Shown: positions 1-64,000 of the stretch, in pieces | Layout: each line of letters starts with the position of its first letter | Numbering within the stretch: the first letter of the stretch is position 1 | Origin: Synechococcales cyanobacterium C42_A2020_086 | Lineage (GTDB): Bacteria; Cyanobacteriota; Cyanobacteriia; Elainellales; Elainellaceae | Assembly: GCA_015272325.1 (NCBI GenBank) | Contig: JACYLU010000020.1 | Coordinates: 62,001 to 126,000, forward strand | Direction of reading: 5' to 3' | Length of the DNA: 64,000 nt | The notes under the pieces: model-generated | The model's input: the letters and a program-made list of their open reading frames with translations, nothing else | Database searches by the model: none | Told to the model about the DNA's origin: nothing | Translations under genes and position numbers: made by a program

Positions 1-1
1 G

Positions 2-70
2 GTGCGCAGCGAAGGCAAGGATTATGTGGTGCAGGAAGGCGACGTGATGCTGTTCCGCTTTAATGTGTGA
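2..70 (+). CDS. ychF: C-terminus of redox-regulated ATPase YchF (partial)
   Basis: The frame entering from the left edge encodes 22 residues ending in YVVQEGDVMLFRFNV and a TGA at 68-70. This matches the end of the TGS domain that closes YchF/OLA1, a ribosome-associated ATPase of the Obg family. Only the tail is present, so nucleotide-binding motifs cannot be seen. The next gene is convergent on the minus strand, starting 48 bases further on. The call rests on the conserved C-terminal signature alone. Confidence 0.75.
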   Translation: MRSEGKDYVVQEGDVMLFRFNV

Positions 71-118
71 TTGATTAATGCGCAATTGATAGGGTGTGAT
101 TTATTTTCTGACCGTCCT

Positions 119-2236
119 CTAGTGGCTGCCAGCTAGTGCCTGCTGCTGGAGATACTGCAAAATGCCGCGAGCAATGGCTGTAGCCATCTGACTTTGAAAA
201 CTGGCATTGGCTAAGCGGGGGGCATCTTCGCTGCCGGTAACAAACCCAGTCTCCACTAGAACGGCCGGCATGGAGGTGCGTCGCAGCACATAGAAGCGGG
301 CTTGGCGGATGCCGCGATCGGTCATGCCGAGGGAGCTAATGATGCTGTCCTGAATGGTCTGGGCAAGCTCGGCTCCGCTAGCGTAGTAGTAGGTTTCAAC
401 GCCGTTCACATCCGGGCGATCCATCCCCATCGAGTTCGCATGAATGCTGACAAACAGGGTGGCGTTTGCCCGCTCAGCCATCTGCACCCGCGGCTCTAAA
501 TCGATTTCTATATCGCTATTGCGCGTCAGCACAGCCTGGATCCCTTGCTGTTGCAGCAGCGAAGCCACCTGCTGTGAAATGGCTAGCACCACATCTGCCT
601 CATGGATATTGCCAATGCCTACGGCTCCCGGATCGCCGCCGCCATGACCTGGATCAATAACGACGACAATGCGACCATTCGGCGTGACGTTGGGCAAGGG
701 CTGATTGGGCGTGCGGCTCGGAGTACTGACCGTGGGAGCCGGCCGCTGCATTTCGAGAGAGAGTAACTGCGGTGTCACTAGATTCAAAGCGCCAAACTGC
801 ACGCCAGCCGCCGGATGAATTGAAATCACCACGGTTTGCTCATTCTCTTGCCGCAGCCGCAACCGCCGCAGCGGATCGGTGGGCATAAGCTGGGGTCCGG
901 TGACTCGTTCAGCCAACTGAGCGGGAGTCAGCGTCAGTAAATAGACGCCGCCCTGCCATCGGCCTTGGTGGCTCACTGGGCGATCGGTTTGAATCAGCAA
1001 TTGTCGGCCGTTAGGGTCTAGCTCGATGCCTTCAATCGTGGCAAGCTGCTCTTGAGGAGGTGACTGCGACGAGCGACGAGGTAGAACGGGTGCGGCAGCC
1101 ACTGTATTGGAGGCAGGTTCCTCTGGTGATGCGGCAGCGGGTGCAGCAGATGCGGCTCGTGTTGATGGTAGTCTCTCTGAGCTTGCGGAGTTAGACGAAT
1201 TCGCAGATTGTGCCCGAGTAGGTTGTGTCTGAGTAGATTGGGAGCGAGCCGACGTCCGACGAGCCAAAATCGATTGAGCTGCCAGGGTAGAACGATCAGA
1301 GCGAGTAGAACGATTAGAGCGGGTAGAACGATCGTTTGAGGCGGACTCCGGTTTGGGCAGCAGATCAATGCCGCCTAGTTCACTGATTGCGGCTTGCCAA
1401 TCGGGGCTGCGACGCGATACCTCTAGCTCGATTTCCACCACCGGCGGCCGCTCCGAGGCTTGACTGACCCGAATTTCCCTAATCCCGTGCCGATCGATCG
1501 ACCGCTGACGCTCGACAAACTGAGGCGATAGCCGGGCCTGAGCAATGCGCACCGTAACCGAGCGGCGGTCGCGACTGCGTTCGGTTGTTATGTTGGCTGC
1601 CAGATTGGGTGTGCCACCCTCCGTGTTGATAAACAGTCCCGATTCCGTAACCTGCACAGCGTTGATTTCCGTCAGCGATGCTGCAACTAACGAGGCAGGG
1701 GAAGTAGCGGGTGCTGGCGGGGTAGCCGAACGAGATGGAGCTGTTGGTGCGGCGGGATTCGGTGCAGCAGGATTTTCAGAGGCGGTCGCCGGCCTCTCTG
1801 GAGTTGCGTCTGAGCGAGACGCCGTTGCGGGCATGAGCTGCGGCTGGGGAAGCTGCACCTGCCACTGAGTCGGCGAGATACCTCGAAACTGAATGTGCTG
1901 CGGGTCAAGGGTGTAGCCAGGGGCAAGTTCCACCACAACGCGGGTGGTTTGAGCGTCAAACTGCCCGATGCGGACTCGCTGCACTGCCCCTCCGAGTAAC
2001 TCATTGATCGGACCTTGGTCTAGCAGCGTTCCAGGCAGGTCAATGACCAACCGGGTCGGGTTAAACACAAGCTGGGCCCGCGGCTGCACATCTTCATCGG
2101 TAATTAGCTCCAAGCGATTTTGGCTGCGGTCATAGTGCCAGGTCTCTAGCCGCCCGGCCTGGGCAGGGGCTGCCAGCCAAAGCACACCAATCAAACTGGG
2201 AAGCCACCATCGCACTGCTGAGATCTTCAACGCCAT
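119..2236 (-). CDS. amiC: N-acetylmuramoyl-L-alanine amidase with AMIN domains (AmiC type)
   Basis: A 705-residue secreted peptidoglycan amidase that cleaves the bond between N-acetylmuramic acid and L-alanine. A signal peptide (about residues 1-27, ending AQA) is followed by an AMIN domain (about 29-130), a Pro/Ala/Ser linker, a second AMIN-like region (about 190-280), a Ser/Arg/Thr-rich linker (about 300-390), a third beta-rich segment (about 400-500) and a C-terminal Amidase_3 domain (about 522-700). Zinc ligands are visible as His531 (PGHGG), Glu546 (HEADV) and His599 (SIHAN), with catalytic Glu662 (VETGF). In filamentous cyanobacteria such AMIN amidases act at septa and in drilling nanopores between cells. 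It is longer than typical AmiC because of the low-complexity linkers. It appears monocistronic and convergent with ychF. The ATG start directly precedes the signal peptide. Confidence 0.93.
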   Translation of the reverse strand: MALKISAVRWWLPSLIGVLWLAAPAQAGRLETWHYDRSQNRLELITDEDVQPRAQLVFNPTRLVIDLPGTLLDQGPINELLGGAVQRVRIGQFDAQTTRVVVELAPGYTLDPQHIQFRGISPTQWQVQLPQPQLMPATASRSDATPERPATASENPAAPNPAAPTAPSRSATPPAPATSPASLVAASLTEINAVQVTESGLFINTEGGTPNLAANITTERSRDRRSVTVRIAQARLSPQFVERQRSIDRHGIREIRVSQASERPPVVEIELEVSRRSPDWQAAISELGGIDLLPKPESASNDRSTRSNRSTRSDRSTLAAQSILARRTSARSQSTQTQPTRAQSANSSNSASSERLPSTRAASAAPAAASPEEPASNTVAAAPVLPRRSSQSPPQEQLATIEGIELDPNGRQLLIQTDRPVSHQGRWQGGVYLLTLTPAQLAERVTGPQLMPTDPLRRLRLRQENEQTVVISIHPAAGVQFGALNLVTPQLLSLEMQRPAPTVSTPSRTPNQPLPNVTPNGRIVVVIDPGHGGGDPGAVGIGNIHEADVVLAISQQVASLLQQQGIQAVLTRNSDIEIDLEPRVQMAERANATLFVSIHANSMGMDRPDVNGVETYYYASGAELAQTIQDSIISSLGMTDRGIRQARFYVLRRTSMPAVLVETGFVTGSEDAPRLANASFQSQMATAIARGILQYLQQQALAGSH

Positions 2237-2755
2237 CTCGTCCTCATCTGCCCAAGTCGGTTATTTCTCTGCCTCATCTGCCGTTAGACTGTTCAGCACC
2301 CCCAGTTCCGGGCATCGCCTCCATTCAGGGTTGACGCCGCGGCAAAATCATCCCACTAACTCTAGCCAAAATCGCTCAACATTCAAGTCCCAAAATTCCT
2401 GATGACAGAGAAAATTCGCCGGAATTTGAACACCTCGTTCCCTAGGGTTCAGCAGGAGCGGTGATCGAGTTTTTCAGCGACGATTGGAGACTCTGCCGCT
2501 CCCGAAAGAGAAGCCTGGTAGCCACTCAATGTGATGCATCACAAAACCTTACGCTGTGTTGCAACTCTTAACGTTATTGCCTTTGAGGCGGCTACAGAGC
2601 TTGGTAGACTAAAGGACGTAAAAGCTAATAAAACTCACCTTTTGGCTTCGCCGAGTCTGCCAGGTGAATAGCGCTACTTTAGTTAAGTAGATATATAACA
2701 GCGTGTTTAGCCTCTCAGGCTGCAAGCCCATCCTTAAGCGAGAGAAAACGTACAC
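2237..2755. other. Intergenic region between amiC and acsF (divergent promoters)
   Basis: This 519-base spacer must hold the promoters of the leftward amidase gene and of acsF. I see no coding sequence or RNA gene. The one clear element is the 14-base dyad at 2530-2543, annotated separately. The last 100 bases before acsF are AT-rich and probably form its leader. Confidence 0.6.
2530..2543. promoter_or_regulatory. Perfect 14-base dyad upstream of acsF, CRP/FNR-like
   Basis: TGTGATGCATCACA is a perfect palindrome about 212 bases upstream of the acsF start. Its half-sites TGTGA/TCACA are those of CRP-type regulators, but the spacing of 4 bases is that of FNR-type sites (CRP sites have 6). A CRP/FNR-superfamily operator is an inference; it could also serve the divergent amidase gene. 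Confidence 0.4.
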
Positions 2756-3832
2756 ATGGTAGATTCCCTCAAGAAACCGAACGTTGAAGAGCTTCGCCCC
2801 GGAATTAAAGCTCCTGCCAAAGACACAATCCTGACGCCCCGCTTCTACACCACAGACTTCGACGAAATGGCAACGATGGATATCTCTGCCAACGAAGACG
2901 AACTGCGGGCGCTTCTCGAGGAGTTTCGGGCAGATTACAACCGCCATCATTTCGTCCGCACCGATGAGTTTAAGCAATCCTGGGATCACCTCGATGGCGA
3001 AACCCGGCGGCTATTTATCGAATTTTTAGAGCGCTCCTGTACGGCTGAATTCTCGGGCTTCCTGCTCTATAAGGAGCTGTCGCGCAAGCTAAAGGACAAA
3101 AGCCCGCTGCTCGCAGAATCCTTCCTGCTGATGTCGCGAGATGAAGCGCGTCATGCCGGCTTCCTCAACAAAGCCATGGCAGACTTTGGACTTCAGCTCG
3201 ATCTAGGCTTCTTGACAGAAAACAAGAACTACACTTTCTTCAAACCCAAGTTCATCTTCTACGCCACCTACCTCTCGGAAAAAATTGGCTACTGGCGATA
3301 CATCACAATCTATCGCCATCTAGAAGCCCACCCTGAGCATCGCATCTACCCAATTTTCCGCTTCTTCGAGAACTGGTGCCAAGACGAAAACCGCCACGGC
3401 GACTTCTTTGACGCTATCATGCGCTCGCAGCCCCAGTTCCTAAACGACTGGAAAGCTAGACTGTGGTGTCGGTTCTTCCTGCTGTCGGTGTTTGCCACGA
3501 TGTACCTTAACGACATCCAGCGCTCTGGCTTTTATGCCTCCCTCGGTCTCGATGCTCGCGAGTACGACATCCACGTGATTCGCAAGACAAACGAAACTGC
3601 CGGCCGCGTCTTCCCGCTGATCCTGAATGTGGATCATCCCCAGTTCTTCCAGCTCATGGATGAAGCGGCAGCTGCCAACCTGAAGATTGCTGCTATTGGC
3701 AATTCCGGTGCACCAAAGCTCCTGCAAACCCTCCAGAAGTTGCCCCACATTGCCAAGATTGGCGTCAACATGGTGCGGCTATACCTGATGAAGCCGATTG
3801 ATACTGCCCATCTCGAAGGCTCGGTACGTTAG
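2756..3832 (+). CDS. acsF: Mg-protoporphyrin IX monomethyl ester (oxidative) cyclase
   Basis: 358-residue diiron enzyme that forms the isocyclic ring E of chlorophyll, turning Mg-protoporphyrin IX monomethyl ester into protochlorophyllide with O2. The ferritin-like diiron signature is visible: Glu98 in CTAEFSG, the EARH motif at Glu130-His133, and the ENRH motif at Glu211-His214. Length and the N-terminal region match cyanobacterial AcsF (ChlA). The ATG at 2756 follows an AT-rich leader. A strong terminator lies 20 bases after the stop, so the gene is probably monocistronic. Many cyanobacteria carry two paralogues, one for high and one for low oxygen; which one this is cannot be told from sequence alone. 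Confidence 0.97.
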
Positions 3833-3852
3833 GTTCGTTTCAATTCAAGCTG

Positions 3853-3884
3853 AAGCGGATTGGGTTCGCCTGATCCGCTTTTGT
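3853..3884 (+). terminator. Rho-independent terminator of acsF
   Basis: Perfect 8-bp stem AAGCGGAT (3853-3860) / ATCCGCTT (3873-3880) with a 12-base loop, running into TTTTGTG. It starts 20 bases after the acsF stop codon. Confidence 0.8.
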
Positions 3885-3992
3885 GTGGCAATCATATCCC
3901 CGAAGGCGAAATTCTCACGGCCTTTCAGTCGGTCAATGGCTGAGAGATTTTATCCTACGCTCTAGAAGCCTTGAGATCTATCTTGAGATCTA

Positions 3993-4226
3993 TCAAGGTC
4001 CCTCACAGCCAATGCCGTCTTTGTCGCCATCAAAGCGATGCGGATCGCCAGATCGCACCGGAAAATTGCGATACCCCACATCGGCACAGTCGAGATCGGG
4101 GGGTGGCGGCGGAATGCAGACCGTGGGATAGGAGGGGTGGCAGTTGGACTGGGCTTGCCCGCCTTGCAGCGTTAGGACGGCCAGAGCCAGTGCTCCTGGC
4201 AGCGCGAACCAAAACAATTTATGCAT
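3993..4226 (-). CDS. Small secreted protein with Excalibur calcium-binding domain
   Basis: 77-residue protein. Residues 1-26 form a signal peptide ending GGQAQ, then a short Pro-rich stretch (PPPPP) and a C-terminal Excalibur motif. The latter is recognisable from LDCADVG, the EF-hand-like loop DGDKDGIGCE and the paired cysteines. Excalibur domains bind calcium at the bacterial surface and are often appended to nucleases or wall proteins; here the domain stands alone. It is convergent with acsF, whose terminator ends about 110 bases downstream of this stop. The protein's role is unknown. Confidence 0.75.
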   Translation of the reverse strand: MHKLFWFALPGALALAVLTLQGGQAQSNCHPSYPTVCIPPPPPDLDCADVGYRNFPVRSGDPHRFDGDKDGIGCEGP

Positions 4227-4344
4227 AATAGACCTGTTGCGAATCCTCAGCGAAGTATCATTGCAAGGCGAGTGTGGCTCTTACTCCTTTGCATTGCCGC
4301 CAAACGCTATCCGGATGATTCTCCCAAAAAAGTTGCGGCTGACG

Positions 4345-4374
4345 TTGTCACTTTTTAAAGCCACTCGCTATACT
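4345..4374 (+). promoter_or_regulatory. Sigma70-type promoter of the initiator tRNA
   Basis: A -35 box TTGTCA (4345-4350) and -10 box TATACT (4369-4374) are separated by 18 bases, placing transcription start near 4381, about 6 bases before the mature tRNA end. Confidence 0.7.
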
Positions 4375-4386
4375 TAGGAAGGTCAT

Positions 4387-4463
<77 letters not shown>

Positions 4464-4469
4464 AATTTG

Positions 4470-4510
4470 AGGTCCTAGATTCCAAAAAAGTCTGGGACCT
4501 TAAACTTTTT
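4470..4510 (+). terminator. Terminator after tRNA-fMet
   Basis: A 10-bp stem with one G-U pair (AGGTCCTAGA at 4470-4479, TCTGGGACCT at 4491-4500), a loop containing AAAAAA, and a following TAAACTTTTT run. Confidence 0.75.
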
Positions 4511-4613
4511 AGAAGTAAGTTTTAAAGAACCTGAGAAAAATTACGGACACCAAACTTGGACAAACTTAGAGGCGATATCGCTGGACAGGCTGCTGCACTC
4601 TATGCCCTGAAAC

Positions 4614-5588
4614 CTACCAATACCGATGCTTCAATTTCCAGGCTAAATGTCCAAATTCTTGGTTGCGAATGCCATTGACTGACAGGAGATAGCAGTAGCA
4701 GTAAATCAGGTATTGTGCAACGTCTTTCAGCGCTAGAGGGTGCGGCACCTTGGGAGGACGGAATGCGGGTTTATAGTTGCCCACGCTGACTTGATTGAGA
4801 TACTGCAGAAACCAGTCAGGATTGGTGGCAAACAGCTTCATCGAAATTGCCCTAGCAAGTTCGCCGCCTCCCAAAATAGCGCGCATACAGTGGTCTATAT
4901 GATATTGCGTGTATTGGGACGTAATAGTTCGCTTGCGCGATGCGAGCCAATAGCTCTTGTCGCGATCCCGAAGGGTTCCACCACAGCGAACAATCACATT
5001 GGGAGATTGCCGCACATAACCCTTGGTTTCGCCCACTGCAAACTCGGTTTCATACCAATTAGTAACAGCGGTGCTGACCACGTACGCATCATCCAGCACA
5101 ATGCCCCGAGGAATATGAATATCGCGAACGATGTCGCCTCGAATGATATAGCATTTGCCATCGACAGTCAGCCCCGAGAGTTCGCCTTGTTGATTGACGA
5201 TTCTGCCGCCGCAAATTCGGCATTCGGGATGCTGCTTCATCACCGCAACCAATTCTTCTAAACCTTGGGGATTCACCAACTCCACATCGGCGTCGAGCAA
5301 GATGTAATACTCTGCAGGCTGAGTCGCTTGGTGAATTAGATAATTCCAGGCTTCACATTTATCGGCAACGGGCAGCTCTACCACGTTTGTACGGGCACCC
5401 AATGCCGCTAGGGCTGCAATCTTGTCGCGAGCCACGGCTGCCATGTTGTCTTGGGAACCATTGGAAATGACAATCACTTCGACAGCGACGGACTGCTGTA
5501 GCAACGTTTGATTTTGAAACGAGTCCAGCAGGCGAGCAATTCCGAAGGCTTCGTTGTAACCAAGAATTCCAACCGAAATCGTTTCCAT
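4614..5588 (-). CDS. Family 2 glycosyltransferase
   Basis: 324-residue GT-A fold glycosyltransferase. The N-terminus shows the nucleotide-sugar pocket (SVGILGYNEAFGIARLLDS), a second strand VIVISNGSQD and the metal-binding DAD motif at residues 99-101 (LLDADVEL). The C-terminal third carries a hydrophobic stretch (QYLIYCYCYLLSV) that may associate with the membrane. The acceptor is unknown; exopolysaccharide or glycolipid synthesis would be typical. The gene stands alone, with tRNA-fMet on one side and a 770-base spacer on the other, so context does not narrow the role. The ATG directly precedes the first beta strand. Confidence 0.85.
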   Translation of the reverse strand: METISVGILGYNEAFGIARLLDSFQNQTLLQQSVAVEVIVISNGSQDNMAAVARDKIAALAALGARTNVVELPVADKCEAWNYLIHQATQPAEYYILLDADVELVNPQGLEELVAVMKQHPECRICGGRIVNQQGELSGLTVDGKCYIIRGDIVRDIHIPRGIVLDDAYVVSTAVTNWYETEFAVGETKGYVRQSPNVIVRCGGTLRDRDKSYWLASRKRTITSQYTQYHIDHCMRAILGGGELARAISMKLFATNPDWFLQYLNQVSVGNYKPAFRPPKVPHPLALKDVAQYLIYCYCYLLSVNGIRNQEFGHLAWKLKHRYW

Positions 5589-6358
5589 AACGTTTCTACA
5601 GAATAACTAAACTTAGGTTGACAACACGATCAATGAAAGTTAGACAACACTGCGAAGATGGAATGATTAACCATTGAAGGTTAGTCATAAACTTAAACTA
5701 AACCTAAACACAAATCTAGAAAGAACAACAGGCTCTAACCGCTGAGAGTTAATGAAAGTCAACTAGAGCCAAGCACTGGAGACATTTGCAAATAACTTTC
5801 AGCAATATCTGTTGATATTTCCCTGATTCTAGTCATGGAAAACGAAATGCCACTATACCCTTTTGACGGAGATCATCTAGTCTGCTACGATGCCGTTCGC
5901 CCCTTCTAGGGAGGTAGTCTTTATAGCAACGCTGATAGCAATGCTACAATTTCCCTCCAATTAGTTCTTTAATCCAATCCACAGATTGGCATCCTAGATT
6001 GGCATTGTAAATTGGCATCACTGAGCTAACGAAAGACATCAACCGTAAAGCCAAGCCGCGGTTTGCCCCATCGTTTTCAAAGTTGTCTTAAACCCTCTGG
6101 GGAGATTCTGGATTCCTCCCATCCTGACTATCAAAATTCTCTGACCTACGACCATTCTTGAGTAGTCAAAAGTAACCGAGGATACATTCCAATTTCGTGA
6201 AGAGTGGCGGAAGAAGATTTAACTAGGCCGGTCTCGATGATGCTAGGGTCAACCTATCAGTCTCTTGAGAATATGAGTGACACCTAAAGTCGGCATCAGT
6301 GAGAATCAAATGAGGATCGATAGTCAGGATTAGTAGTCGAGAAATTCTGCAGATATAG
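5589..6358. other. 770-base non-coding spacer
   Basis: No convincing gene. It contains a 13-base tandem repeat (annotated separately) and a 7-bp inverted repeat GGCTCTA/TAGAGCC near 5730-5771. The promoter of the leftward glycosyltransferase gene should lie at its left end. Confidence 0.5.
5983..6018. repeat. 13-base tandem repeat, three units
   Basis: AGATTGGCAT occurs at 5983-5992 and 5996-6005, and AAATTGGCAT at 6009-6018, each separated by three bases, giving a strict 13-base period. Confidence 0.7.
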
Positions 6359-6710
6359 CTATTCCTCTAGCCAACCGAAGACTTGTCCAACTGTAACGCT
6401 GAAGGGCTGGGCGAAAGCGGGGCTAGGAATGGGATCACCGGGCGTTGCAAAAACAGCGAGCGTGCGGTCAGCAAAATAAACAATCACCAGTTCTTCTTCT
6501 GGATCAATCAGCCAACTCATTTGTGTCCCGTGGGCAAGGCAATGGAGAATATTTAGCACAACTCTGGTCTGGCTTTGTTCAGGGAAAAGGATTTCAATCG
6601 TCCAGTCGGGTGCCAGCGTGAAGGTATTCACGACTGTGATTTTAGACAGATCTACGAGGCTGGAACCGGAGCGTTGGCTGATCAGATATTTGATATTTGA
6701 GGCGGCAAGT
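6359..6710 (-). pseudogene. Truncated Uma2 family (DUF820) endonuclease-like gene
   Basis: The last 90 codons (6359-6631) are a clear Uma2 C-terminal half: TLAPDWTIEIL, QSQTRVVLNILHCL, WLIDPEEE and a closing QVFGWLEE. Uma2 proteins are normally about 190 residues of PD-(D/E)XK fold. Upstream the frame stays open to about 6710 but is only weakly similar (SNIKYLISQR aligns to the usual PDI/V-Y strand). No N-terminal half or start with a ribosome site is found. I read this as a decayed, 5'-truncated copy; a short expressed fragment cannot be excluded. An intact Uma2 gene begins at 63465. Confidence 0.7.
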
Positions 6711-6723
6711 TGAAGTAAACAAT

Positions 6724-6763
6724 AGCACTGGTGCGAATCAGCAGTCTGCCCAACACCAGTGCT
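6724..6763. repeat. Perfect 10-bp inverted repeat
   Basis: AGCACTGGTG (6724-6733) and CACCAGTGCT (6754-6763) flank a 20-base loop. It lies 90 bases downstream of the azoreductase stop and just upstream of the decayed Uma2 remnant. There is no T-run, so a simple terminator is doubtful. Confidence 0.6.
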
Positions 6764-6852
6764 AGATGGATTGCTGCCAGCGGACTAGGCAGTTGGCTGT
6801 TCAGGATGACGAGCCGGGCAGTCCCTGTATGGAAATTACCAGCGGTGCGAAA

Positions 6853-7473
6853 TTACCAGTGCTGCACGGTGGACTGAATGGCATCGCGGGCTTCGGCCAG
6901 CGACTTGCTACGCGCTTCGTCACCCATTGCCAAGCCATCGGCATGGATCACGTTGACATCGGTAATGCCCATGAAGCCGAGAATAGCTCGCAGATAGGGT
7001 TCGTGAAAGTTATAGTCAGCGGCTGGGCTTCCCGGACGGTACACTCCGCCCTCAGCCGTGATGACCAGTGCTTTCTTGCCTTCCACCAACCCCTTATAAC
7101 CGGACTCAGTGACAGCAAAGGTGCGCCCAGCCCGCACAATCTGATCAATATAGGCTTTGAACCCAGAAGGGACACTGAAGTTGTACATGGGTACGCCAAA
7201 GACATAACAATCGGCGGCCAGCAGTTCATCGATGAGCATATCCGAGAGACGAATTGCGTCTGTCATTTCTGGGGTGTGTTCGTTAGGCGAAGAGAAGGCT
7301 GCCGCAATCCAAGCTTCAGTGACATGGGGGACGGGGGCATGTCCTAGATCACGATAGGTGACGGTGCTTCCGGGATGGGTGGCTTGCCAGCGCTCAACAA
7401 ATTCGCGACTCAGAGTGCGAGAAATAGAGCGCTCGCCCCGGGGACTAGCATCGACATGCAAAAGATGGGTCAT
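6853..7473 (-). CDS. azoR: FMN-dependent NADH-azoreductase
   Basis: 206-residue flavodoxin-like oxidoreductase that uses NADH and FMN to reduce azo compounds and quinones. Family motifs are visible: LLHVDASPRGERSISRTL at the N-terminus (phosphate-binding loop), VFGVPMYNFSVPSGFKAYID (FMN ring contact) and LVITAEGGVY. The frame is open further upstream, but the ATG at 7473 has a good AGGA site 8-9 bases before it and matches the family start, so I chose it. It is transcribed divergently from an HxlR-type regulator, a common arrangement for quinone or electrophile-inducible azoreductases. Confidence 0.93.
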   Translation of the reverse strand: MTHLLHVDASPRGERSISRTLSREFVERWQATHPGSTVTYRDLGHAPVPHVTEAWIAAAFSSPNEHTPEMTDAIRLSDMLIDELLAADCYVFGVPMYNFSVPSGFKAYIDQIVRAGRTFAVTESGYKGLVEGKKALVITAEGGVYRPGSPAADYNFHEPYLRAILGFMGITDVNVIHADGLAMGDEARSKSLAEARDAIQSTVQHW

Positions 7474-7666
7474 AACACTGTCCTTACAGTTGACGCGATT
7501 GACACAGTTGAATATTGACATTGAATGGTGAACAGGGCATCGCAGGAAGTGGGATTCTTCCTGGTCAGGTCGGTCGCGCGATTTTTGTCGCTTCAGTCAT
7601 CGTCCTCTCTGGACTAAAGTTAAAAAAGCTTGCATTGCTTACTATAAATAACTAGAGTAAAAAAGT

Positions 7667-7680
7667 GAAGTGGGTACTTC
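7667..7680. promoter_or_regulatory. Possible HxlR operator in the azoR-hxlR divergent promoter
   Basis: GAAGT-N4-ACTTC is a perfect short dyad about 46 bases upstream of the HxlR ATG. An AT-rich TATAAATA element lies just to its left. Autoregulation by the adjacent HxlR protein is inferred from position. Confidence 0.35.
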
Positions 7681-7725
7681 AAAGTAACTGAAAAACCATT
7701 GAGAAACTAGTTGTGTCACTTTGTT

Positions 7726-8055
7726 ATGTCACTTTCTGAAAAACCCATGGAATGCCCCTCAGAACAGCTCTTAAATCTGTTAGCAGGTCCCTGGACACTC
7801 AGTATTCTCTGGCTGTTGAGTAATAACGGTCCAACTCGTTTCGGCGAGCTAAGACGCAAAATTAATGGCATCTCAGCGAAAGTTTTGACAGAACGGCTCA
7901 GACGGCTAGAGGAGGAAGACATTATTTACCGGGATTACAAACCCACAATTCCACCCCAAGTCACTTACGGTCTAGCAGAACGGGGCGAAGATTTGGCTCA
8001 AGTGTTAGCATTAATCGACAAAATTGCTCAGAAGTGGCAGAAAGTTTCAAGTTAA
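7726..8055 (+). CDS. HxlR family transcriptional regulator
   Basis: 109-residue winged-helix regulator. It has the HxlR hallmarks: a cysteine near the N-terminus (MECPSEQLL), LLAGPWTLSILWLL, RFGELRRKINGISAKVLTERLR recognition region, the wing EEDIIYRDY and VTYGLAERGEDL. The N-terminal cysteine is often the redox or electrophile sensor in YodB/QorR-type members. The ATG at 7726 is chosen over an in-frame TTG at 7711; the ATG at 7747 is another option. It is divergent from azoR and 53 bases upstream of the dioxygenase gene, so it may control both. Confidence 0.85.
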   Translation: MSLSEKPMECPSEQLLNLLAGPWTLSILWLLSNNGPTRFGELRRKINGISAKVLTERLRRLEEEDIIYRDYKPTIPPQVTYGLAERGEDLAQVLALIDKIAQKWQKVSS

Positions 8056-8108
8056 GGAAAACGGAAATTTTCCCACCCAACTGCGTGAATACTCTCGTGA
8101 ACACTCTT

Positions 8109-8870
8109 ATGAATTGGTTTATTCCCTCGGCGTTGAATCGATCATTCACCCGGCGAGCTAGCCTGCGGTTTCTGGGTGGCACCCTCCTGGCAGTAGCAGG
8201 CTGTCAACGGCGAGCGGCGGTTTCTCAGGAGTCGTGGTCTGCAATCGCTCAGGTTCCAGTCACGGCTGCTTGCGTCGTTCGACCGTCTCAAACAGAAGGT
8301 CCATTTTTTGTCGATCAGCGATTGAACCGCTCAGATATTCGCTCCAGCACTGATGGCAAGCTGCAAACCGGAACGCCCTTGCGATTGAGATTTCAAGTCT
8401 CACACCTGAATCAGACGGCCTGTGTCCCCCTGCCGGGAGCCATCGTGGATGTCTGGCACTGCAATGCCGAGGGGGTTTACTCCGACGTAGAAGCTTTGCG
8501 ATCAGGCAGTCGCTCAACCAGTGATTCTGGGTTCCTGCGCGGCTATCAAGAAACAGCAGCCGACGGTACGGCCGAATTTTTAACTATTTATCCCGGCTGG
8601 TATCCTGGGAGAGCGGTTCACATCCATTTCAAGATTCGTACTTCAGCACAATCTGAGCAGGTCTATGAATTCACGTCCCAATTGTACTTTGACGATGCCC
8701 TGACTGACCAAGTGCATGCCCAGCCGCCCTACAACCAGCGAGGTCAAGGGGCGATTCGCAACACCGAAGACGGCATCTTTGCTCGCGGAGGTAGCGAACT
8801 GCTTCTGGCTGTAACTCCTGCCGATGCAGGCTATGCTGCCACCTTCGAGATTGCCCTACAGTTCACTTGA
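8109..8870 (+). CDS. Secreted intradiol ring-cleavage dioxygenase-like lipoprotein
   Basis: 253 residues. The N-terminus has a twin-arginine motif (FTRRASLRFLGG) and a lipobox VAGC, suggesting a Tat-exported lipoprotein. The core is an intradiol dioxygenase beta-sandwich: QTEGPFFVD, PLPGAIVDVWHCNAEGVYSD, and the iron-ligand block GWYPGRAVHIHFKI, which supplies one Tyr and two His; the second Tyr is in EGVYSD. Cytoplasmic catechol dioxygenases lack export signals, so this belongs to the exported branch whose substrates are mostly unknown. An upstream in-frame start (8034) overlaps the HxlR gene; the ATG at 8109 is preferred. Probably co-transcribed with hxlR. Confidence 0.85.
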   Translation: MNWFIPSALNRSFTRRASLRFLGGTLLAVAGCQRRAAVSQESWSAIAQVPVTAACVVRPSQTEGPFFVDQRLNRSDIRSSTDGKLQTGTPLRLRFQVSHLNQTACVPLPGAIVDVWHCNAEGVYSDVEALRSGSRSTSDSGFLRGYQETAADGTAEFLTIYPGWYPGRAVHIHFKIRTSAQSEQVYEFTSQLYFDDALTDQVHAQPPYNQRGQGAIRNTEDGIFARGGSELLLAVTPADAGYAATFEIALQFT

Positions 8871-8944
8871 GATTTAAATTGTAGATTCTAGTATTTCACC
8901 ACTCCATTTCTATTTCATAGTAAAGAATTTGACTTGAACAACTC

Positions 8945-9562
8945 CTAATTCTGTACAGGAATGTGGTCTGGACATTCCAGTCGCAGATCTCGATCGCCAA
9001 AGGGAGCATCCACAAACGCACAATGATGCGGACGATCGCTGCCTGGATAGGCATTGGGACGAAAGAAGCGGCAAGTGACACACATCTGGGAAATCGGGAT
9101 TTCTCCTTGTTCCTGTAACTTGCGGATCATTTTGACCAGCCCTTGCAAGAATATCGTTTGCTCCTGTGGAGACAGCTCATCGATCGCCGATAGTAAGAAA
9201 TCTGACCAGTTCGCCACCCGATCGGCTTCCCGTCGTCCTCTAGGAGTCAGGGTGAGGGCAATCGCCCGTGCATCATCAATGGCTCTGCTTTTTTTTACCA
9301 ATCCCTTTTCGATTAAGGTAGCAACCGCATCACTGGCTGTAGCTGGAGTTACCGCCAGCCCATCTGCGACTGCTGATAACCGCATGGGCAATTTACCCTT
9401 GGCTCGCAGGAGTACCAGAATTTGTCCTTGAGTCGGCGTTAGCCCCCTTATTCCAGCATCTTGCCAAGCACGGCTCTTGAGAGCTAGCCCAATCTTGGCT
9501 AACCCTGCCATGATGCGCTGGTTGAGCGGCTCATTGAAACGGTCAAACGGATTATCAGCCAC
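8945..9562 (-). CDS. MarR family regulator with C-terminal cysteine cluster
   Basis: 205 residues from a GTG start at 9562; the open frame continues upstream but would run into tpx. The winged-helix core is visible: LTPTQGQILVLL, LSAVADGLAVTPATASDAV (recognition helix), EKGLVKKSRAIDDARAIAL (wing). The C-terminal extension holds four cysteines (161, 164, 181, 197) in the order CxxC-x16-C-x15-C, with His pairs near Cys181. This arrangement could bind zinc or an iron-sulfur cluster; metal or redox sensing is inferred. It is the last gene of a leftward set after protoglobin and thiol peroxidase. Confidence 0.82.
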   Translation of the reverse strand: MADNPFDRFNEPLNQRIMAGLAKIGLALKSRAWQDAGIRGLTPTQGQILVLLRAKGKLPMRLSAVADGLAVTPATASDAVATLIEKGLVKKSRAIDDARAIALTLTPRGRREADRVANWSDFLLSAIDELSPQEQTIFLQGLVKMIRKLQEQGEIPISQMCVTCRFFRPNAYPGSDRPHHCAFVDAPFGDRDLRLECPDHIPVQN

Positions 9563-9653
9563 ACATCTCTCGCATCGGTTACTTCTCAAATTGTAGAAAA
9601 ATTTTAGAATTATTTGGGGTATTCGGAGATAACAGGGCAATGAATGCCTACGC

Positions 9654-10175
9654 TCAGACAACCGCACGGAGAGCGGCGATTGCAGCTTCATAGTTCGGTT
9701 CCGCCGTAATTTCTGGCACAATCTCACAGTACGTTACGATGCTGTCCGGATTCACCACATAAACGGCACGAGCTAGCAATCCCAACTCACTAATTAGCAA
9801 TCCCCAACTGCGAGCAAAATCCATTGCCCGATAGTCAGAGAGCATTGTGAGATTGTTGATGCCTTCAGCCAAGCACCAACGCTGTTGAGCAAATGGCAAA
9901 TCGGCAGACACAACGAAAGCGGCAATAGCCTGCCCGAACTCTTGAATTGCATCGCTAAATTTTTTTGTCTCCATTGAACAGACTGACGTATCGATCGATG
10001 GCAGTGTCATGAACAGTCGGGCTTTTCCCTCTGAAGCAGCTAGCGGTAAAACTGGTGAAAGATCAATACCTGTCACTCGAACATCCCTTGCCCTATCACC
10101 GACTTTCAGCTTTAGCCCAACTAAAGTCATCGATTGACCATGAAAGGTAATTGTTCCTGTATTTGTTACTGACAT
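9654..10175 (-). CDS. tpx: Thiol peroxidase (atypical 2-Cys peroxiredoxin)
   Basis: 173-residue Tpx that reduces hydrogen and alkyl peroxides with electrons from thioredoxin. The peroxidatic cysteine is Cys66 in PSIDTSVCSMET (TxxC with Thr63) and the resolving cysteine is Cys101 in RWCLAEG. The ATG at 10175 follows AGGA at 8 bases and matches the family start TGTITFHGQ. It lies 47 bases after the protoglobin gene and 91 bases before the MarR GTG, all on the minus strand, suggesting one operon. Confidence 0.95.
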   Translation of the reverse strand: MSVTNTGTITFHGQSMTLVGLKLKVGDRARDVRVTGIDLSPVLPLAASEGKARLFMTLPSIDTSVCSMETKKFSDAIQEFGQAIAAFVVSADLPFAQQRWCLAEGINNLTMLSDYRAMDFARSWGLLISELGLLARAVYVVNPDSIVTYCEIVPEITAEPNYEAAIAALRAVV

Positions 10176-10222
10176 GGGAAAATTCCTGCTTGTGATTCTG
10201 CTAATGAATCCTCGAGCTAATA

Positions 10223-10810
10223 TTAAAAATCTCCCTCCTTTACATAAGGATGACTCCAAAGTGCAACTTGAAGAACAATGGACTTGAACCAAGCTTGATG
10301 CATCTTCTCAACATCATCAGCACTGTGCCCTTTTTGGGCTAGGAAGGGTTTGATGGTTGCTGTAATGGGATAGATAAAGGCGATCAAATACCGTAATCCG
10401 ATATGGGGAGCTGCCTGAACGTGATCCGTTTGGTTTTTCTTGAGTCGGTGGTGTCGCAGTCCGATCTCTTCCTGATAATTCAACCAATCTTGGTCATAGG
10501 GACGATTACAGGTGTCTAAAATCCACTGAGCAAAGCGTTTACGAACTGCAGAGAGATAATCTGCGATCGGTTGGTTGTCGGCACCACTGAAGTAATGAAC
10601 CAGATGAGGATGGGAACCCACAAAGGAATACCACAAATCCAGAATGGCTTCAATTTGGTCTTGTAACACCTCTCCAGCCAAACGCAGGTATTGTTCATCT
10701 TCCTGCGTAAAGAGCACTGTTTGCTTCAAGAGTTCGAAGTCCTCGATCGACAGGGGCGAATGGGCAACTGCCTCTGTTCCGTAGGTGTAACCTGCAATTC
10801 CAGCACCCAT
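10223..10810 (-). CDS. Protoglobin-domain haem protein
   Basis: 195 residues of the protoglobin/globin-coupled-sensor fold without a signalling domain. Recognisable elements are the long pre-A helix start (GAGIAGYTYG), LFTQEDEQYLRLAGEVL, the region LRHHRLKKNQTD that should carry the proximal histidine, PHIGLRYLIAFIYP and the C-terminal WFKSIVLQVALWS. Single-domain protoglobins bind O2, CO and NO; physiological roles are poorly known. Being first in a leftward group with tpx and a cysteine-rich MarR suggests a role in peroxide or nitric-oxide defence, but that is inference. Confidence 0.87.
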   Translation of the reverse strand: MGAGIAGYTYGTEAVAHSPLSIEDFELLKQTVLFTQEDEQYLRLAGEVLQDQIEAILDLWYSFVGSHPHLVHYFSGADNQPIADYLSAVRKRFAQWILDTCNRPYDQDWLNYQEEIGLRHHRLKKNQTDHVQAAPHIGLRYLIAFIYPITATIKPFLAQKGHSADDVEKMHQAWFKSIVLQVALWSHPYVKEGDF

Positions 10811-11101
10811 AATGCTATCTCCTTGAGGTACTGAAGGATTAGATCATTGAGTTAAATCATGGTGGCCTGTCGCAGCCTTAATTTATGAGAAAAAACTTAT
10901 GAGAAAATAATAGGAGAAGACAGTTAGGACTCCTAATAAACTTATACCGTAAAATCTAGCTTCTCAATATCTTTGATGCCTGATATCTAAATCATTGGAA
11001 ACATTATTTAGTATTCCTTAATTAATGAGTCAATGAGATGGTGCTATGGGTTCGATAGAATCGATTAATGCACAATTCCTACTTGTGAGTTGTTTAAAGG
11101 A

Positions 11102-11356
11102 ATTCGTGCTCGTACCCTTTGGCATGGTGAGAATAATCAACGGGCAGTTTTATTGGAGATCGAGCCGAGGGATTGCTAGGATGAGATCGATTTCCATGAT
11201 CTAGGTCCAGAGGAAGCCGTTGTCGTATCAGGCGTATTCAATGACGGTACTCGTGATTGTCCGGCTGGTTCTTTCGTTCACAACCCTGCAGGCTCTAGCC
11301 ATATACCGCAATTTCAAACAGGGTGTACATGATTTGTTTTCTATTCTGAGGGCTGA
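11102..11356 (+). pseudogene. Cupin (ChrR-like) domain pseudogene
   Basis: One reading frame encodes a near-complete cupin: LWHGENNQRAVLLEIEP, then after a TAG stop (11177-11179) DFHDLGPEEAVVVSGVFNDG, DCPAGSFVHNPAGSSHIP, a second stop TGA (11330-11332) exactly where a Leu is expected, and FVFYSEG ending at TGA 11354-11356. The pattern matches short ChrR-type cupins that lack the anti-sigma zinc domain. Two nonsense changes and no clear start mark it as decayed. The rest of the 635-base spacer 10811-11445 holds nothing else I recognise. Confidence 0.72.
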
Positions 11357-11445
11357 ATGCACTCCACCTGCTAATCAAGAGAGAACTTAGAGAAGATCCT
11401 AGAAAAGAATTCAAACAAAGATTCATCAAATGGTGTAAATGACCA

Positions 11446-12777
11446 ATGAAATTCTCGATGAAATGGTCAGTAACGGGATTCCTGTCAATCCTGCTCCTGT
11501 TCACAGCAGCCTGCAGCGGTACAAGTGATCGCCAAACAGCAGCATCGCCAGCAGCCAGCGCAACACCAAAATTGCCGCCGCAGGCTATCCAGACAACACC
11601 GTTAACTCCGACGCCAATCCAGATTAGCCTGGACCGCTTGCCACCGCCCTTTGCAACCAACAGCGCCTCCAAATCGCCCAATGTGATTCCCATTCCTAGT
11701 AACCCAACGCTGAAGGTGCCCGAGGGCTTTACGGTGAATGTGTTTGCGGAGGGATTAGATCGCCCCCGCTGGCTAGCCCTGACCCCCAGCGGCGAGGTGC
11801 TAGTCACGGAAACTCGGCAAAATCAGATCCGCCGCTTGCACGATACCGACGGTGATGGTGTTGCCGATGAGAATGCCGTCTTTGCAACGGCTGCTAACGG
11901 CTTGGATATTCCCTTTGGCATGGCGTTTGCCGGAGGCTATTTCTTTTTGGGCAATACAGCATCGGTGCTCCGCTTTCCCTATCAACCTGGGCAGGCGCAG
12001 TTGACGGGGGTAGGGGAAAAAATTGCTGACTTGCCAGGAGGTGGCTACAATCAGCACTGGACCCGCAATGTCATTCCAGATCCTAACGGGCAGCGGCTTT
12101 ACGTCTCAATTGGTTCGGAATCAAATGTAGACTCAGAACCCCTACCTCGGGCGTCCGTTCAGGTAATGGACCTAGATGGGTCTAATCAGCAAACCTTTGC
12201 CGCAGGATTACGCAATCCGGTGGGGCTAGCCTTTCATCCGGTTTCGCAGGAACTCTACACCACCGTTAACGAACGTGATGGGCTAGGAGATGACCTTGTA
12301 CCCGATTATCTGACCCGTTTGCAGTTCGGTGAATTCTATGGTTGGCCGTACGCTTATCTGACACCCGATCGTCTTGATCCGCGGCAAGTGCAAAACGGAC
12401 GCAGCACTAACCCCGAATTGGCAGCCCGCACTCGAACCCCTGATGTCTTGTTTCAGGCGCATTCTGCTGCCCTCGGTCTGCAATTCTACGACGGCAAAAC
12501 CTTTCCTGAGCGCTATCACAAGGGAGCATTCGTTGCCTTTCGCGGTTCCTGGAATCGCAATGAAGGCACCGGCTATAAGCTAGTGTTTGTACCCTTTGAT
12601 GCTGAGCATCGCCCTTTGGGATACTACGAGGAATTCCTTAGCGGCTTCCTGGTGGATCCGGCAGGACCGACAACGTGGGGACGGCCCGTAGGTGTGCTGG
12701 TACTGCCTGACGGGAGCCTACTCTTTACCGAAGAAGCAAACGGTCGAATTTACCGGGTGCAGTATTCAGGGCGTTAA
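11446..12777 (+). CDS. Sorbosone dehydrogenase-like PQQ-type sugar dehydrogenase, lipoprotein
   Basis: 443 residues. A lipoprotein signal peptide ends in TAAC (Cys23), followed by a Pro/Thr-rich linker and a six-bladed beta-propeller of the soluble glucose/sorbosone dehydrogenase family. Typical motifs: FTVNVFAEGLDRPRWLALTP, LVTETRQNQIRRL, a calcium-type loop DTDGDGVADE, GGYNQHWTRNV, YVSIGSESN, AAGLRNPVGLAF and FRGSWNR. Such proteins oxidise sugars or aldoses in the periplasm with PQQ, but many cyanobacteria lack PQQ synthesis, so cofactor and substrate stay open. The ATG at 11446 directly starts the signal peptide. Confidence 0.85.
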   Translation: MKFSMKWSVTGFLSILLLFTAACSGTSDRQTAASPAASATPKLPPQAIQTTPLTPTPIQISLDRLPPPFATNSASKSPNVIPIPSNPTLKVPEGFTVNVFAEGLDRPRWLALTPSGEVLVTETRQNQIRRLHDTDGDGVADENAVFATAANGLDIPFGMAFAGGYFFLGNTASVLRFPYQPGQAQLTGVGEKIADLPGGGYNQHWTRNVIPDPNGQRLYVSIGSESNVDSEPLPRASVQVMDLDGSNQQTFAAGLRNPVGLAFHPVSQELYTTVNERDGLGDDLVPDYLTRLQFGEFYGWPYAYLTPDRLDPRQVQNGRSTNPELAARTRTPDVLFQAHSAALGLQFYDGKTFPERYHKGAFVAFRGSWNRNEGTGYKLVFVPFDAEHRPLGYYEEFLSGFLVDPAGPTTWGRPVGVLVLPDGSLLFTEEANGRIYRVQYSGR

Positions 12778-12851
12778 CTGCTCACTATTCTGACTATTCT
12801 GTATTTTGACTATTCTGAAAGCATCATTTTGAACGGATTGAGGAATCAACA

Positions 12852-13247
12852 ATGCCAATCCAGGTGCAGGGTATTCACCATGTAGCGGTGATTTGCTCCG
12901 ACTATGAAGCATCAAAACGTTTTTATGTTGAGGTATTGGGTTTTCCCATCATTCGGGAAACCTATCGAGCGGCTCGTCGCTCCTATAAGCTAGATCTGCG
13001 CGTCAGCGATACAGAAGCCATCGAGCTGTTTTCCTTTCCCGACCCACCTAGTCGCCCTAGCCAACCTGAAGCCTGCGGTTTGCGCCATCTAGCTTTTGCA
13101 GTTGCCGATCTAGATGCCGCCGTCGCCGATTTGCAAGCCCAGGGAGTTAAGGTGGAGCCAATCCGCCTCGATGCGTTAACGGATAGGCGCTTCACGTTTT
13201 TCCAAGATCCCGACGGACTACCCTTGGAATTGTACGAAGCCGGATAG
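12852..13247 (+). CDS. VOC family protein, SMU1112c/YaeR (GloA2) type
   Basis: 131-residue glyoxalase/bleomycin-resistance fold metalloprotein. Two beta-alpha-beta3 modules are visible: GIHHVAVICSDYEASKRFYVEVLGF and CGLRHLAFAVADLDAAVADL. Predicted metal ligands include His in IHHVAV, Glu in AIELFSF, His in LRHLAF and the final Glu in LELYEAG. The family is related to glyoxalase I but its substrate is not established. An ATG at 12852 follows GAGGAATCAACA. It ends 11 bases from the convergent mobA stop. Confidence 0.88.
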   Translation: MPIQVQGIHHVAVICSDYEASKRFYVEVLGFPIIRETYRAARRSYKLDLRVSDTEAIELFSFPDPPSRPSQPEACGLRHLAFAVADLDAAVADLQAQGVKVEPIRLDALTDRRFTFFQDPDGLPLELYEAG

Positions 13248-13258
13248 GGTCAACGGGA

Positions 13259-13891
13259 TCACTCGTCTGCCAGCCTTTGCAGCTCTTCGGGGGTGTTGCA
13301 GTTCAGCAGCATTGCCGGATCAGCAAGGGGCAATTCATGAACTGACAAGGGCTGTAGCCACTGCTGAAATGAGCGCCCACCTCTAGCAATAAAGGCTTCC
13401 AGATCCGCTAAACTGCGACGCCGATAAAAGCCACACAGCGGTTCCCACCAACCTTGAGGATGTCGCGGCAGGGCCGCTATGATGGTCTCCGGTAGCTGCG
13501 GCAGCATCTGCATCCAGGATTGCAGGATCTCTACCTGTAGACGCGGCAGATCGCAAGCCAGCAGCAATACCCATTCGCTCTGCATCCGGGTCAAGGCTTG
13601 GGCAAACCCCACAAGCGGTCCATGGGGCACAGCAGATTGGGGCGATACGGTTTCTGTAATGAGCTGAATTGGGGGTTTTTCAGGAGCACTCAGCAGCGAG
13701 GCGTAGCGCTCTGGCCAGGGAGTCATGACATACACCTCAGAGGTACAGCATTGCGCTGCATGACAGATTCGCAGCAGTAGCGGTGTTCCTGCTACAGTCA
13801 TTAATGCCTTGTCTTGCCCCATGCGGGAACTCAGTCCACCGGCTAGGACAATAGCGCTTAAGGAAAGGGGAGAAGGCACGGGAATACTCAT
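13259..13891 (-). CDS. mobA: Molybdenum cofactor guanylyltransferase
   Basis: 210-residue nucleotidyltransferase that attaches GMP to molybdopterin. The GTP-binding signature AIVLAGGLSSRMGQDKAL sits near residues 13-30, and the metal-binding LLLACDLPRL strand follows in the middle. HPQGWWEPLCGFYRR is the usual substrate loop. No other moco gene is nearby. In cyanobacteria the guanylated cofactor serves enzymes of the DMSO-reductase class such as nitrate reductase. Confidence 0.9.
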   Translation of the reverse strand: MSIPVPSPLSLSAIVLAGGLSSRMGQDKALMTVAGTPLLLRICHAAQCCTSEVYVMTPWPERYASLLSAPEKPPIQLITETVSPQSAVPHGPLVGFAQALTRMQSEWVLLLACDLPRLQVEILQSWMQMLPQLPETIIAALPRHPQGWWEPLCGFYRRRSLADLEAFIARGGRSFQQWLQPLSVHELPLADPAMLLNCNTPEELQRLADE

Positions 13892-14174
13892 TTTGGAGCA
13901 AAAATTAGGGAGATTCCTCCTAGTTCATTTCTCCTACTATAAGGGGCTATAAAGGGATGTGAGAGTCTGTAAACTACGGTGAGCACAAATTAGAAGCTGG
14001 AGTGTCCTGCAATAGGCAGAAAAATATAGACAGAAAAATGGTCTAGCCGTGCGTAGAACGAGCAACTAGACCAGTGAAGCAATTAGAGCAATCGAGAGCA
14101 ATCAAGAGCAATATTTAAACCTACCCAACGTGCATTAGAACTGCTGAGGCAGGTCTAGCAGTCGTGTAGCACCA

Positions 14175-15524
14175 TCAGCGGTTTTCCATCCGGCGATCGA
14201 CTACGACTACATCGGGACCACTGCCTGAGGGCGGGGGCGTTGTGAGATCGGTTGGTCGCGTGTTGGCTGCCGTATCGCTAGTTGCATAGGCTGCATCATC
14301 AGTGCGGTCGTAAATGTCCCACTCATCAATGCCACGGCGCTTCATCAGGGTTTCAGCCTGACGCACTTCTGCCTCGCTGCCATCCACAATCACCAGATAA
14401 TCGCCGCGTTCAAGGCGATCGTTGTACACCTTAGCCCGATTTTCTGGGATACCCAGACCCACTAAGCCACCCACAATACCACCGGCTGCCGCACCTAAGA
14501 CACCGCCCGAGAGTGCAGTAGCCAGTGCCGTAGCGGCCGCACCACCCGCTACGATAGGCCCTAGTCCAGGAATTGCCAGAACTCCTAGCCCCACCAGCAG
14601 ACCACCTAATCCACCAACGGCTGCTCCAGTGGTTGCTCCGGCTTTTGCTCCGTCGTCTGCCTTGTTGCCGCGCTCGCCCTGAGCCACATTGGTACCAACT
14701 CCTGCACCGGAAGTGCTGTCTTTACCAAGAATCGACACTTGGTTCATGGAGAAGCCAGAATCCCGCAATTCGGTGAGAGCGGCTTCAGCATCCCGGCGAT
14801 GAGAGAACACACCAACGGCTCGCTTCTGTTGGCTGAAGGAACGATCGGTGGCAGGGGTAGTCGCCGAGGTCGTTGTAGGGGTCCCCGGAACACCGGTTGT
14901 AGCCGAAGCCGTCCCAGTCGATGCATAGGTTGGGTCGCTAGCAGATGTAGGTGCGTCATACACGCCGTATTCCTCGATACCTCCCCGATGCAAAATTGCT
15001 TCTGCCTGACTAATTTCTTGCTCGGTGCCATCGACAATTACCAGATAACCACCCTGAGAAACACGGTCGTTATACACTCGTGCCCGCTCTTCCGGAATGC
15101 CTAAGCCCACCAAAGCGCCGACTAAACCGCCTGCTGCAGCTCCAATAGCCCCCCCGGCTGCAGTCGTGGCTAGAGCAGTAGCGACTTCTCCGGCAAGCAC
15201 AATGGGTCCCACCCCAGGAATGGCTAAAGTTCCCAAGCCAACAAGCAAGCCAGTTAAACCACCGAGCACCCCGCCAGAAACAGCACCAACTTTAGCACCG
15301 TCGTCGGCTTTATTGCCCACCTGATCGCTGACTTCCGCTCCTGCAATGTTACTCTCGCGGTCTCCATCTCGGGCAATGACCGAAACACGATTCATGTTGA
15401 AGCCAGAGCTGCTCAATTCTTGCAGTGCCCGTTCTGCTGTATGACGGTCAGCGAACACACCCACAGCTCGTCTCTTTCTATCGGTGTGTCTATCGGTGCT
15501 TGTACCAGAGCGTCCTAGGGTCAT
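14175..15524 (-). CDS. Duplicated general-stress (YflT/GSP17M-like) protein with glycine zippers
   Basis: 449 residues made of two tandem copies of one unit, about residues 17-190 and 233-415. Each unit has a YflT-like alpha/beta start (RAVGVFADRHTAERALQEL and RAVGVFSHRRDAEAALTEL), a conserved NKADDGAK motif, a long Gly/Ala-rich hydrophobic zipper (GGLTGLLVGLGTLAIPGVGP and GGLGGLLVGLGVLAIPGLGP), and a closing strand YLVIVDG plus a short helix ending in GIEEYGVYD or GIDEWDIYD. A Thr/Ser/Pro linker separates them. YflT-type proteins are heat- and general-stress-induced; the zipper suggests membrane insertion or oligomer packing. The function is unknown. No partner gene is adjacent on the same strand. 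Confidence 0.78.
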   Translation of the reverse strand: MTLGRSGTSTDRHTDRKRRAVGVFADRHTAERALQELSSSGFNMNRVSVIARDGDRESNIAGAEVSDQVGNKADDGAKVGAVSGGVLGGLTGLLVGLGTLAIPGVGPIVLAGEVATALATTAAGGAIGAAAGGLVGALVGLGIPEERARVYNDRVSQGGYLVIVDGTEQEISQAEAILHRGGIEEYGVYDAPTSASDPTYASTGTASATTGVPGTPTTTSATTPATDRSFSQQKRAVGVFSHRRDAEAALTELRDSGFSMNQVSILGKDSTSGAGVGTNVAQGERGNKADDGAKAGATTGAAVGGLGGLLVGLGVLAIPGLGPIVAGGAAATALATALSGGVLGAAAGGIVGGLVGLGIPENRAKVYNDRLERGDYLVIVDGSEAEVRQAETLMKRRGIDEWDIYDRTDDAAYATSDTAANTRPTDLTTPPPSGSGPDVVVVDRRMENR

Positions 15525-16244
15525 TTTTTCCTCCCTACAATCTGCTTGACCTGAACCGCGCCTTCAATCACGCTGATCCAAGCTTGAACGTTTGTTGACG
15601 CTTAAACGCTAGCAATTCTAAGCCATTCTCACCCTCTACCCTGTGAGATATCTCCCGGCGTGCATTCAGCTATTCTTTAAGGCAATCTCACTTGCGATAG
15701 AGATCGATTTTGTATTAATCCTCACCCATTATCTACACAATTCTGAGTGGCGCTCTCTAAGCAATGATTTTGCAATCAGGACTCTTCTATCTCGTATCTT
15801 TTTCGTATCTCTTAGGTTGAGTAAAGAGGGAACGCAACTGACCGCGACTAGCAAGGAAGGTGTGGACAGGATCACTGTCTAAGCCACGAACACCACATCC
15901 GACACCAAAAACAAGGGAGGCAAATAGCAACATTCACAAACACAAACTGTCACGTAGCCTGTCACAAACATAAACTGTTACCTGCAATACACCTTAAGAA
16001 CGATGCAGCGTCCAGTGCAGTTCACTACGTTGGAGAAGACAGCAGTGCTCAAAAACAGCGTTAATCTATCTGACTGAATCTATCCATTTTATGGACCACC
16101 TCAGTTATTGCTGTATCAAGTTGGCAGTTTATCTGTGCCAGTATATTCAGGCGGTTTGAAACCTTGATCCGGATTAATTTAGATTGATTCGGCATCGTCA
16201 CTGCTGTCGGGACACTATTTGGGATATTGGGAGGAAATCATTAA
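15525..16244. other. 720-base divergent spacer
   Basis: Lies between the leftward stress gene and the rightward 16245 gene, so it should contain both promoters. No RNA gene or clear operator seen. A GTG-started open frame at 15643-15882 has no family features and is not accepted. Confidence 0.5.
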
Positions 16245-16688
16245 GTGGCACCTTTACAATCTATGCGCAAAATTCTAGTGGTGTTATCACTGGTTTTCGT
16301 TCTCTTCGTTGGTTCTGCTTGCAGTGCTGTCGATCAGACCAACCGCGTCAGTGCGCCGAATGCCAATCCATCACTGAGCTACGGGCAAAGTTACGGGCAG
16401 CTAGAACGAGGTGATACTGCCGCTGGGCAAGACTTTGGCAATTGGGTGATCCAGACAGCACGAGGTCTTGTGCAGGATGCTTATGTGCGCGGTGATGACA
16501 AGTTAGGGGTTGTTATTGCTCCCCAAGTTCGTCCAGATGAAGTGCGGCCGCTGGCTCGCTCGCTGGTGCAAGGATTTCACCGTAATGCTCCTAACCGGGA
16601 TTTGACGGTGTTGATGTATGCTCCGGATAAGAAGCTGATTTTGACCGCCAAGTACAACAATTCAACCAATCAGATTCAATACCAGTAG
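16245..16688 (+). CDS. Small hypothetical lipoprotein
   Basis: 147 residues from a GTG at 16245, supported by AGGA nine bases upstream; an ATG at 16263 is the alternative. An N-terminal hydrophobic segment ends with GSAC, a lipobox (Cys26). The mature part is polar, with SYGQSYGQLERGD followed by an alpha/beta region (DDKLGVVIAPQVRPDEVRPL, DLTVLMYAPDKKLILTAKYN) of unknown fold. I do not recognise the family. It is followed on the same strand, after 112 bases, by another unknown gene. Confidence 0.6.
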   Translation: MAPLQSMRKILVVLSLVFVLFVGSACSAVDQTNRVSAPNANPSLSYGQSYGQLERGDTAAGQDFGNWVIQTARGLVQDAYVRGDDKLGVVIAPQVRPDEVRPLARSLVQGFHRNAPNRDLTVLMYAPDKKLILTAKYNNSTNQIQYQ

Positions 16689-16800
16689 AGATGGCATTGC
16701 CTTGATTCGAGTGTAGTCAATTGAATCAACTGGACAATCAAATAAAAGTAGCTGAAACACCCGCAATGAATCTCGTCGTGAACTGCAACAGGAGCATAAA

Positions 16801-17325
16801 ATGACTAGCAGCAATGAATATAAGCGCCAAATTATGAACGATTTGGCTCAGGGGAATACAGAATCATTGAATGAATTCTCTACTAACCCTGAAACTGAAT
16901 ACGAGAACTTTGACGATTTCGCTCGACGTTCTACCCGCGAAGAGCGGCATCGTTTGTTTGGACGGTCGTTTCACCCTGATCGGATTCCTGCTCAACAAAT
17001 GGAACCGGAGTTGCAGCAGGCAATTGCTCAGATCAAGCCGAATGAGCGCGATGATGTGGCGCGAGAATTCTTCAAGCATCTCAAGCAGCGCGGACTCAGC
17101 GACCGAGATTTAGAGCGGCAGTTGGGGCTTTCGACTCATCATCCGAGTCGCATGTCAGCAGAGGATGTCAGCAAACTAGCCAGCTTTACTTATCACAGCC
17201 ATCCCGATATCTTTCAAGAAGTACTCGCCGATCAGCCAACGCTGGTGAAGTTCCTGAGTCATCCGCTGGTGGGGGCAGCCTTGGGTGCCATTGCCGCCAA
17301 ATGGCTAGGAAATCGTCGCTCGTAA
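16801..17325 (+). CDS. Hypothetical protein with hydrophobic C-terminal tail
   Basis: 174 residues, charged and helical (many Glu/Arg/Gln), with FGRSFHPDRIPAQQM, a Pro/His-rich middle (LSTHHPSRMSAEDVSKLASF) and a short Gly/Ala hydrophobic tail (PLVGAALGAIAAKWLGNRR) that could dip into a membrane. ATG at 16801 follows ACAGGAGCATAAA, a good ribosome site. I do not recognise a characterised family. Position beside the stress-domain protein hints at a stress role only weakly. A strong terminator follows. Confidence 0.6.
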   Translation: MTSSNEYKRQIMNDLAQGNTESLNEFSTNPETEYENFDDFARRSTREERHRLFGRSFHPDRIPAQQMEPELQQAIAQIKPNERDDVAREFFKHLKQRGLSDRDLERQLGLSTHHPSRMSAEDVSKLASFTYHSHPDIFQEVLADQPTLVKFLSHPLVGAALGAIAAKWLGNRRS

Positions 17326-17381
17326 ATTAGGAATTCATCAGGAATTCGTCCGTTGATTGGCTAAACTGTCAACTCGCTAAG

Positions 17382-17416
17382 CGCCTTGAGCACGGCTTTC
17401 CGTCTCGGGGCGTTTT
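17382..17416 (+). terminator. Rho-independent terminator after the 16801 gene
   Basis: Hairpin with arms CGCC (17382-17385) / GGCG (17409-17412), an inner TTGAG/CTCGG stem and CGG/CCG closing a CTTT loop, followed by TTTT (17413-17416). Confidence 0.7.
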
Positions 17417-17485
17417 CCTGTAAGCGACGTGGTTCCTTCTAAGCCACCAAAGCTGCAAGGGATAAGCTTCGGGCAGAATTAAACA

Positions 17486-18616
17486 CTATCTGACTTCTTT
17501 CCGTTCTTGAGGTCGCTCTGGCGGCAACGATAGAGGTTCACTATAGAGGCGATCGCCAGTTTCAGCATCAAACCAGTGGAGGTGCTCCGCTGGTAACGAC
17601 AAAGTCAGAGTTTCTTGTCGCCACGGACGGTCGCTGGGAATCAGTGCGCGCAAGGTGGTGTGATCGGTGCCGCGAATCCGGATGCTGACGAGGTCGCTCA
17701 TGCCCAAGTTTTCCACCAGCACGACTTTGCCCTGCACGCTATGACCGCGTCCGTTGACCTCCGAAGATACTAGCTCCACATGCTCGGGGCGGATGCCTAG
17801 AGTTACGGTGGGAGGTGGGGTGATGCTGCTGGGTAAGGGAATTCGAGCGTTGCCCAAAATCGCGGTCCGCCCGTCACACTGGAGATCAAACAAATTCATC
17901 TGCGGACTGCCAATAAAGCCAGCCACAAATCGATTTGCCGGATGGGTGTAGATGCGTCGAGGTGGGTCGAGCTGCTGCAGATAGCCATCGTTGAGCACGG
18001 CCACCTTGGAGGACAGCGTCATCGCTTCGGTTTGGTCATGGGTGACGTAAACTACTGGCGTCTGCATCGATTCGAAAATCGACTTCAGTTCGGCCCGCAC
18101 CTGCTCTCGCAACAGAGCATCTAGGTTGCTGAGCGGCTCATCGAGCAGAAACACAGCCGGCTGTCGCACCAGGGCACGACCCAAGGCCACCCGCTGCCGT
18201 TGACCACCCGAAAGCTGACCCGGCTTGCGATCCATGAGGCTATCTAGGCCCAAAAAGCCGCTGACCTCAGCAATTCGCCGCCGAATTTCTTCCGAGGGCA
18301 TTTTGCGCAGCCGTAGCCCCGATGCCAAGTTATCGTATACCGTCATGTGGGGGTAGAGGGCGTAGCTCTGAAACACCATGGCAATGTTGCGGTCGCCGGG
18401 GGCTTTCGAGGTGACCACTTCGCCATTGATTACCACGTCACCCCGCGTTGGCTGTTCTAGTCCGGCAATCATCCGCAGCGTCGTCGATTTGCCGCAGCCC
18501 GAAGGTCCCAGCAGGGTGAGAAATTCGCCGTCGTCTACATCTAGACTTAGGTCTTTAACGGGAATTACCTTCGGGGTGTAGGTTTTGTTCAGGTGTCGGA
18601 GTTCCAGCTTAGCCAT
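17486..18616 (-). CDS. Carbohydrate ABC transporter ATP-binding protein (MalK/UgpC type)
   Basis: 376-residue ATPase. Walker A GPSGCGKST (37-45), Q-loop VFQSYALYPH, signature LSGGQ (135-139), Walker B VFLLDE (155-160) and the H-loop VTHDQ are intact. The C-terminal part (about 240-360) is the TOBE/OB regulatory domain of the MalK group (LGIRPEHVEL). It is the last gene of a leftward set: binding protein, two permeases, ATPase. In cyanobacteria the ATPase of glucosylglycerol/sucrose/trehalose uptake (GgtA) is often encoded apart; here the set is complete. Substrate cannot be fixed from sequence. Confidence 0.92.
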   Translation of the reverse strand: MAKLELRHLNKTYTPKVIPVKDLSLDVDDGEFLTLLGPSGCGKSTTLRMIAGLEQPTRGDVVINGEVVTSKAPGDRNIAMVFQSYALYPHMTVYDNLASGLRLRKMPSEEIRRRIAEVSGFLGLDSLMDRKPGQLSGGQRQRVALGRALVRQPAVFLLDEPLSNLDALLREQVRAELKSIFESMQTPVVYVTHDQTEAMTLSSKVAVLNDGYLQQLDPPRRIYTHPANRFVAGFIGSPQMNLFDLQCDGRTAILGNARIPLPSSITPPPTVTLGIRPEHVELVSSEVNGRGHSVQGKVVLVENLGMSDLVSIRIRGTDHTTLRALIPSDRPWRQETLTLSLPAEHLHWFDAETGDRLYSEPLSLPPERPQERKEVR

Positions 18617-18678
18617 GGCACGTTCAGAGTGGGAATAAAATTGAAAGAAAGCGTTGAAAAGCGACCGGGAAAACCACC

Positions 18679-19566
18679 TCAGCCTTTGACAGCACCCGCC
18701 GTTAGTCCTTGCACGATCCGGCGTTGGAATAGCAGCACCAGGATCACCAGCGGCAGAGTTCCGACAACCGTGGCCGCCGCCAAGGCTCCGTAGGGAATTT
18801 CAAACACTGCTGTACCGCTGATCTGCGCTACCGCCACAGGAATTGTTTTCATCGACTCGCGGGTAATGAAGGTGAGGGCAAAGATGAATTCATTCCAGGC
18901 AGCAATAAAGGCGAGAATACCGGTGGTCACCAGAGCTGGCGTCGTCAGCGGCAGCAAAATTCGCACTAGCATTTGCCAGGTGTTGTAGCCATCGACCTTT
19001 GCCGAATCTTCTAGATCACGGGGCAACTGCTGAAAGAAGCTGCGCATCACCAGAATGGTCAGGGGAATGTTGATCGCCGTGTAAGGAATGATCAGCGCCA
19101 AGTAATTGTTTGCCAGTCCGGTAGCCCGAACGATTTCCAGCAGCCCAATGAACAGCAGAATATAGGGAAACAGCGTCACAATCAGCACGCTGGCCAGCAC
19201 AATTCGTTCGCCGGGCAGTCGCAGGCGGGCCAGGGCATAGGCGGCAGGGGTTCCCAGAGCTAAGCACAGCAGCGTTGACGTGAAGGCCACAAAGAAGCTG
19301 TTGAGCATGTAGTTCAAAAACGGACGGCGATTGAAAATCTCGATGTAGTGCTGCAATGTGAACCGACGTGGGAAATAAACATTGGGGATGGCGGCAATGT
19401 CGGCGTTAACTTTAATCGAGGTTAACACCTGCCAGAGAATCGGAGCCAAACTAAACAGCACCACCAGCACGACCGCTACCGTGAGCCAGAGAGTGCGGGC
19501 TGAGAAGCGGCTAGGGCGTGCCTCGGCATGGGCAGGTGGATGTGCAGGTGGGTGTACAGTCGTCAT
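18679..19566 (-). CDS. Carbohydrate ABC transporter permease (MalG/UgpE type)
   Basis: 295 residues from an ATG at 19566 with GGAG nine bases upstream; a longer open frame overlaps the preceding gene by 40 bases and is less likely. A His/Pro-rich cytoplasmic N-terminus precedes six membrane helices. The EAA loop that docks on the ATPase is visible as DLEDSAKVDGYNTWQMLVRILLP. It is the second permease of the heterodimer. The stop lies 62 bases before the ATPase start. Confidence 0.9.
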   Translation of the reverse strand: MTTVHPPAHPPAHAEARPSRFSARTLWLTVAVVLVVLFSLAPILWQVLTSIKVNADIAAIPNVYFPRRFTLQHYIEIFNRRPFLNYMLNSFFVAFTSTLLCLALGTPAAYALARLRLPGERIVLASVLIVTLFPYILLFIGLLEIVRATGLANNYLALIIPYTAINIPLTILVMRSFFQQLPRDLEDSAKVDGYNTWQMLVRILLPLTTPALVTTGILAFIAAWNEFIFALTFITRESMKTIPVAVAQISGTAVFEIPYGALAAATVVGTLPLVILVLLFQRRIVQGLTAGAVKG

Positions 19567-19589
19567 GGGGGTTTCTCCAGTTATTCTCT

Positions 19590-20495
19590 CTATCCTCTCA
19601 GGGCAGAACGAGTTCGCGACAGTAGCCAAGCTGCCAGCGCCACCGCCACAATTAGCACAATAAAGGTGATCACTACGAGTGCCGCGCCATAGCCAAAATC
19701 GAGGTAGCGCATGATTGTGGCATAGACGTAAATTGACACCGTTTCGGTAGCACCCGCCGGACCGCCGCCCGTCATCACCTGAATCAAGTCAAAGATGCCG
19801 AAGGCTTGGGCAAAGCGAAACAATGCGGCAATCAGGATTTGCGGCATCAGCAGCGGCAGGGTAATTTGGCGGAAGCTCTGCCAGGCAGTGGCACCGTCGA
19901 TAGCGTGGGCTTCGTAGAGGTCGCCAGGAATCGACTGCAAGCCTGCCAGCAGCAAAATACTAATAAACGGCGTCGTCTTCCAGACATCGGCAGCAATTAC
20001 GGCCATCATGGCCAGGGTGGGTTCGCCGAGCCAATTGATGCCCTGCCCTTGGGGAATAATATTCAGCCGCATCAAGATATCATTCCAGACACCAAACTCG
20101 GCGTTAAAAATCCAGGCCCAGGTAGTGGCAATTAAAGCCGTCGGCAGGGCCCAGGGAATGATTGCGATGGTGCGTACAGCACTGCGTCCTCGGAAGGCTT
20201 GGTTGAGCACGAGGGCAATCCCCATACCGATCACCAGCTCAAAGAACAGCGAGCTGAGGGTAAACACCGTTGTATTGAAAATGCTTTGCCAGAAGCGACC
20301 GTCCTGCGCCATACGGCCGTAGTTCTCGAACCCGGAGAAAACCGGCTGCAGTTCGGTACCCAGGTTTTGAGTATAGAGGCTCAGCCAGAACGAGCGACCG
20401 ATAGGATAGGCATACACCAACAGTAGCACTAGCAATGCTGGTATCAGCAGCAGCCAGCCGGTGCGTTGTTCTCTGGCTCGAATCGGGTCAGTCAT
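19590..20495 (-). CDS. Carbohydrate ABC transporter permease (MalF/UgpA type)
   Basis: 301 residues, six predicted membrane helices starting with WLLLIPALLVLLLVYAYPIG. The EAA loop reads LYEAHAIDGATAWQSFRQIT, followed by LPLLMPQIL. It pairs with the next permease to form the channel. It lies 15 bases after the binding-protein gene and 23 bases before the second permease start, so translation is probably coupled. Confidence 0.92.
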   Translation of the reverse strand: MTDPIRAREQRTGWLLLIPALLVLLLVYAYPIGRSFWLSLYTQNLGTELQPVFSGFENYGRMAQDGRFWQSIFNTTVFTLSSLFFELVIGMGIALVLNQAFRGRSAVRTIAIIPWALPTALIATTWAWIFNAEFGVWNDILMRLNIIPQGQGINWLGEPTLAMMAVIAADVWKTTPFISILLLAGLQSIPGDLYEAHAIDGATAWQSFRQITLPLLMPQILIAALFRFAQAFGIFDLIQVMTGGGPAGATETVSIYVYATIMRYLDFGYGAALVVITFIVLIVAVALAAWLLSRTRSALRG

Positions 20496-20510
20496 GGCAT
20501 CGTCTCCAGG

Positions 20511-21806
20511 TTAGGACGCCGAGTAGCGTCTCAGCAGGGTGCGAGTTTCCTCGGCAGCGGCTCGCATGGCTTGCTGCGGCTCCATTCGGTTGGTCAGAGC
20601 AGCGCTGAGGTAGCGTTGCAGAATATCCGAGGCTTGAGCATATTGAGCGACCGGCGGCCGCAGCACCGCGCTCTCTACCACCTCCACCATATCTGGGAAA
20701 TAGGGATGCTCCTGCACCACAGCTGGATCGGTATAGAGCGAGCGGCGAGTTGGCAGATAGCCGTTCCTTATCGCTAAGCTTCGCTGCGCTTCCTGACTGG
20801 CATAGTACTCCACCACCCGCCAAGCAGCATCCGGGTGAGCTGAGCTTTTGGCAATGCCCAGTCCCCAGCCGCCCAAACAGCCGGCACTGTCCTGGCTTTC
20901 CGCATGCACCATTGGCTTAATCCCTACCTTGCCCTGAATCGGGGAATCATCGGCGTTGGTCAACGGCAGAGCATAGGGCCAGTTGCGCATAAAAGCCGCT
21001 TCCCCATTTTGAAACAGACGGCGGGCTTCTTCTTCTTGATACGTCGTGACGCCCGGCGGCGACACTCGCTCGGTTATCGTGCGGCGGAGGAATTCAATAG
21101 CTTGCAGCGTTTCTGGGCGATCTAGCCCCACTTCTAGAGTTTCCGGGTCGATCCAAAAGCCACCGGAACCTGCCAACACCTCGAGAAACATCGCGGAAAG
21201 ACCCTCATACTGGCGTCCTTGCCAAACATAGCCCCAAGTCGTAGCGTTCGCCTGCTGCAACTGCTTTGAGGCAGCTAGCAACTCGTCAAAGGTGTCTGGG
21301 GGTTGCAGCCCGGCTTGTTGCAGCAAATCTTCCCGGTAATACAGCAGCCCAGCATCAGTGCGGATCGGCAGGCGGTAGAGTTTGCCGTTGTAGCGGCTGC
21401 CCGCCACATCTGCCGGCAGAAAGTCGCTCAGATCAGCCTCCGAAACCCGATCAGACAAATCCAGCAGCCAACCTGCCGCCGCAAACTTGGGCAGCCAGAC
21501 CACATCCATCATCACCAGATCGTAGGGCGAGCTGCCCAGCAGGAAAGACGAGGTGTAGAGGTCCTCAATCAGATTCGAGGCGTTGGGTCCCTCAATCACG
21601 TCTACTTTAATATCGGGATTCTCTGCTTCAAACGCTTCAATGATGTGCCGCTCTTGGGCTGTGTCGAGGGCAGATGCCAGCATCGTCACGTGAACTGGCT
21701 GTTGAGAGAGGACAACCACGCCATAGAGAATAACGCTCAAGCAGATGGCAAAAGCTAATCCCAGCCAACGCCAACGACGTAAAAAACGGAATAGATCGTG
21801 CAGCAT
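20511..21806 (-). CDS. ABC transporter extracellular sugar-binding protein
   Basis: 431-residue family 1 solute-binding protein. A basic N-terminus and hydrophobic segment (LGLAFAICLSVILYGVVVLS) export and probably anchor it; no lipobox Cys is present. The fold markers are AFEAENPDIKVDVIEG, YDLVMMDVVWLPKFAAAGWL, PIRTDAGLLYYREDLL and GGWGLGIAKSSAHPDAAWRVVEYYAS. It is first of the leftward four-gene operon. Overall architecture resembles cyanobacterial GgtB-type compatible-solute binding proteins and general trehalose/sucrose binding proteins; I cannot separate these. Confidence 0.88.
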   Translation of the reverse strand: MLHDLFRFLRRWRWLGLAFAICLSVILYGVVVLSQQPVHVTMLASALDTAQERHIIEAFEAENPDIKVDVIEGPNASNLIEDLYTSSFLLGSSPYDLVMMDVVWLPKFAAAGWLLDLSDRVSEADLSDFLPADVAGSRYNGKLYRLPIRTDAGLLYYREDLLQQAGLQPPDTFDELLAASKQLQQANATTWGYVWQGRQYEGLSAMFLEVLAGSGGFWIDPETLEVGLDRPETLQAIEFLRRTITERVSPPGVTTYQEEEARRLFQNGEAAFMRNWPYALPLTNADDSPIQGKVGIKPMVHAESQDSAGCLGGWGLGIAKSSAHPDAAWRVVEYYASQEAQRSLAIRNGYLPTRRSLYTDPAVVQEHPYFPDMVEVVESAVLRPPVAQYAQASDILQRYLSAALTNRMEPQQAMRAAAEETRTLLRRYSAS

Positions 21807-22373
21807 TTCTCAACTATTTTGAATATGCAAAGCAATCCATTAAAGTACTCGCTGAAGTACAATTTCAAAACACATTTCAAGACAGACTCTAGGCTCAAGA
21901 TAAAACGCAGAAGTTTAAACGCAAAAGTCTGTTGCCCCAATGCTGCAATTGGACTCAGCTCAGTTCGTTCACTGGCTCGACACCCTGTAGTTTATAAAGT
22001 ATAGTTCGCTGGGATCATCGTTTGATGGCGGCTTGACCAGCAAGGCAGATCAGGGAATGCAAATTAGGTGAATATAGGAGTAGTAAAAAACACTCACGTT
22101 TTATTCAGTTTGCATTCATTTAATTGTGTTAATGAATGGCGTTCAATGAATGACCTCAAGCCATTGGTTGATCCAATGTTGAATCCAATTAACACTTTAG
22201 ATGTATCAGGCTCTCTACCCAATTACCTCTACCTTCAGGTATACCTCGATACCAATTAAGTTTTATCAATATTTATGAACTTAACAATGTTGCCCCTCAA
22301 GTATGACGAACGGGTAGGGCTGGGCAACAGGTTGACTAACAGGTTGACCGGCACTTTGGGTCTGGCTAATGGG
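21807..22373. other. 567-base spacer upstream of the sugar ABC operon
   Basis: AT-rich, with the operon promoter expected near 21850-22000. It contains an imperfect dyad CATTCATTTAA (22113-22123) / TTAATGAATG (22129-22138) and another nearby AATGAATG copy. No gene recognised. Confidence 0.45.
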
Positions 22374-23822
22374 TCAGTCAGCCGAGCGTCGCTCAGCCGA
22401 CTCCGAATCATAGGTTTCCGCTTTGTCATACAAACGCTCTGCCTCATCCAAAATTTGAGCAATTTCAGTTTCTGAGAGGCGTCTGACATAGTTGATCTTG
22501 ATTTCTTCAAGCAGATCAATCAATAGGTTCTCAAACTCTTGAACATTCTGCTGTTTCTGGAGTTCAGCGGCTAGAGCTTCTCGAAAGCGCTCGAACAGGC
22601 GTGTCGTCCTCTCGGACATCGTGGGGTCTTCCCACATGCGCATCAACCCCTGATAGACTCGTTGCGTCAGCGTCTCGGTCAATCGTTCGGTGGTCTGTTT
22701 CGATAATTTGCCCAGACCCGGCAAGTAGTTCAACTGTCGATATCCGGGCACTTGGTCAAAAATGACGTAATGCAGGCTATAGCGAATTAGTTCTTCCAAT
22801 TCAGTTTGAATTTCTGGAAATACATCGTATAGAACAATATTGGAAATACGTGCAGCAATGATTTTAACTTCATTTTGGTTATTCACCTGCACATAAGTTC
22901 GCCGCGATTCAGGATAGAGCAACCAGCGCATCACATCTCCTCGATCAATGGCGGACTGCATTTCGTTGATGGCTTGGATGCCAGCCAGTTCAATCACGTC
23001 TTTGGCAAAGCCGATTGCGAAATCTCGCCGGGCTTCGGTTTGCAGTAGCTTCAGGTTGATTAGGTCTACCTCTTGCAGGCGAATCGTCACAGGCAGCAGA
23101 CGCAGCCAGCGCCAAAACGGCAGCAGCAGCAGCAGGTCATACCAGTGTCGAATCAGCGCTTCATACCAGTTCAATTCGAAATAACGCCGCTGAATGGCTT
23201 GATTGCGTAGGATGATGTCCACCGCAAAGATCAGCAGAAATGGCAGATCGAGGAGCCAAAAGTAATCGACCGGCTGACCAAAGCGATTGACCCGTTGGTA
23301 ATAGTTTGCAGCCAGCAAAGGATAGATCTGCTGATCCCAGAAGGCCAATTCGGATGCCCAGCCCGCCTGAGCTAAATGGTCCAGACTCCAGAAGCGCTCG
23401 AAGGCGACTAGCGGTGTTTCTGCCCCGGTGCGAGCTTGGAGATCGCTTCTAATGGTTTCCAGCGTCGCGATCTCAGTGCGGGGAAACGGATGATGTTGCA
23501 CAAGCTGTTGGCTGTACAAGCGCAGTTCTGCCAGTGCCGCACTCACCTCTGGCGTGTCCAGTTCCGTTTCCGCGAGCTGCGATTTTAAGGCAGCCACACG
23601 CTCGATATACCGTTGCGTCTCAGGATGCGGGCGGATTCCTTTAATCGGATCGTAGAGTTCAACCAGGCGCGGAAACCACTGCACGTAGAAGGGGCGTAGG
23701 TTCAAATAGGTGAGGTCGAAAAAGACCAAGGCCAAATTCACGGCCGCTAGGAGTGCTATCCAGCGCCTAATCCAAAGATGCTGACGCTTGGGCAATGCAG
23801 CTGAGTCTAGAGGAGACAGCAT
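22374..23822 (-). CDS. Conserved cyanobacterial membrane protein, unknown function
   Basis: 482 residues from an ATG at 23822 with AAGG six bases upstream; the longer open frame begins at a TTG. Architecture: a first membrane helix (about 20-40, WIALLAAVNLALVFFDLTYL), a soluble helical stretch (about 60-185), one or two further hydrophobic segments (YFWLLDLPFLLIFAVDIIL; WYDLLLLLPFWRWLRLLPV), then a long charged cytoplasmic region with a predicted coiled coil near the end (ERFREALAAELQKQQNVQEF). The D/L-rich and RLLR-like pattern recalls ion-channel-like proteins, but no pore motif is seen. Family not recognised. Confidence 0.75.
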   Translation of the reverse strand: MLSPLDSAALPKRQHLWIRRWIALLAAVNLALVFFDLTYLNLRPFYVQWFPRLVELYDPIKGIRPHPETQRYIERVAALKSQLAETELDTPEVSAALAELRLYSQQLVQHHPFPRTEIATLETIRSDLQARTGAETPLVAFERFWSLDHLAQAGWASELAFWDQQIYPLLAANYYQRVNRFGQPVDYFWLLDLPFLLIFAVDIILRNQAIQRRYFELNWYEALIRHWYDLLLLLPFWRWLRLLPVTIRLQEVDLINLKLLQTEARRDFAIGFAKDVIELAGIQAINEMQSAIDRGDVMRWLLYPESRRTYVQVNNQNEVKIIAARISNIVLYDVFPEIQTELEELIRYSLHYVIFDQVPGYRQLNYLPGLGKLSKQTTERLTETLTQRVYQGLMRMWEDPTMSERTTRLFERFREALAAELQKQQNVQEFENLLIDLLEEIKINYVRRLSETEIAQILDEAERLYDKAETYDSESAERRSAD

Positions 23823-24004
23823 AAGGGACCTTGGCTCAACGCAAGAACTGGATACAGACTCGACGAATTCAGCAGATGATCTAGTCAGCAAAATACCCAG
23901 AAGCCGAGTGTTTGCTCCTCAGACCTCTGGATATCATATAGCACGAACGGTCCAGCACCAAATTTCAGCCCAAGTGCCCAGCAGCAACGGGACGCAACCT
24001 TCGC

Positions 24005-24481
24005 CTACAGCCTGACCATATCCAGGAAATAGCGCCCTCGATTGTTGCTGCCGGTGGAGACGCGAATTCGGTAAGTGCCAGGATTGAGCGTTCGGGTAAT
24101 GGCATCAATGCGAGCCGGATTCACCGTGACATTGGTGACTCGTCGCAGGGTTCGATCATCGAGCAGATCGAGCACCATGCGCCGGTTCGGGTTAGACCCC
24201 CCAAACTGATTGCCCAGATAAATTCTCAGGCGTCGCCGATTATTCAAGCTGAAGCGAAACACATCTGGAAATTGGCGGTTCACGCTACCCGACGTTGTAA
24301 ACACTCGATCAAATTGCCCGATCTCCTTGCGTGATCGAGTTCCCAAGCTGAGCGAACGCTGCAGTGGATTTAGCTCTGAATATTGATCTGAATATTGAGA
24401 TGATAGGGCACTACTTCTAGACGAAAAGTAGGGAGATGGGGCGCTCAAAAATTGAGAAGCCTTTAGAGGCGAAGTCATCAC
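24005..24481 (-). CDS. Pre-peptidase C-terminal (PPC)-like domain protein
   Basis: 158 residues. The first 45 are Ser-rich and disordered. The remainder is a beta-sandwich of PPC type: DVFRFSLNNRRRLRIYLGN, RRMVLDLLDD and the closing TLNPGTYRIRVSTGSNNRGRYFLDM. PPC domains usually sit at the C-terminus of secreted proteases; here the domain stands alone with no signal peptide visible, so the export route is unclear. Arg-rich composition is unusual. The next gene in this direction is a membrane protein 182 bases downstream. Confidence 0.65.
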   Translation of the reverse strand: MMTSPLKASQFLSAPSPYFSSRSSALSSQYSDQYSELNPLQRSLSLGTRSRKEIGQFDRVFTTSGSVNRQFPDVFRFSLNNRRRLRIYLGNQFGGSNPNRRMVLDLLDDRTLRRVTNVTVNPARIDAITRTLNPGTYRIRVSTGSNNRGRYFLDMVRL

Positions 24482-24561
24482 GTGGTCCTTACCTTTGCTT
24501 TTTAAGCCTTGAATACCGGTCTACACCGTTAAAAGCTGCGGACATCGAGTGAATCCACTAG

Positions 24562-24591
24562 TCTGAGACGATAGGATTCTGAGACGATAGG
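24562..24591. repeat. 16-base-period direct repeat
   Basis: TCTGAGACGATAGG occurs at 24562-24575 and again at 24578-24591, a 16-base period. Degenerate TTGCC(A/G)TAGAC units follow to about 24690. Confidence 0.65.
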
Positions 24592-25229
24592 CTGAAGTAG
24601 TCATGGATTGCTATAGACAAACACCGCCCTAGACAATGTTGCCATAGATATTGCCATAGACAGATATTGCCGTGGAACATTGCCGTAGACGGCCAGCCTG
24701 CAGGAGTTCAGAGGTGAATTATAAAATCATTTTCAACGCAGATCAATATTGTCGAGAATTCTGATCGGAAATCCTGTGGGTGCTGGTGCACAAGACATAG
24801 GAAGACACACTGTACTGTCCCAAGCGAGAATGCCTCCACCCCTACGCACGCCGTTCGTAAAGTCCTGTCAAAGCCCTCGTCTTCCAGCTCTGTTTTTCTC
24901 TTGACCAACCCTAAAGGATGGGAAGCATGAGCTGAAAATCTTTCCCGCACAAACGCGAGGCAGCATAGAGAAATGTCTACAGAAAATGCCGAGGTCACTT
25001 TTTAGAATAAAACAAAAAAATATGAAACTGATATGAATGGCTCCCATTGGTAGATTCATATTCGTTAGATTCTAAAACTGAATTGCAATCAAACTGAGAC
25101 TGATAAGCATCTATAAAAATTAATTCTAGAAAGTTAACTCTTATGTACTTGCACGTGATGCAAACGACAGCCTAATGACTCACTTGTATAGATACTAGAA
25201 GTACTCTTGTTTACAGATATTGCTATAGC

Positions 25230-25256
25230 TTCAGTAGACCCCAGGGATCTACTGAA
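25230..25256 (+). other. Hairpin upstream of pstS
   Basis: Perfect 9-bp stem TTCAGTAGA (25230-25238) / TCTACTGAA (25248-25256) with loop CCCCAGGGA. There is no T-run. It may be part of a structured transcript or a terminator of an unseen RNA. Confidence 0.45.
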
Positions 25257-25591
25257 CTGCCTGGAGAGCTCCTCTAAAATCCAAGCAAGGTGGGTACTAG
25301 ACCGTTGGCTAGATAGCGGCAGCGGCTGCTAGTGCTCAATGTGGTTTTTCTAGTTTCTGTTTCTAGTTTCTTTTTCCAAATTGCTTGCAAGCGATGGGTG
25401 TGAAGGTGTTCAGGATTGGGTGAGAGGGTACCCCTATTCTCCCTCAAGCGTTCCTGTCCACGGGCAGGGGCTGTGACCTGAATGCCAAGACGGTGGAGGT
25501 AGCAAGCTAGAGCCGCAGAGCTACTCTCTACGGTGCCGCACTAGTTTTGAACCCATTGGACTAAATCTATTCGACCTAAGGAGTTGCGCTC

Positions 25592-26728
25592 ATGAAGAAG
25601 TATGCCCGGTATGTCATAGCCTGTTTATTTGCTTTTACAATTACCCTGAGCTTTAGCGCCTGTGGACCTGTAGGAGAGCGACCTCAGACGACGGTAGAAA
25701 TTGATCTGCCCTTTGACGAAACAGTCAGCGCAAATGGAGCAGGAGCCTCGTTCCCCGCTCCTCTGTATCAAGGTTGGTTCCGCAATTTGAATCAAAAAGA
25801 ACCTCGGCTGCAGTTCAACTTTCAATCGGTCGGTAGCGGGGCGGGCATCGAGCGCTTTACGCAGGGAGTAATCGACTTTGGAGCCAGTGATATTGCCATG
25901 ACGGATGAGCAAATTGCCCAAGTGAGCCGAGGTGTGCTGCTTCTGCCGATGACGGCCGGCAGTATTGTTATGGCCTACAACCTGCCTGGAGTCGAAGAGC
26001 TGAGGCTGAGCCGAGAGAACTATATTGATATTTTCCTGGGCAACATTACCAACTGGAATGACCCTAAACTAGCGGCAACCAATCCGGGCGTCACGCTTCC
26101 CAATCAAAAAATTTCGGTCATTCACCGTTCCGACGGTAGCGGTACGACGGCAGTCTTCACTAAGCATTTAAGCGACATTAGCCCCCAGTGGAACCAAACC
26201 ATCGGTTCGGCAACTGCCGTTCAATGGCCAAGCGGCGGCAACAAAACCTTTCTGGGTGGACGAGGCAATGAAGGGGTCACGGCCCTCGTGTCTCAAACTC
26301 CTGGAGCCATTGGCTATATGGAATACGGCTTTGCCTCAAAAGGAAATCTCAGCATGGCTACCTTGGAAAACAAAGCTGGGAAGTTTGTCGCTCCCACTCC
26401 TGAATCGGGAACGGCGACCTTAGCTCAGGTTGAACTGCCCGAGAACCTACGGGCCTTTATCACCGACCCGCCGGGCGATGGCTCGTACCCCATTGTGACC
26501 TACACCTGGATGCTGCTATTCAAAAAGTACGACGATCCAAACAAAGCCATCGCAATGGAGTCCATGGTGCAGTATTGCCTTACCGACGGGCAGAAGCAAG
26601 CTCCCCCCTTGGGCTACATTGAACTTCCCCCTAACGTGGTCAAGCAGGTGGCTGCCGCAGCTGATCAGATTACGCCCGACTTCACCATTACGATTCCCGA
26701 ACCCGGTGCGGCTCAGAGCAGTCCTTAG
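25592..26728 (+). CDS. pstS: Phosphate ABC transporter substrate-binding lipoprotein
   Basis: 378-residue PstS. Signal peptide with lipobox FSAC (Cys24), then the phosphate-binding fold: ANGAGASFPAPLYQGWF, SVGSGAGIERFTQGVIDFGASDIAM, HRSDGSGTTAVFTKHL (phosphate contacts) and GAIGYMEYGFA. The ATG follows AAGGAGTTGCGCTC, a strong ribosome site. It is not followed by pstCAB; the next DNA is a decayed Rossmann gene. Orphan pstS copies are frequent in cyanobacteria and can differ in affinity from the operon copy. Confidence 0.94.
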   Translation: MKKYARYVIACLFAFTITLSFSACGPVGERPQTTVEIDLPFDETVSANGAGASFPAPLYQGWFRNLNQKEPRLQFNFQSVGSGAGIERFTQGVIDFGASDIAMTDEQIAQVSRGVLLLPMTAGSIVMAYNLPGVEELRLSRENYIDIFLGNITNWNDPKLAATNPGVTLPNQKISVIHRSDGSGTTAVFTKHLSDISPQWNQTIGSATAVQWPSGGNKTFLGGRGNEGVTALVSQTPGAIGYMEYGFASKGNLSMATLENKAGKFVAPTPESGTATLAQVELPENLRAFITDPPGDGSYPIVTYTWMLLFKKYDDPNKAIAMESMVQYCLTDGQKQAPPLGYIELPPNVVKQVAAAADQITPDFTITIPEPGAAQSSP

Positions 26729-26733
26729 CCCGC

Positions 26734-26882
26734 ATGACTTTGTCACTGGAGCCTCTGGAAATGTGGGTATGGCGGTGGTGGATCAGTTCTGTCGCCGCCA
26801 AATTCCTATTCGCATTGATGCTCGCCCGGCAGGATCTGATCTCGCTAGGTGGCAACAAATTGCTTGCGTTTCTAGCCGTTAG
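26734..26882 (+). pseudogene. N-terminal remnant of an NmrA-type NAD(P)-binding protein
   Basis: An ATG at 26734 followed by one missing T would read MTFVTGASGNVG, the Rossmann start of NmrA/SDR proteins. In the shifted frame the sequence continues FVTGASGNVGMAVVDQF and RRQIPIRIDARP before a TAG at 26880. Further weak similarity (DLEDIDRLGYEE) reappears in another frame at about 26930-26968. A single-base deletion plus stop marks it as decayed. Confidence 0.6.
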
Positions 26883-26958
26883 AAGGTAACGTTTTATCCC
26901 GAAGTAGTTGGAACCGCTCGTCTCCTTTAAGATTTAGAGGACATCGACCGGCTGGGGT

Positions 26959-28275
26959 ATGAGGAGTGAACAATTTAGTGTGGGAACGGCGATCTGGAGT
27001 TGGCTGAGAGCTAGCCTGGGAGCGTGTTCAATCAAAATTAGCCCGATCAGGGAGAGTGGGATCAGCCATCTGATCAGTCAGTGGTGGCGGCTAACACGGC
27101 AGCTGCGGTTTGTGCTGCTGCTGGGTCTGAGTTTGTCCCTTGTCTATATGCTGCGATTTCCGAGCGCGGCAACGGCGCAAGCAGTCGCGGCAGCGAGTCC
27201 GGCAACCGAGATTCGCGGAGTTTGGCTAACCAACGTGGACAGCGAGGTGCTGCTCACAAAAGATAATTTGCGACAAGCTCTGCGTCGCTTAGAACGGCTC
27301 AACTTTAACACCATCTATCCGGTGGTCTGGAATGGCGGTTATACGCTCTACCCCAGCCAAGTCGCTCGGGAGGCGTTTGGGGAAGAAATTGACCCCGAGC
27401 CAGGATTGCAAGACCGAGACATGCTGCGAGAAGCCGTTGAGATGGGGCATAACCGCGATCTGAGCGTGATTCCCTGGTTTGAATTTGGGCTGATGGCTCC
27501 AGCTGATTCAGAGCTAGTGCGCCGCCATCCCGACTGGGTGACAACCCGCCGTGACGGTACCAAGGTCTTCAATGTCCACGGAGATGACCGTTCCGTATGG
27601 CTAAACCCAGCCCATCCCGGCGTGCAAGATTTTCTGGTCAAGCTGGTGACCGAGGTGGTTGATCGCTACAACGTCGATGGTATTCAATTTGATGACCATT
27701 TAGGGATGCCAGTCGAGGTCGGCTACGACGCCTATACGATCCAACTCTATCAGCAAGAGCACAACGGCAACCGCCCACCAGAGAACGCCCGCAATGCTGA
27801 GTGGATGCGCTGGCGAGCCAATAAGCTCAGCGATTTGATGGTGAAACTCTACACAGCCATCAAAACTCGCAAGCCGGATTGCATCATTTCTCTATCGCCC
27901 AACCCTCGTGACTTCGCCTACCAAAACTATCTTCAAGATTGGTATGCCTGGCAGCGGCTAGGTCTGATCGATGAGCTGATCGTCCAGGTCTATCGCACCA
28001 ACCGCTCTCACTTTGTCACAGAAATTGACCGCCCAGAACTGCGTTCGGCTCGCAGCCGCATCCCGGTAGGAATTGGCATTCTCACAGGCTTGCGGACGCG
28101 CAGTGTCCAGACGCAGAGCATCGAGGAGCAGGTTCGCCTAACACGCGATCGCCGGTTTTCTGGAGTTTCGTTCTTCTTCTACGAGTCATTGGGGCAGCGG
28201 GATGCAGTCTTCCAGGCGCTATTCCCCGAACCAGCAGAGCGTCCGGCTATTGCATCTGCATCCGCTCGCAGTTAG
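26959..28275 (+). CDS. Family 10-like glycosyl hydrolase (GHL10/DUF187)
   Basis: 438 residues. A membrane helix (about 48-66, LRFVLLLGLSLSLVYMLRF) anchors or exports the protein, then a TIM-barrel GHL10 domain from about 83. Motifs: EIRGVWLTNVDSEVL, LNFNTIYPVVWNGGYTLY, VIPWFEFGLM, WLNPAHPGVQDFLV, VDGIQFDDHLGMP and LIVQVYRTN. Relatives include EcYngK-like proteins thought to act on cell-wall glycans or exopolysaccharides. The acidic pair in FDDH is a candidate for catalysis. The ATG at 26959 overlaps the preceding pseudogene trace, so the first 40 residues may not be original; an internal start before the helix is possible. Confidence 0.85.
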   Translation: MRSEQFSVGTAIWSWLRASLGACSIKISPIRESGISHLISQWWRLTRQLRFVLLLGLSLSLVYMLRFPSAATAQAVAAASPATEIRGVWLTNVDSEVLLTKDNLRQALRRLERLNFNTIYPVVWNGGYTLYPSQVAREAFGEEIDPEPGLQDRDMLREAVEMGHNRDLSVIPWFEFGLMAPADSELVRRHPDWVTTRRDGTKVFNVHGDDRSVWLNPAHPGVQDFLVKLVTEVVDRYNVDGIQFDDHLGMPVEVGYDAYTIQLYQQEHNGNRPPENARNAEWMRWRANKLSDLMVKLYTAIKTRKPDCIISLSPNPRDFAYQNYLQDWYAWQRLGLIDELIVQVYRTNRSHFVTEIDRPELRSARSRIPVGIGILTGLRTRSVQTQSIEEQVRLTRDRRFSGVSFFFYESLGQRDAVFQALFPEPAERPAIASASARS

Positions 28276-28523
28276 CTCTGGCCTTCGTAAAAGCAGAATC
28301 GCAAATAGGTAACATGGGCAGCCACTCGGACCTTTGACCGCCAGAGTTTTGGGTGGATGGTCGTGTCCAGCGCTCATTTCAATATTTTGCATAAGCAAAT
28401 TAATATGAAACTTAGCGCGGGAAATGCATCCTGAATCCGAAAATTACGTTATATATCGTTGTAGTACCTGCTAGATGTAGCGTCCCATTGGGCTAAGACT
28501 GCTGGCTGAGGCGCTACCTAGAG

Positions 28524-30566
28524 ATGGCTGTTTTCCTTGCCACGTTATTCCACTTGTCGCGGTTTTCTGCTGTGAGTCAATCCCCTCCCAATCGCCAATT
28601 TACCCAGCTGGTCATTCTCAGTTTGCTACTGCCCGTGAGCGCTACCGGTTTGCTGGGGGCACTGCAATACTATTCCTGGGGGGGAGCCGTCACCCCGATG
28701 TCGGCCACCTTGCTGAGTGAAGGGGCGCGTACCCTTGATTTGCAGGCGCTCGATCAGCTCGTCAACCGTATGAGCGGGCGGCCTCAGCTCTCGCCGCTGC
28801 CCACGCCGAAGGAGGTTTGGGAATGCGAGGTGGTTGTGGTGGGAGGCACCTTGGGTGGAATTTCAGCGGCATCGCAATCTATGACCTCGGGAGCCAAAAC
28901 CTGTTTAATCGAGCTGGCGCCGTGGCTGGGTGGGCAGATCAGCTCGCAGGGCGTTTCTGCCATTGATGAATCATCCTCGATGCAGGCGGCGCAGAACTTT
29001 GCTCCCACCTGGATGACGTTCAAGCAGATGATTCGCCAAGAGCCAGTTGAACTGCCCTCTTGGACCAATCTCCCGTCGCCGCAGGCAGCCGCCAGCATTA
29101 ACAGCTGCTGGGTGGGTAATCTCTGTTTTCCACCCAAGGCCGGAGCGAGCGTGTCTGAAAAACTGCTGATCGAGGCGGCCCGCAATGCCCCCGACAGCCG
29201 CTGGCAGACTTCAACGGCGTTTAAGGGTGCTGAGTTTGACCCAACCGGACGGCAGATTACTGCGGTCTATGCCGTGCAGCGAATTCCGCGCCGCGCTGAC
29301 TATGTGCCGCTGGGGCGACCATCGAAAGAGCTACCTTCCTGGTACTCCTGGTCTTCGGACGAGAACTTTGCCAAAGTACCGATTCGGCTACAGGCTCCAC
29401 CTGGTAAGCCAATGGTGGTTATTGATGCAACCGATACCGGCGAGCTGATCGGCTGGGCAGGCATTCCCTATCGGCTAGGCTCAGAAGCCCGTACCACGAC
29501 CAGCGAATCCTTTGCTTCCCGGCGAGATAATCCTGACTGCACCCAAGCCTTTACCTATCCGTTTGTTTTAGCCATTAAAGACGATCAGGGGGCAAGCCTG
29601 GCAGAACTGTCGCAGATCCAGCCCGACTTTCCCCGTGAAGAGCACCGCCAAGACTACGATTTACAGGGCTTCCCGATGTTCCGTGGCGCCAGCTTGTTCA
29701 ACTATCGGCGGATTGTGAGCACAACCCAGAGCGATGCCCGTCTAGGCAGCCCTGCTGCTGGCGACATGACGATGATTAACTGGAATCGCGGCAACGACTG
29801 GACCTTGATGGACCCTCCCCTGATTCTGAACGAAAAGAAAATCAGCGAAGATGGGCAACACCAGAACTGGATGGGAGGGCTGTCGCTGAGCGCGCTACGC
29901 CATGCCGAAGAACATGCCCTGCTGTTTGCCGAATGGCTGATGGAAACCCAAGCTAGCCCCGAGTTTCCTTTAACCTACCTCTCGGGGGCAGAGGCTCCGA
30001 TGGGTACAGTTTCCGGACTCAGCATGATGCCCTATATTCGCGAAGGGCGGCGCATTCTGGGCCGGTCGGCTTATGGTCAAAACGAATTTATGCTGCGGGA
30101 AGCCGATGTACGCACCGATATGCGGGGCAGCCGCGACCTCACCCCGACGACCGTGGCCGTCACCCATTACCGCATCGACATCCATGGCTGCCGCTACCGC
30201 AATTGGAAGGAGTCGTGGGAAGCGAGCAGTGCGCCTCTAGAGGCCGAAGACATGATCAAGCCGATCTATATCCCCCTAGAAGCGCTGATTCCCCAGGGGG
30301 TAGATAATCTGCTAATTGGCGGGAAGAGTATCGCTGCAACTCACATTGTTAATGCTGCCACTCGCGTTCACTACGGTGAATGGGTGATTGGGGGAGCCGC
30401 CGGAGCCACGGCAGGCTGGTTCATTCAGCAGCAGCAACCGCAATCCGGATCGCCGCAATCCGCTGAGCAACCGACGGGCTGGGTGATGGCCGATATCCCG
30501 CGACTGGGGCTGACTTCTCAGCTTCAAGCCCATCTGGAGCAACAGGGACTGCGTTTAAAGTGGTAA
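28524..30566 (+). CDS. FAD-dependent oxidoreductase, membrane-associated
   Basis: 680-residue flavoprotein of the FAD_oxidored (PF12831) type. An N-terminal hydrophobic helix (about 26-48, LVILSLLLPVSATGLLGAL) precedes the dinucleotide-binding fold EVVVVGGTLGGISAA, CLIELAPWLGGQISSQGVSA and the second ribose region MVVIDATDTGELIG. The closing FAD strand is near VDNLLIGGKSIAATHIV. Substrate unknown; bacterial homologues are often next to polysaccharide enzymes, and a GH10-like gene precedes this one by 248 bases on the same strand. Confidence 0.83.
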   Translation: MAVFLATLFHLSRFSAVSQSPPNRQFTQLVILSLLLPVSATGLLGALQYYSWGGAVTPMSATLLSEGARTLDLQALDQLVNRMSGRPQLSPLPTPKEVWECEVVVVGGTLGGISAASQSMTSGAKTCLIELAPWLGGQISSQGVSAIDESSSMQAAQNFAPTWMTFKQMIRQEPVELPSWTNLPSPQAAASINSCWVGNLCFPPKAGASVSEKLLIEAARNAPDSRWQTSTAFKGAEFDPTGRQITAVYAVQRIPRRADYVPLGRPSKELPSWYSWSSDENFAKVPIRLQAPPGKPMVVIDATDTGELIGWAGIPYRLGSEARTTTSESFASRRDNPDCTQAFTYPFVLAIKDDQGASLAELSQIQPDFPREEHRQDYDLQGFPMFRGASLFNYRRIVSTTQSDARLGSPAAGDMTMINWNRGNDWTLMDPPLILNEKKISEDGQHQNWMGGLSLSALRHAEEHALLFAEWLMETQASPEFPLTYLSGAEAPMGTVSGLSMMPYIREGRRILGRSAYGQNEFMLREADVRTDMRGSRDLTPTTVAVTHYRIDIHGCRYRNWKESWEASSAPLEAEDMIKPIYIPLEALIPQGVDNLLIGGKSIAATHIVNAATRVHYGEWVIGGAAGATAGWFIQQQQPQSGSPQSAEQPTGWVMADIPRLGLTSQLQAHLEQQGLRLKW

Positions 30567-31463
30567 AAGTGGTAACGGCAGGCTACCCGATACACCTGTG
30601 CAGATGCCGCCTGTCGGTGTAAAGCGTATTGGGACGACAGGACAGCATTAAACCACCCGCATTAGCACCTCTCACCCATCGGCCACCTACAGTCCCCGTG
30701 CGGGAACAAAGTAATCTGCCCAAGCGTCATGTCCTCAACGTTTACAGGGGGCAATGAAGGTTGATGATGTAACGCATCCATTTTGCTGAATTATTTGCTA
30801 ATTAGTTTTGCTAAAGTTCTGCTAAATCAGCGACTTCGCTCTTGCTCAGCCAGATCTAGAGCCGTCATTTATTGTGCTTAAGTAAGGACTCAATTAGAAC
30901 CAAAAGCACATCTTTAATGAATAGGATCACCCTGTATTTTTAGTTTTTGCTTGCACTTCAAATAGGGCATTGTCCGCTTAGTCGTGATTGTTTTGGTACC
31001 AGTTTGCACTCCGTAGTCGTGCCCGAGTTCATCTGCTTTTCAAGTGATGTAGCCTCGATACGGTTGCTGGGTTTTGCCCAACCTAAACGGTCTAGAATTC
31101 GAGGAGAGGTTGAGATTTAAACGTGTCTGAGGATACGTCAACTCAATCCTAGTCAAAGATCAAAAAATGAGTCTTGCTAGTCGATACCAGCAATTCAGCT
31201 GCTCAAGTGATTTGTCTTGCTTATAAAGGTTGCAATCTATTTCCTGCTATGGGTATATAGTTTTGACGTACATTTAAAGCTTTACTGAGTTGTGTGTTCG
31301 GCATTCCAGAAATGGAAGCCATCTTTGCTGAGAGGAGTGCGGTTTTATCAAATGGTTTTTGATCAAGTTGTTCAAAGCTGCTCAACTCCTCTCTGGACAC
31401 AGAGCATTAATAGCAGGATGTTGATTCATGATTGATACTCAATCTAACAAGGAGAACTCAGCA
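30567..31463. other. 897-base spacer, no gene recognised
   Basis: Between the FAD oxidoreductase and the 31464 gene. A possible pseudoknot lies directly after the oxidoreductase stop (annotated separately) and a CCCG-TG-CGGG hairpin near 30697. The right part is AT-rich and probably contains the promoter of the 31464 gene. Confidence 0.45.
30577..30621 (+). other. Candidate H-type pseudoknot in the 3' region of the FAD oxidoreductase transcript
   Basis: GGCAGGC (30577-30583) can pair with GCCTGTC (30609-30615, one G-U), and TACACC (30591-30596) with GGTGTA (30616-30621). The pairings interleave and the two 3' arms abut, as in an H-type pseudoknot. No T-run follows. Confidence 0.3.
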
Positions 31464-31997
31464 ATGACTCTACGTGGCATCAAACTTTTGACGGGTGCGG
31501 CAGTTCTGCTGGTAGCTGGTTTCGCTGCGGTGCAACCTAGTGTGGCTCGTCCATCATCCGCACCGCTCCTGAGCCAAGTCAATGTGCCCGAGCGGGAGGG
31601 GGTACCTCAGCTCACCACTGAAGAAGTGCGGGGGCGGATTACCAGCATCAGCGGAGACCAAGTTCAGGTGCGCTTGGCTAGCGGCGAAGTTCGGACTTAT
31701 ACCATCACGGCGAGTGAGCAGCAGCGCAACCAGCTTCGAGTTGGCGGAGATGTAGCACTGACGGTTCGGCAAGGAACGGTAGTTGCCATCAACAACTCCT
31801 CAATTGAAACAACCGAATCGACCCAGACTTCTGGAACCGTGCAGTCGGGGCAAACCTCCTCTACTACAGTGATCCGCCGGGAAACCACTGTGCGCACCGA
31901 GCCACAGGTAACCCAAACTAGCCCTGCTCCTGCCACAACACCTGCCACAACAGGCGACGATACGCCCGCGGCGCAGCCGGTTCGCGGCCTGTGGTAA
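31464..31997 (+). CDS. Hypothetical secreted protein
   Basis: 177 residues from the ATG at 31464, chosen because AGGAG lies seven bases upstream; an in-frame upstream ATG at 31428 has no such site. Signal peptide ends near PSVARP. The mature part has a small beta domain (VRGRITSISGDQVQVRLASG, VRTYTITASEQQ, LRVGGDVALTVRQGTVVAI), OB- or SH3-like in strand pattern, then a long Thr/Ser/Pro-rich tail (TSGTVQSGQTSSTTV). I do not recognise a characterised family. Confidence 0.7.
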   Translation: MTLRGIKLLTGAAVLLVAGFAAVQPSVARPSSAPLLSQVNVPEREGVPQLTTEEVRGRITSISGDQVQVRLASGEVRTYTITASEQQRNQLRVGGDVALTVRQGTVVAINNSSIETTESTQTSGTVQSGQTSSTTVIRRETTVRTEPQVTQTSPAPATTPATTGDDTPAAQPVRGLW

Positions 31998-32052
31998 ACG
32001 CAAGTTGGGGCATTGGGCCTGCATGGCGTTCTGCCCCACTTCGTTCCTATAA

Positions 32053-32087
32053 CTTGGGTATACAGCTTGGGTATACGGTGGGTATAT
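32053..32087. repeat. 13-base tandem repeat
   Basis: CTTGGGTATACAG (32053-32065) and CTTGGGTATACGG (32066-32078) are followed by a partial TGGGTATAT unit. This is an intergenic array between two small genes. Confidence 0.7.
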
Positions 32088-32230
32088 TGGTGCTGGCCTC
32101 GGCAGCTAGCGTATGGCGTGAACTGCTGTACTGAGCTGCTGAGGCTAGGTTTAGCTGGAGTCAAGCGTTCTGAAGAATTCGCTATAGTGTTTGCAGGCAG
32201 TTTAACTGAGATTCAGTTCAATAGAAATGC

Positions 32231-32776
32231 ATGGGTGTGGAGTTTGAACGGAAGCAGCAAGAAGCGGCTCGCGAGCCGTATCCTGATTTAGGGCAGGCTT
32301 GTTTAAAACGGGATAGATATTTGAAACAGGATAGACGGCCTCGACGCCGCCTCTGGGCCTGGTTACTGCTGCTGTGGGTGGGGTTGAATGGTGTCGCTCT
32401 CATTTACAGGATACAAGGCAGCGGAGTTGCTGGAACCTGGCATATTGATCCCGATCCTCAGCCGGTGGTGGGAGAGCCGGCTTTAGTCTGGGTCGCGTTG
32501 ACCCGCAATGGCAAGGAGCTGTCGCTAGATCAGGGCAATTGCCAAATGGGAGTATACGCGCTGCCCCGCAACCAAGGCGATGAGCCGCTGTTGCAGCCCA
32601 CCCTGACGCCAAGAGCGGTAGAAGCCCATCCCGAAGCTCCCAGCGCTGCAGTGGCCTTTCCCCACAGTGGGCAGTATGAGCTAGAGCTAGGCTGTGTACC
32701 TAAAACAGCGTCAGACTTTCGGCCGTTTCAGCTCACCCACGAGGTCGCGGTGACAACTGGTGCTGCCGCATTGTAG
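32231..32776 (+). CDS. Hypothetical membrane-anchored protein, C-terminal helix cut off by TAG
   Basis: 181 residues: a charged cytoplasmic N-terminus (about 1-40), one membrane helix (LWAWLLLLWVGLNGVALIY) and an extracytoplasmic beta-rich domain with two cysteines (NCQMGVYALP; LELGCVP) that looks like a YtkA/CopC-type sandwich. After the TAG at 32774-32776 the same frame continues for 27 codons to TAA 32858-32860 and encodes a textbook membrane helix (WMGIAALAVCGIAMLL). The original protein was probably 208 or 209 residues with two helices. Start ATG at 32231 has no strong ribosome site. Confidence 0.62.
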   Translation: MGVEFERKQQEAAREPYPDLGQACLKRDRYLKQDRRPRRRLWAWLLLLWVGLNGVALIYRIQGSGVAGTWHIDPDPQPVVGEPALVWVALTRNGKELSLDQGNCQMGVYALPRNQGDEPLLQPTLTPRAVEAHPEAPSAAVAFPHSGQYELELGCVPKTASDFRPFQLTHEVAVTTGAAAL

Positions 32777-32922
32777 CCCATTTGGACGGTTGTCCCTTGG
32801 ATGGGTATTGCTGCCCTTGCTGTCTGCGGCATTGCGATGCTGCTGCAATGTTGGCGTTAATCATTATCCGAAATCACTCGAGCAGTATTGCTATAAAGTA
32901 TTGCTATAACTTAGACAACAGC

Positions 32923-34413
32923 CTAGAACTGACGTGACCACCTGTTCTGACTCCAGCGTTCTACAATCACCTTCGTTTGGGTGAAGAATTCGACGGCGTG
33001 CTGTCCCTGCCCATGCAAGTCGCCGAAGAAGCTGTCTTTCCAGCCGCTGAAGGGAAAGAAAGCCATGGGAGCCGCAACGCCAATATTGATGCCGATGTTG
33101 CCTGCCTCAACTTCGTAGCGAAAGGCACGAGCCGCCGCGCCGCTGCTGGTAAACAGACAGGCCATGTTGCCATGCTGACCGCTGTTGATTAGAGCGATGG
33201 CGTCTTCAATCGTATCGAGGTGGATCAGGCTCAGCACCGGACCAAAGATTTCCGTTTTGGCGAGTTCGCTGCTTGGGTCTACATTCTGCAAAATCGTCGG
33301 GCGAATGAAGTTGCCCTGTTCGTAGTTAGGAATCTGGGGTGAGCGACCATCTACAAGCACGGTGGCTCCGCTATCAGCCCCCTGCTGAATGATTTGCTCG
33401 ATGCGCTGGCGGCTTTGCGGCGTAATCACCGGACCCATCTGCACTCCGTCTTGCAACCCATAGCCCACTATTCGACTCGCCGCCGCCTCAGCAATTGCGT
33501 TGGTGTAGGTGTGACGAGCTTCTCCGACGGTAATAGCAATCGATGCCGCCAAACAGCGCTGCCCCGCACAGCCAAAGGCACTGTCCGCCGTGATGCGAGT
33601 GGTCATCTCCATATCAGCATCCGGCAGAATAATGACCGGGTTTTTGGCACCGCCCTGACACTGCACCCGCTTGCCGTTCGCCGCCGCACGACCGTAGATG
33701 TAGCGAGCTACCGGCGTCGATCCCACAAAGCTGATAGCTCGGATTAGCGGATGATCCAGAATCGCGTCTACGGCGTTCTTGGAGCCATTCACTAGATTGA
33801 TCACGCCCGGCGGCAGATCCAGCCGGTCAATGAGCTGAAAAATCTTCTGCATCGTCAGCGGCACCCGCTCTGAGGGTTTGACGATGTAGGTATTACCGCA
33901 GGCGAGGGCGTAGGGCAGAAACCAGAAGGGAATCATGCCGGGAAAGTTGAATGGTGCAATCACAGCAGCTACACCCAAGGGCTGCCGGATCATGAACTCA
34001 TCAATGCCGCTGGCAATGTCTTCTAGAGTTGTGCCCTGCATCATCATGGGAATGCCGCAGGCAATCTCGACGTTCTCAATCGCTCGTCGCAGTTCGCCCT
34101 TCGATTCCTCCAGGGTTTTGCCGCACTCAATCGTGATGGTCTGCGCCAAATCGAGGAAGTGCTCCTCCATCAAGTTCTTCAGCCGAAACAAATATTGAAT
34201 GCGCTGAGTGGGAGGGGTGCGTCGCCAGGTTTGAAAAGCTCGCTGGGCAGATTGAGCCGCGTGATCCACATCCTCAGGGGGCGAAAGAGGCACCTTAGCC
34301 AACGTTTCGGCAGTAGCCGGATTGACCACATCCAAATAGTCTGCCGTTTGCGAGTAGCACCACTGACCGTCAATATAGTTCTGCAGAATCGAAAGCGTCG
34401 GAGATTGAGTCAT
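32923..34413 (-). CDS. mmsA: CoA-acylating methylmalonate-semialdehyde dehydrogenase
   Basis: 496-residue aldehyde dehydrogenase that converts methylmalonate or malonate semialdehyde to propionyl- or acetyl-CoA (valine or inositol breakdown). MmsA-specific features: [24 protein letters not shown], the catalytic Cys in [33 protein letters not shown] and a C-terminal [18 protein letters not shown]. The glutamate normally acting as base in ALDHs is replaced by the QGGAKN sequence typical of MmsA. No other valine or inositol genes are adjacent. Confidence 0.93.
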
Positions 34414-34629
34414 GCAAACTGATTCACTGCGAAATGAATGAGCAACCCATGCAGAATGGCTTGTTTACTCATTGTGCCGCTAATTTCCAGCCCTGACTAT
34501 TCTGCACTCGTCGAAAATCAAAAGCCTGCCGGACCCATCGAGAACGCAACTGGCTCCGGCTCCCCCGCAAATTCGTCATTATAGATAGGAATAGATAGGA
34601 GCAGTCTCCCCCCATTCTTCTGTCCCACT

Positions 34630-36690
34630 ATGTCAGACTTCAACATCCAAGCCCCGTTCCAGCCAATGGGTGACCAACCCAAGGCAATTGCACAGCTCAC
34701 GAAATATATCGAAGCCGGACACCCCTACCAAACGCTGCTAGGAGCCACAGGAACCGGCAAAACCCACACAATCGCCCGAGTGATCCAGAATGTTGGGAAG
34801 CCAACGCTGGTGCTGGCTCACAACAAGACGCTGGCAGCCCAGCTTTGCAACGAGCTACGAGAGTTTTTCCCAAATAATGCCGTTGAGTACTTTATCAGCT
34901 ATTACGACTATTATCAGCCGGAAGCCTACATTCCCGTTACGGACACCTACATCGCCAAAACCGCGTCGATCAATGACGAGATCGACATGCTGCGCCACTC
35001 AGCCACCCGCTCGCTGTTTGAGCGCAAAGACGTGATCGTGGTGGCGTCGATTAGCTGCATTTACGGCTTGGGGATTCCCTCAGAGTACCTCAATGCTTCG
35101 ATTCCCTTTAAGGTGGGCATGGAGGCAGACCAGCGGCAGATTTTGCGGGATTTGGCATCGGTGCAGTACGAGCGCAACGATCTCGATATCGGGCGGGGCA
35201 AGTTTCGGGTCAAGGGCGATGTGCTAGAGATTGGTCCAGCCTATGAAGATCGGATTATTCGCATCGAGTTTTTTGGCGACGAGATCGACGCGATTCGCTA
35301 CATCGACCCAATCACCGGCGAAACCTTGCAAAGCATGGATGCTCTCAATGTCTATCCAGCTCGCCACTTTGTCACACCAGAGGATCGACTGGAAGAAGCC
35401 TGCAACGCCATCGAGGAGGAACTGCGGGAACGGCTAGTTGAGCTAGAGCGCGAAAATAAACTGCTAGAGGCGCAACGGCTAGAGCAACGCACCCGCTATG
35501 ACCTAGAAATGCTGCGGGAAGTCGGCTACTGCAACGGCGTGGAAAACTATGCTCGCCATCTGGCTGGCCGCCCTGCCGGTTCGCCGCCTGAGTGCCTGGT
35601 GGACTATTTCCCTCAAGACTGGCTGCTGGTGATCGACGAGTCCCATGTGACGATTCCGCAGCTCCGCGGCATGTACAATGGCGATCGCTCTCGCAAGATG
35701 ACGCTGATCGAGCACGGGTTTCGTCTGCCGAGTGCCGCTGATAACCGACCGCTCAAGGCGGAGGAGTTTTGGCAGAAGGTGAATCAGTGTATTTTTGTTT
35801 CCGCAACACCAGGCACCTGGGAATTGGAAGTCTCTGATGGCAAGTTTGAGGTGCAGAGCGACGGCAAGGGCGAAAGCAAATTCTATGTTCCCGGTACTGG
35901 GCGAGTTGTGGAGCAGGTGATTCGTCCTACCGGCGTCGTTGATCCCGAAATTTCGGTGCGCCCCACCGACGGTCAAATTGACGATTTGCTGCACGAAATT
36001 CAAGAGCGGGTGCAGCTCAACGAACGAACGTTAGTCACAACGCTGACAAAACGCATGGCAGAAGACCTGACAGAATATCTACAAGAACGTGCCATCCGCG
36101 TCCGCTATTTACACTCCGAGATCAACTCCATTGAACGTATCGAGATCTTGCAGGATCTGCGGCAGGGCGATTTTGATGTGCTGATCGGGGTAAACCTGCT
36201 GCGAGAAGGTTTAGACCTGCCAGAAGTATCGCTGGTTGCTATTCTTGATGCTGATAAGGAAGGCTTCCTGCGGGCAGAACGCTCGCTGATCCAAACCATC
36301 GGGCGGGCAGCGCGGCATGTGCGTGGGCAGGCGATTCTCTATGCCGATACCCTGACAGACAGCATGGAGCGGGCCATCAGCGAAACCGAACGCCGCCGCA
36401 AAATTCAGCTGGAATACAACGAAAAACACGGCATCACACCTACACCCATCGTCAAGCGCTCCAACAACTCGATTCTGCAATTCCTAGAGGTGTCGCGGCG
36501 GCTCACGGCGCAAGAGCTAGAACAAGCCTACGAACACGCCGACGATCTGCCGCTCGACAATATTCCAGATCTGATCGTCAAGCTAGAAGCTGATATGAAG
36601 GAAGCCGCGAAGAAACTAGAGTTCGAAGAAGCAGCCAAACTGCGCGACCGCATCAAGCATCTGCGCGACCGGATGCTGGGCAAGCATTAG
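34630..36690 (+). CDS. uvrB: Excinuclease ABC subunit B
   Basis: 686-residue UvrB, the damage-verifying helicase of nucleotide excision repair. Walker A GATGTGKT at 38-45, the beta-hairpin region [20 protein letters not shown], helicase motif II VIDESH, motif [11 protein letters not shown] and a C-terminal UVR motif (about 640-680, [19 protein letters not shown]) that contacts UvrA or UvrC are all present. Length fits cyanobacterial UvrB. It stands alone and is convergent with the patatin gene. Confidence 0.98.
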
Positions 36691-36734
36691 CGGAGAACTG
36701 CTGCTCGCTCCCAGCTTGATTGGCATCAGACCCC

Positions 36735-37826
36735 TTAGACCGCAATGTATTCAGAGCGATGCGCTAAGCGTGGATTAGTATCTAGCGCTTGGCACAGCCT
36801 CTCTAGGGCAGAAGCTTGTTCTTCAATCATGCGATAGGCTAGATCCTTAAGTCTGCGAATGTTGATCTCGCTGGTATCATCCATAGCATTGTGGGTTTCG
36901 TCGAGATCAATCTGAAATCGGTAATAATGTTGCTCTGTACAGGCTGCTCGTAAAAAGCTGCTTAACTGGGAATCTACGGACTCACTCTGTCCATCAAACG
37001 TGATGTGAATAAAGGGCTGAATCCACTCTAGTTTGCCCCATTTCTGCACCGTTTCGTAAGCGTAGGAATGGGCCAAGGCCCCCGTCCCCAAGGAAACGAT
37101 TAGGATTTGCGGCAGATATAACTCCTCGATGGCTTGAACTCCTGCGGCTTCCTGTCGTCGTCTGTAGTCCATTCGTGCTTCCAATGCCGCGAGCAGCGTG
37201 GGATTGTTGGCGTAAACGGCACCATCAATTAGTGAGTAAAATCCTCGAGGGGTATCTCGATGGCTTGTGGGCATGCGATACGGTTCAAAGAAGGTTGGAG
37301 CTGCTGAAGTGGCCATTGCTGCTTGCTTCATCGTAAAACCGCTGCAGATTCTACGAAAATTCAACGAATTGTCATGCTCTTCTGCATTGGGATTTCCCGT
37401 AAAGAAGATTGGCTTACGCAGTTGCGTATCATAACTGGTCACAAAAATATCAGTTAATGCTTGATCAAGAGTTGTCTCCCCTAGATATTCTGAAAAGACA
37501 GCTTCTTTCCCTTTAGAGCTATGTTTTGGATTAGATAACCATTCGTCAACTCGTCCTGGAAACCGTTCCTGAAAAATGCGTTTCCCTTGTGTACAGTAGA
37601 GATCAACTAAATCTGCAGCCGAATACTGAGGACGTTGAGGAGTTCTGCTATGAGGTTTAGTTAAACCCATGGCCAGCACTCCGCCCGTTGATGTTCCCGC
37701 AATTAAATCAAAGGACTCTGCAATCGATTTGCCACTGCACTTCTCTAGCTCTGCCAAAATCAGAGCCGGAATAATGCCGCGAATACCGCCTCCATCAATG
37801 GATAGAATCTTGTACCTGTAGGTCAT
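36735..37826 (-). CDS. Patatin-like phospholipase (CBASS/CapV-like family)
   Basis: 363-residue patatin. Oxyanion loop DGGGIRG (11-17), nucleophile elbow GTSTG (44-48, Ser46) and the catalytic Asp in LIDGAVYANNP form the Ser-Asp dyad. The domain covers about 5-235, with a charged C-terminal region. Such enzymes hydrolyse membrane phospholipids; relatives serve as lipid remodelling enzymes or as effectors in anti-phage systems. No nucleotide cyclase or other defence gene is adjacent, so a defence role is not supported. No signal peptide. Confidence 0.9.
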   Translation of the reverse strand: MTYRYKILSIDGGGIRGIIPALILAELEKCSGKSIAESFDLIAGTSTGGVLAMGLTKPHSRTPQRPQYSAADLVDLYCTQGKRIFQERFPGRVDEWLSNPKHSSKGKEAVFSEYLGETTLDQALTDIFVTSYDTQLRKPIFFTGNPNAEEHDNSLNFRRICSGFTMKQAAMATSAAPTFFEPYRMPTSHRDTPRGFYSLIDGAVYANNPTLLAALEARMDYRRRQEAAGVQAIEELYLPQILIVSLGTGALAHSYAYETVQKWGKLEWIQPFIHITFDGQSESVDSQLSSFLRAACTEQHYYRFQIDLDETHNAMDDTSEINIRRLKDLAYRMIEEQASALERLCQALDTNPRLAHRSEYIAV

Positions 37827-38026
37827 GGGGCTTTAGAGGAATGAACGGGGAGTGAACTACGACTGTCGGTAGATCCACCGCTGGGATAGATGATTCCCTA
37901 TCCTTTTCCGCTTAATTTGGCGAAAAATAGGGGAGATTTGTTCCATCCCGCCCGCCAAGCTGCATCTGAATCTAGCCTCTATCTAGCTTCTATCTATTCT
38001 CTATAAAATTCTGATGAGGTGAGGCA

Positions 38027-38110
38027 ATGTCAGATAAAACTCCTGTAAAGGTGAGAACCCAAGCCGCAGAATATCTGAACAGAACATCTGAAAAAACTAG
38101 AATGTCCTAA
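38027..38110 (+). CDS. Possible 27-residue small ORF / leader peptide
   Basis: ATG at 38027 follows GAGGTGAGGCA, one of the stronger ribosome sites in the window. It encodes a polar peptide starting MSDKTPVKVRT and ending at TAA 38108. There is no known family. It lies 281 bases upstream of the debranching enzyme. It may be a leader, a small protein or the relic of a longer gene. Confidence 0.25.
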   Translation: MSDKTPVKVRTQAAEYLNRTSEKTRMS

Positions 38111-38150
38111 AGGTGCTGTCAGGCTTGCTGCGTACTGCGGTGCCCTCGGC

Positions 38151-38183
38151 CAAGAAATCTTGATTCAAGGTCAAGAAATCTTG
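38151..38183. promoter_or_regulatory. Two identical dyads 21 bases apart upstream of the debranching enzyme
   Basis: CAAGAAATCTTG occurs at 38151-38162 and 38172-38183. Each copy is a dyad (CAAGA-N2-TCTTG) and the centres are 21 bases apart, two helical turns, so bound proteins would face the same side. About 210 bases before the 38392 start. Confidence 0.45.
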
Positions 38184-38391
38184 GTCAAAATGCTACAGAG
38201 CTGTTTGCCACCCCTTAACGCAGCCGATCTACAATCGTAAAGACCTTACCTAGATTCTCCGTCGATTTCCCCCTCCCATTCGTTTGGTTGGGGGATCGTT
38301 ATGTGTATGGTCTTGCGGCTCCTCGCATGGCATCGCACTCTAGCACGCAACCACCCTCTTCTCCCTGCTCTTATTGAATTCTTCTGAAACT

Positions 38392-40638
38392 ATGACTGAC
38401 ATTGTTGAACTAGACGGCCGCACCTTTGTCCCTGCTGAGGAATTCAGCCCACCAGAATCAGATTACGTGTCTACGAAACGGGATCAACCTACCTTAACCC
38501 TCAAAGATGATGATCTGTTCCTGATTACGGATACGCTGGGCAATGTCAACGGGTCGCCCAAAGAAGAGAGCAACAGCAGCTTGGGGCTGTTTTGTCGAGA
38601 TACCCGTTTCCTCAGCCTGCTGGAAATGCAAATTGAGAAACGAGCTCCGGTTTTGCTTAGCAGCACCGCTCAAAAGGGGTTTGCCCTTTCGGTGTTGTGC
38701 GCTAATCCCTATGTGGAAAATCGGCTGCCGGCGGAAGTGATTGGAATTCAGCGTGAGCTAGTGCTCAACGGGGCACTGTTTGAAGAATTAACAATCACCA
38801 ATTACAGCCGAGAGCCTCTCAGCTTTGAGTTGAGCCTCACCTTTGGAGCCGACTTTGCAGATCTGTTTCAAATTCGCGGTTTCACTCGCGAGCATCAGGG
38901 GCAGCTCTTGCAGCAGGTGCGCCCCGGACAGAAGACGCCCGATGTTGCCTCATTGCAGGAGTTGGCCTTGGAAACCGGCGAACTAGCGCTGGCCTATCAA
39001 GCCCTAGATGGAGCGTTGGTGGAATCGCGGATTCAGTTTTCGCACCGCAAACCAGATCGGTTTTCAGGGTTCACAGCAATCTGGCAGCTCTCTCTAGACT
39101 CTCACGAAACCCAGCAGATTGGCTACCGCTTGCAGCCGCTGATCAACAGCCGCGCTGCTTCGGGCGTGAGTGCGCCGATGACCCTGCGACAGGCCATGGC
39201 AGCCGAATCGATGGAAGAGCAGAACTGGTGTTCCTCGGTGACGCGGATCCGCTCCGACAACCGCGCCTTCAATCAGGTGATTGAGCGGGCCGAGCAGGAC
39301 ATCTATCTGCTGCGGCAAACCTTTGGCAAGGACAAAATCCTGGCGGCCGGCATTCCCTGGTTTTCAACCCTGTTTGGGCGCGATTCGATCATTGCCGCTG
39401 CCCAGACCCTGATTCTCGATCCACGGATTGCCTGTCAGACGCTGCACATCTTGGCGCAATACCAAGGTAAAGTCGATGACGAGTGGCGAGAAGAGCAGCC
39501 CGGTAAAATTCTCCACGAGTTGCGGCTAGGGGAAATGGCTCGCTGTGGCGAAGTGCCCCACACCCCTTACTACGGCACGGTCGATGCTACGGCCCTCTGG
39601 TTAATGCTCTACGCCGAGTATTATGCCTGGACCCATGACCGCGACACCCTAGAGGAACTGTGGGACAATGCCCTGGCCGCCATGGAGTGGATTGACCGCG
39701 GCTGCCGCAGCACCGGCTACCTCACCTACTACCGCAAATCTAGCAAGGGCTTGCGCAACCAAGGTTGGAAAGATTCCGAAGACTGTATCGTGAACCGCAA
39801 AGGGGAGCTAGCCGAAGGCTCAATTGCCCTCAGCGAAGTGCAGGGATACGTCTATGCTGCCAAGATGCGCCTCAGCGAAATTGCCCGCCTGAAAAAGCGG
39901 ATTGATCTAGCCGACCGCTGGCAAGAGGAAGCCAAAGAGTTGCAGGCTCGCTTCAACCGCGACTTTTGGGTCGAAGATCAGGGTTACTGCGCCATGGCAC
40001 TAGATGGAGACGGCAATCCGGTGGACGGCATTGGCTCCAATCCGGGTCATTGCTTGAGCCTGGGGATTCTCTACCCCGAGAAAGCGCGCAGCGTCGCCGA
40101 GCGGTTGCGGGCACCCGATATGTTCAATGGCTGGGGAATTCGCACCCTCAGCAGTTTGTCGCCCGCCTACAACCCAATGGGCTACCACATCGGCTCGGTT
40201 TGGCCCCACGATAATGCTTTGATCGCATTGGGATTACGCACTCTGGGTTTGACCGAGCAAGCACTGGAGGTGGCACAAGGCATTATCGATATGACGCTGC
40301 AACAGCCCTATCAGCGGCCCCCCGAGCTGTTCTGTGGCTATGAGCGCACAGTGGATAATAGTCCAGTGCGTTACCCAGTGGCTTGCTCACCGCAGGCCTG
40401 GGCGACAGGAGCGATTTTCCAGTTTTTGCAGATTATGGTCAACTTGGTGCCAGATGCGCCGAGCAACTGTCTGCGGGTGATCGATCCGGCTTTGCCTGAG
40501 TCGGTGCATCACCTGTCGTTGCAGAATCTGCGCATCGGGGAAACCCTACTCGACTTGGACTTCGAGCGCTCGGGCAGCACAACGGCTTGTCGCGTCACCA
40601 AGAAGCGGGGCAATCTGCGGGTGATCATCGAAGCTTAG
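38392..40638 (+). CDS. Glycogen debranching-type enzyme (amylo-alpha-1,6-glucosidase)
   Basis: 748 residues from ATG 38392 (an in-frame TTG lies 18 bases upstream). Residues about 30-230 form the GDE_N_bis domain (LKDDDLFLITDTLGNV, LGLFCRDTRFLSLLEMQI). From about 280 an (alpha/alpha)6 toroid typical of GDE_C follows, with AGIPWFSTLFGRDSIIAA, DEWREEQPGKILHELRLGEM, NQGWKDSEDCIV, GWGIRTLSSLSPAYNPMGYH and GSVWPHDNALIALGL. Members hydrolyse alpha-1,6 branch points or act on other glycans; the bacterial branch is less studied than GlgX. The gene overlaps the convergent amidohydrolase by 14 bases. Confidence 0.87.
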   Translation: MTDIVELDGRTFVPAEEFSPPESDYVSTKRDQPTLTLKDDDLFLITDTLGNVNGSPKEESNSSLGLFCRDTRFLSLLEMQIEKRAPVLLSSTAQKGFALSVLCANPYVENRLPAEVIGIQRELVLNGALFEELTITNYSREPLSFELSLTFGADFADLFQIRGFTREHQGQLLQQVRPGQKTPDVASLQELALETGELALAYQALDGALVESRIQFSHRKPDRFSGFTAIWQLSLDSHETQQIGYRLQPLINSRAASGVSAPMTLRQAMAAESMEEQNWCSSVTRIRSDNRAFNQVIERAEQDIYLLRQTFGKDKILAAGIPWFSTLFGRDSIIAAAQTLILDPRIACQTLHILAQYQGKVDDEWREEQPGKILHELRLGEMARCGEVPHTPYYGTVDATALWLMLYAEYYAWTHDRDTLEELWDNALAAMEWIDRGCRSTGYLTYYRKSSKGLRNQGWKDSEDCIVNRKGELAEGSIALSEVQGYVYAAKMRLSEIARLKKRIDLADRWQEEAKELQARFNRDFWVEDQGYCAMALDGDGNPVDGIGSNPGHCLSLGILYPEKARSVAERLRAPDMFNGWGIRTLSSLSPAYNPMGYHIGSVWPHDNALIALGLRTLGLTEQALEVAQGIIDMTLQQPYQRPPELFCGYERTVDNSPVRYPVACSPQAWATGAIFQFLQIMVNLVPDAPSNCLRVIDPALPESVHHLSLQNLRIGETLLDLDFERSGSTTACRVTKKRGNLRVIIEA

Positions 40639-41851
40639 CCTGTTGCTCGCGGCTATACAAAACCCGCCCCTGCCGCACGGTGAGCAATACATCTTCGGGG
40701 GTAACGCGGGTGACAATTGAGGCAATTAGATGGCGGCTGGCGCGGAGATGGGGCTGGGTAAAGTCTAGCACCACAAAATCGGCGGGCAAGCCGGTGTCGA
40801 GATAGCCATAGACATCGGGCAGAAAGCCGCGGATGTTGCTCGTCACCATCTGGAGAATGCTCACCGGGTCGGGGCGGACTGCATCCCCAAATTGGCTTTT
40901 GGCGACTTTATAGGTGAAGTCGAGTTCCGCCAGCAGATTGGGGCTGTTGAGTAAGCCATTGTCAGTGCCTAGTAGCAGGTTCGCCTCGCTATCGATGAGC
41001 GGCGCAATCGGCGGCAACGGCAGCCCCAGATTGGCATTGGCACGGGGATTGAGCACCACATTAACACGGTGCTGCGACAGTAGAGCAATTTCGGATGCAT
41101 CCGCCACCGTGGCATGGATCACCAGATCGGGCTGGAAGAGATCGAGTGCCCGCTCTAGGTCTCCCCGACCGGTGATCGCCAAACTCGCCTCGCGATAGCC
41201 AGCGTTTTCTAGACAGTGAATCGCCCGCCGTTTCTGCCGCTGCTCCGTGATCTGGCGAATCTGGACCCAGGCGGCATCCGTGAGGTCGTTCATTGTGCTT
41301 TCCGAGAAGCCATCTGCCACCTCTAGCAGTGCTTCCAGTTCTGCTTGCGCCTGCACCGAGAGGTGTGCTTGATTGTGCTGTAGCTCGGCCGCGCTGAAGG
41401 GTAAGGTGTTAAACTGCCCCAAAATGATAGAGCGAACGCCGGTCGCCTCAGACGCTCGCCGCAAGAGCTGGCTGCCATACACTCCCTGTTCGCGAAAATC
41501 GACATGGGCAATTGTGCCGCTCCTAGCCATGTAGCGCAGGTGGTGCGTGATGTGGTCGAGGTGGTCCGCCTCGGTTTGCTTAGCCAGTTCGCGGTACTTA
41601 TAGCCATTGGGGCGAAAGAAACCCGCCTCTAAGGTCATGCCCGTTGCCCCATCGGGCAGGCAGGAATCGCCCATATGAGTGTGACAGTTGTACATTCCCG
41701 GCATGATCACCCAGGTGCCACGTTCCAGCGCTTGGCACGGTTCACCCCGATCAATACGCTGAATGGTGTCCCCTTGAACCACAAAGCGATGGCAATGATG
41801 GGGGCAAAGGTCGGGACCGTAGAGCAGAATGCAATCGCTGAAGTCAAACAT
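40625..41851 (-). CDS. Amidohydrolase family protein (TRZ/ATZ type)
   Basis: 408 residues from ATG 41851. A TIM-barrel metal-dependent hydrolase with the usual beta-sandwich flanks: PGMYNCHTHMGDS holds the HxH metal pair, VIHATV carries another metal His, and LLLGTDNGLLNSPNLLAELD the active-site Asp. C-terminal ADFVVLDFTQPHLRASRHL and VLLTVRQGRVLY rebuild the sandwich. Deaminases and imidazolonepropionase-like enzymes share this plan; the substrate is unknown. It lies 31 bases after the cyanophycinase stop on the same strand, so the two may be co-transcribed. Confidence 0.83.
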   Translation of the reverse strand: MFDFSDCILLYGPDLCPHHCHRFVVQGDTIQRIDRGEPCQALERGTWVIMPGMYNCHTHMGDSCLPDGATGMTLEAGFFRPNGYKYRELAKQTEADHLDHITHHLRYMARSGTIAHVDFREQGVYGSQLLRRASEATGVRSIILGQFNTLPFSAAELQHNQAHLSVQAQAELEALLEVADGFSESTMNDLTDAAWVQIRQITEQRQKRRAIHCLENAGYREASLAITGRGDLERALDLFQPDLVIHATVADASEIALLSQHRVNVVLNPRANANLGLPLPPIAPLIDSEANLLLGTDNGLLNSPNLLAELDFTYKVAKSQFGDAVRPDPVSILQMVTSNIRGFLPDVYGYLDTGLPADFVVLDFTQPHLRASRHLIASIVTRVTPEDVLLTVRQGRVLYSREQQAKLR

Positions 41852-41882
41852 GGCAGTCAAACAGGGCGGCAGATCTTGAAGC

Positions 41883-42710
41883 TTACGACTGCGGCAACAG
41901 CACTGGCTGAGCTGGCAGCGGCTGATGGGTCACGGTATTGAAGCGGCAACCTTCTGAAAGGACATGCAGCTTAACGCCAAATACCGACATCGACTGCTCG
42001 GGCAGCGCCGCATCCCGGTTTGTGTAGGTAATGGCCGATTCATCAATGATGGTAACCGCCCCTTCGCCGATCACTTCAAATTCATGACCCTGGACGATAA
42101 TGGCTGTATTCTCATCGATGCCGATGCCCACCAGCGAAGGATTTTGCAGCAGTGCCGTCAACAGCCGCCCCAACCGCCCCCGCTGGGCAAAATGCTGATC
42201 CAATACCATCTCTTTGATGAACCCTAGCCCGGTCCCTAGCAGCACTGCATCGCTACGAGGGCTAGTATCCGACTCGCCGCGCAGAATCATGACCTCAGGC
42301 ATAATCGCAGCACCGGCGCTAGTTCCCGCAATCACCGCTCCATCGGCGTGTCGCTTGTGCAGGGCATCCTCTAGCAGCGTCCCCTTGATTCGCTCTACAA
42401 TTCGTGCCTGATCACCGCCGGTGAAAAAGATGCCGGTTGCCGTACCAATAGCCCGCACCGCCGCAATGTGGTTGGCATCCTCCGAGTCGCGGGTATCGAC
42501 GACGGTAATTTCTGCCGCTCCTAGCCGTTGAAACACCTCGATATAGGTCTCGCCCGCCTCCCACGGCTCACTGGTGGCGGCTGTGAGCACCACAATCTGT
42601 GCTTGAGTGCCGCCTGCTAAGCGCACAAACTCTCGCAGAATCTGCTGGTCATGCTCTCGGTCTTCGGCCCCTCCAATAATTACCAGGGGTCCGGGCTGGG
42701 GAGTCATCAT
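41883..42710 (-). CDS. cphB: Cyanophycinase
   Basis: 275-residue serine peptidase (S51) that degrades cyanophycin to beta-aspartyl-arginine. GPLVIIGGAEDRE at the start, IFFTGGDQARI, the nucleophile motif VIAGTSAGAAIMPE (catalytic Ser), LDQHFAQRGRLGRLL and GIGIDENTAIIV are family signatures. The ATG at 42710 (a second ATG follows at once) fits the family; the open frame extends 23 codons upstream. Cyanophycin synthetase, usually next to cphB, is absent here. The amidohydrolase downstream could act on nitrogen compounds, but that is inference. Confidence 0.95.
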   Translation of the reverse strand: MMTPQPGPLVIIGGAEDREHDQQILREFVRLAGGTQAQIVVLTAATSEPWEAGETYIEVFQRLGAAEITVVDTRDSEDANHIAAVRAIGTATGIFFTGGDQARIVERIKGTLLEDALHKRHADGAVIAGTSAGAAIMPEVMILRGESDTSPRSDAVLLGTGLGFIKEMVLDQHFAQRGRLGRLLTALLQNPSLVGIGIDENTAIIVQGHEFEVIGEGAVTIIDESAITYTNRDAALPEQSMSVFGVKLHVLSEGCRFNTVTHQPLPAQPVLLPQS

Positions 42711-42889
42711 GGGGCAATTATTGACCAAGTTCACTGCTGTTGCCAACCTGTTACCAACCATTTTGCGGCAGCGCGTCAAGAGTCTACTATCTACGCTCCT
42801 CAGGAATCCGTAGCAAACCCATCATTTCGTCGCACCTGCCAGCACTAGCCGCTAGTATCCAACCCAGCTCCCAACCCAGTGTCCCAGCG

Positions 42890-42934
42890 TTGATAGTTTG
42901 TTGGTAGTTTGTTGATAGTTTGGTTGATAGTTTG
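42890..42934. repeat. 11-12-base tandem repeat, four units
   Basis: TTGATAGTTTG (42890), TTGGTAGTTTG (42901), TTGATAGTTTGG (42912) and TTGATAGTTTG (42924) run head to tail. They end 4 bases before the stop of the 42939 gene. Confidence 0.8.
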
Positions 42935-42938
42935 CCCG

Positions 42939-43163
42939 TCAATCCGGCCTAGAAACAATCCACAAAAGCAAGCTGATTGGCCAGCTCGAGAGCAAGACTA
43001 AAAGCACAACTAGGCAGCCAGACTTACCACGACGCTCGGCATCCGTATAGACCCAAAATAAACTCCAAATCAGCACCCCTAAAAACAGGAGCGCCAACAC
43101 CGTTAGGGCTGCATCTGTAGCTGGGGACGATGCTTGAGCCAGCAAAGCGTTAAGGATATTCAT
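42939..43163 (-). CDS. Small membrane protein, two helices
   Basis: 74 residues with two predicted membrane helices (TVLALLFLGVLIWSLFWVY and CLVVLLVLLSSWPISLLLWI) separated by a charged loop TDAERRGKSG. The layout resembles PLDc_N-type small membrane proteins: a helix, an aromatic/acidic loop and a Gly before the second helix. Function unknown. The start ATG at 43163 follows an AT-rich leader. Downstream is the tandem repeat. Confidence 0.6.
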   Translation of the reverse strand: MNILNALLAQASSPATDAALTVLALLFLGVLIWSLFWVYTDAERRGKSGCLVVLLVLLSSWPISLLLWIVSRPD

Positions 43164-43378
43164 TATTCATGCCATTTCTCTACTGTTTCCTCGATATCTC
43201 CTGATCACCAATGCGTCAAGATGCAATGTTCCAGAACAATAAAGGCAACGGTTAAGAGGCGAGAAGACATTCCTTAACGGCTGAGCACAATCGTTATGCA
43301 GCTCAATTTCTAGATGACAGCCCAGATAAAAAGTTAATTAGCTTGCGATATTTGCCTACAAGTTAGGTTAGAAGTCAC

Positions 43379-43549
43379 CTACAAATAGTGATCAATCAAT
43401 AACGCAGTCACAATTGCAAAGCCTGTAATTCCCAGAGCTAGCAGCGGATTTTGCCCCTGGGTCACGGCAATATAGGCAGGAATTCCGGCACCGACACCAG
43501 CGGTCACGGTTGCAGCGAGCCAGTCTTTCTTGGTGTTTTTGTCGTACAT
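43379..43549 (-). CDS. 56-residue two-helix small protein
   Basis: A short gene with an ATG at 43549 and TAG at 43379. It encodes MYDKNTKKDWLAATVTAGVG, a first hydrophobic helix to IPAYIAVT, a turn QGQNP and a second helix (LLALGITGFAIVTALLIDHYL). The balanced charged N-terminus and two clean helices look like a genuine small membrane protein; I cannot name a family. No clear ribosome site (leaderless or weak). Confidence 0.5.
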   Translation of the reverse strand: MYDKNTKKDWLAATVTAGVGAGIPAYIAVTQGQNPLLALGITGFAIVTALLIDHYL

Positions 43550-43781
43550 ATTTTTGATGGGTCAGGTCGATTTGATGACAGCACCTTGAGCAAGCTTGAA
43601 CAAGCCCAAAAGCGCGATTGGTATTAAATCGCTCAACATTAAATGCTCAAATCAACCTACCATTTCGGCTCACACCCTTCGTGGGAGACTCCTCATCTTG
43701 TAATCAAGCTTTAGATACACTCAAGTTTCTTCATGAAGAAGACGAAGAACTGTAAAGGCTGGGCATGGCCAGCATCAGGCT

Positions 43782-44240
43782 TCACTCTAGTCGTTCTAGA
43801 TTGCCTGCCTTCACCCAACCCTCTGGGCCGGTTTCCCCCAAACGAATCTTCTGCCAGCTTCCGTCAGGACTATCTTCGAGGACAATCACGTCTCGGTTGT
43901 ATTCCACGCCACCGATCTGCGGCGCATCACTACCAGGCTGCTGGCGCAGAATCAAGCCAATCGGCTGAATCACTCGTGCCCGATAGCCTTGTGGGGCTGG
44001 AGGGGGGCTGGGTTCTGGTTCTGGGCTAGGAGGCGCTTCTGCCACGGGGCTAGGAGGCGGTGCCGTGGGGCTGGCAGCCACCGTGGGCGATGGATCATTA
44101 GGAAATGAGGGGCGTGGTGGCGGCGTGGCCACTCGTGTCAGCAAATAGCGAGTTAAGCCTGCTCCCGCCAGAAACAGCAGCAGGATGGCTAGGGTAAAGC
44201 CCAGCACAAATTTGAAGAGGTTAGACAGGCTCGTTGTCAT
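43782..44240 (-). CDS. Membrane-anchored SH3-domain protein
   Basis: 152 residues: an N-terminal helix (FKFVLGFTLAILLLFLAGAGL), a Pro-rich spacer (about 40-85) and a C-terminal bacterial SH3 domain (ARVIQPIGLILRQQPGSDAP, IVLEDSPDGSWQKIRL, EGWVKAGNLERLE). SH3b domains usually bind cell-wall peptides. It is the last gene of the leftward rpmH-yidC cluster, 39 bases after the AAA ATPase gene. Confidence 0.82.
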   Translation of the reverse strand: MTTSLSNLFKFVLGFTLAILLLFLAGAGLTRYLLTRVATPPPRPSFPNDPSPTVAASPTAPPPSPVAEAPPSPEPEPSPPPAPQGYRARVIQPIGLILRQQPGSDAPQIGGVEYNRDVIVLEDSPDGSWQKIRLGETGPEGWVKAGNLERLE

Positions 44241-44279
44241 ACCGCACCGTCCATTGGTCGAAGGCGATAAAAGGACTCC

Positions 44280-45797
44280 TTATTGTAGAGACTGATGTTG
44301 AATCCTGCTACCCAGTCCAGTCTGGCGTGAGGCAAGACGCACTCGTCCCGTTGCAGCCCACTCTTGCAAAAGCTGAATTTGGTCCTGTGCCGTTCTGGCC
44401 AGCGGAATAATTTGACTGGCTGCCTCTAGAATATCGTCTGTGGTAAAGTCGCGGTTTTGACTAAAGCCAATGTGCATGGCTTCTGTGAGCATCTGCTCAA
44501 TTTCGGCACCAGAAAAGTCGGGTGTCTCGTAGGCAAGCCGGTCGAGATCGTAGCTCTGCACGTTGTGGGGACGCAGGCGAGACAAATGCACCGCAAAAAT
44601 GGCGCGGCGTTCTTCCTGAGTCGGCAAGCCCACGAAAAAGATCTCATCAAGCCGACCGCGCCGCAGCAGCTCGGGTGGCAGTGCTTGAATATTATTGGCT
44701 GTAGCTACTACAAACACCGGTGAGGTCTTCTCGGCAAGCCAGGTAATGAATGTGCCAAAGACGCGGCTGGTTGTCCCTGAGTCGCTGCGTCCATCGAGAC
44801 CAGCAAAGGCTTTATCGATTTCGTCGATCCAGAGAACGCAGGGTGCTAGGGCCTCCGCGAGCTGAATCATTTGCCGCGTCCGCGATTCCGACTCACCTAC
44901 CAGTCCAGCAAACAACCGCCCCACATCGAGGCGCAGCAGCGGCAAGTGCCAATGGTGGGCAATTGCTTTGGCAGTCAGGGATTTGCCAGTTCCTTGAATG
45001 CCCACGAGCAGCAACCCTCGAGGATGGGGCAACCCATATTGACGAGCACGCTCCGAAAAAGCACCGCCACGCCGCAACAGCCAATCCTTGAGGTTATCTA
45101 AACCGCCGATATCTGAGATTTTTTCGGTAGCAGGGTAGAAGTCTAGAATTTGGGTCTGGCGAATGCTCTGCCGCTTCTCTTCCAAGATCAGCTCTACATC
45201 GTCGGGTTGCAGCGCTCCGTGGGTAGCAATCGCCTTAGCCAGCACGCGGCGAATCCGTTCCATAGATAGCCCCTGACAGGAGCGCACTAACTCGTCTAGG
45301 GTTTTAGGCTCTAAGGTTTGCCCAGTTGTGGATAGCAATCGCTCCAACTCTGCGCGAATCTCCGGCATCGCTGGCAGCGGAAACTCCAGCACGGTGATAA
45401 CTTCGCTGAGATCGTCAGGAATCGCAATCTGCGGCGACAAAATGACAATATTTTTCGGTTGCGATTTCAGCAGGCGAGCCAAGTTACGCAGCTTTCGCGC
45501 CACAGAGACGTCATCCAAAAAACGATGATAATCTCGCAGCACAAAGATAGCTGGGACGGTAGCCGGAATTTTCTCCACGAGTTCTAGCGCCTGCAGAGGA
45601 TTGCGTCGCCCAAATCCGGCATCGGTAGGATTGCCCTGGTAGCCATCGACAAAATCCCAAATGAAGACGCTGCGGTTGCCCTGCTGTTTGGCCGACTGGG
45701 CAATGGCAGATTCAACCCGCTCTTCCTCCCGTGTTGGGATGTAAATCAACGGATAGCGGGCACGCAGCAGTAGTTCAAATTCATCGTTGAAGCTCAT
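44280..45797 (-). CDS. AAA family ATPase, Ycf46-like
   Basis: 505 residues from an ATG at 45797; the frame is open to 45854 but then overlaps the previous gene. An N-terminal degenerate AAA-like region (about 1-230, [18 protein letters not shown]) is followed by an active AAA module: Walker [10 protein letters not shown], Walker [12 protein letters not shown], sensor VVATANN and arginine fingers near [12 protein letters not shown]. This architecture matches plastid Ycf46/cyanobacterial homologues linked to carbon-concentrating regulation. Position after DUF177 in the ribosome/insertase cluster is conserved only in part. Confidence 0.85.
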
Positions 45798-45844
45798 GGG
45801 CATGCAGTAGTGGAAAGGAGATCGGAAATCTGGCACTAAGCGGG

Positions 45845-46363
45845 CTAATTCCAAAACTGCCCCTTCAGGGCTTCTAGCGATGCCCAGCGGCGATCGACCT
45901 CAGCGGCGGCAGGGGTAGCTTCGCTGCCTTGTGAGTTAAACGGAATCCCTTGGCATTGAGCATCGCAAAGTTGTCGCTGCGGCAAAGCGAGACAGAATTG
46001 CTCGTAGAGCCACTCGTCTGCCAAGAAATGCCCTTCTGGATCCAGAGTTTCCACCAGATCATGCAACGCCACTTCTCGTTCGCCGCCTTCGACATCTATC
46101 TCTGCAACGGATTTTTGCAGCCAGATCAACTCAGAAGTGTCTACCAGTACACGCTGGTTGTACTGCTGCAAGCAGCGGTCGCAGGTAAGCGTAACGATCG
46201 TTTCGGCTTGAGCAACCACCTCTAAATAATTGCCGCGATGGGTCACTCGCACTTGCCCCTGCACCGGCGTCAGAGTTTCTAATCCGGGCAAATAGTCGCG
46301 AATCTGTAGCTTTTCAGTTTGCTCTGGCGCTCCGAGTAGCTGCGGAATGTAGATGGCTTCCAT
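45845..46363 (-). CDS. YceD/DUF177 family protein (23S rRNA accumulation)
   Basis: 172 residues with the paired cysteine motifs of DUF177: TCDRCLQQY near residue 80 and LCDAQCQGIPF near 135-145, likely metal-binding. Acidic strand LDPEGHFLADEWLYEQF is typical. The family is needed for 23S rRNA accumulation and often sits next to rpmF; here it sits between jag and the AAA ATPase gene, 55 bases after jag. Confidence 0.88.
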   Translation of the reverse strand: MEAIYIPQLLGAPEQTEKLQIRDYLPGLETLTPVQGQVRVTHRGNYLEVVAQAETIVTLTCDRCLQQYNQRVLVDTSELIWLQKSVAEIDVEGGEREVALHDLVETLDPEGHFLADEWLYEQFCLALPQRQLCDAQCQGIPFNSQGSEATPAAAEVDRRWASLEALKGQFWN

Positions 46364-46418
46364 GGGTGAGCGCTCCCTCTCAACTTAATCACGCTGGTTT
46401 AGGTTAGCTGATGCTAAA

Positions 46419-46925
46419 TCATTCTGGATCAAATTCATTTTGGATCAATCGGACCACCAAGCGGCGATCCGGTTCGCGACCGCGGCTGTAGGTCTCTACA
46501 TCGCTGAATGTCTTGAGGTAGGTATGCACCTGTCGTCGTTCGGCGGCTGAAAGCGATGTCATTTCGTATTCTGCTCCGGTTTGCCGCACCTGCTGCACGG
46601 CGGCCTCAGCCAAAGCTTGCAGCTCTTGCTGGCGACGAACCCGATAGCCCGCCAGCTCGATGGTGTAAGCTGTTTGCTGTTCTTCGGTTTGCCCGATGTT
46701 GAGAATGGTATTGGCCAGATACTGCATCGCATCCAGACCCGAACCATCCGGGCCAGTCAGCGCCTGGATTTGGTCTGGTGTCAGTGCGGCACTGTCAATC
46801 GTCAACCAATAGCTGCCCTCGGCCGCTGTTCGTTCGGCATCGACCTGCACCTGGGCTGGTAGACCCGCCAGCCGTAACAGCTCTTCTAGCCATTGTTGTC
46901 CGTGCTGCACTTTCTGCTCATCCAT
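46419..46925 (-). CDS. jag: Jag/KhpB-like RNA-binding protein with R3H domain
   Basis: 168 residues: a KH-like domain (about 10-90, with GPDGSGLDAMQYLANTILNI) and a C-terminal R3H domain (LSAAERRQVHTYLKTF, RRQVH being the R-x3-H core; RGREPDRRLVVRLI). The N-terminal Jag_N domain of Firmicutes is missing, as in other cyanobacteria. It starts 9 bases after the yidC stop, a conserved pairing that suggests co-regulation with membrane insertion. Confidence 0.9.
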   Translation of the reverse strand: MDEQKVQHGQQWLEELLRLAGLPAQVQVDAERTAAEGSYWLTIDSAALTPDQIQALTGPDGSGLDAMQYLANTILNIGQTEEQQTAYTIELAGYRVRRQQELQALAEAAVQQVRQTGAEYEMTSLSAAERRQVHTYLKTFSDVETYSRGREPDRRLVVRLIQNEFDPE

Positions 46926-46934
46926 GGCATTGAC

Positions 46935-48218
46935 TTAGCCTTTCTTTTTGGCGCGACCCATGTCCTTTTTAGCCGCAGTTGGTTTGGAAGCAGTTGACTT
47001 AGTTGACTTGGACGCAGCGGGTTTCGGATTTGCTTTGGGCGCAGTCTCCGCTTTAGCAGCCGGCTTTGAAGATTTTGGCTCCGTTGCCGCTTCTTCTTTC
47101 TTCGCCTTCACCGGTTCAAACGGGAGGGCTTCCCGTCCCTCTAACTTCTTCTCCTCCGCATCGACAATCTTTTGCAGATTCTCAGGGAGCGGCTCTCGGG
47201 AGAGAATATAGGATTGAGCCGTTTGGAAGACATTGGCAATCACCATATACATCAGCACCCCAGCCGGCAGAGGGAAAAAGAGAAACATCCCCGAAAACAG
47301 AATTGGTGTCAACCGATTTACCGTTGCCTGCTGCGGATTAGTATTCGGTCCTTGACCAGAAATGAGCTGGTTGACGTATAGGCTGACGCCAAAGAACAGC
47401 ACCATACCCAAGATATCCCAGTTGATGCTGCCATCGGGTCCGAAGGCTCCTACCCGCCCTAGAGCCTTGATAAACAGAAATCCCTTGTCTGCCGCGAGTC
47501 CAGGCACCGTTCCCTGCAACGCAACCTCACCAGGACTGAGTGCCTCCAGAGTGCCGTCTTCATCGAAGCGAGCGAACTCCTCTCCCTTCGTAATTTTCCA
47601 TGAAGGCACAATCGTAGTTTCAGGGTATTCTGCCAGCAGCTCGTTTAGGGGTGTGCCGCTCGTGGTCTGAAAGAGCAGATTGGTTTTCTCACCGACAACC
47701 AGCTTGTTACCGCCCGGAATCACGGCTGCCACAGGGGCATGAACGCCGTCAGCCACATAGATATTTTGCGGTTTAGTGACAAACGCCTGAGGCTGTACCT
47801 GCTCGATCTGCTCTCGCGGCAGGATCTGCACATTGACTGTGTAGTTAACGTCTGAGAAGGGTGATCCCCGCAGCGTTGCAAACAGCGCGAAGAGAATCGG
47901 CATTTGCAGCAGCACCGGGAAGCAGCCGGCCAAGGGGTTACCAAACTCCTTGTAGACCTGACTCATTTCCTCCTGCTGCTTGGCTGGATCATCTTTGTAT
48001 CGCTCCTGAATTTCTTTGACGCGCTTCTGCATCGCAGGCTGCGCCACTTTCATTCGGCGCATACTCCGGATGGAACCAGCGCTAAGTGGATAGAGTGCGA
48101 AGCGAATGACTAGAGTTAAAGCCACGATAGCGAGGCCATAGCTAGGCACGATCCCGTAGAAAAAATCGAGGATCGGCAACATCACATTGTTCGAGAGAAA
48201 TCCGACGCCAAAATCCAT
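46935..48218 (-). CDS. yidC: Membrane protein insertase YidC/Oxa1
   Basis: 427 residues. Insertase core with helices around [20 protein letters not shown], the cytoplasmic hairpin [20 protein letters not shown], the helix [20 protein letters not shown] and C-terminal pair ([35 protein letters not shown]). A large lumenal or periplasmic loop (about 125-265) and a long Lys/Ala-rich tail (about 370-427) are features of cyanobacterial YidC; the tail probably binds ribosomes. It inserts thylakoid and plasma-membrane proteins. No signal peptide. Confidence 0.95.
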
Positions 48219-48281
48219 GCGCTGTGTTTACCTGCGTACTCTGAAGGGTCTAAAGCGTAATTGACCGTAATTGACAACGAG

Positions 48282-48677
48282 CTATACCGTTCCTAGCGCC
48301 CCACTCGCCTTCTGGGCGCGAGCAGACAACCGCTGGTTGATGTACTCATACACCTCACGAAAGCGGGGAACCGCTCTTAGTTCGAGACGGCTGCCATCCT
48401 TCAACGTCAGCACCATATCGCCCCATGTCCCCAGCCCGCGGGGAACCGTTACTACTTTAACAATTTCGGAATAAATGACGTCGGAGCGATCGCGCCCCAT
48501 CCAGCCCCCTGTTACTGAAATCCGACGATCGGTAATGCGATAGCGTAGCCAGAGTGCCCGCACAATTGCTCCCACCGTCAACGGCAGGCAAATCACCGTT
48601 AGCCCCAATAGTAAATTAATGATGAGATCGCCCACATGGGGACCGCCATCATAGTAGACTTCCTCTTTAATACCCAT
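48282..48677 (-). CDS. PH-domain membrane protein
   Basis: 131 residues: one or two membrane helices near residues 15-45 (IINLLLGLTVICLPLTVGAIV) then a bacterial PH domain (RISVTGGWMGRDRSDVIYSE, GDMVLTLKDGSRLELRAVP). Its start overlaps the end of rnpA by 11 bases, so translation is coupled. It lies between rnpA and yidC in cyanobacteria, where other bacteria have the yidD gene. Function unknown. Confidence 0.85.
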   Translation of the reverse strand: MGIKEEVYYDGGPHVGDLIINLLLGLTVICLPLTVGAIVRALWLRYRITDRRISVTGGWMGRDRSDVIYSEIVKVVTVPRGLGTWGDMVLTLKDGSRLELRAVPRFREVYEYINQRLSARAQKASGALGTV

Positions 48678-49050
48678 TGATAACCTCAGCGTTTATCAAT
48701 AACTGCTTTAATTCTTGCAGAAATTGTTCATAACCGCACTGCGCTGCCCCCGGCTTGACCACAACTATCAGCCGCCATCCCGGTGCCATATAGGGCAAGA
48801 GCTGTCGCAAAATTGCCCGCAACTGCCGCTTAATGCGATTGCGGACTACAGCTTGTTTGCTGACCCTTTGGCTGATCGAAATTCCAATCTGAGTGGGCTT
48901 CAGGAGAGTGCCCCCGGCTTGGGCATCTGAAGCAGCGGCGAGCCGCATTCCTCTGAGAGTCAAGTGCGGACTCGATCGTCGCCAGCCCTGTTGATAGACC
49001 GCATTAAATTCTTGCCGACGCTTTAGCCGATGCTCCTTAGGTAAAGCCAC
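48667..49050 (-). CDS. rnpA: Ribonuclease P protein component
   Basis: 127-residue basic protein that supports tRNA 5'-end processing by RNase P RNA. LPKEHRLKRRQEFNAVYQQGWRR at the start and ISISQRVSKQAVVRNRIKRQLRAILRQ (RNR motif) are diagnostic. It follows rpmH by 158 bases. Ends inside the PH gene. Confidence 0.95.
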   Translation of the reverse strand: MALPKEHRLKRRQEFNAVYQQGWRRSSPHLTLRGMRLAAASDAQAGGTLLKPTQIGISISQRVSKQAVVRNRIKRQLRAILRQLLPYMAPGWRLIVVVKPGAAQCGYEQFLQELKQLLINAEVINGY

Positions 49051-49208
49051 AATTTGCTAACTGGTGCGATCCGGCTTCGGTTCTCCAGCTGAGTAGACAT
49101 GCCGTTCCCATAGCCCCGCTAAAAGCATAGACAAGCAAGACAGAAGCAAGGGGTATTGCCGACGGCTTTCCGCAGATCGAGCTGACTGAACCAACCGAAT
49201 TGACTGAT

Positions 49209-49349
49209 TTATTGAACCGCTAGCCTAGCCCGCCCTTTATTGCGCCGAGCTTTAATCACGCGCTGACCCGTCTTGGTTCGCATCCGAGCGCGAAAGCCCG
49301 AAGTTCTTCTGCGCTTGCGTCGAGTTCCTTCTAAGGTTCGCTTGGTCAT
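49209..49349 (-). CDS. rpmH: 50S ribosomal protein L34
   Basis: 46 residues: [20 protein letters not shown] and a closing [15 protein letters not shown] are the L34 signature. The ATG at 49349 has GGAGG upstream; the open frame further upstream is not used. First gene of the leftward rpmH-rnpA cluster. Confidence 0.97.
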
Positions 49350-49575
49350 CTCTGCCGCCTCCGACATCTGCAAAAAGTCACAGCTTATCATCATAGCATT
49401 CTGATTTCGGCAGATTAAACCTAGACGGCTGCTCAGCAACTCAATACAGTCTGTACAGTCTGTGTCAGCCCTACCGTGTGAACCCTGTCGAGTGGCTTTG
49501 GTGCGCGCTAGGCTTCCGTTGGTCTATCTTGATGCTGTGCTCTGCGGTTCTGCGGCCATGGCCGTTACCGTCTCG

Positions 49576-50115
49576 TTACCGTCTGCCAATGCTGAGGATC
49601 CAGGTGCCCACATAGCGCATCATGGGCAGGTCGCCCGGCGAGCGCACCAGCGCATTGAAATAATGGGTGCCAATGCGATTGGGGTTGCGCACATCCGAGA
49701 GCACGATTTCAACTCGGGTATCGGCTGGAACAGCCTCCTGGGGATAAATTTCAATAACGCGGTTCTCCCGATCCCAGCTCACCTCATCGAGCGGCACCTC
49801 ATCGCCATTGACTTTCACCCGCACTGAATTGGGATTGAAGGTGCCCCGGAAGTTTTCCGGATAGGTAATGGAAAATTGCTCGACAGCAAAGGTCATCTTT
49901 CTAGCGGGAATGCGCAGACGGTAGCGGTCGCGGACCCCGGGAACCCCATCGAAATCCATGCGCCAGTTCAGCTGATTCTCGCGATCGATGCCGCTGAAGA
50001 TGGTTAATCCTGGCAATCCCTGAGCAAAGGATGCCGTCGCCCAGCCCGTGAGCAACCATCCAGATATCGCCATAGCGGAGAGAAGTCGAAGCGGAAAAGC
50101 GGTTTGACGTGCCAT
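49576..50115 (-). CDS. Secreted DUF2808 domain protein
   Basis: 179 residues. Signal peptide to ASFAQG (about residue 32). The mature domain is DUF2808, a cyanobacteria-restricted beta-rich fold: YRLRIPARKMTFAVEQFSIT, YPENFRGTFNPNSVRV, VEIVLSDVRNPNRIGTHYF. Function unknown. Not part of the rpmH cluster in transcription, though on the same strand. Confidence 0.88.
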   Translation of the reverse strand: MARQTAFPLRLLSAMAISGWLLTGWATASFAQGLPGLTIFSGIDRENQLNWRMDFDGVPGVRDRYRLRIPARKMTFAVEQFSITYPENFRGTFNPNSVRVKVNGDEVPLDEVSWDRENRVIEIYPQEAVPADTRVEIVLSDVRNPNRIGTHYFNALVRSPGDLPMMRYVGTWILSIGRR

Positions 50116-51320
50116 AACCTATGTAGTCTTATCAGACGAAAGTTTGCGTTTTTTTACAGTTAATGACTTTACCAAACTTAGCGAGCAGTCATCTCTGCAG
50201 ACGTGACAGTCGTTGGAGTGGTGTGCGGGGACGTGAAGTATTCGACCAGACCTTGCGTTAAAAAGTGCCCAGACAACCTGGATTTTTGGGATGGAGGTTC
50301 TTTCACAATAACGAAATCTTGGTAACTCGTGCTGCTCAAGAGCAGAAAAGCCAGAGTGGCAGGGAAAGAGAGGGATAGAAATGGCAGACCTGTGCCTCGG
50401 ACGGCTTCCCACTTCCGCTGGGTCATACTTTTACTGTGCTATCAAGGCAGTTCACCTGATTTAGATTTTATTTACATTTATTGGTGTTTGTTGGCTCCAT
50501 AGCTAGTTGAGAAGATAAAACTTAATGAATTTCTTCAGGAGCCGCTCAAGTACAGACTGCATCTAAATTAGCCAACTCAGGCGATAGCTTCAGGTGATAG
50601 AACTGAATCAACTTCATCATCTTAAAAAGAGTTTATAGAATTAAATACATCTCAACAGGATTGAGGCGGTTTGCATTCATTCCAGATTAGGGCATGTAGC
50701 CGTCGCCAAGTTGTTAGATTATTACTAAGGCAAGTACTAAGACAAGTTAAAGATCTGGAATTTGCCTGGCAAAACCCACTAGGATGCAGGTTAATTCCTA
50801 ATAGGGAACCTTGTTCTCTTTTTGAGTTGAGATCATTGAGCTGGCTCGAATTGCTGCAATTTGCTCCCTCCAGTCCCCTAAACCTAGGCTAGGTGCTATC
50901 TAGCGGTACTATTCGATCTATTGTTAATTGCATTCGTCAACTGCATTTGCGATGTCTTAATTTTAGGATGAGAATCAGGGCACGGCAGACAGAGTGGAAC
51001 TCGTCTCAAGTCATCTTGAAAGCGTTCATTGTTCATAGAATTCATCTGCTTTTCAAGGATTTTGCCGATTGGGTTATCGAATGTTCAGATTCAGGCTTCC
51101 ACCTGAGTCAACCGAAAGTGCCCTCGGCGAAGATATTCACCTAGCTTGTATTGAATTCATGCCAACCCCGGTATGCCCCTCTGCATTGAATGGTATGAGT
51201 TACTTGTTTGATTGCTTACCTGATGGATGGAATGTCGATCCGTTCAGGCCGGTGAAGAATGGGTGCAATCAATACAATGCAATTCAATGAGATTTTGTTT
51301 GAGTAAAATTAGGAGATTCC
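50116..51320. other. 1.2-kb spacer between DUF2808 gene and pntA
   Basis: No accepted gene. Several overlapping open frames (for example 50178-50426 minus) lack family features or ribosome sites. AT-rich. The pntA promoter should lie within the last 150 bases. No strong dyads seen. Confidence 0.5.
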
Positions 51321-52946
51321 ATGACCATTGCGGCTGAGCATGATACCCAGGACACCACCAATCCAGCTAACTCAATCCCGCCGCCGCTGAATCTGTGCGT
51401 GGGCGTTCCCAAGGAAATTTATCCGGGTGAATGCCGCGTAGCGGTGACTCCAGATACAGCTAAAACCCTTCAAAAACTGGGCTTTCATGTTCTGGTGGAG
51501 TCGGGAGCGGGAGCCGCCGCCAATTTTTCGGACGAGGCCTATCGCGCTGCGGGCTGCGAGATCATTGCCGATCCTGCCATGCTTTGGCAGCGAGCGTCGG
51601 TATTACTGAAAGTGCGCTCACCCGGATTTCACCCCCAGCTGAACTGCCATGAAGCCGAGTGGCTGTCGGATGGCAAGACTCTAATCAGCTTTATTTATCC
51701 GGCTCAGAACCCGGAGCTGTTAGAAAGACTGGCGGCTGGCAAAGCTACAGTTCTAGCGATGGATGCGGTGCCCCGCATTAGCCGCGCTCAGAAAATGGAT
51801 GCCCTCAGTTCGATGGCGAATATTGCTGGCTATCGGGCCGTGATTGAGGCGGCGCATCAGTTTGGGCGCTTCTTTACTGGGCAGATTACGGCCGCTGGAA
51901 AAGTGCCGCCTGCGAAAGTGCTCGTGATTGGAGCCGGGGTTGCCGGATTAGCCGCTATCGGTACGGCTCGGGGATTGGGGGCAATTGTGCGGGCTTTTGA
52001 TACCCGCCTCGTGGTGAAGGAACAGGTCGAGAGTTTGGGTGCAGAATTTCTGGAGCTGGACTTTGCTGAAGATGGCTCGGGAGAAGGCGGCTATGCCAAG
52101 GTGATGAGCGAAGAGTTTATTCGCGCCGAGATGGAGCTGTTTGCTCAGCAGGCCAAAGAGGTTGACATTATTATCACCACCGCCCTGATTCCTGGCAAAA
52201 AGGCACCAGTGCTGATCACTGAAGAGATGGTCAGCAGCATGAAGGATGGCTCGGTGATTGTGGACATGGCAGCCGAGCAAGGCGGCAACTGTGAGGTCAC
52301 TCGTCCTGGCGAAATCTACTGCTACAAAGGCGTGACGATTATTGGACTTACCGATCTGCCGAGCCGCATGGCAGCGCAGTCGAGCCAGCTCTATAGCAGC
52401 AACCTCTGTCACCTGCTCAGCGACATGGGAGGTGCTCAGAACTTCCATGTGGACCTAGAGGATGAGGTGGTACGAGGAGCCTTGGTGCTGCATCACGGTC
52501 AAATGACCTATCCGCCGCCCCAACCGGCTGCCCCAGCCGCACCCAAATCACCTGCGCCGGAACCCGCCCCCGCTTCAGAACCAACTCCCGCCAGTCAACC
52601 CCAGCGTTCAGCCAAACCCCTGCTCTGGCCGATGCTGTTGGGTGCGATGTTGATCGGCATTGGCATCAGCGCTCCGGCGTCGTTCTTGTCTCACTTCACG
52701 GTGTTTGTGCTGGCCTGCTTCGTAGGCTGGCAGGTGATTTGGAACGTCAAACCGGCTCTGCACACGCCGCTCATGAGCGTCACCAATGCGATCAGCGGCA
52801 TCATCATCATCGGCGGTATGCTGCAAATTTCCGGCACCCTCTCAACAACGACCCTCCTCGGGGCGATTGCCATCCTAATCGGCACGATCAACATCGCCGG
52901 CGGCTTTCTCGTCACGCAACGGATGCTGAATATGTTTCAGAAGTAG
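51321..52946 (+). CDS. pntA: Proton-translocating NAD(P) transhydrogenase, alpha subunit
   Basis: 541 residues. Domain dI (about 20-390) binds NAD(H): [37 protein letters not shown], and the [12 protein letters not shown] loop. A Pro/Ala linker (about 405-430) leads to the membrane domain with four helices. It is the long alpha form, with the dI and dII segments fused, as in E. coli. It converts NADH and NADP to NAD and NADPH using the proton gradient. ATG at 51321 has AGGAG six bases upstream. pntB follows. Confidence 0.96.
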
Positions 52947-53012
52947 CTTCAGAAGTAGCCCTTGCTTGGCTGCTGAATCACCGCTCATTGACCCCTCTTG
53001 AGTAATCCTTAT

Positions 53013-54452
53013 ATGACTCACAATCTTTTAACGGTCGCCTATATTGCGGCAAGTGCTCTATTTATCCTGAGCTTGGGCGGACTGTCCGATCAAGAAACCG
53101 CCCGACGCGGCAATCTCTACGGTATTTTGGGCATGGTGCTGGCAGTGGGCGCAACGGCCTTTAGCAGTGTGTCGGGTACGGGCTATGGCGTGCTGCTGGC
53201 GGTGGGCATCCCTGGCGTTGTCATTGGTGCCCTAGTGGCCTCCCGCGTCGCTATGACCTCTATGCCCGAGCTGGTCGCCATGCTGCACAGCTTTGTAGGA
53301 GCGGCCGCCGTCTTGGTTGGCATCGCGAACTACCTACAACCGGAACCGTCGCTGGTAGGGGTAGAAGCCACAATCCATCAGCTAGAAATTTTTATCGGCG
53401 TGTTTATTGGCGCAGTCACCTTTACCGGGTCAATTATTGCCTTTGGCAAGCTGCGTACCCTGATTGGCAGCAAACCGCTGCTGCTGCCCGCTCGCCACTT
53501 TCTAAATATCGCAATGCTCGTCGCTTCAGTGGGGTTGGGGGTCTGGTTCATGGGTCTTGACAGCCCTGCTGGCTTGCTGCCGCTGCTGATGATGGCGGCC
53601 ATTGCCGGGCTACTGGGCATTCATCTTGTGATGGCCATTGGCGGAGCTGACATGCCGGTGGTGATTTCTATGCTCAACAGCTACTCGGGTTGGGCCGCCG
53701 CCGCCGCGGGCTTTATGCTCTCGAACGATCTGCTGATCATCACCGGAGCGCTGGTCGGCAGCAGTGGGGCCATCCTCAGCTACATCATGTGCCGGGCAAT
53801 GAATCGCTCGTTTATGAGCGTCATTCTGGGCGGCTTCGGTGCTGGTTCGGGAGCGGCGGCTCCCGCGAGCAGCTCAACGTCGGGAGAAGCGGTTGCCACG
53901 ACCGTAGATGAAGTTGCCGATCTCCTTATGACCGCTAAGAACGTGATTATTACGCCGGGCTACGGCATGGCGGTGGCGCAGGCACAGCACTCGGTGTCTG
54001 AGATCACGAAAGTGCTGCGGAAGCGAGGGGTTGAGGTGCGGTTTGGCATTCATCCAGTGGCGGGTCGTTTGCCCGGTCACATGAACGTGCTGCTGGCAGA
54101 AGCAAACGTGCCCTACGACATCGTTCTAGAAATGGACGAGATCAACGAAGACTTTCCCAAGACCGACGTGGTGCTGGTAATTGGTGCCAACGATACCGTT
54201 AACCCCAGCGCTGTCGAAGATCCGGGTAGCCCGATTGCCGGAATGCCGGTGTTGGAGGTCTGGAATGCTCGAACCGTCGTGGTGATGAAGCGTAGCATGG
54301 CCAGCGGTTATGCCGGCGTCGAAAATCCTCTGTTCTATCGTGACAATACCCGCATGTTATTTGGCGATGCCAAGAAAAATGTAGATGCCATCTTGACGTG
54401 CCTCACCGCTGCAGAAAGCACTCGCAAGCCGTTGGCGACCGTCTCATCCTGA
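53013..54452 (+). CDS. pntB: Proton-translocating NAD(P) transhydrogenase, beta subunit
   Basis: 479 residues from ATG 53013 (a TTG 15 bases upstream is possible). The N-terminal two-thirds holds about nine membrane helices; the C-terminal domain dIII (about 300-470) binds NADP(H): [44 protein letters not shown] and [14 protein letters not shown]. It completes the enzyme with pntA, 66 bases upstream. Confidence 0.97.
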
Positions 54453-54549
54453 AACCCTCACCCTCTTGACCCTCGCCAGTGGTATAGTGCTGTTCGGGCT
54501 GGGCAATTGGGTCTGGCTTGTGTTGGATGCTCTACCGCTGGCGATTGGT

Positions 54550-55914
54550 ATGTTCATTGATCAAAGTGCGCTCCTCCTTGATAATCCGACGCAGTTGAAC
54601 TACGGCATTGCCGTTACCGATATCGATGGAGATGGAGCCTTTGAGTTGATAGTTGCCGGATTTGGCGAGCGCAACTTGGTTTTGCAATGGCAGGGGCACG
54701 GCTTTGTGGACATTGCCGATGCTACGCTCGCAGACGATGGCAGACAGGCAATTGGGGTGGCAGCAGGCGATCTCGACGGCGACGGCCGCGAAGAACTCTA
54801 TGTCTTGAATACCGATCGTTTCGCCGGACGTAAGCGCTTTGCCGATCGACTGTTTGATTGGCAAGACGGCTGGCGCGATCTGTTTGCGCTGCCCCAAAAT
54901 CAAGACGCGCTCAACTTAACGGCAGGGCGCTCGGTTGCCTGGGTAGATCGCTTTGGCATTGGGCGCTACGGCTGTCTAGTTGCCAACTATGGCGGACCAA
55001 TTCGCCTCTATGAAATTAATAGCGACGGTATGCTAGCCGATGTTGCTCCTGAAGCCGGATTGAGCTTCGTTACCGGCGGTCGTGGCGTCGTAGCGCTGCC
55101 GCTGGTCTCAGAGCGCATGGATATCTTTATGGCGAACGAAAACGGTGCCAACTTTTTGTTTCGCAATCAGGGTAACGGTACCTTTGTGGATATCGCCACT
55201 ATGGCCGGCGTCAGTGATCCCTACGAACACGGGCGAGGCATTGCAGTTCTCGATGCCAACAGCGACGGGCGGTTTGATCTGGTGTACGGCAATTGGGAAG
55301 GTCCGCACCGGCTGTACCTGCAGCTCGAGCCAGGCAAATTTCGCGATGCCGCCCCTGCTGCATTAGCCATGCCCTCCCGCATCCGGACCGTGATTGCGGC
55401 AGACTTCGACAATGATGGCTACGAGGAGCTGTTTTTCAACAACATTGGGCAGCCCAATCGCCTGTTTGGCTGGCGAGACAGCAAGTGGACTGCCATTGAT
55501 ATCGGTGCGGCACTGGAACCGCGAGGGTTGGGCACGGGCGCGGCGGTTGGCGATTTTGACAACGATGGTCGCTTAGAACTCGTGATTGCCCACGGCGAAT
55601 CAGCCGCTCAACCATTGTCGCTATACCATACCGTTGCCAATACCAACTACTGGCTGCGGGTATTGCCGTTGACCGCTCAGGGTGCTCCAGCCCGAGGTGC
55701 AGTGGTGACGCTTGTGGCCGCTGGCAGGGTGCAGATGCGCACTATTGATGCTGGAAGCGGTTATCTCTGCCAAATGGAGCCGGTCGCCCATTTCGGATTG
55801 GGAGCAAATCCAGCTATCGATTTTGTTGAGGTGCGCTGGTTAGATGGTCGCAGCAGCAAAATGATTGCGCCCCAACCAAACCAACTGCTGCGCGTTGCCT
55901 ACCCTCAACGCTAG
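54550..55914 (+). CDS. CRTAC1-like FG-GAP/VCBS beta-propeller with ASPIC/UnbV C-terminus
   Basis: 454 residues from ATG 54550. Five calcium-type loops (DIDGDG, DLDGDG, DANSDG, DFDNDG, DFDNDG) mark the FG-GAP/VCBS propeller blades, and the end (YWLRVLPLTAQGAPARGAVV, GYLCQMEPVAHFGLGA, VDFVEVRWLDG) is the ASPIC/UnbV domain, so the whole is CRTAC1-like. The frame is open upstream to 54466 (TTG) and contains GTG 54487; starting there would add a hydrophobic stretch (LFGLGNWVWLVLDALPL) that could export the protein. With the shorter start no signal is visible, which is odd for this family. The gene follows pntB closely and may be co-transcribed. Confidence 0.8.
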   Translation: MFIDQSALLLDNPTQLNYGIAVTDIDGDGAFELIVAGFGERNLVLQWQGHGFVDIADATLADDGRQAIGVAAGDLDGDGREELYVLNTDRFAGRKRFADRLFDWQDGWRDLFALPQNQDALNLTAGRSVAWVDRFGIGRYGCLVANYGGPIRLYEINSDGMLADVAPEAGLSFVTGGRGVVALPLVSERMDIFMANENGANFLFRNQGNGTFVDIATMAGVSDPYEHGRGIAVLDANSDGRFDLVYGNWEGPHRLYLQLEPGKFRDAAPAALAMPSRIRTVIAADFDNDGYEELFFNNIGQPNRLFGWRDSKWTAIDIGAALEPRGLGTGAAVGDFDNDGRLELVIAHGESAAQPLSLYHTVANTNYWLRVLPLTAQGAPARGAVVTLVAAGRVQMRTIDAGSGYLCQMEPVAHFGLGANPAIDFVEVRWLDGRSSKMIAPQPNQLLRVAYPQR

Positions 55915-55917
55915 GGT

Positions 55918-56052
55918 TTAGCGCGGCGACATCTCCACCGACCGAACTGCCGCCGAGGGAGTAATCAATAGATAGGTGAGAGTTGCTACTGAACCTGCTG
56001 TAACTAGCACCAATAGAGCCAGAACAATTTTCTCACTGACAGAATTTTCCAT
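55918..56052 (-). CDS. Small single-helix membrane protein
   Basis: 44 residues from ATG 56052 with AGAGG eight bases upstream: a short polar start (MENSVSEK), one helix (IVLALLVLVTAGSVATLTYLL) and a basic end. It lies between the convergent CRTAC1 gene (3 bases away) and hisG on the same strand. Plausible but unrecognised. Confidence 0.4.
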   Translation of the reverse strand: MENSVSEKIVLALLVLVTAGSVATLTYLLITPSAAVRSVEMSPR

Positions 56053-56152
56053 CGTTATGCCTCTGGCAACATTGCAGACACAGTATTCCACAGCGTCGAT
56101 CACCTCACTTCCGGACAAGTTCGATCGGAATATTGGAGCAGTAGTCTGCTGT

Positions 56153-56800
56153 TTAGGACACAGCCGCCGTCACAGCACCGCGCAGGGCCGCAATCCGCTC
56201 TTGTACTCCGCCTGTATTCAGCCGATAGCTGAGAGGATGGGCAATCAGGCGAGCCGTACTTTCAAAGATTTGCTCGATTTCAATTAAGTTGTTTTCCTTG
56301 AGGGTGCGCCCAGTAGCAACTAGATCGACAATCGCTTCTGACATGCCCGTGATCGGTCCCAACTCCACTGAGCCATAGAGCGGCACAATCTCAACCGGCA
56401 AATCCAGTTCTTTAAAGTACTCGGTGGCGCAGTTAACAAACTTGGAGGCAACTCGGCAGTGAGGCGGTAACTCTAACGATGAGCGGTAGGGACTGCTCGC
56501 CTTGACTGCTACCGACATGCGGCAGCGACCAAACCCTAAATCTAGCAGATGAGCAACCTGCGGTCGCTTTTCTCGGAGAATGTCGTAGCCTACAATCCCA
56601 AGCTGCGCCTGCCCATACTCGACATACACCGGGACATCGTTGTTGCGTACCAGCAGAGCCTTGGCACTATGGGTAGTGTCCCAAATCTCTAGCTGTCGAT
56701 TGGATGACTCCAAGAAGGCGCTGAAGTCTAGGCCAATGGTTTGCAGCAACCGGACGCTGTCGGCTAGCAATCCACCTTTAGGTAGGGCAACAGTAATCAT
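56153..56800 (-). CDS. hisG: ATP phosphoribosyltransferase, short form (HisG-S)
   Basis: 215 residues, catalysing the first step of histidine synthesis. [19 protein letters not shown] at the start, [34 protein letters not shown] and the PRPP loop [20 protein letters not shown] are family hallmarks. The C-terminal regulatory ACT-like domain of the long form is absent, so the enzyme should require HisZ as in other cyanobacteria. It is monocistronic apart from the possible 44-residue gene. Confidence 0.96.
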
Positions 56801-57566
56801 GAGTGAAATATGAGCGAAGTCTAATGGAGTCTAGAGAGCCTTTCCAGCATACGCGGTGATGCGGCTTGCTTCCAAGACACCCGTCTCTTTATCACCTGTA
56901 AGGTTTGACAGGATAAAACACGCTATATATAGCGTTACCCTCATCAAAATAATTTCTTAAGGTTTCCATAAACAGGACTCAATTCTTGTGCCTTAACCAA
57001 TGCTGCAATCTAGAGTGAGAGGAGAATGCGGCAAGCGCTAAATCTAGGTTCAAAAGTGTAAGAAAGCATAGAGAAACCGCTACTTATAGAAGCAAGAGCC
57101 TTCTTCCATCGATTGTCTTTGCCGCTCAGCGAACCCTGAACTTCGAGCAGCCTCTTGTTTGAGGATAGACCAGTCTAGCTTATGCAGAATAGATGTAACC
57201 CAGACGATGCAGGACTTTAAGCCACGCTCTCTGTTAGCAGCGTTGAGCATTGCAGTTCAGATGCCAACGTGTTGAGTTCAGAGATTGAGTCCTCCTAGTT
57301 TGGTTCCTGCCTAGCGAGTAGGCAACAGCCTATCATTACAGTCATCTTGCTAGCTCAACTCCTAGAGACCAATTTCTACAGGCTAATCCAGATGCCTACT
57401 CAGCAATCGAGATAATAGCTAGTCGCACAGTTTCAATCAGTCCAAGATATTTATTTGTAGAAAAAGTTGCACCATCAAATAAATTATGCTATTCGTAGAA
57501 TAAATGAATAAGACACTAATTCTGTCAATTTCGTAGGTGACTGGTAGTTGGCTAGTGGTGCAGGCC

Positions 57567-57677
57567 TACTGAAACAAGTTTGAGATTGAAAACTGGGTCT
57601 AGGGTTTGGTTCATCCCGAAAGCGAAGGGTACTCAGCTGGGATAGAGTATACCTCTAGAGCACTACTTGTTTCAGTA
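57567..57677 (+). ncRNA. Candidate structured RNA or MITE-like element
   Basis: A perfect 13-bp inverted repeat, TACTGAAACAAGT (57567-57579) and ACTTGTTTCAGTA (57665-57677), encloses 85 bases that themselves fold: GGTACTC pairs with GAG-TA-TACC over AGCTGGGATA, and CCC/GGG closes GAAAGCGAA. The strand is not determined. It could be a small RNA or a tiny transposon relic; no target-site duplication is evident. Confidence 0.35.
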
Positions 57678-58107
57678 ATCTGCTTCGAAAACGGGCTGCT
57701 TAGTGCTGACAAAAGAAGTAAGCGGGTTTAAATCTACGGCTCTCGTACAGTTTAGGAATTTGCCTGCTACTGCCCGATAGGCGCTTGCTTCCCTGAGCAC
57801 AGATTTATCTTGCTATTTAATTCAATTAAGTCGATATTTTCGATGTGCACTCGAATTGTAATGAAGGGAAGAATCGTCTATCTCCGTCGGAACAGGCTTA
57901 AGCAATAAGTAGGTTTATCTAGCTCTTGAAATTCGCTTCAGAGAGGGTGTGAACGAAGCCAAGTGTGACAATGGAGTGACTTAATTGCTCTCTGTATTGA
58001 TCTTTGTCGTCGAGCACAATTGCAACTCAACTGTGGCTCAACTAATGGAGCAAAAACCCCTGAAATGCCTTCGCTGTTAGACTTAGAGAGAGGCAGCAGA
58101 GTTCCAC

Positions 58108-58151
58108 AGTCAGATTGGAGTCAGATTAGAGTCAGATCAGAGTCAGATGAG
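58108..58151. repeat. 11-base tandem repeat, four units
   Basis: AGTCAGATTGG, AGTCAGATTAG, AGTCAGATCAG and AGTCAGATGAG follow one another without gap; the AGTCAGAT core is invariant. The period is close to one helical turn. It lies about 420 bases upstream of the 58575 gene. Confidence 0.85.
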
Positions 58152-58574
58152 AACATGGTTTTCAAATAATAGCGACTTGAGCCTGTCGCAAGTTTAATAC
58201 AGTGAAACCTTGTCCGATTTTTGAAGCTTCTCATCTGTGGTACTGAGTAATGGTTGTTAGACAGAATCCTAGGTTTAGCGTCGTGTGACCAGATTTAGCC
58301 AAAATTTGACCACAAATATTGATCTTTTTGATCTAATCAAGAATTAATCATGCTAAATTTAAAAGGAGCAGAGAAAAATCGAATTTCGAGGCTCTGAACA
58401 TTCAAACAACTGTTTCACAGCTCTATCGTTGCCTAACTGAATGGGTTTGTCGGGCACTAATCAATGGGATGAAAAGTTAGGACGGCAGGTGAAACAAACC
58501 GCTGCTGAGGCTGTGTAAAACCAGCTGGCAGCGAGCTAGGTTACGTTACCCAATTACTTGAGGAGAAGAAACCT

Positions 58575-59198
58575 ATGGAAACGTTTGCCTATCTTCAGGC
58601 TGCTCAGGACTATGAAACTCCTGAGAGTAAAGAGCTGAAGCTTTCTGGCAAGGCAGCGGCTACTGTTCTGAGTGTGGCAGGAGCTGCTTTGGCCGTTGGA
58701 GTAACCGATGTAGCGCCCGCTCAAGCTCATGACTACTATGGTGGCTATGACTGCGGCGTCAGCGTTCAGAAGTGCTTCATTCCGGTGAGCACCCGCTGCT
58801 TCGATCCCTGCTATGGGTACAGCGGCTACGGCGTTAGCTACGACTACGGGTATGACTACGGCTACAAAGATTACGGCTACGACTACAGCTACGATTACGG
58901 CTACAAAGACTATGGCTACTATGAGCCAGTCAGCTACTACCCCGACTACTACTACGGGTACGACAAAGGCTGTGGCGTCAGCTATGGAGGATGCGGCGGC
59001 GGGTACATCGGCGTCTCATCGCACTTCAGCACGTATGACATCCAGGTTGCGTTGAATCATGCAGGGTTCCCGGTGATCGTTGATGGCGTCTTCGGTCCGG
59101 AAACCCACTCAGCTGTCATCGCATTCCAGATCTCATGTGGCTTAGTGCCCGATGGAATCGTCGGTCCAGCCACCGCATCGGCTTTGGGTCTGATCTAG
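58575..59198 (+). CDS. Secreted Tyr/Gly-rich protein with peptidoglycan-binding domain
   Basis: 207 residues. The leader METFAYLQAAQDYETPESKE is followed by a hydrophobic signal region ending at APAQA (about residue 54). The mature protein has a Tyr/Asp/Gly repeat zone (about 55-135, units such as YDYGYKDYGY) with several cysteines, then the linker YIGVSSHFS and a PG_binding_1 domain (about 150-207: VALNHAGFPVIVDGVFGP, AVIAFQISCGLVPDGIVGP). A strong GAGGAGAAG ribosome site precedes the ATG. First of three related genes; probable role is wall-associated structural protein. Confidence 0.8.
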   Translation: METFAYLQAAQDYETPESKELKLSGKAAATVLSVAGAALAVGVTDVAPAQAHDYYGGYDCGVSVQKCFIPVSTRCFDPCYGYSGYGVSYDYGYDYGYKDYGYDYSYDYGYKDYGYYEPVSYYPDYYYGYDKGCGVSYGGCGGGYIGVSSHFSTYDIQVALNHAGFPVIVDGVFGPETHSAVIAFQISCGLVPDGIVGPATASALGLI

Positions 59199-59823
59199 GC
59201 TGCTATTTCAGCAGATCGAACGGCAGTTTGTCAAGAGTGCCGTCATCAACCGTTTGCTAGTGCCTCTGTGGGAGGAGTAAGCTGCTTCTGCAGAGGCTAT
59301 TTAGGATTTTGCTTCGTTGGCTAGAAAACTAATAAGTTTCAGTTAACAAATTCAATAACGCTCGGGAGCGAATGTCGCAGATGGCATCCAGCATTGTTCG
59401 GATGGCAGCGAATGTTTTCGCTCCTTTTTTCGCTCCTGATTTAACCATAAATCTAACTTATTATTGAGATTGATATATGGCGATTCCCCGTTAAAGTTTC
59501 TTGAAATGGAGTATTTTGTTCAAATTAATCGCAAATTGAAATGTTTATTTATCCTTCCACATTTGGCGTCTCAAGAATAAAAGGAATTTACTGAACTCTA
59601 TATCTAGTAGAAGGATTAATTTAACATCTTCTCAATTGACCTTTGAAAGAGCAAAATTGGCTCTCTGACTGGATTGGGGATCTACTAATTTTTTTGCATC
59701 GGTGTAAAAATGGGGTATCAGAAGTCAATTTTTTACATTCAAGATTGGCTTCTTGCGAACAACTGATTCGAATAACCGATTGCATTTCCATTCAATTCAT
59801 CATTCACTTGAGGAGAATTAACC
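59199..59823. other. 625-base spacer between first and second METxAY genes
   Basis: Contains the terminator-like structure at 59365-59430 and an AT-rich promoter region before 59824. No gene recognised. Confidence 0.5.
59365..59430 (+). terminator. Large hairpin with T-run after the 58575 gene
   Basis: GGAGCGAA (59365-59372) pairs with TTCGCTCC (59417-59424), enclosing an inner near-perfect hairpin TGGCATCC/GGATGGCA, and is followed by TTTTTT (59425-59430). Confidence 0.65.
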
Positions 59824-60069
59824 ATGGAAACTCTTGCTTACACCGAACTCAGCCAAGACTATGCTACAGAGCAGCCCGAAGTCACATTTTCCGCTAAGAA
59901 GGCAGCGACTTTCTTAGGTGTGGCCGCAACTCTTTCAGTAGTTGGACTAGTGGATGCAGCACCCGCATTAGCGACCTACTGCTGCCGTCCGCGTCCTATC
60001 GTGATTCGTCCTTGCTGTCGTCCGCGTCCTATCGTGGTTCGCCCTTGCTGCCGTCCAATCTACTACTAA
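59824..60069 (+). CDS. Short Cys/Pro/Arg-repeat secreted paralogue
   Basis: 81 residues. Leader METLAYTELSQDYATEQPE and signal region ending LVDAAPALA are clearly related to the flanking genes. The mature part is only about 30 residues: the motif CCRPRPIV repeated twice and CCRPIYY at the end. There is no peptidoglycan-binding domain, and nothing in the 136 bases after the stop restores one. ATG follows TTGAGGAGAATTAACC. Cysteine pairs could bind metal or crosslink. Confidence 0.72.
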   Translation: METLAYTELSQDYATEQPEVTFSAKKAATFLGVAATLSVVGLVDAAPALATYCCRPRPIVIRPCCRPRPIVVRPCCRPIYY

Positions 60070-60205
60070 ATATCAAGTCCAACTCGTCGCCGGTAATGCT
60101 GTGGGGTGGGAACGAACCTCCGCGAAAGGTCCCTCCCACCCTCACCACTATCGATGTTATTCAAACGGATTTGATGGTACGCATGATTCTTTAGGAGAAG
60201 CAGTC

Positions 60206-60787
60206 ATGGAAACAGTTGCATATGTGCAGCTCACTCAGGAGTATGAACATCCTGAGCTAAAAGAGTTGTCTTTTTCCTCGAAAACAGCTACCAGTTTCCT
60301 AGGAGTAGCCGGCACTCTGTCGGTACTAGGATTAGTTGATGCAGCACCCGCTGTGGCTCACTATTACGGTGGGTATCACGGAGGATGCTGCCGTCCGGTG
60401 TATTACAAGCCAATTTACTACCGGCCCTGCTGCCGTCCGGTGTATTATCAGCCGATTTACTATTCGAGCCATTATTACCCGGACTATTACTACAGCAAGC
60501 CGGACTATCACCATTACAAGCACCACAAGCCCAAGGATCACTATATTGAGGTGAGTAGTCACTATCCTCACAAGCATGATCCTGTTCCTCAGCGTCCTGC
60601 ACTCGATCCCGACCTTGTTGCTGCGTTGCAGCAGGCGCTTTTGGAACGGGGATATGATCCAGGTCCGATCGATGGAATCTACGGTCCATTGACGACCGAT
60701 GCGGTGACGCGCTTCCAAATTGAGGCCGGCATCCAAGTGGATGGCATTGCAGGCCCGCAAACGCTAGGCTTGCTGGGCTTAGCTTAA
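60206..60787 (+). CDS. Secreted Cys/Tyr/His-rich protein with peptidoglycan-binding domain
   Basis: 193 residues from ATG 60206 with AGGAG upstream; the open frame extends to 60101 but lacks the METxAY start there. Leader METVAYVQLTQEYEHPELKE, signal region ending LVDAAPAVA, then repeats CCRPVYYKPIYYRP and CCRPVYYQPIYY, a His/Lys-rich stretch (DYHHYKHHKPKDHY), the linker YIEVSSHYP shared with the first gene, and a C-terminal PG_binding_1 domain (AALQQALLERGYDPGPIDGI, TRFQIEAGIQVDGIAGP). Third of the cluster; combines the repeat of the second gene with the domain of the first. Confidence 0.8.
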   Translation: METVAYVQLTQEYEHPELKELSFSSKTATSFLGVAGTLSVLGLVDAAPAVAHYYGGYHGGCCRPVYYKPIYYRPCCRPVYYQPIYYSSHYYPDYYYSKPDYHHYKHHKPKDHYIEVSSHYPHKHDPVPQRPALDPDLVAALQQALLERGYDPGPIDGIYGPLTTDAVTRFQIEAGIQVDGIAGPQTLGLLGLA

Positions 60788-60820
60788 CCACCTTCCCAAG
60801 CCCATCAAGCAAGCCCATTA

Positions 60821-60852
60821 AAGGGTTGTTTGATCCAAGGGTTGTTTGATCC
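60821..60852. repeat. Perfect 16-base tandem duplication
   Basis: AAGGGTTGTTTGATCC at 60821-60836 is repeated exactly at 60837-60852, just after the third METxAY gene. The preceding AAGCCCAT is also duplicated. Confidence 0.85.
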
Positions 60853-61094
60853 TAAGTTGGGTAACAGAGACCGGCGTTGCAACATATACTCTAGATTGAG
60901 CAGATTGAGCCGTCCTGCCGCCGTTAACCGCAGCGGTTGATAGGGCACAGCCAGCAACCTAGGGCACTTGCAGCGCCATTTTCTGTGCTGATTGAGGTCT
61001 ATTAATTGAGACGAGATGGTTTGCTAGAGACGCTGTGATTCGAGTTCTTTCCCCCGGCCATTGAGGTCACGCTACAGGAGTTCGCGAAAAAAAT

Positions 61095-61142
61095 CAGGGT
61101 ACCCTGTCGGAGTTGAGGAGTTGTTAACCAGTACAATTGTAC
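61095..61142. promoter_or_regulatory. Two perfect 12-base palindromes upstream of the HAD gene
   Basis: CAGGGTACCCTG (61095-61106) and GTACAATTGTAC (61131-61142) lie within 70 bases of the HAD start, with an 8-base palindrome TTCGCGAA at 61081-61088. Operator function is inferred from clustering and position. The rest of the 373-base spacer 60788-61160 shows nothing else. Confidence 0.35.
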
Positions 61143-61160
61143 CATAGCTATTCCGAGTTT

Positions 61161-61943
61161 ATGTCTTTTTTGCACGCCATTATTTTTGATGTGGATGGTA
61201 CCCTGGCAGATACTGAGCGCGACGGGCATCGGGTGGCGTTTAATCGAGCGTTTGCTGCTGCCGGCTTGCCGTGGCACTGGACGGTTGACCTCTATGGGAC
61301 CCTGCTCGAAGTTGCAGGCGGCAAAGAGCGCATTCAATTTTACCTCGACTGCTTCCAGCCAGAAGCGCAGCCTCCTGTGTCGGACAGGGAATTGCCGCAG
61401 TGGATTGCCGCTCTGCATCGCCGCAAAACCACTCACTACAAAGAATTGCTCAGAGAGGGGAATATTCCGCTGCGGCCAGGGGTGCGCCGCTTGATCACCA
61501 CTGCTCGCGACGAAGGCATTCGGCTGGCTATTGCCACGACAAGTGCCTTGGATAACGTGCTGGCTCTCCTGGAAACTGCGCTCGATCCGGATAGCCCTAA
61601 CTGGTTTGAGGTGATTGCTGCGGGTGATGTAGTTCCTGCTAAAAAGCCTGCCCCCGATATCTACCACTATGTGCTGCAAGCAATGCAGATTGAGCCACAG
61701 CATTGTCTAGTGATTGAAGATTCGCAGCATGGGTTGCAGGCTGCTAGCCAAGCGAACTTAATGACGCTCGTCACCCTCAACGACTACACACGCCACCACA
61801 ATTTTGCAGGAGCAGCGTTGGTGATCGATCATCTAGGGGAGCCGGATCTGCCGTTTCGGGTGCTTCAGGGAACCCAACCAGGGCAGAACTGGGTCGATCT
61901 GATGCTGGCCAACCAACTGTTGAAATCCCTGCACCATTTGTGA
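61161..61943 (+). CDS. HAD-IA family phosphatase, CbbY-like
   Basis: 260 residues from ATG 61161. HAD motif I FDVDGTLADTE (nucleophile Asp10), motif II in LAIATTSAL, motif III Lys in AKKPAPDIY and motif IV VIEDSQHGLQAA are all visible, with a helical cap between. This subfamily (CbbY/GpH-type) dephosphorylates sugar phosphates such as phosphoglycolate or xylulose bisphosphate; in cyanobacteria CbbY removes a Rubisco inhibitor. Substrate here is inferred only. Confidence 0.88.
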   Translation: MSFLHAIIFDVDGTLADTERDGHRVAFNRAFAAAGLPWHWTVDLYGTLLEVAGGKERIQFYLDCFQPEAQPPVSDRELPQWIAALHRRKTTHYKELLREGNIPLRPGVRRLITTARDEGIRLAIATTSALDNVLALLETALDPDSPNWFEVIAAGDVVPAKKPAPDIYHYVLQAMQIEPQHCLVIEDSQHGLQAASQANLMTLVTLNDYTRHHNFAGAALVIDHLGEPDLPFRVLQGTQPGQNWVDLMLANQLLKSLHHL

Positions 61944-62016
61944 AGATTTTTGCGATCATGGAGGGCAGATCGTCTAAGCTAGCGGAAGCCATTTTGAATT
62001 ATCTGCTGATTAAACT

Positions 62017-62907
62017 GTGAAACGCTCTTCTCTGATCTCCCTTCTTGTCGTCTTTGGGCTTTGCAGTACAACACAACCTGCTCAAGGGCAAGCTCTCATT
62101 CCCCATGTGTTGCAGATCGAGAGTGAGCAGTTGGAGCAACAGGGCATGATTCTCGCCCAAGAAGCCGCGCAGCTCGCTCAGTTTCAGCAGTATTCGCCAG
62201 CGCTAGTGCGTGCCCAACTTGCTTCTCAGCTTCTGCCTAATAATGCGCAGGTGTGGGCGCTGCTCGGCAGTTTGTATCTGCAAACTAGACAATACAGTGA
62301 GGCGATTGAGGTGTTGCTGCGGGCACGCGAGCTAGACCAGAACAATGCCCCCGTTTTGTTTGCCTTGGGAACAGCCTATTTCCAAGAGGCAAAGTATGAT
62401 TCGGCTGTTCAATACCTCCGGGCAGGGCTGCGGATCAATCCCGAAACTCCGGGTGCTCTCTTTGATCTGGGCAATGCTTACTATCGGCTGAATCGCTATG
62501 AGGAGGCGATCGAGCAGTACGAAAAAGCCGTCAAACTCGACGAGAAATTCTGGCCCGCCGTCAACAATATTGGGCTGGTGCGCTACGAGCAGGGAGAGAT
62601 TGAAGCAGCTCTGGACTACTGGCGGCAGGCAGTCGAGATTGATGCCAACCAAGCCGAACCGCAGCTTGCACTGGCCGTCGGACTCTATGCCCAAGGGGAA
62701 ACCGAGGAAGCGCTACGGCTGGGGGAAGCAGCCCTGCGGCTCGACGCTCGCTATGCCGATCTGGAATTTCTGGAGCAAAACCTCTGGGGCAGTCAGTTGC
62801 TGACGCAAGCCAGGGAGTTTTTGGCGCTGCCTCAAATTCGCGAAACGGTGGCGCAGCAAACTCGGGTAGCACCAACTCCAGGCGCACCGCCAGCCACACC
62901 CCAGTAG
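62017..62907 (+). CDS. Secreted TPR-repeat protein
   Basis: 296 residues from a GTG start directly before the signal peptide (cleavage near AQGQA). Six or so tetratricopeptide repeats span about 40-255 (for example AQVWALLGSLYLQTRQYSEA, ALFDLGNAYYRLNRYEEAIE, AVNNIGLVRYEQGEIEAALD), followed by a Pro/Thr-rich tail. TPRs mediate protein assembly; partner unknown. It follows the HAD gene by 73 bases on the same strand. Confidence 0.85.
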   Translation: MKRSSLISLLVVFGLCSTTQPAQGQALIPHVLQIESEQLEQQGMILAQEAAQLAQFQQYSPALVRAQLASQLLPNNAQVWALLGSLYLQTRQYSEAIEVLLRARELDQNNAPVLFALGTAYFQEAKYDSAVQYLRAGLRINPETPGALFDLGNAYYRLNRYEEAIEQYEKAVKLDEKFWPAVNNIGLVRYEQGEIEAALDYWRQAVEIDANQAEPQLALAVGLYAQGETEEALRLGEAALRLDARYADLEFLEQNLWGSQLLTQAREFLALPQIRETVAQQTRVAPTPGAPPATPQ

Positions 62908-63464
62908 CCACCGTTTCCTGACTGGCTCTTGACCTAGCACTCTCGGATACTGATAAAGGCAGTGAATTCCAGAAGCTTTTAGGGGTTACTTCGGGCAGCT
63001 CTGTCTATTGCTTGTTCTTCGACCTGAGGAGTCTGGGGCTGTTGCGCCGGCAGGGGTAATTTTCTCGGGTCACTTTCTCGCTTCACAACAATTCCTAATT
63101 TGATTTTTTTGATTATTCAGGCTTCCTGAGGCATCGGCATTCACACCAACATTGTCACTGCGTCGCTGCTGGCAATCGTCAATGCTGTTAACTGAGCTAT
63201 GCAGCCGTTGGACCAGCAAACGCAAGCTCGGCTGCTGAGGCCGTTGATCTCGCCCAGTCTCGAGGTTGGCTGCGAGCCGTTTAGTCGCTCAGTTTGCCGG
63301 AATTCTCTGGACTAGAGCGAGAATAGACCTAGAGCTGATGATCGAGGATGAGCCGCTTCCTTTAGGTGAAGGGTAGTGCCTTCCTTCCCTGATTCGGGTT
63401 CCTGCCGAACCGAGAGTGATCTTAGAACTAGAAATCCCCCTAGAAAAATTCTCTGAAAAATTCT
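62908..63464. other. 557-base spacer before the Uma2 gene
   Basis: No gene accepted. The GC-rich right half has short open frames without known features and may be a decayed gene. The Uma2 promoter is expected near 63380-63450. Confidence 0.4.
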
Positions 63465-64000
63465 ATGTATGCCGTCATTTCCCGCGAAAAAATCCATTTG
63501 CCCCCCGGCAGCGTGGTGCGTATGCCCGGAACTTGGCAAGACTATTGCGCGCTGCGCGACAGTCGAGGCGATGGTTCCATTCCCCGCATCAAATTTCGGA
63601 ACGGTGAAATTCTGCTGATGAGTCCCCTACCTCGCTACGGACGTGAAGCTAACATCTTGGCTGATATTGTGAAAGCCCTACTGGATAGCGAAACTCGCAA
63701 CTACGAAGCTTTTACCCCGATCACGATGGACATTCCGGAATCTGGGGGCATCGAGCCGGACTACTGCTTTTACATCGACAACTGGCAAGCGGCTGTCGGC
63801 AAAGACCGTATTGATTGGCAGGCAGACCCGCCCCCAGATCTGGTGATTGAAATCGATGTCACGACCTACACGGCAGCAGAAGATTACGCTCCCTATGGCG
63901 TTTCAGAAGTGTGGCTCTTCAAAAGGAGTGGTCTGAAGATGTATCACTTGCAGGGAGAAGGCTATCAACTTCAATCCATGAGCCGCTATTTTCCAAATGT
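63465..64000 (+). CDS. Uma2 family endonuclease-like protein (DUF820), 3' end outside the window
   Basis: The frame from ATG 63465 stays open to the window edge (178 codons). It shows the Uma2 PD-(D/E)XK fold: RIKFRNGEILLMSP, a helix, FTPITMDIPESGGIEPDYCFY (catalytic Asp region), PPDLVIEIDVTTYT (E-x-D/K core) and APYGVSEVWLFKR. Uma2 proteins are very numerous in cyanobacteria and often transferred; function is unproven. A decayed copy lies at 6359-6710. Confidence 0.85.
   Translation, partial: MYAVISREKIHLPPGSVVRMPGTWQDYCALRDSRGDGSIPRIKFRNGEILLMSPLPRYGREANILADIVKALLDSETRNYEAFTPITMDIPESGGIEPDYCFYIDNWQAAVGKDRIDWQADPPPDLVIEIDVTTYTAAEDYAPYGVSEVWLFKRSGLKMYHLQGEGYQLQSMSRYFPN

Follow-up and report, generated by a model that had tools for sequence, protein, structure and literature searches.

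The three tandem genes in the window, which is the whole analysed stretch of 64,000 nucleotides, begin with a common leader. This leader is probably a cleavable Sec-type signal with an acidic N-terminal extension, carried by wall proteins of HetR-bearing cyanobacteria, and the extension may be read in the cytoplasm for sorting. An earlier sequence-only reading had proposed the common leader, and it was found with 50–51 residues in all three open reading frames (ORFs). Three of three leaders contain the elements described there: MET-x-AY, then Q-[DE]-Y, a run of acidic residues and a hydrophobic core with D-x-APA-x-A at its end, where the first x is V or A. About 25 polar residues had been counted ahead of the core, and the best hydrophobic window indeed begins after 29–30 residues in the window genes. 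The n-region was rightly called unusually long. Moreover it is acidic, with no lysine or arginine at residues 2–14 in 72 of 76 carriers. These carriers come from 154 leader ORFs, no two of them alike over the first 60 residues; 142 were closed and free of X, and 76 remained at 65% identity. The features of the locus are listed in Table 1.

Table 1. Features of the three-gene locus (positions in the window).
Feature	Position	Strand	Basis
hisG, upstream neighbour, retained in G011–G013	56153..56800	-	Pfam HisG, E 5.6e-52
Gene 1: leader, Tyr/Gly/Cys-rich repeats, PG_binding_1	58575..59198	+	ORF, 207 aa; Pfam
Leader of gene 1, 51 residues ending in ...APAQA, with the conserved motif at 58575-58616	58575..58727	+	Cleavage site inferred from AxA
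Gene 1 PG_binding_1, residues 155-204	59037..59186	+	Pfam
Gene 2: leader, 31-residue CCRPRPIV repeat tail, without wall domain	59824..60069	+	ORF, 81 aa; Pfam
Leader of gene 2, 50 residues ending in ...APALA, with the motif at 59824-59865	59824..59973	+	Cleavage site inferred
Gene 3: leader, CCRP/Tyr/His repeats, PG_binding_1	60206..60787	+	ORF, 193 aa from METVAY ATG; Pfam
Leader of gene 3, 51 residues ending in ...APAVA, with the motif at 60206-60247	60206..60358	+	Cleavage site inferred
Gene 3 PG_binding_1, residues 136-190	60611..60775	+	Pfam
HAD-type hydrolase gene, downstream neighbour, retained in G011–G013	61137..61943	+	Pfam, E 2.2e-26
TPR protein gene, second downstream neighbour, retained in G011–G013	62017..62907	+	Pfam TPR

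An AGGAGA stretch lies upstream of the ATG in genes 1, 2 and 3, and gene 3 has an additional in-frame GTG at 60101, upstream of its METVAY ATG. The Pfam scan (cut-off 23 bits) gave PG_binding_1 in gene 1 (E 9.7e-14, 51.7 bits) and gene 3 (E 3e-18, 66.2 bits), no family in gene 2 and no SH3 in the three window proteins. The mature parts were therefore correctly described before as two wall-binding proteins and a repeat tail alone, and the YI-x-VSSH linker claimed for genes 1 and 3 was found in both. Tyr/Gly-coding repeats of gene 1 are located at 58837–58919. The mature part of gene 2 contains a 33-bp DNA repeat at 59980–60056, and that of gene 3 opens with CCRP repeats like those in the gene 2 tail. 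Over about 51 residues, leader pairs are 51–63% identical in protein and 63–67% in DNA, so the three genes are not very recent copies. The closest leader pair is that of genes 2 and 3 (32 of 51 residues identical). This and the CCRP repeats in both make it plausible that gene 2 is a copy of gene 3 from an old duplication, one without the wall domain. A perfect 16-bp tandem repeat lies downstream of gene 3 at 60821–60852. A hairpin resembling a terminator lies between gene 1 and gene 2, at 59407–59422; such hairpins occur near the shuffled expectation.

In three genomes of the same family (G011, G012 and G013), two or three leader genes are found between the same neighbours, which were paired with the window genes by eye. 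The orthologues of genes 1 and 3 retain Tyr/Cys-rich repeats. G013 has an extra leader gene (L241:3790-4725, minus strand), flanked by the orthologue of gene 3 and the HAD gene, whose tail is a different one of CCTP/QPI repeats. The locus thus retains the leader while the tails turn over. The conserved position, together with the recurrence of the leader over the phylum, places the three-gene pattern beyond chance. A fourth leader gene of the same genome (L004) has a short Tyr/Arg-rich tail.

The Pfam annotation showed a wall-binding domain in 71 of the 76 non-redundant carriers (68 with PG_binding_1, three with SH3 only). SH3_3 was found in 12, SPOR in five and a beta-propeller match in two. 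In the remaining five, gene 2 among them, no Pfam family was matched and the tails are rich in Tyr/Gly/Cys/Arg. Two ORFs, L072:1501-3195 and L079:337-2028, look like fusions of the leader and PG-binding domains to a YncE/lactonase-type beta-propeller. The earlier statement that MExLAY starts occur on other cyanobacterial wall-binding proteins proved correct among the collected leader ORFs; MENLAY accounts for 50 of the 142 carriers, many of them reached via a DNA pattern. A wall-binding protein does not carry the leader as a matter of course, since among the 14 PG_binding_1 open frames in the genome of the window the leader profile matches only genes 1 and 3 and not the other 12. The idea of a tag family is supported in one part, an export leader shared by mature parts of various kinds, most of them wall-binding. 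It is less well supported for the repeats, as repeat-only tails make up just five of 76. Given these counts, what the carriers have in common is binding to the wall rather than to metal. Still, the Cys/Tyr/Gly/Arg repeats could be metal-binding or crosslinking material brought to the wall, which would add to the export reading without replacing it. They occur in all three window genes and, as noted, persist in the orthologues of genes 1 and 3, and may give an elastic, crosslinked or metal-binding material. Such a role is atypical of the leader class with its few repeat tails lacking a wall domain, and we regard it as possible, at clearly less than even chance.

The profile built from the three window leaders had matches in 22 of the 36 genomes of the order. 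With 30 leaders it matched in 58 of 386 phylum genomes. With 49 leaders, and up to 16 candidates scored per genome, it matched in 68 of 386 genomes and 43 of 143 genera, three of the 68 genomes being dropped later. G045, G114 and G193, where the hydrophobic half alone matches, were not counted as leaders (compare L217 and L219 in the shuffle test). Reading of the N-termini brought in G121 (E 4.7e-4) and also G152 (E 0.075) as leader genomes, the partial match of G117 (E 0.09) was not added, and the borderline leader of G245 (METLAIATAYTAYE) was counted. The degenerate DNA pattern for ME-x-LAYLHLA gave 91 matches over 84,980 species, and 80 of 80 among the matches listed are cyanobacterial. The named genera in these matches are known as filamentous. 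The polar segment is conserved far beyond three duplicates, as the profile search, the DNA pattern and the identities and dN/dS values given below agree; conservation confined to the three would have refuted the earlier reading. In G419 a leader match (C1:589984-590184) is broken by two TAG stops. A leader family MEAIGYLHLASVYE in L235–L239 has starts that drifted in some genomes, and an AAA ATPase-like ORF, so assigned by appearance, is nearby in five of five stretches. In the titles and abstract beginnings of the open-licence literature, no description of the leader as a family was found.

The same set of 386 genomes includes 80 with HetR (PF03574). The raw overlap was 64 genomes with both, four with the leader only, 16 with HetR only and 302 with neither. 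Three of the four leader-only genomes have a match limited to the hydrophobic half, and the fourth, G263, has a real leader with PG_binding_1. In the final tally, which ignores ancestry and in which HetR-negative genomes were searched less deeply (18 of 306 fully rescored, G263 included, against 16 of 16 HetR-only genomes), the leader is present in 66 of 80 HetR genomes and one of 306 without HetR. By genus the numbers are 41 of 47 with HetR and one of 96 without, according to our own tally of the tables. The profile search, with all candidates scored in the 16 HetR-only genomes, gave no leader in 14 of 80 HetR genomes. The leader motif was absent in both weak partial matches listed from the rescored HetR-negative genomes. 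The HetR-bearing carriers are presumably mostly filamentous cyanobacteria. The gene hetR is described as widespread among filamentous species, and PatX is reported as coextensive with HetR in filamentous species (PMC12756182). The leader thus tracks that lineage or lifestyle, the two not being separable here. Two HetR matches are located in the genome of the window itself (G000:C20:293825 and G000:C37:337309).

The leader opens with METLAYLHLAxxYE, which is followed by a linker of variable sequence, in most cases a short basic stretch, then the hydrophobic core and an AxA site. The core begins after 27–59 residues in the 76 carriers. The mean net charge is –2.8 for residues 1–15 and +1.2 for the eight residues ahead of the core, where it is positive in 75%. 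The information per column is 0.7 to 4.1 bits for residues 2–14 and 0.2 to 1.5 bits for residues 15–26, with conservation at residues 1–6 inflated since the carriers were selected by a pattern there and a hydrophobicity cut. Among 24 near-one-type proteins found by profile, pairwise identity averages 77% for the motif, 45% for the linker, 70% for the part ahead of the core, 67% for the core itself and 60% for the mature protein. The dN/dS values from 16 independent pairs, all of whose loci came via the leader profile or tandem neighbours with DNA-pattern loci left out, are 0.092 for the motif, 0.241 for the rest of the n-region, 0.127 for the core and 0.188 for the mature part. The motif, which covers the first 14 residues, was lower in 1987 of 2000 bootstraps against the mature part, in all 2000 against the rest of the n-region and in 1654 against the core. 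The motif is clearly more constrained than the linker and the mature part, and not clearly more so than the core. An amphipathic helix was rejected for the motif; its hydrophobic moment was no higher than that of column permutations, and AF2 (alignment of eight rows, mean pLDDT 56) gave no helix there, folding in gene 3 only about residues 131–193, the wall domain.

The constraint bears on whether this is an ordinary signal peptide whose long n-region was inherited from one ancestral wall-binding protein, so that the polar residues would mark descent and have no sorting role. That most carriers have PG_binding_1 and are confined to related cyanobacteria fits such a history. However, drift would be expected of residues without use, and it is the motif that shows the lowest dN/dS among the four regions, with the highest in the linker that follows it. 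The leader is also found on SH3-only and repeat-only proteins, and those 12 PG_binding_1 ORFs in the same genome have no match to its profile. We therefore consider simple inheritance unlikely, at somewhere around one chance in five.

Published cleavage among the leader carriers, within the accessible text of the sources, is that of All1861 only. Its N-terminus was sequenced from an Anabaena cell surface fraction, giving a signal peptide of 64 residues that starts with MEFIAY and ends in ALA (PMC4103569). All1861 is SjcF1 with 269 aa (PMC12421839), which is consistent with a signal of 64 and a mature form of 205 residues (PMC4103569). The All1861 leader scored 18.9 bits against the 49-row profile, above 20000 of 20000 shuffles; taken by itself, its polar part is a weak match, as 65 of 20000 shuffles equal or exceed the score. 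Across the leader and mature start, All1861 shares 49% identity with L222 and 48% with L227, both absent from the profile and matched by it at 32.7 and 52.8 bits. SjcF1 binds peptidoglycan and interacts with SepJ, and in its mutant the nanopores are wider and calcein transfer is impaired. The same source also calls it anchored in the cytoplasmic membrane and models it so, which speaks against complete cleavage (PMC12096826). The N-terminus could accordingly be a cytoplasmic interaction peptide and the core an uncleaved transmembrane helix tethering the wall domain, and an exposed conserved peptide would account for the constraint. Against this, the mature N-terminus of All1861 was sequenced after ALA from the surface fraction (PMC4103569), and a strict AxA past the core is enriched, being present in 63 of 76 carriers, where shuffled sequences averaged 33 and never exceeded 44. 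A permissive AxA test gave 75 of 76 and is weak, since shuffles average 67. A membrane anchor is improbable on balance. A nucleotide-level element for translation or RNA control, suggested by the position of the block right at the 5' start of each gene, is very improbable, as the conserved residues show synonymous codon variation and the dS of the motif (0.56) is close to the value for the remaining n-region (0.51), even if the mature part has a higher one (0.78).

The genes all1861 and alr4984 are the two wall-binding genes listed as filament-only in Table 4 of PMC2821919, and alr4984 is under strong nitrogen regulation in published work. The candidate alr4984 was rejected as a leader protein; PG-binding genes convergent with susA, recognised by motif in four of 13 susA-side stretches, have different starts. 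In L252, L254, L258 and L263, Nostocaceae PG-binding genes of alr4984 type are convergent with sucrose synthase and have no leader. No susA was seen beside a MENLAYLHLA gene among the matches listed (14 of 42 loci). The neighbours of such genes, where flanks were covered, look CobN-like and sigma-factor-like. Two Nostocaceae genomes (L253 and L257) have long frames of simple peptide repeats, PITNSQFPIPNSQ and HPPRNSVHPPLILV, beside sucrose synthase.

A cleavable Sec-type signal with an acidic extension remains our preferred explanation. A long export signal on wall-binding proteins suggests a dedicated delivery tag. The METLAYLHLAxxYE extension would be read in the cytoplasm ahead of export, and this reading would set the site or timing of export, favouring the plasma membrane or septum over the thylakoid, by analogy with YSIRK leaders, which direct export to the septum (PMC12272431), and with the long signals of autotransporters (PMC2805444). 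Export by Sec and signal peptidase I cleavage at AxA would follow, presumably for all members. The released proteins would bind peptidoglycan, septal SjcF1 among them, and the window genes would be three wall proteins of the leader class with fast-changing repeat tails. In its boldest form, to which we give about a one-in-four chance, the extension would be a sorting code of multicellular cyanobacteria that leads wall-building proteins to plasma-membrane or septal export, away from thylakoid translocons, through a dedicated cytoplasmic reader.

The leader bears on how cyanobacteria sort exported proteins between the periplasm and the thylakoid lumen. In a 2025 proteomic study, the strongest sorting correlates are in the hydrophobic core, and the n-region is introduced as a positively charged segment averaging about five residues (PMC12341915). 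A conserved acidic n-region, almost exclusive to HetR genomes and carried by a protein of the septal junctions, offers a concrete peptide to mutate. If a cytoplasmic reader exists, the peptide METLAYLHLAQDYE could be used as bait for it in the cytosol. The leader profile could also retrieve candidate septum or sheath proteins now annotated by their wall-binding domain only.

Compared with known signals, the leader has the features of Sec and signal peptidase I substrates, with a core in 76 of 76 carriers (a selection criterion) and the strict AxA given above. The short basic n-region of usual Sec signals is not found, the leader n-region being atypical and acidic. A twin arginine of the Tat type within the first 60 residues, a lipobox cysteine, a YSIRK-type motif and LPxTG were each found in none of the 76 carriers. 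No YSIRK family is among the NCBIfam matches of the three window proteins, and no ESPR family among the matches listed for the 76 carriers (25 of 28 Pfam families). Proteins with PG_binding_1 (PF01471) share the domain of genes 1 and 3, mostly without the leader in this genome. The staphylococcal YSIRK-GxxS signal (PMC12272431) is similar as a conserved motif inside the cleaved Sec signal of wall proteins with septal export. It differs in that METLAY carriers have neither YSIRK nor LPxTG, and their attachment to the wall would be via PG-binding domains. The ESPR of autotransporters is likewise an extra N-terminal domain on an exceptionally long Sec signal (PMC2805444). METLAY carriers are, in contrast to ESPR proteins, small wall proteins with an acidic motif. 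SjcF1 has a leader of the METLAY class, with its MEFIAY start, long polar n-region, KSSAW ahead of the core, AxA and wall-binding mature part. However, mature SjcF1 consists of SH3 and two PG-binding stretches with no Tyr/Cys repeats reported, while the window genes have no SH3. Judged from their sequences, the window proteins have only the leader class in common with SjcF1 and do not belong to the SjcF1 family.
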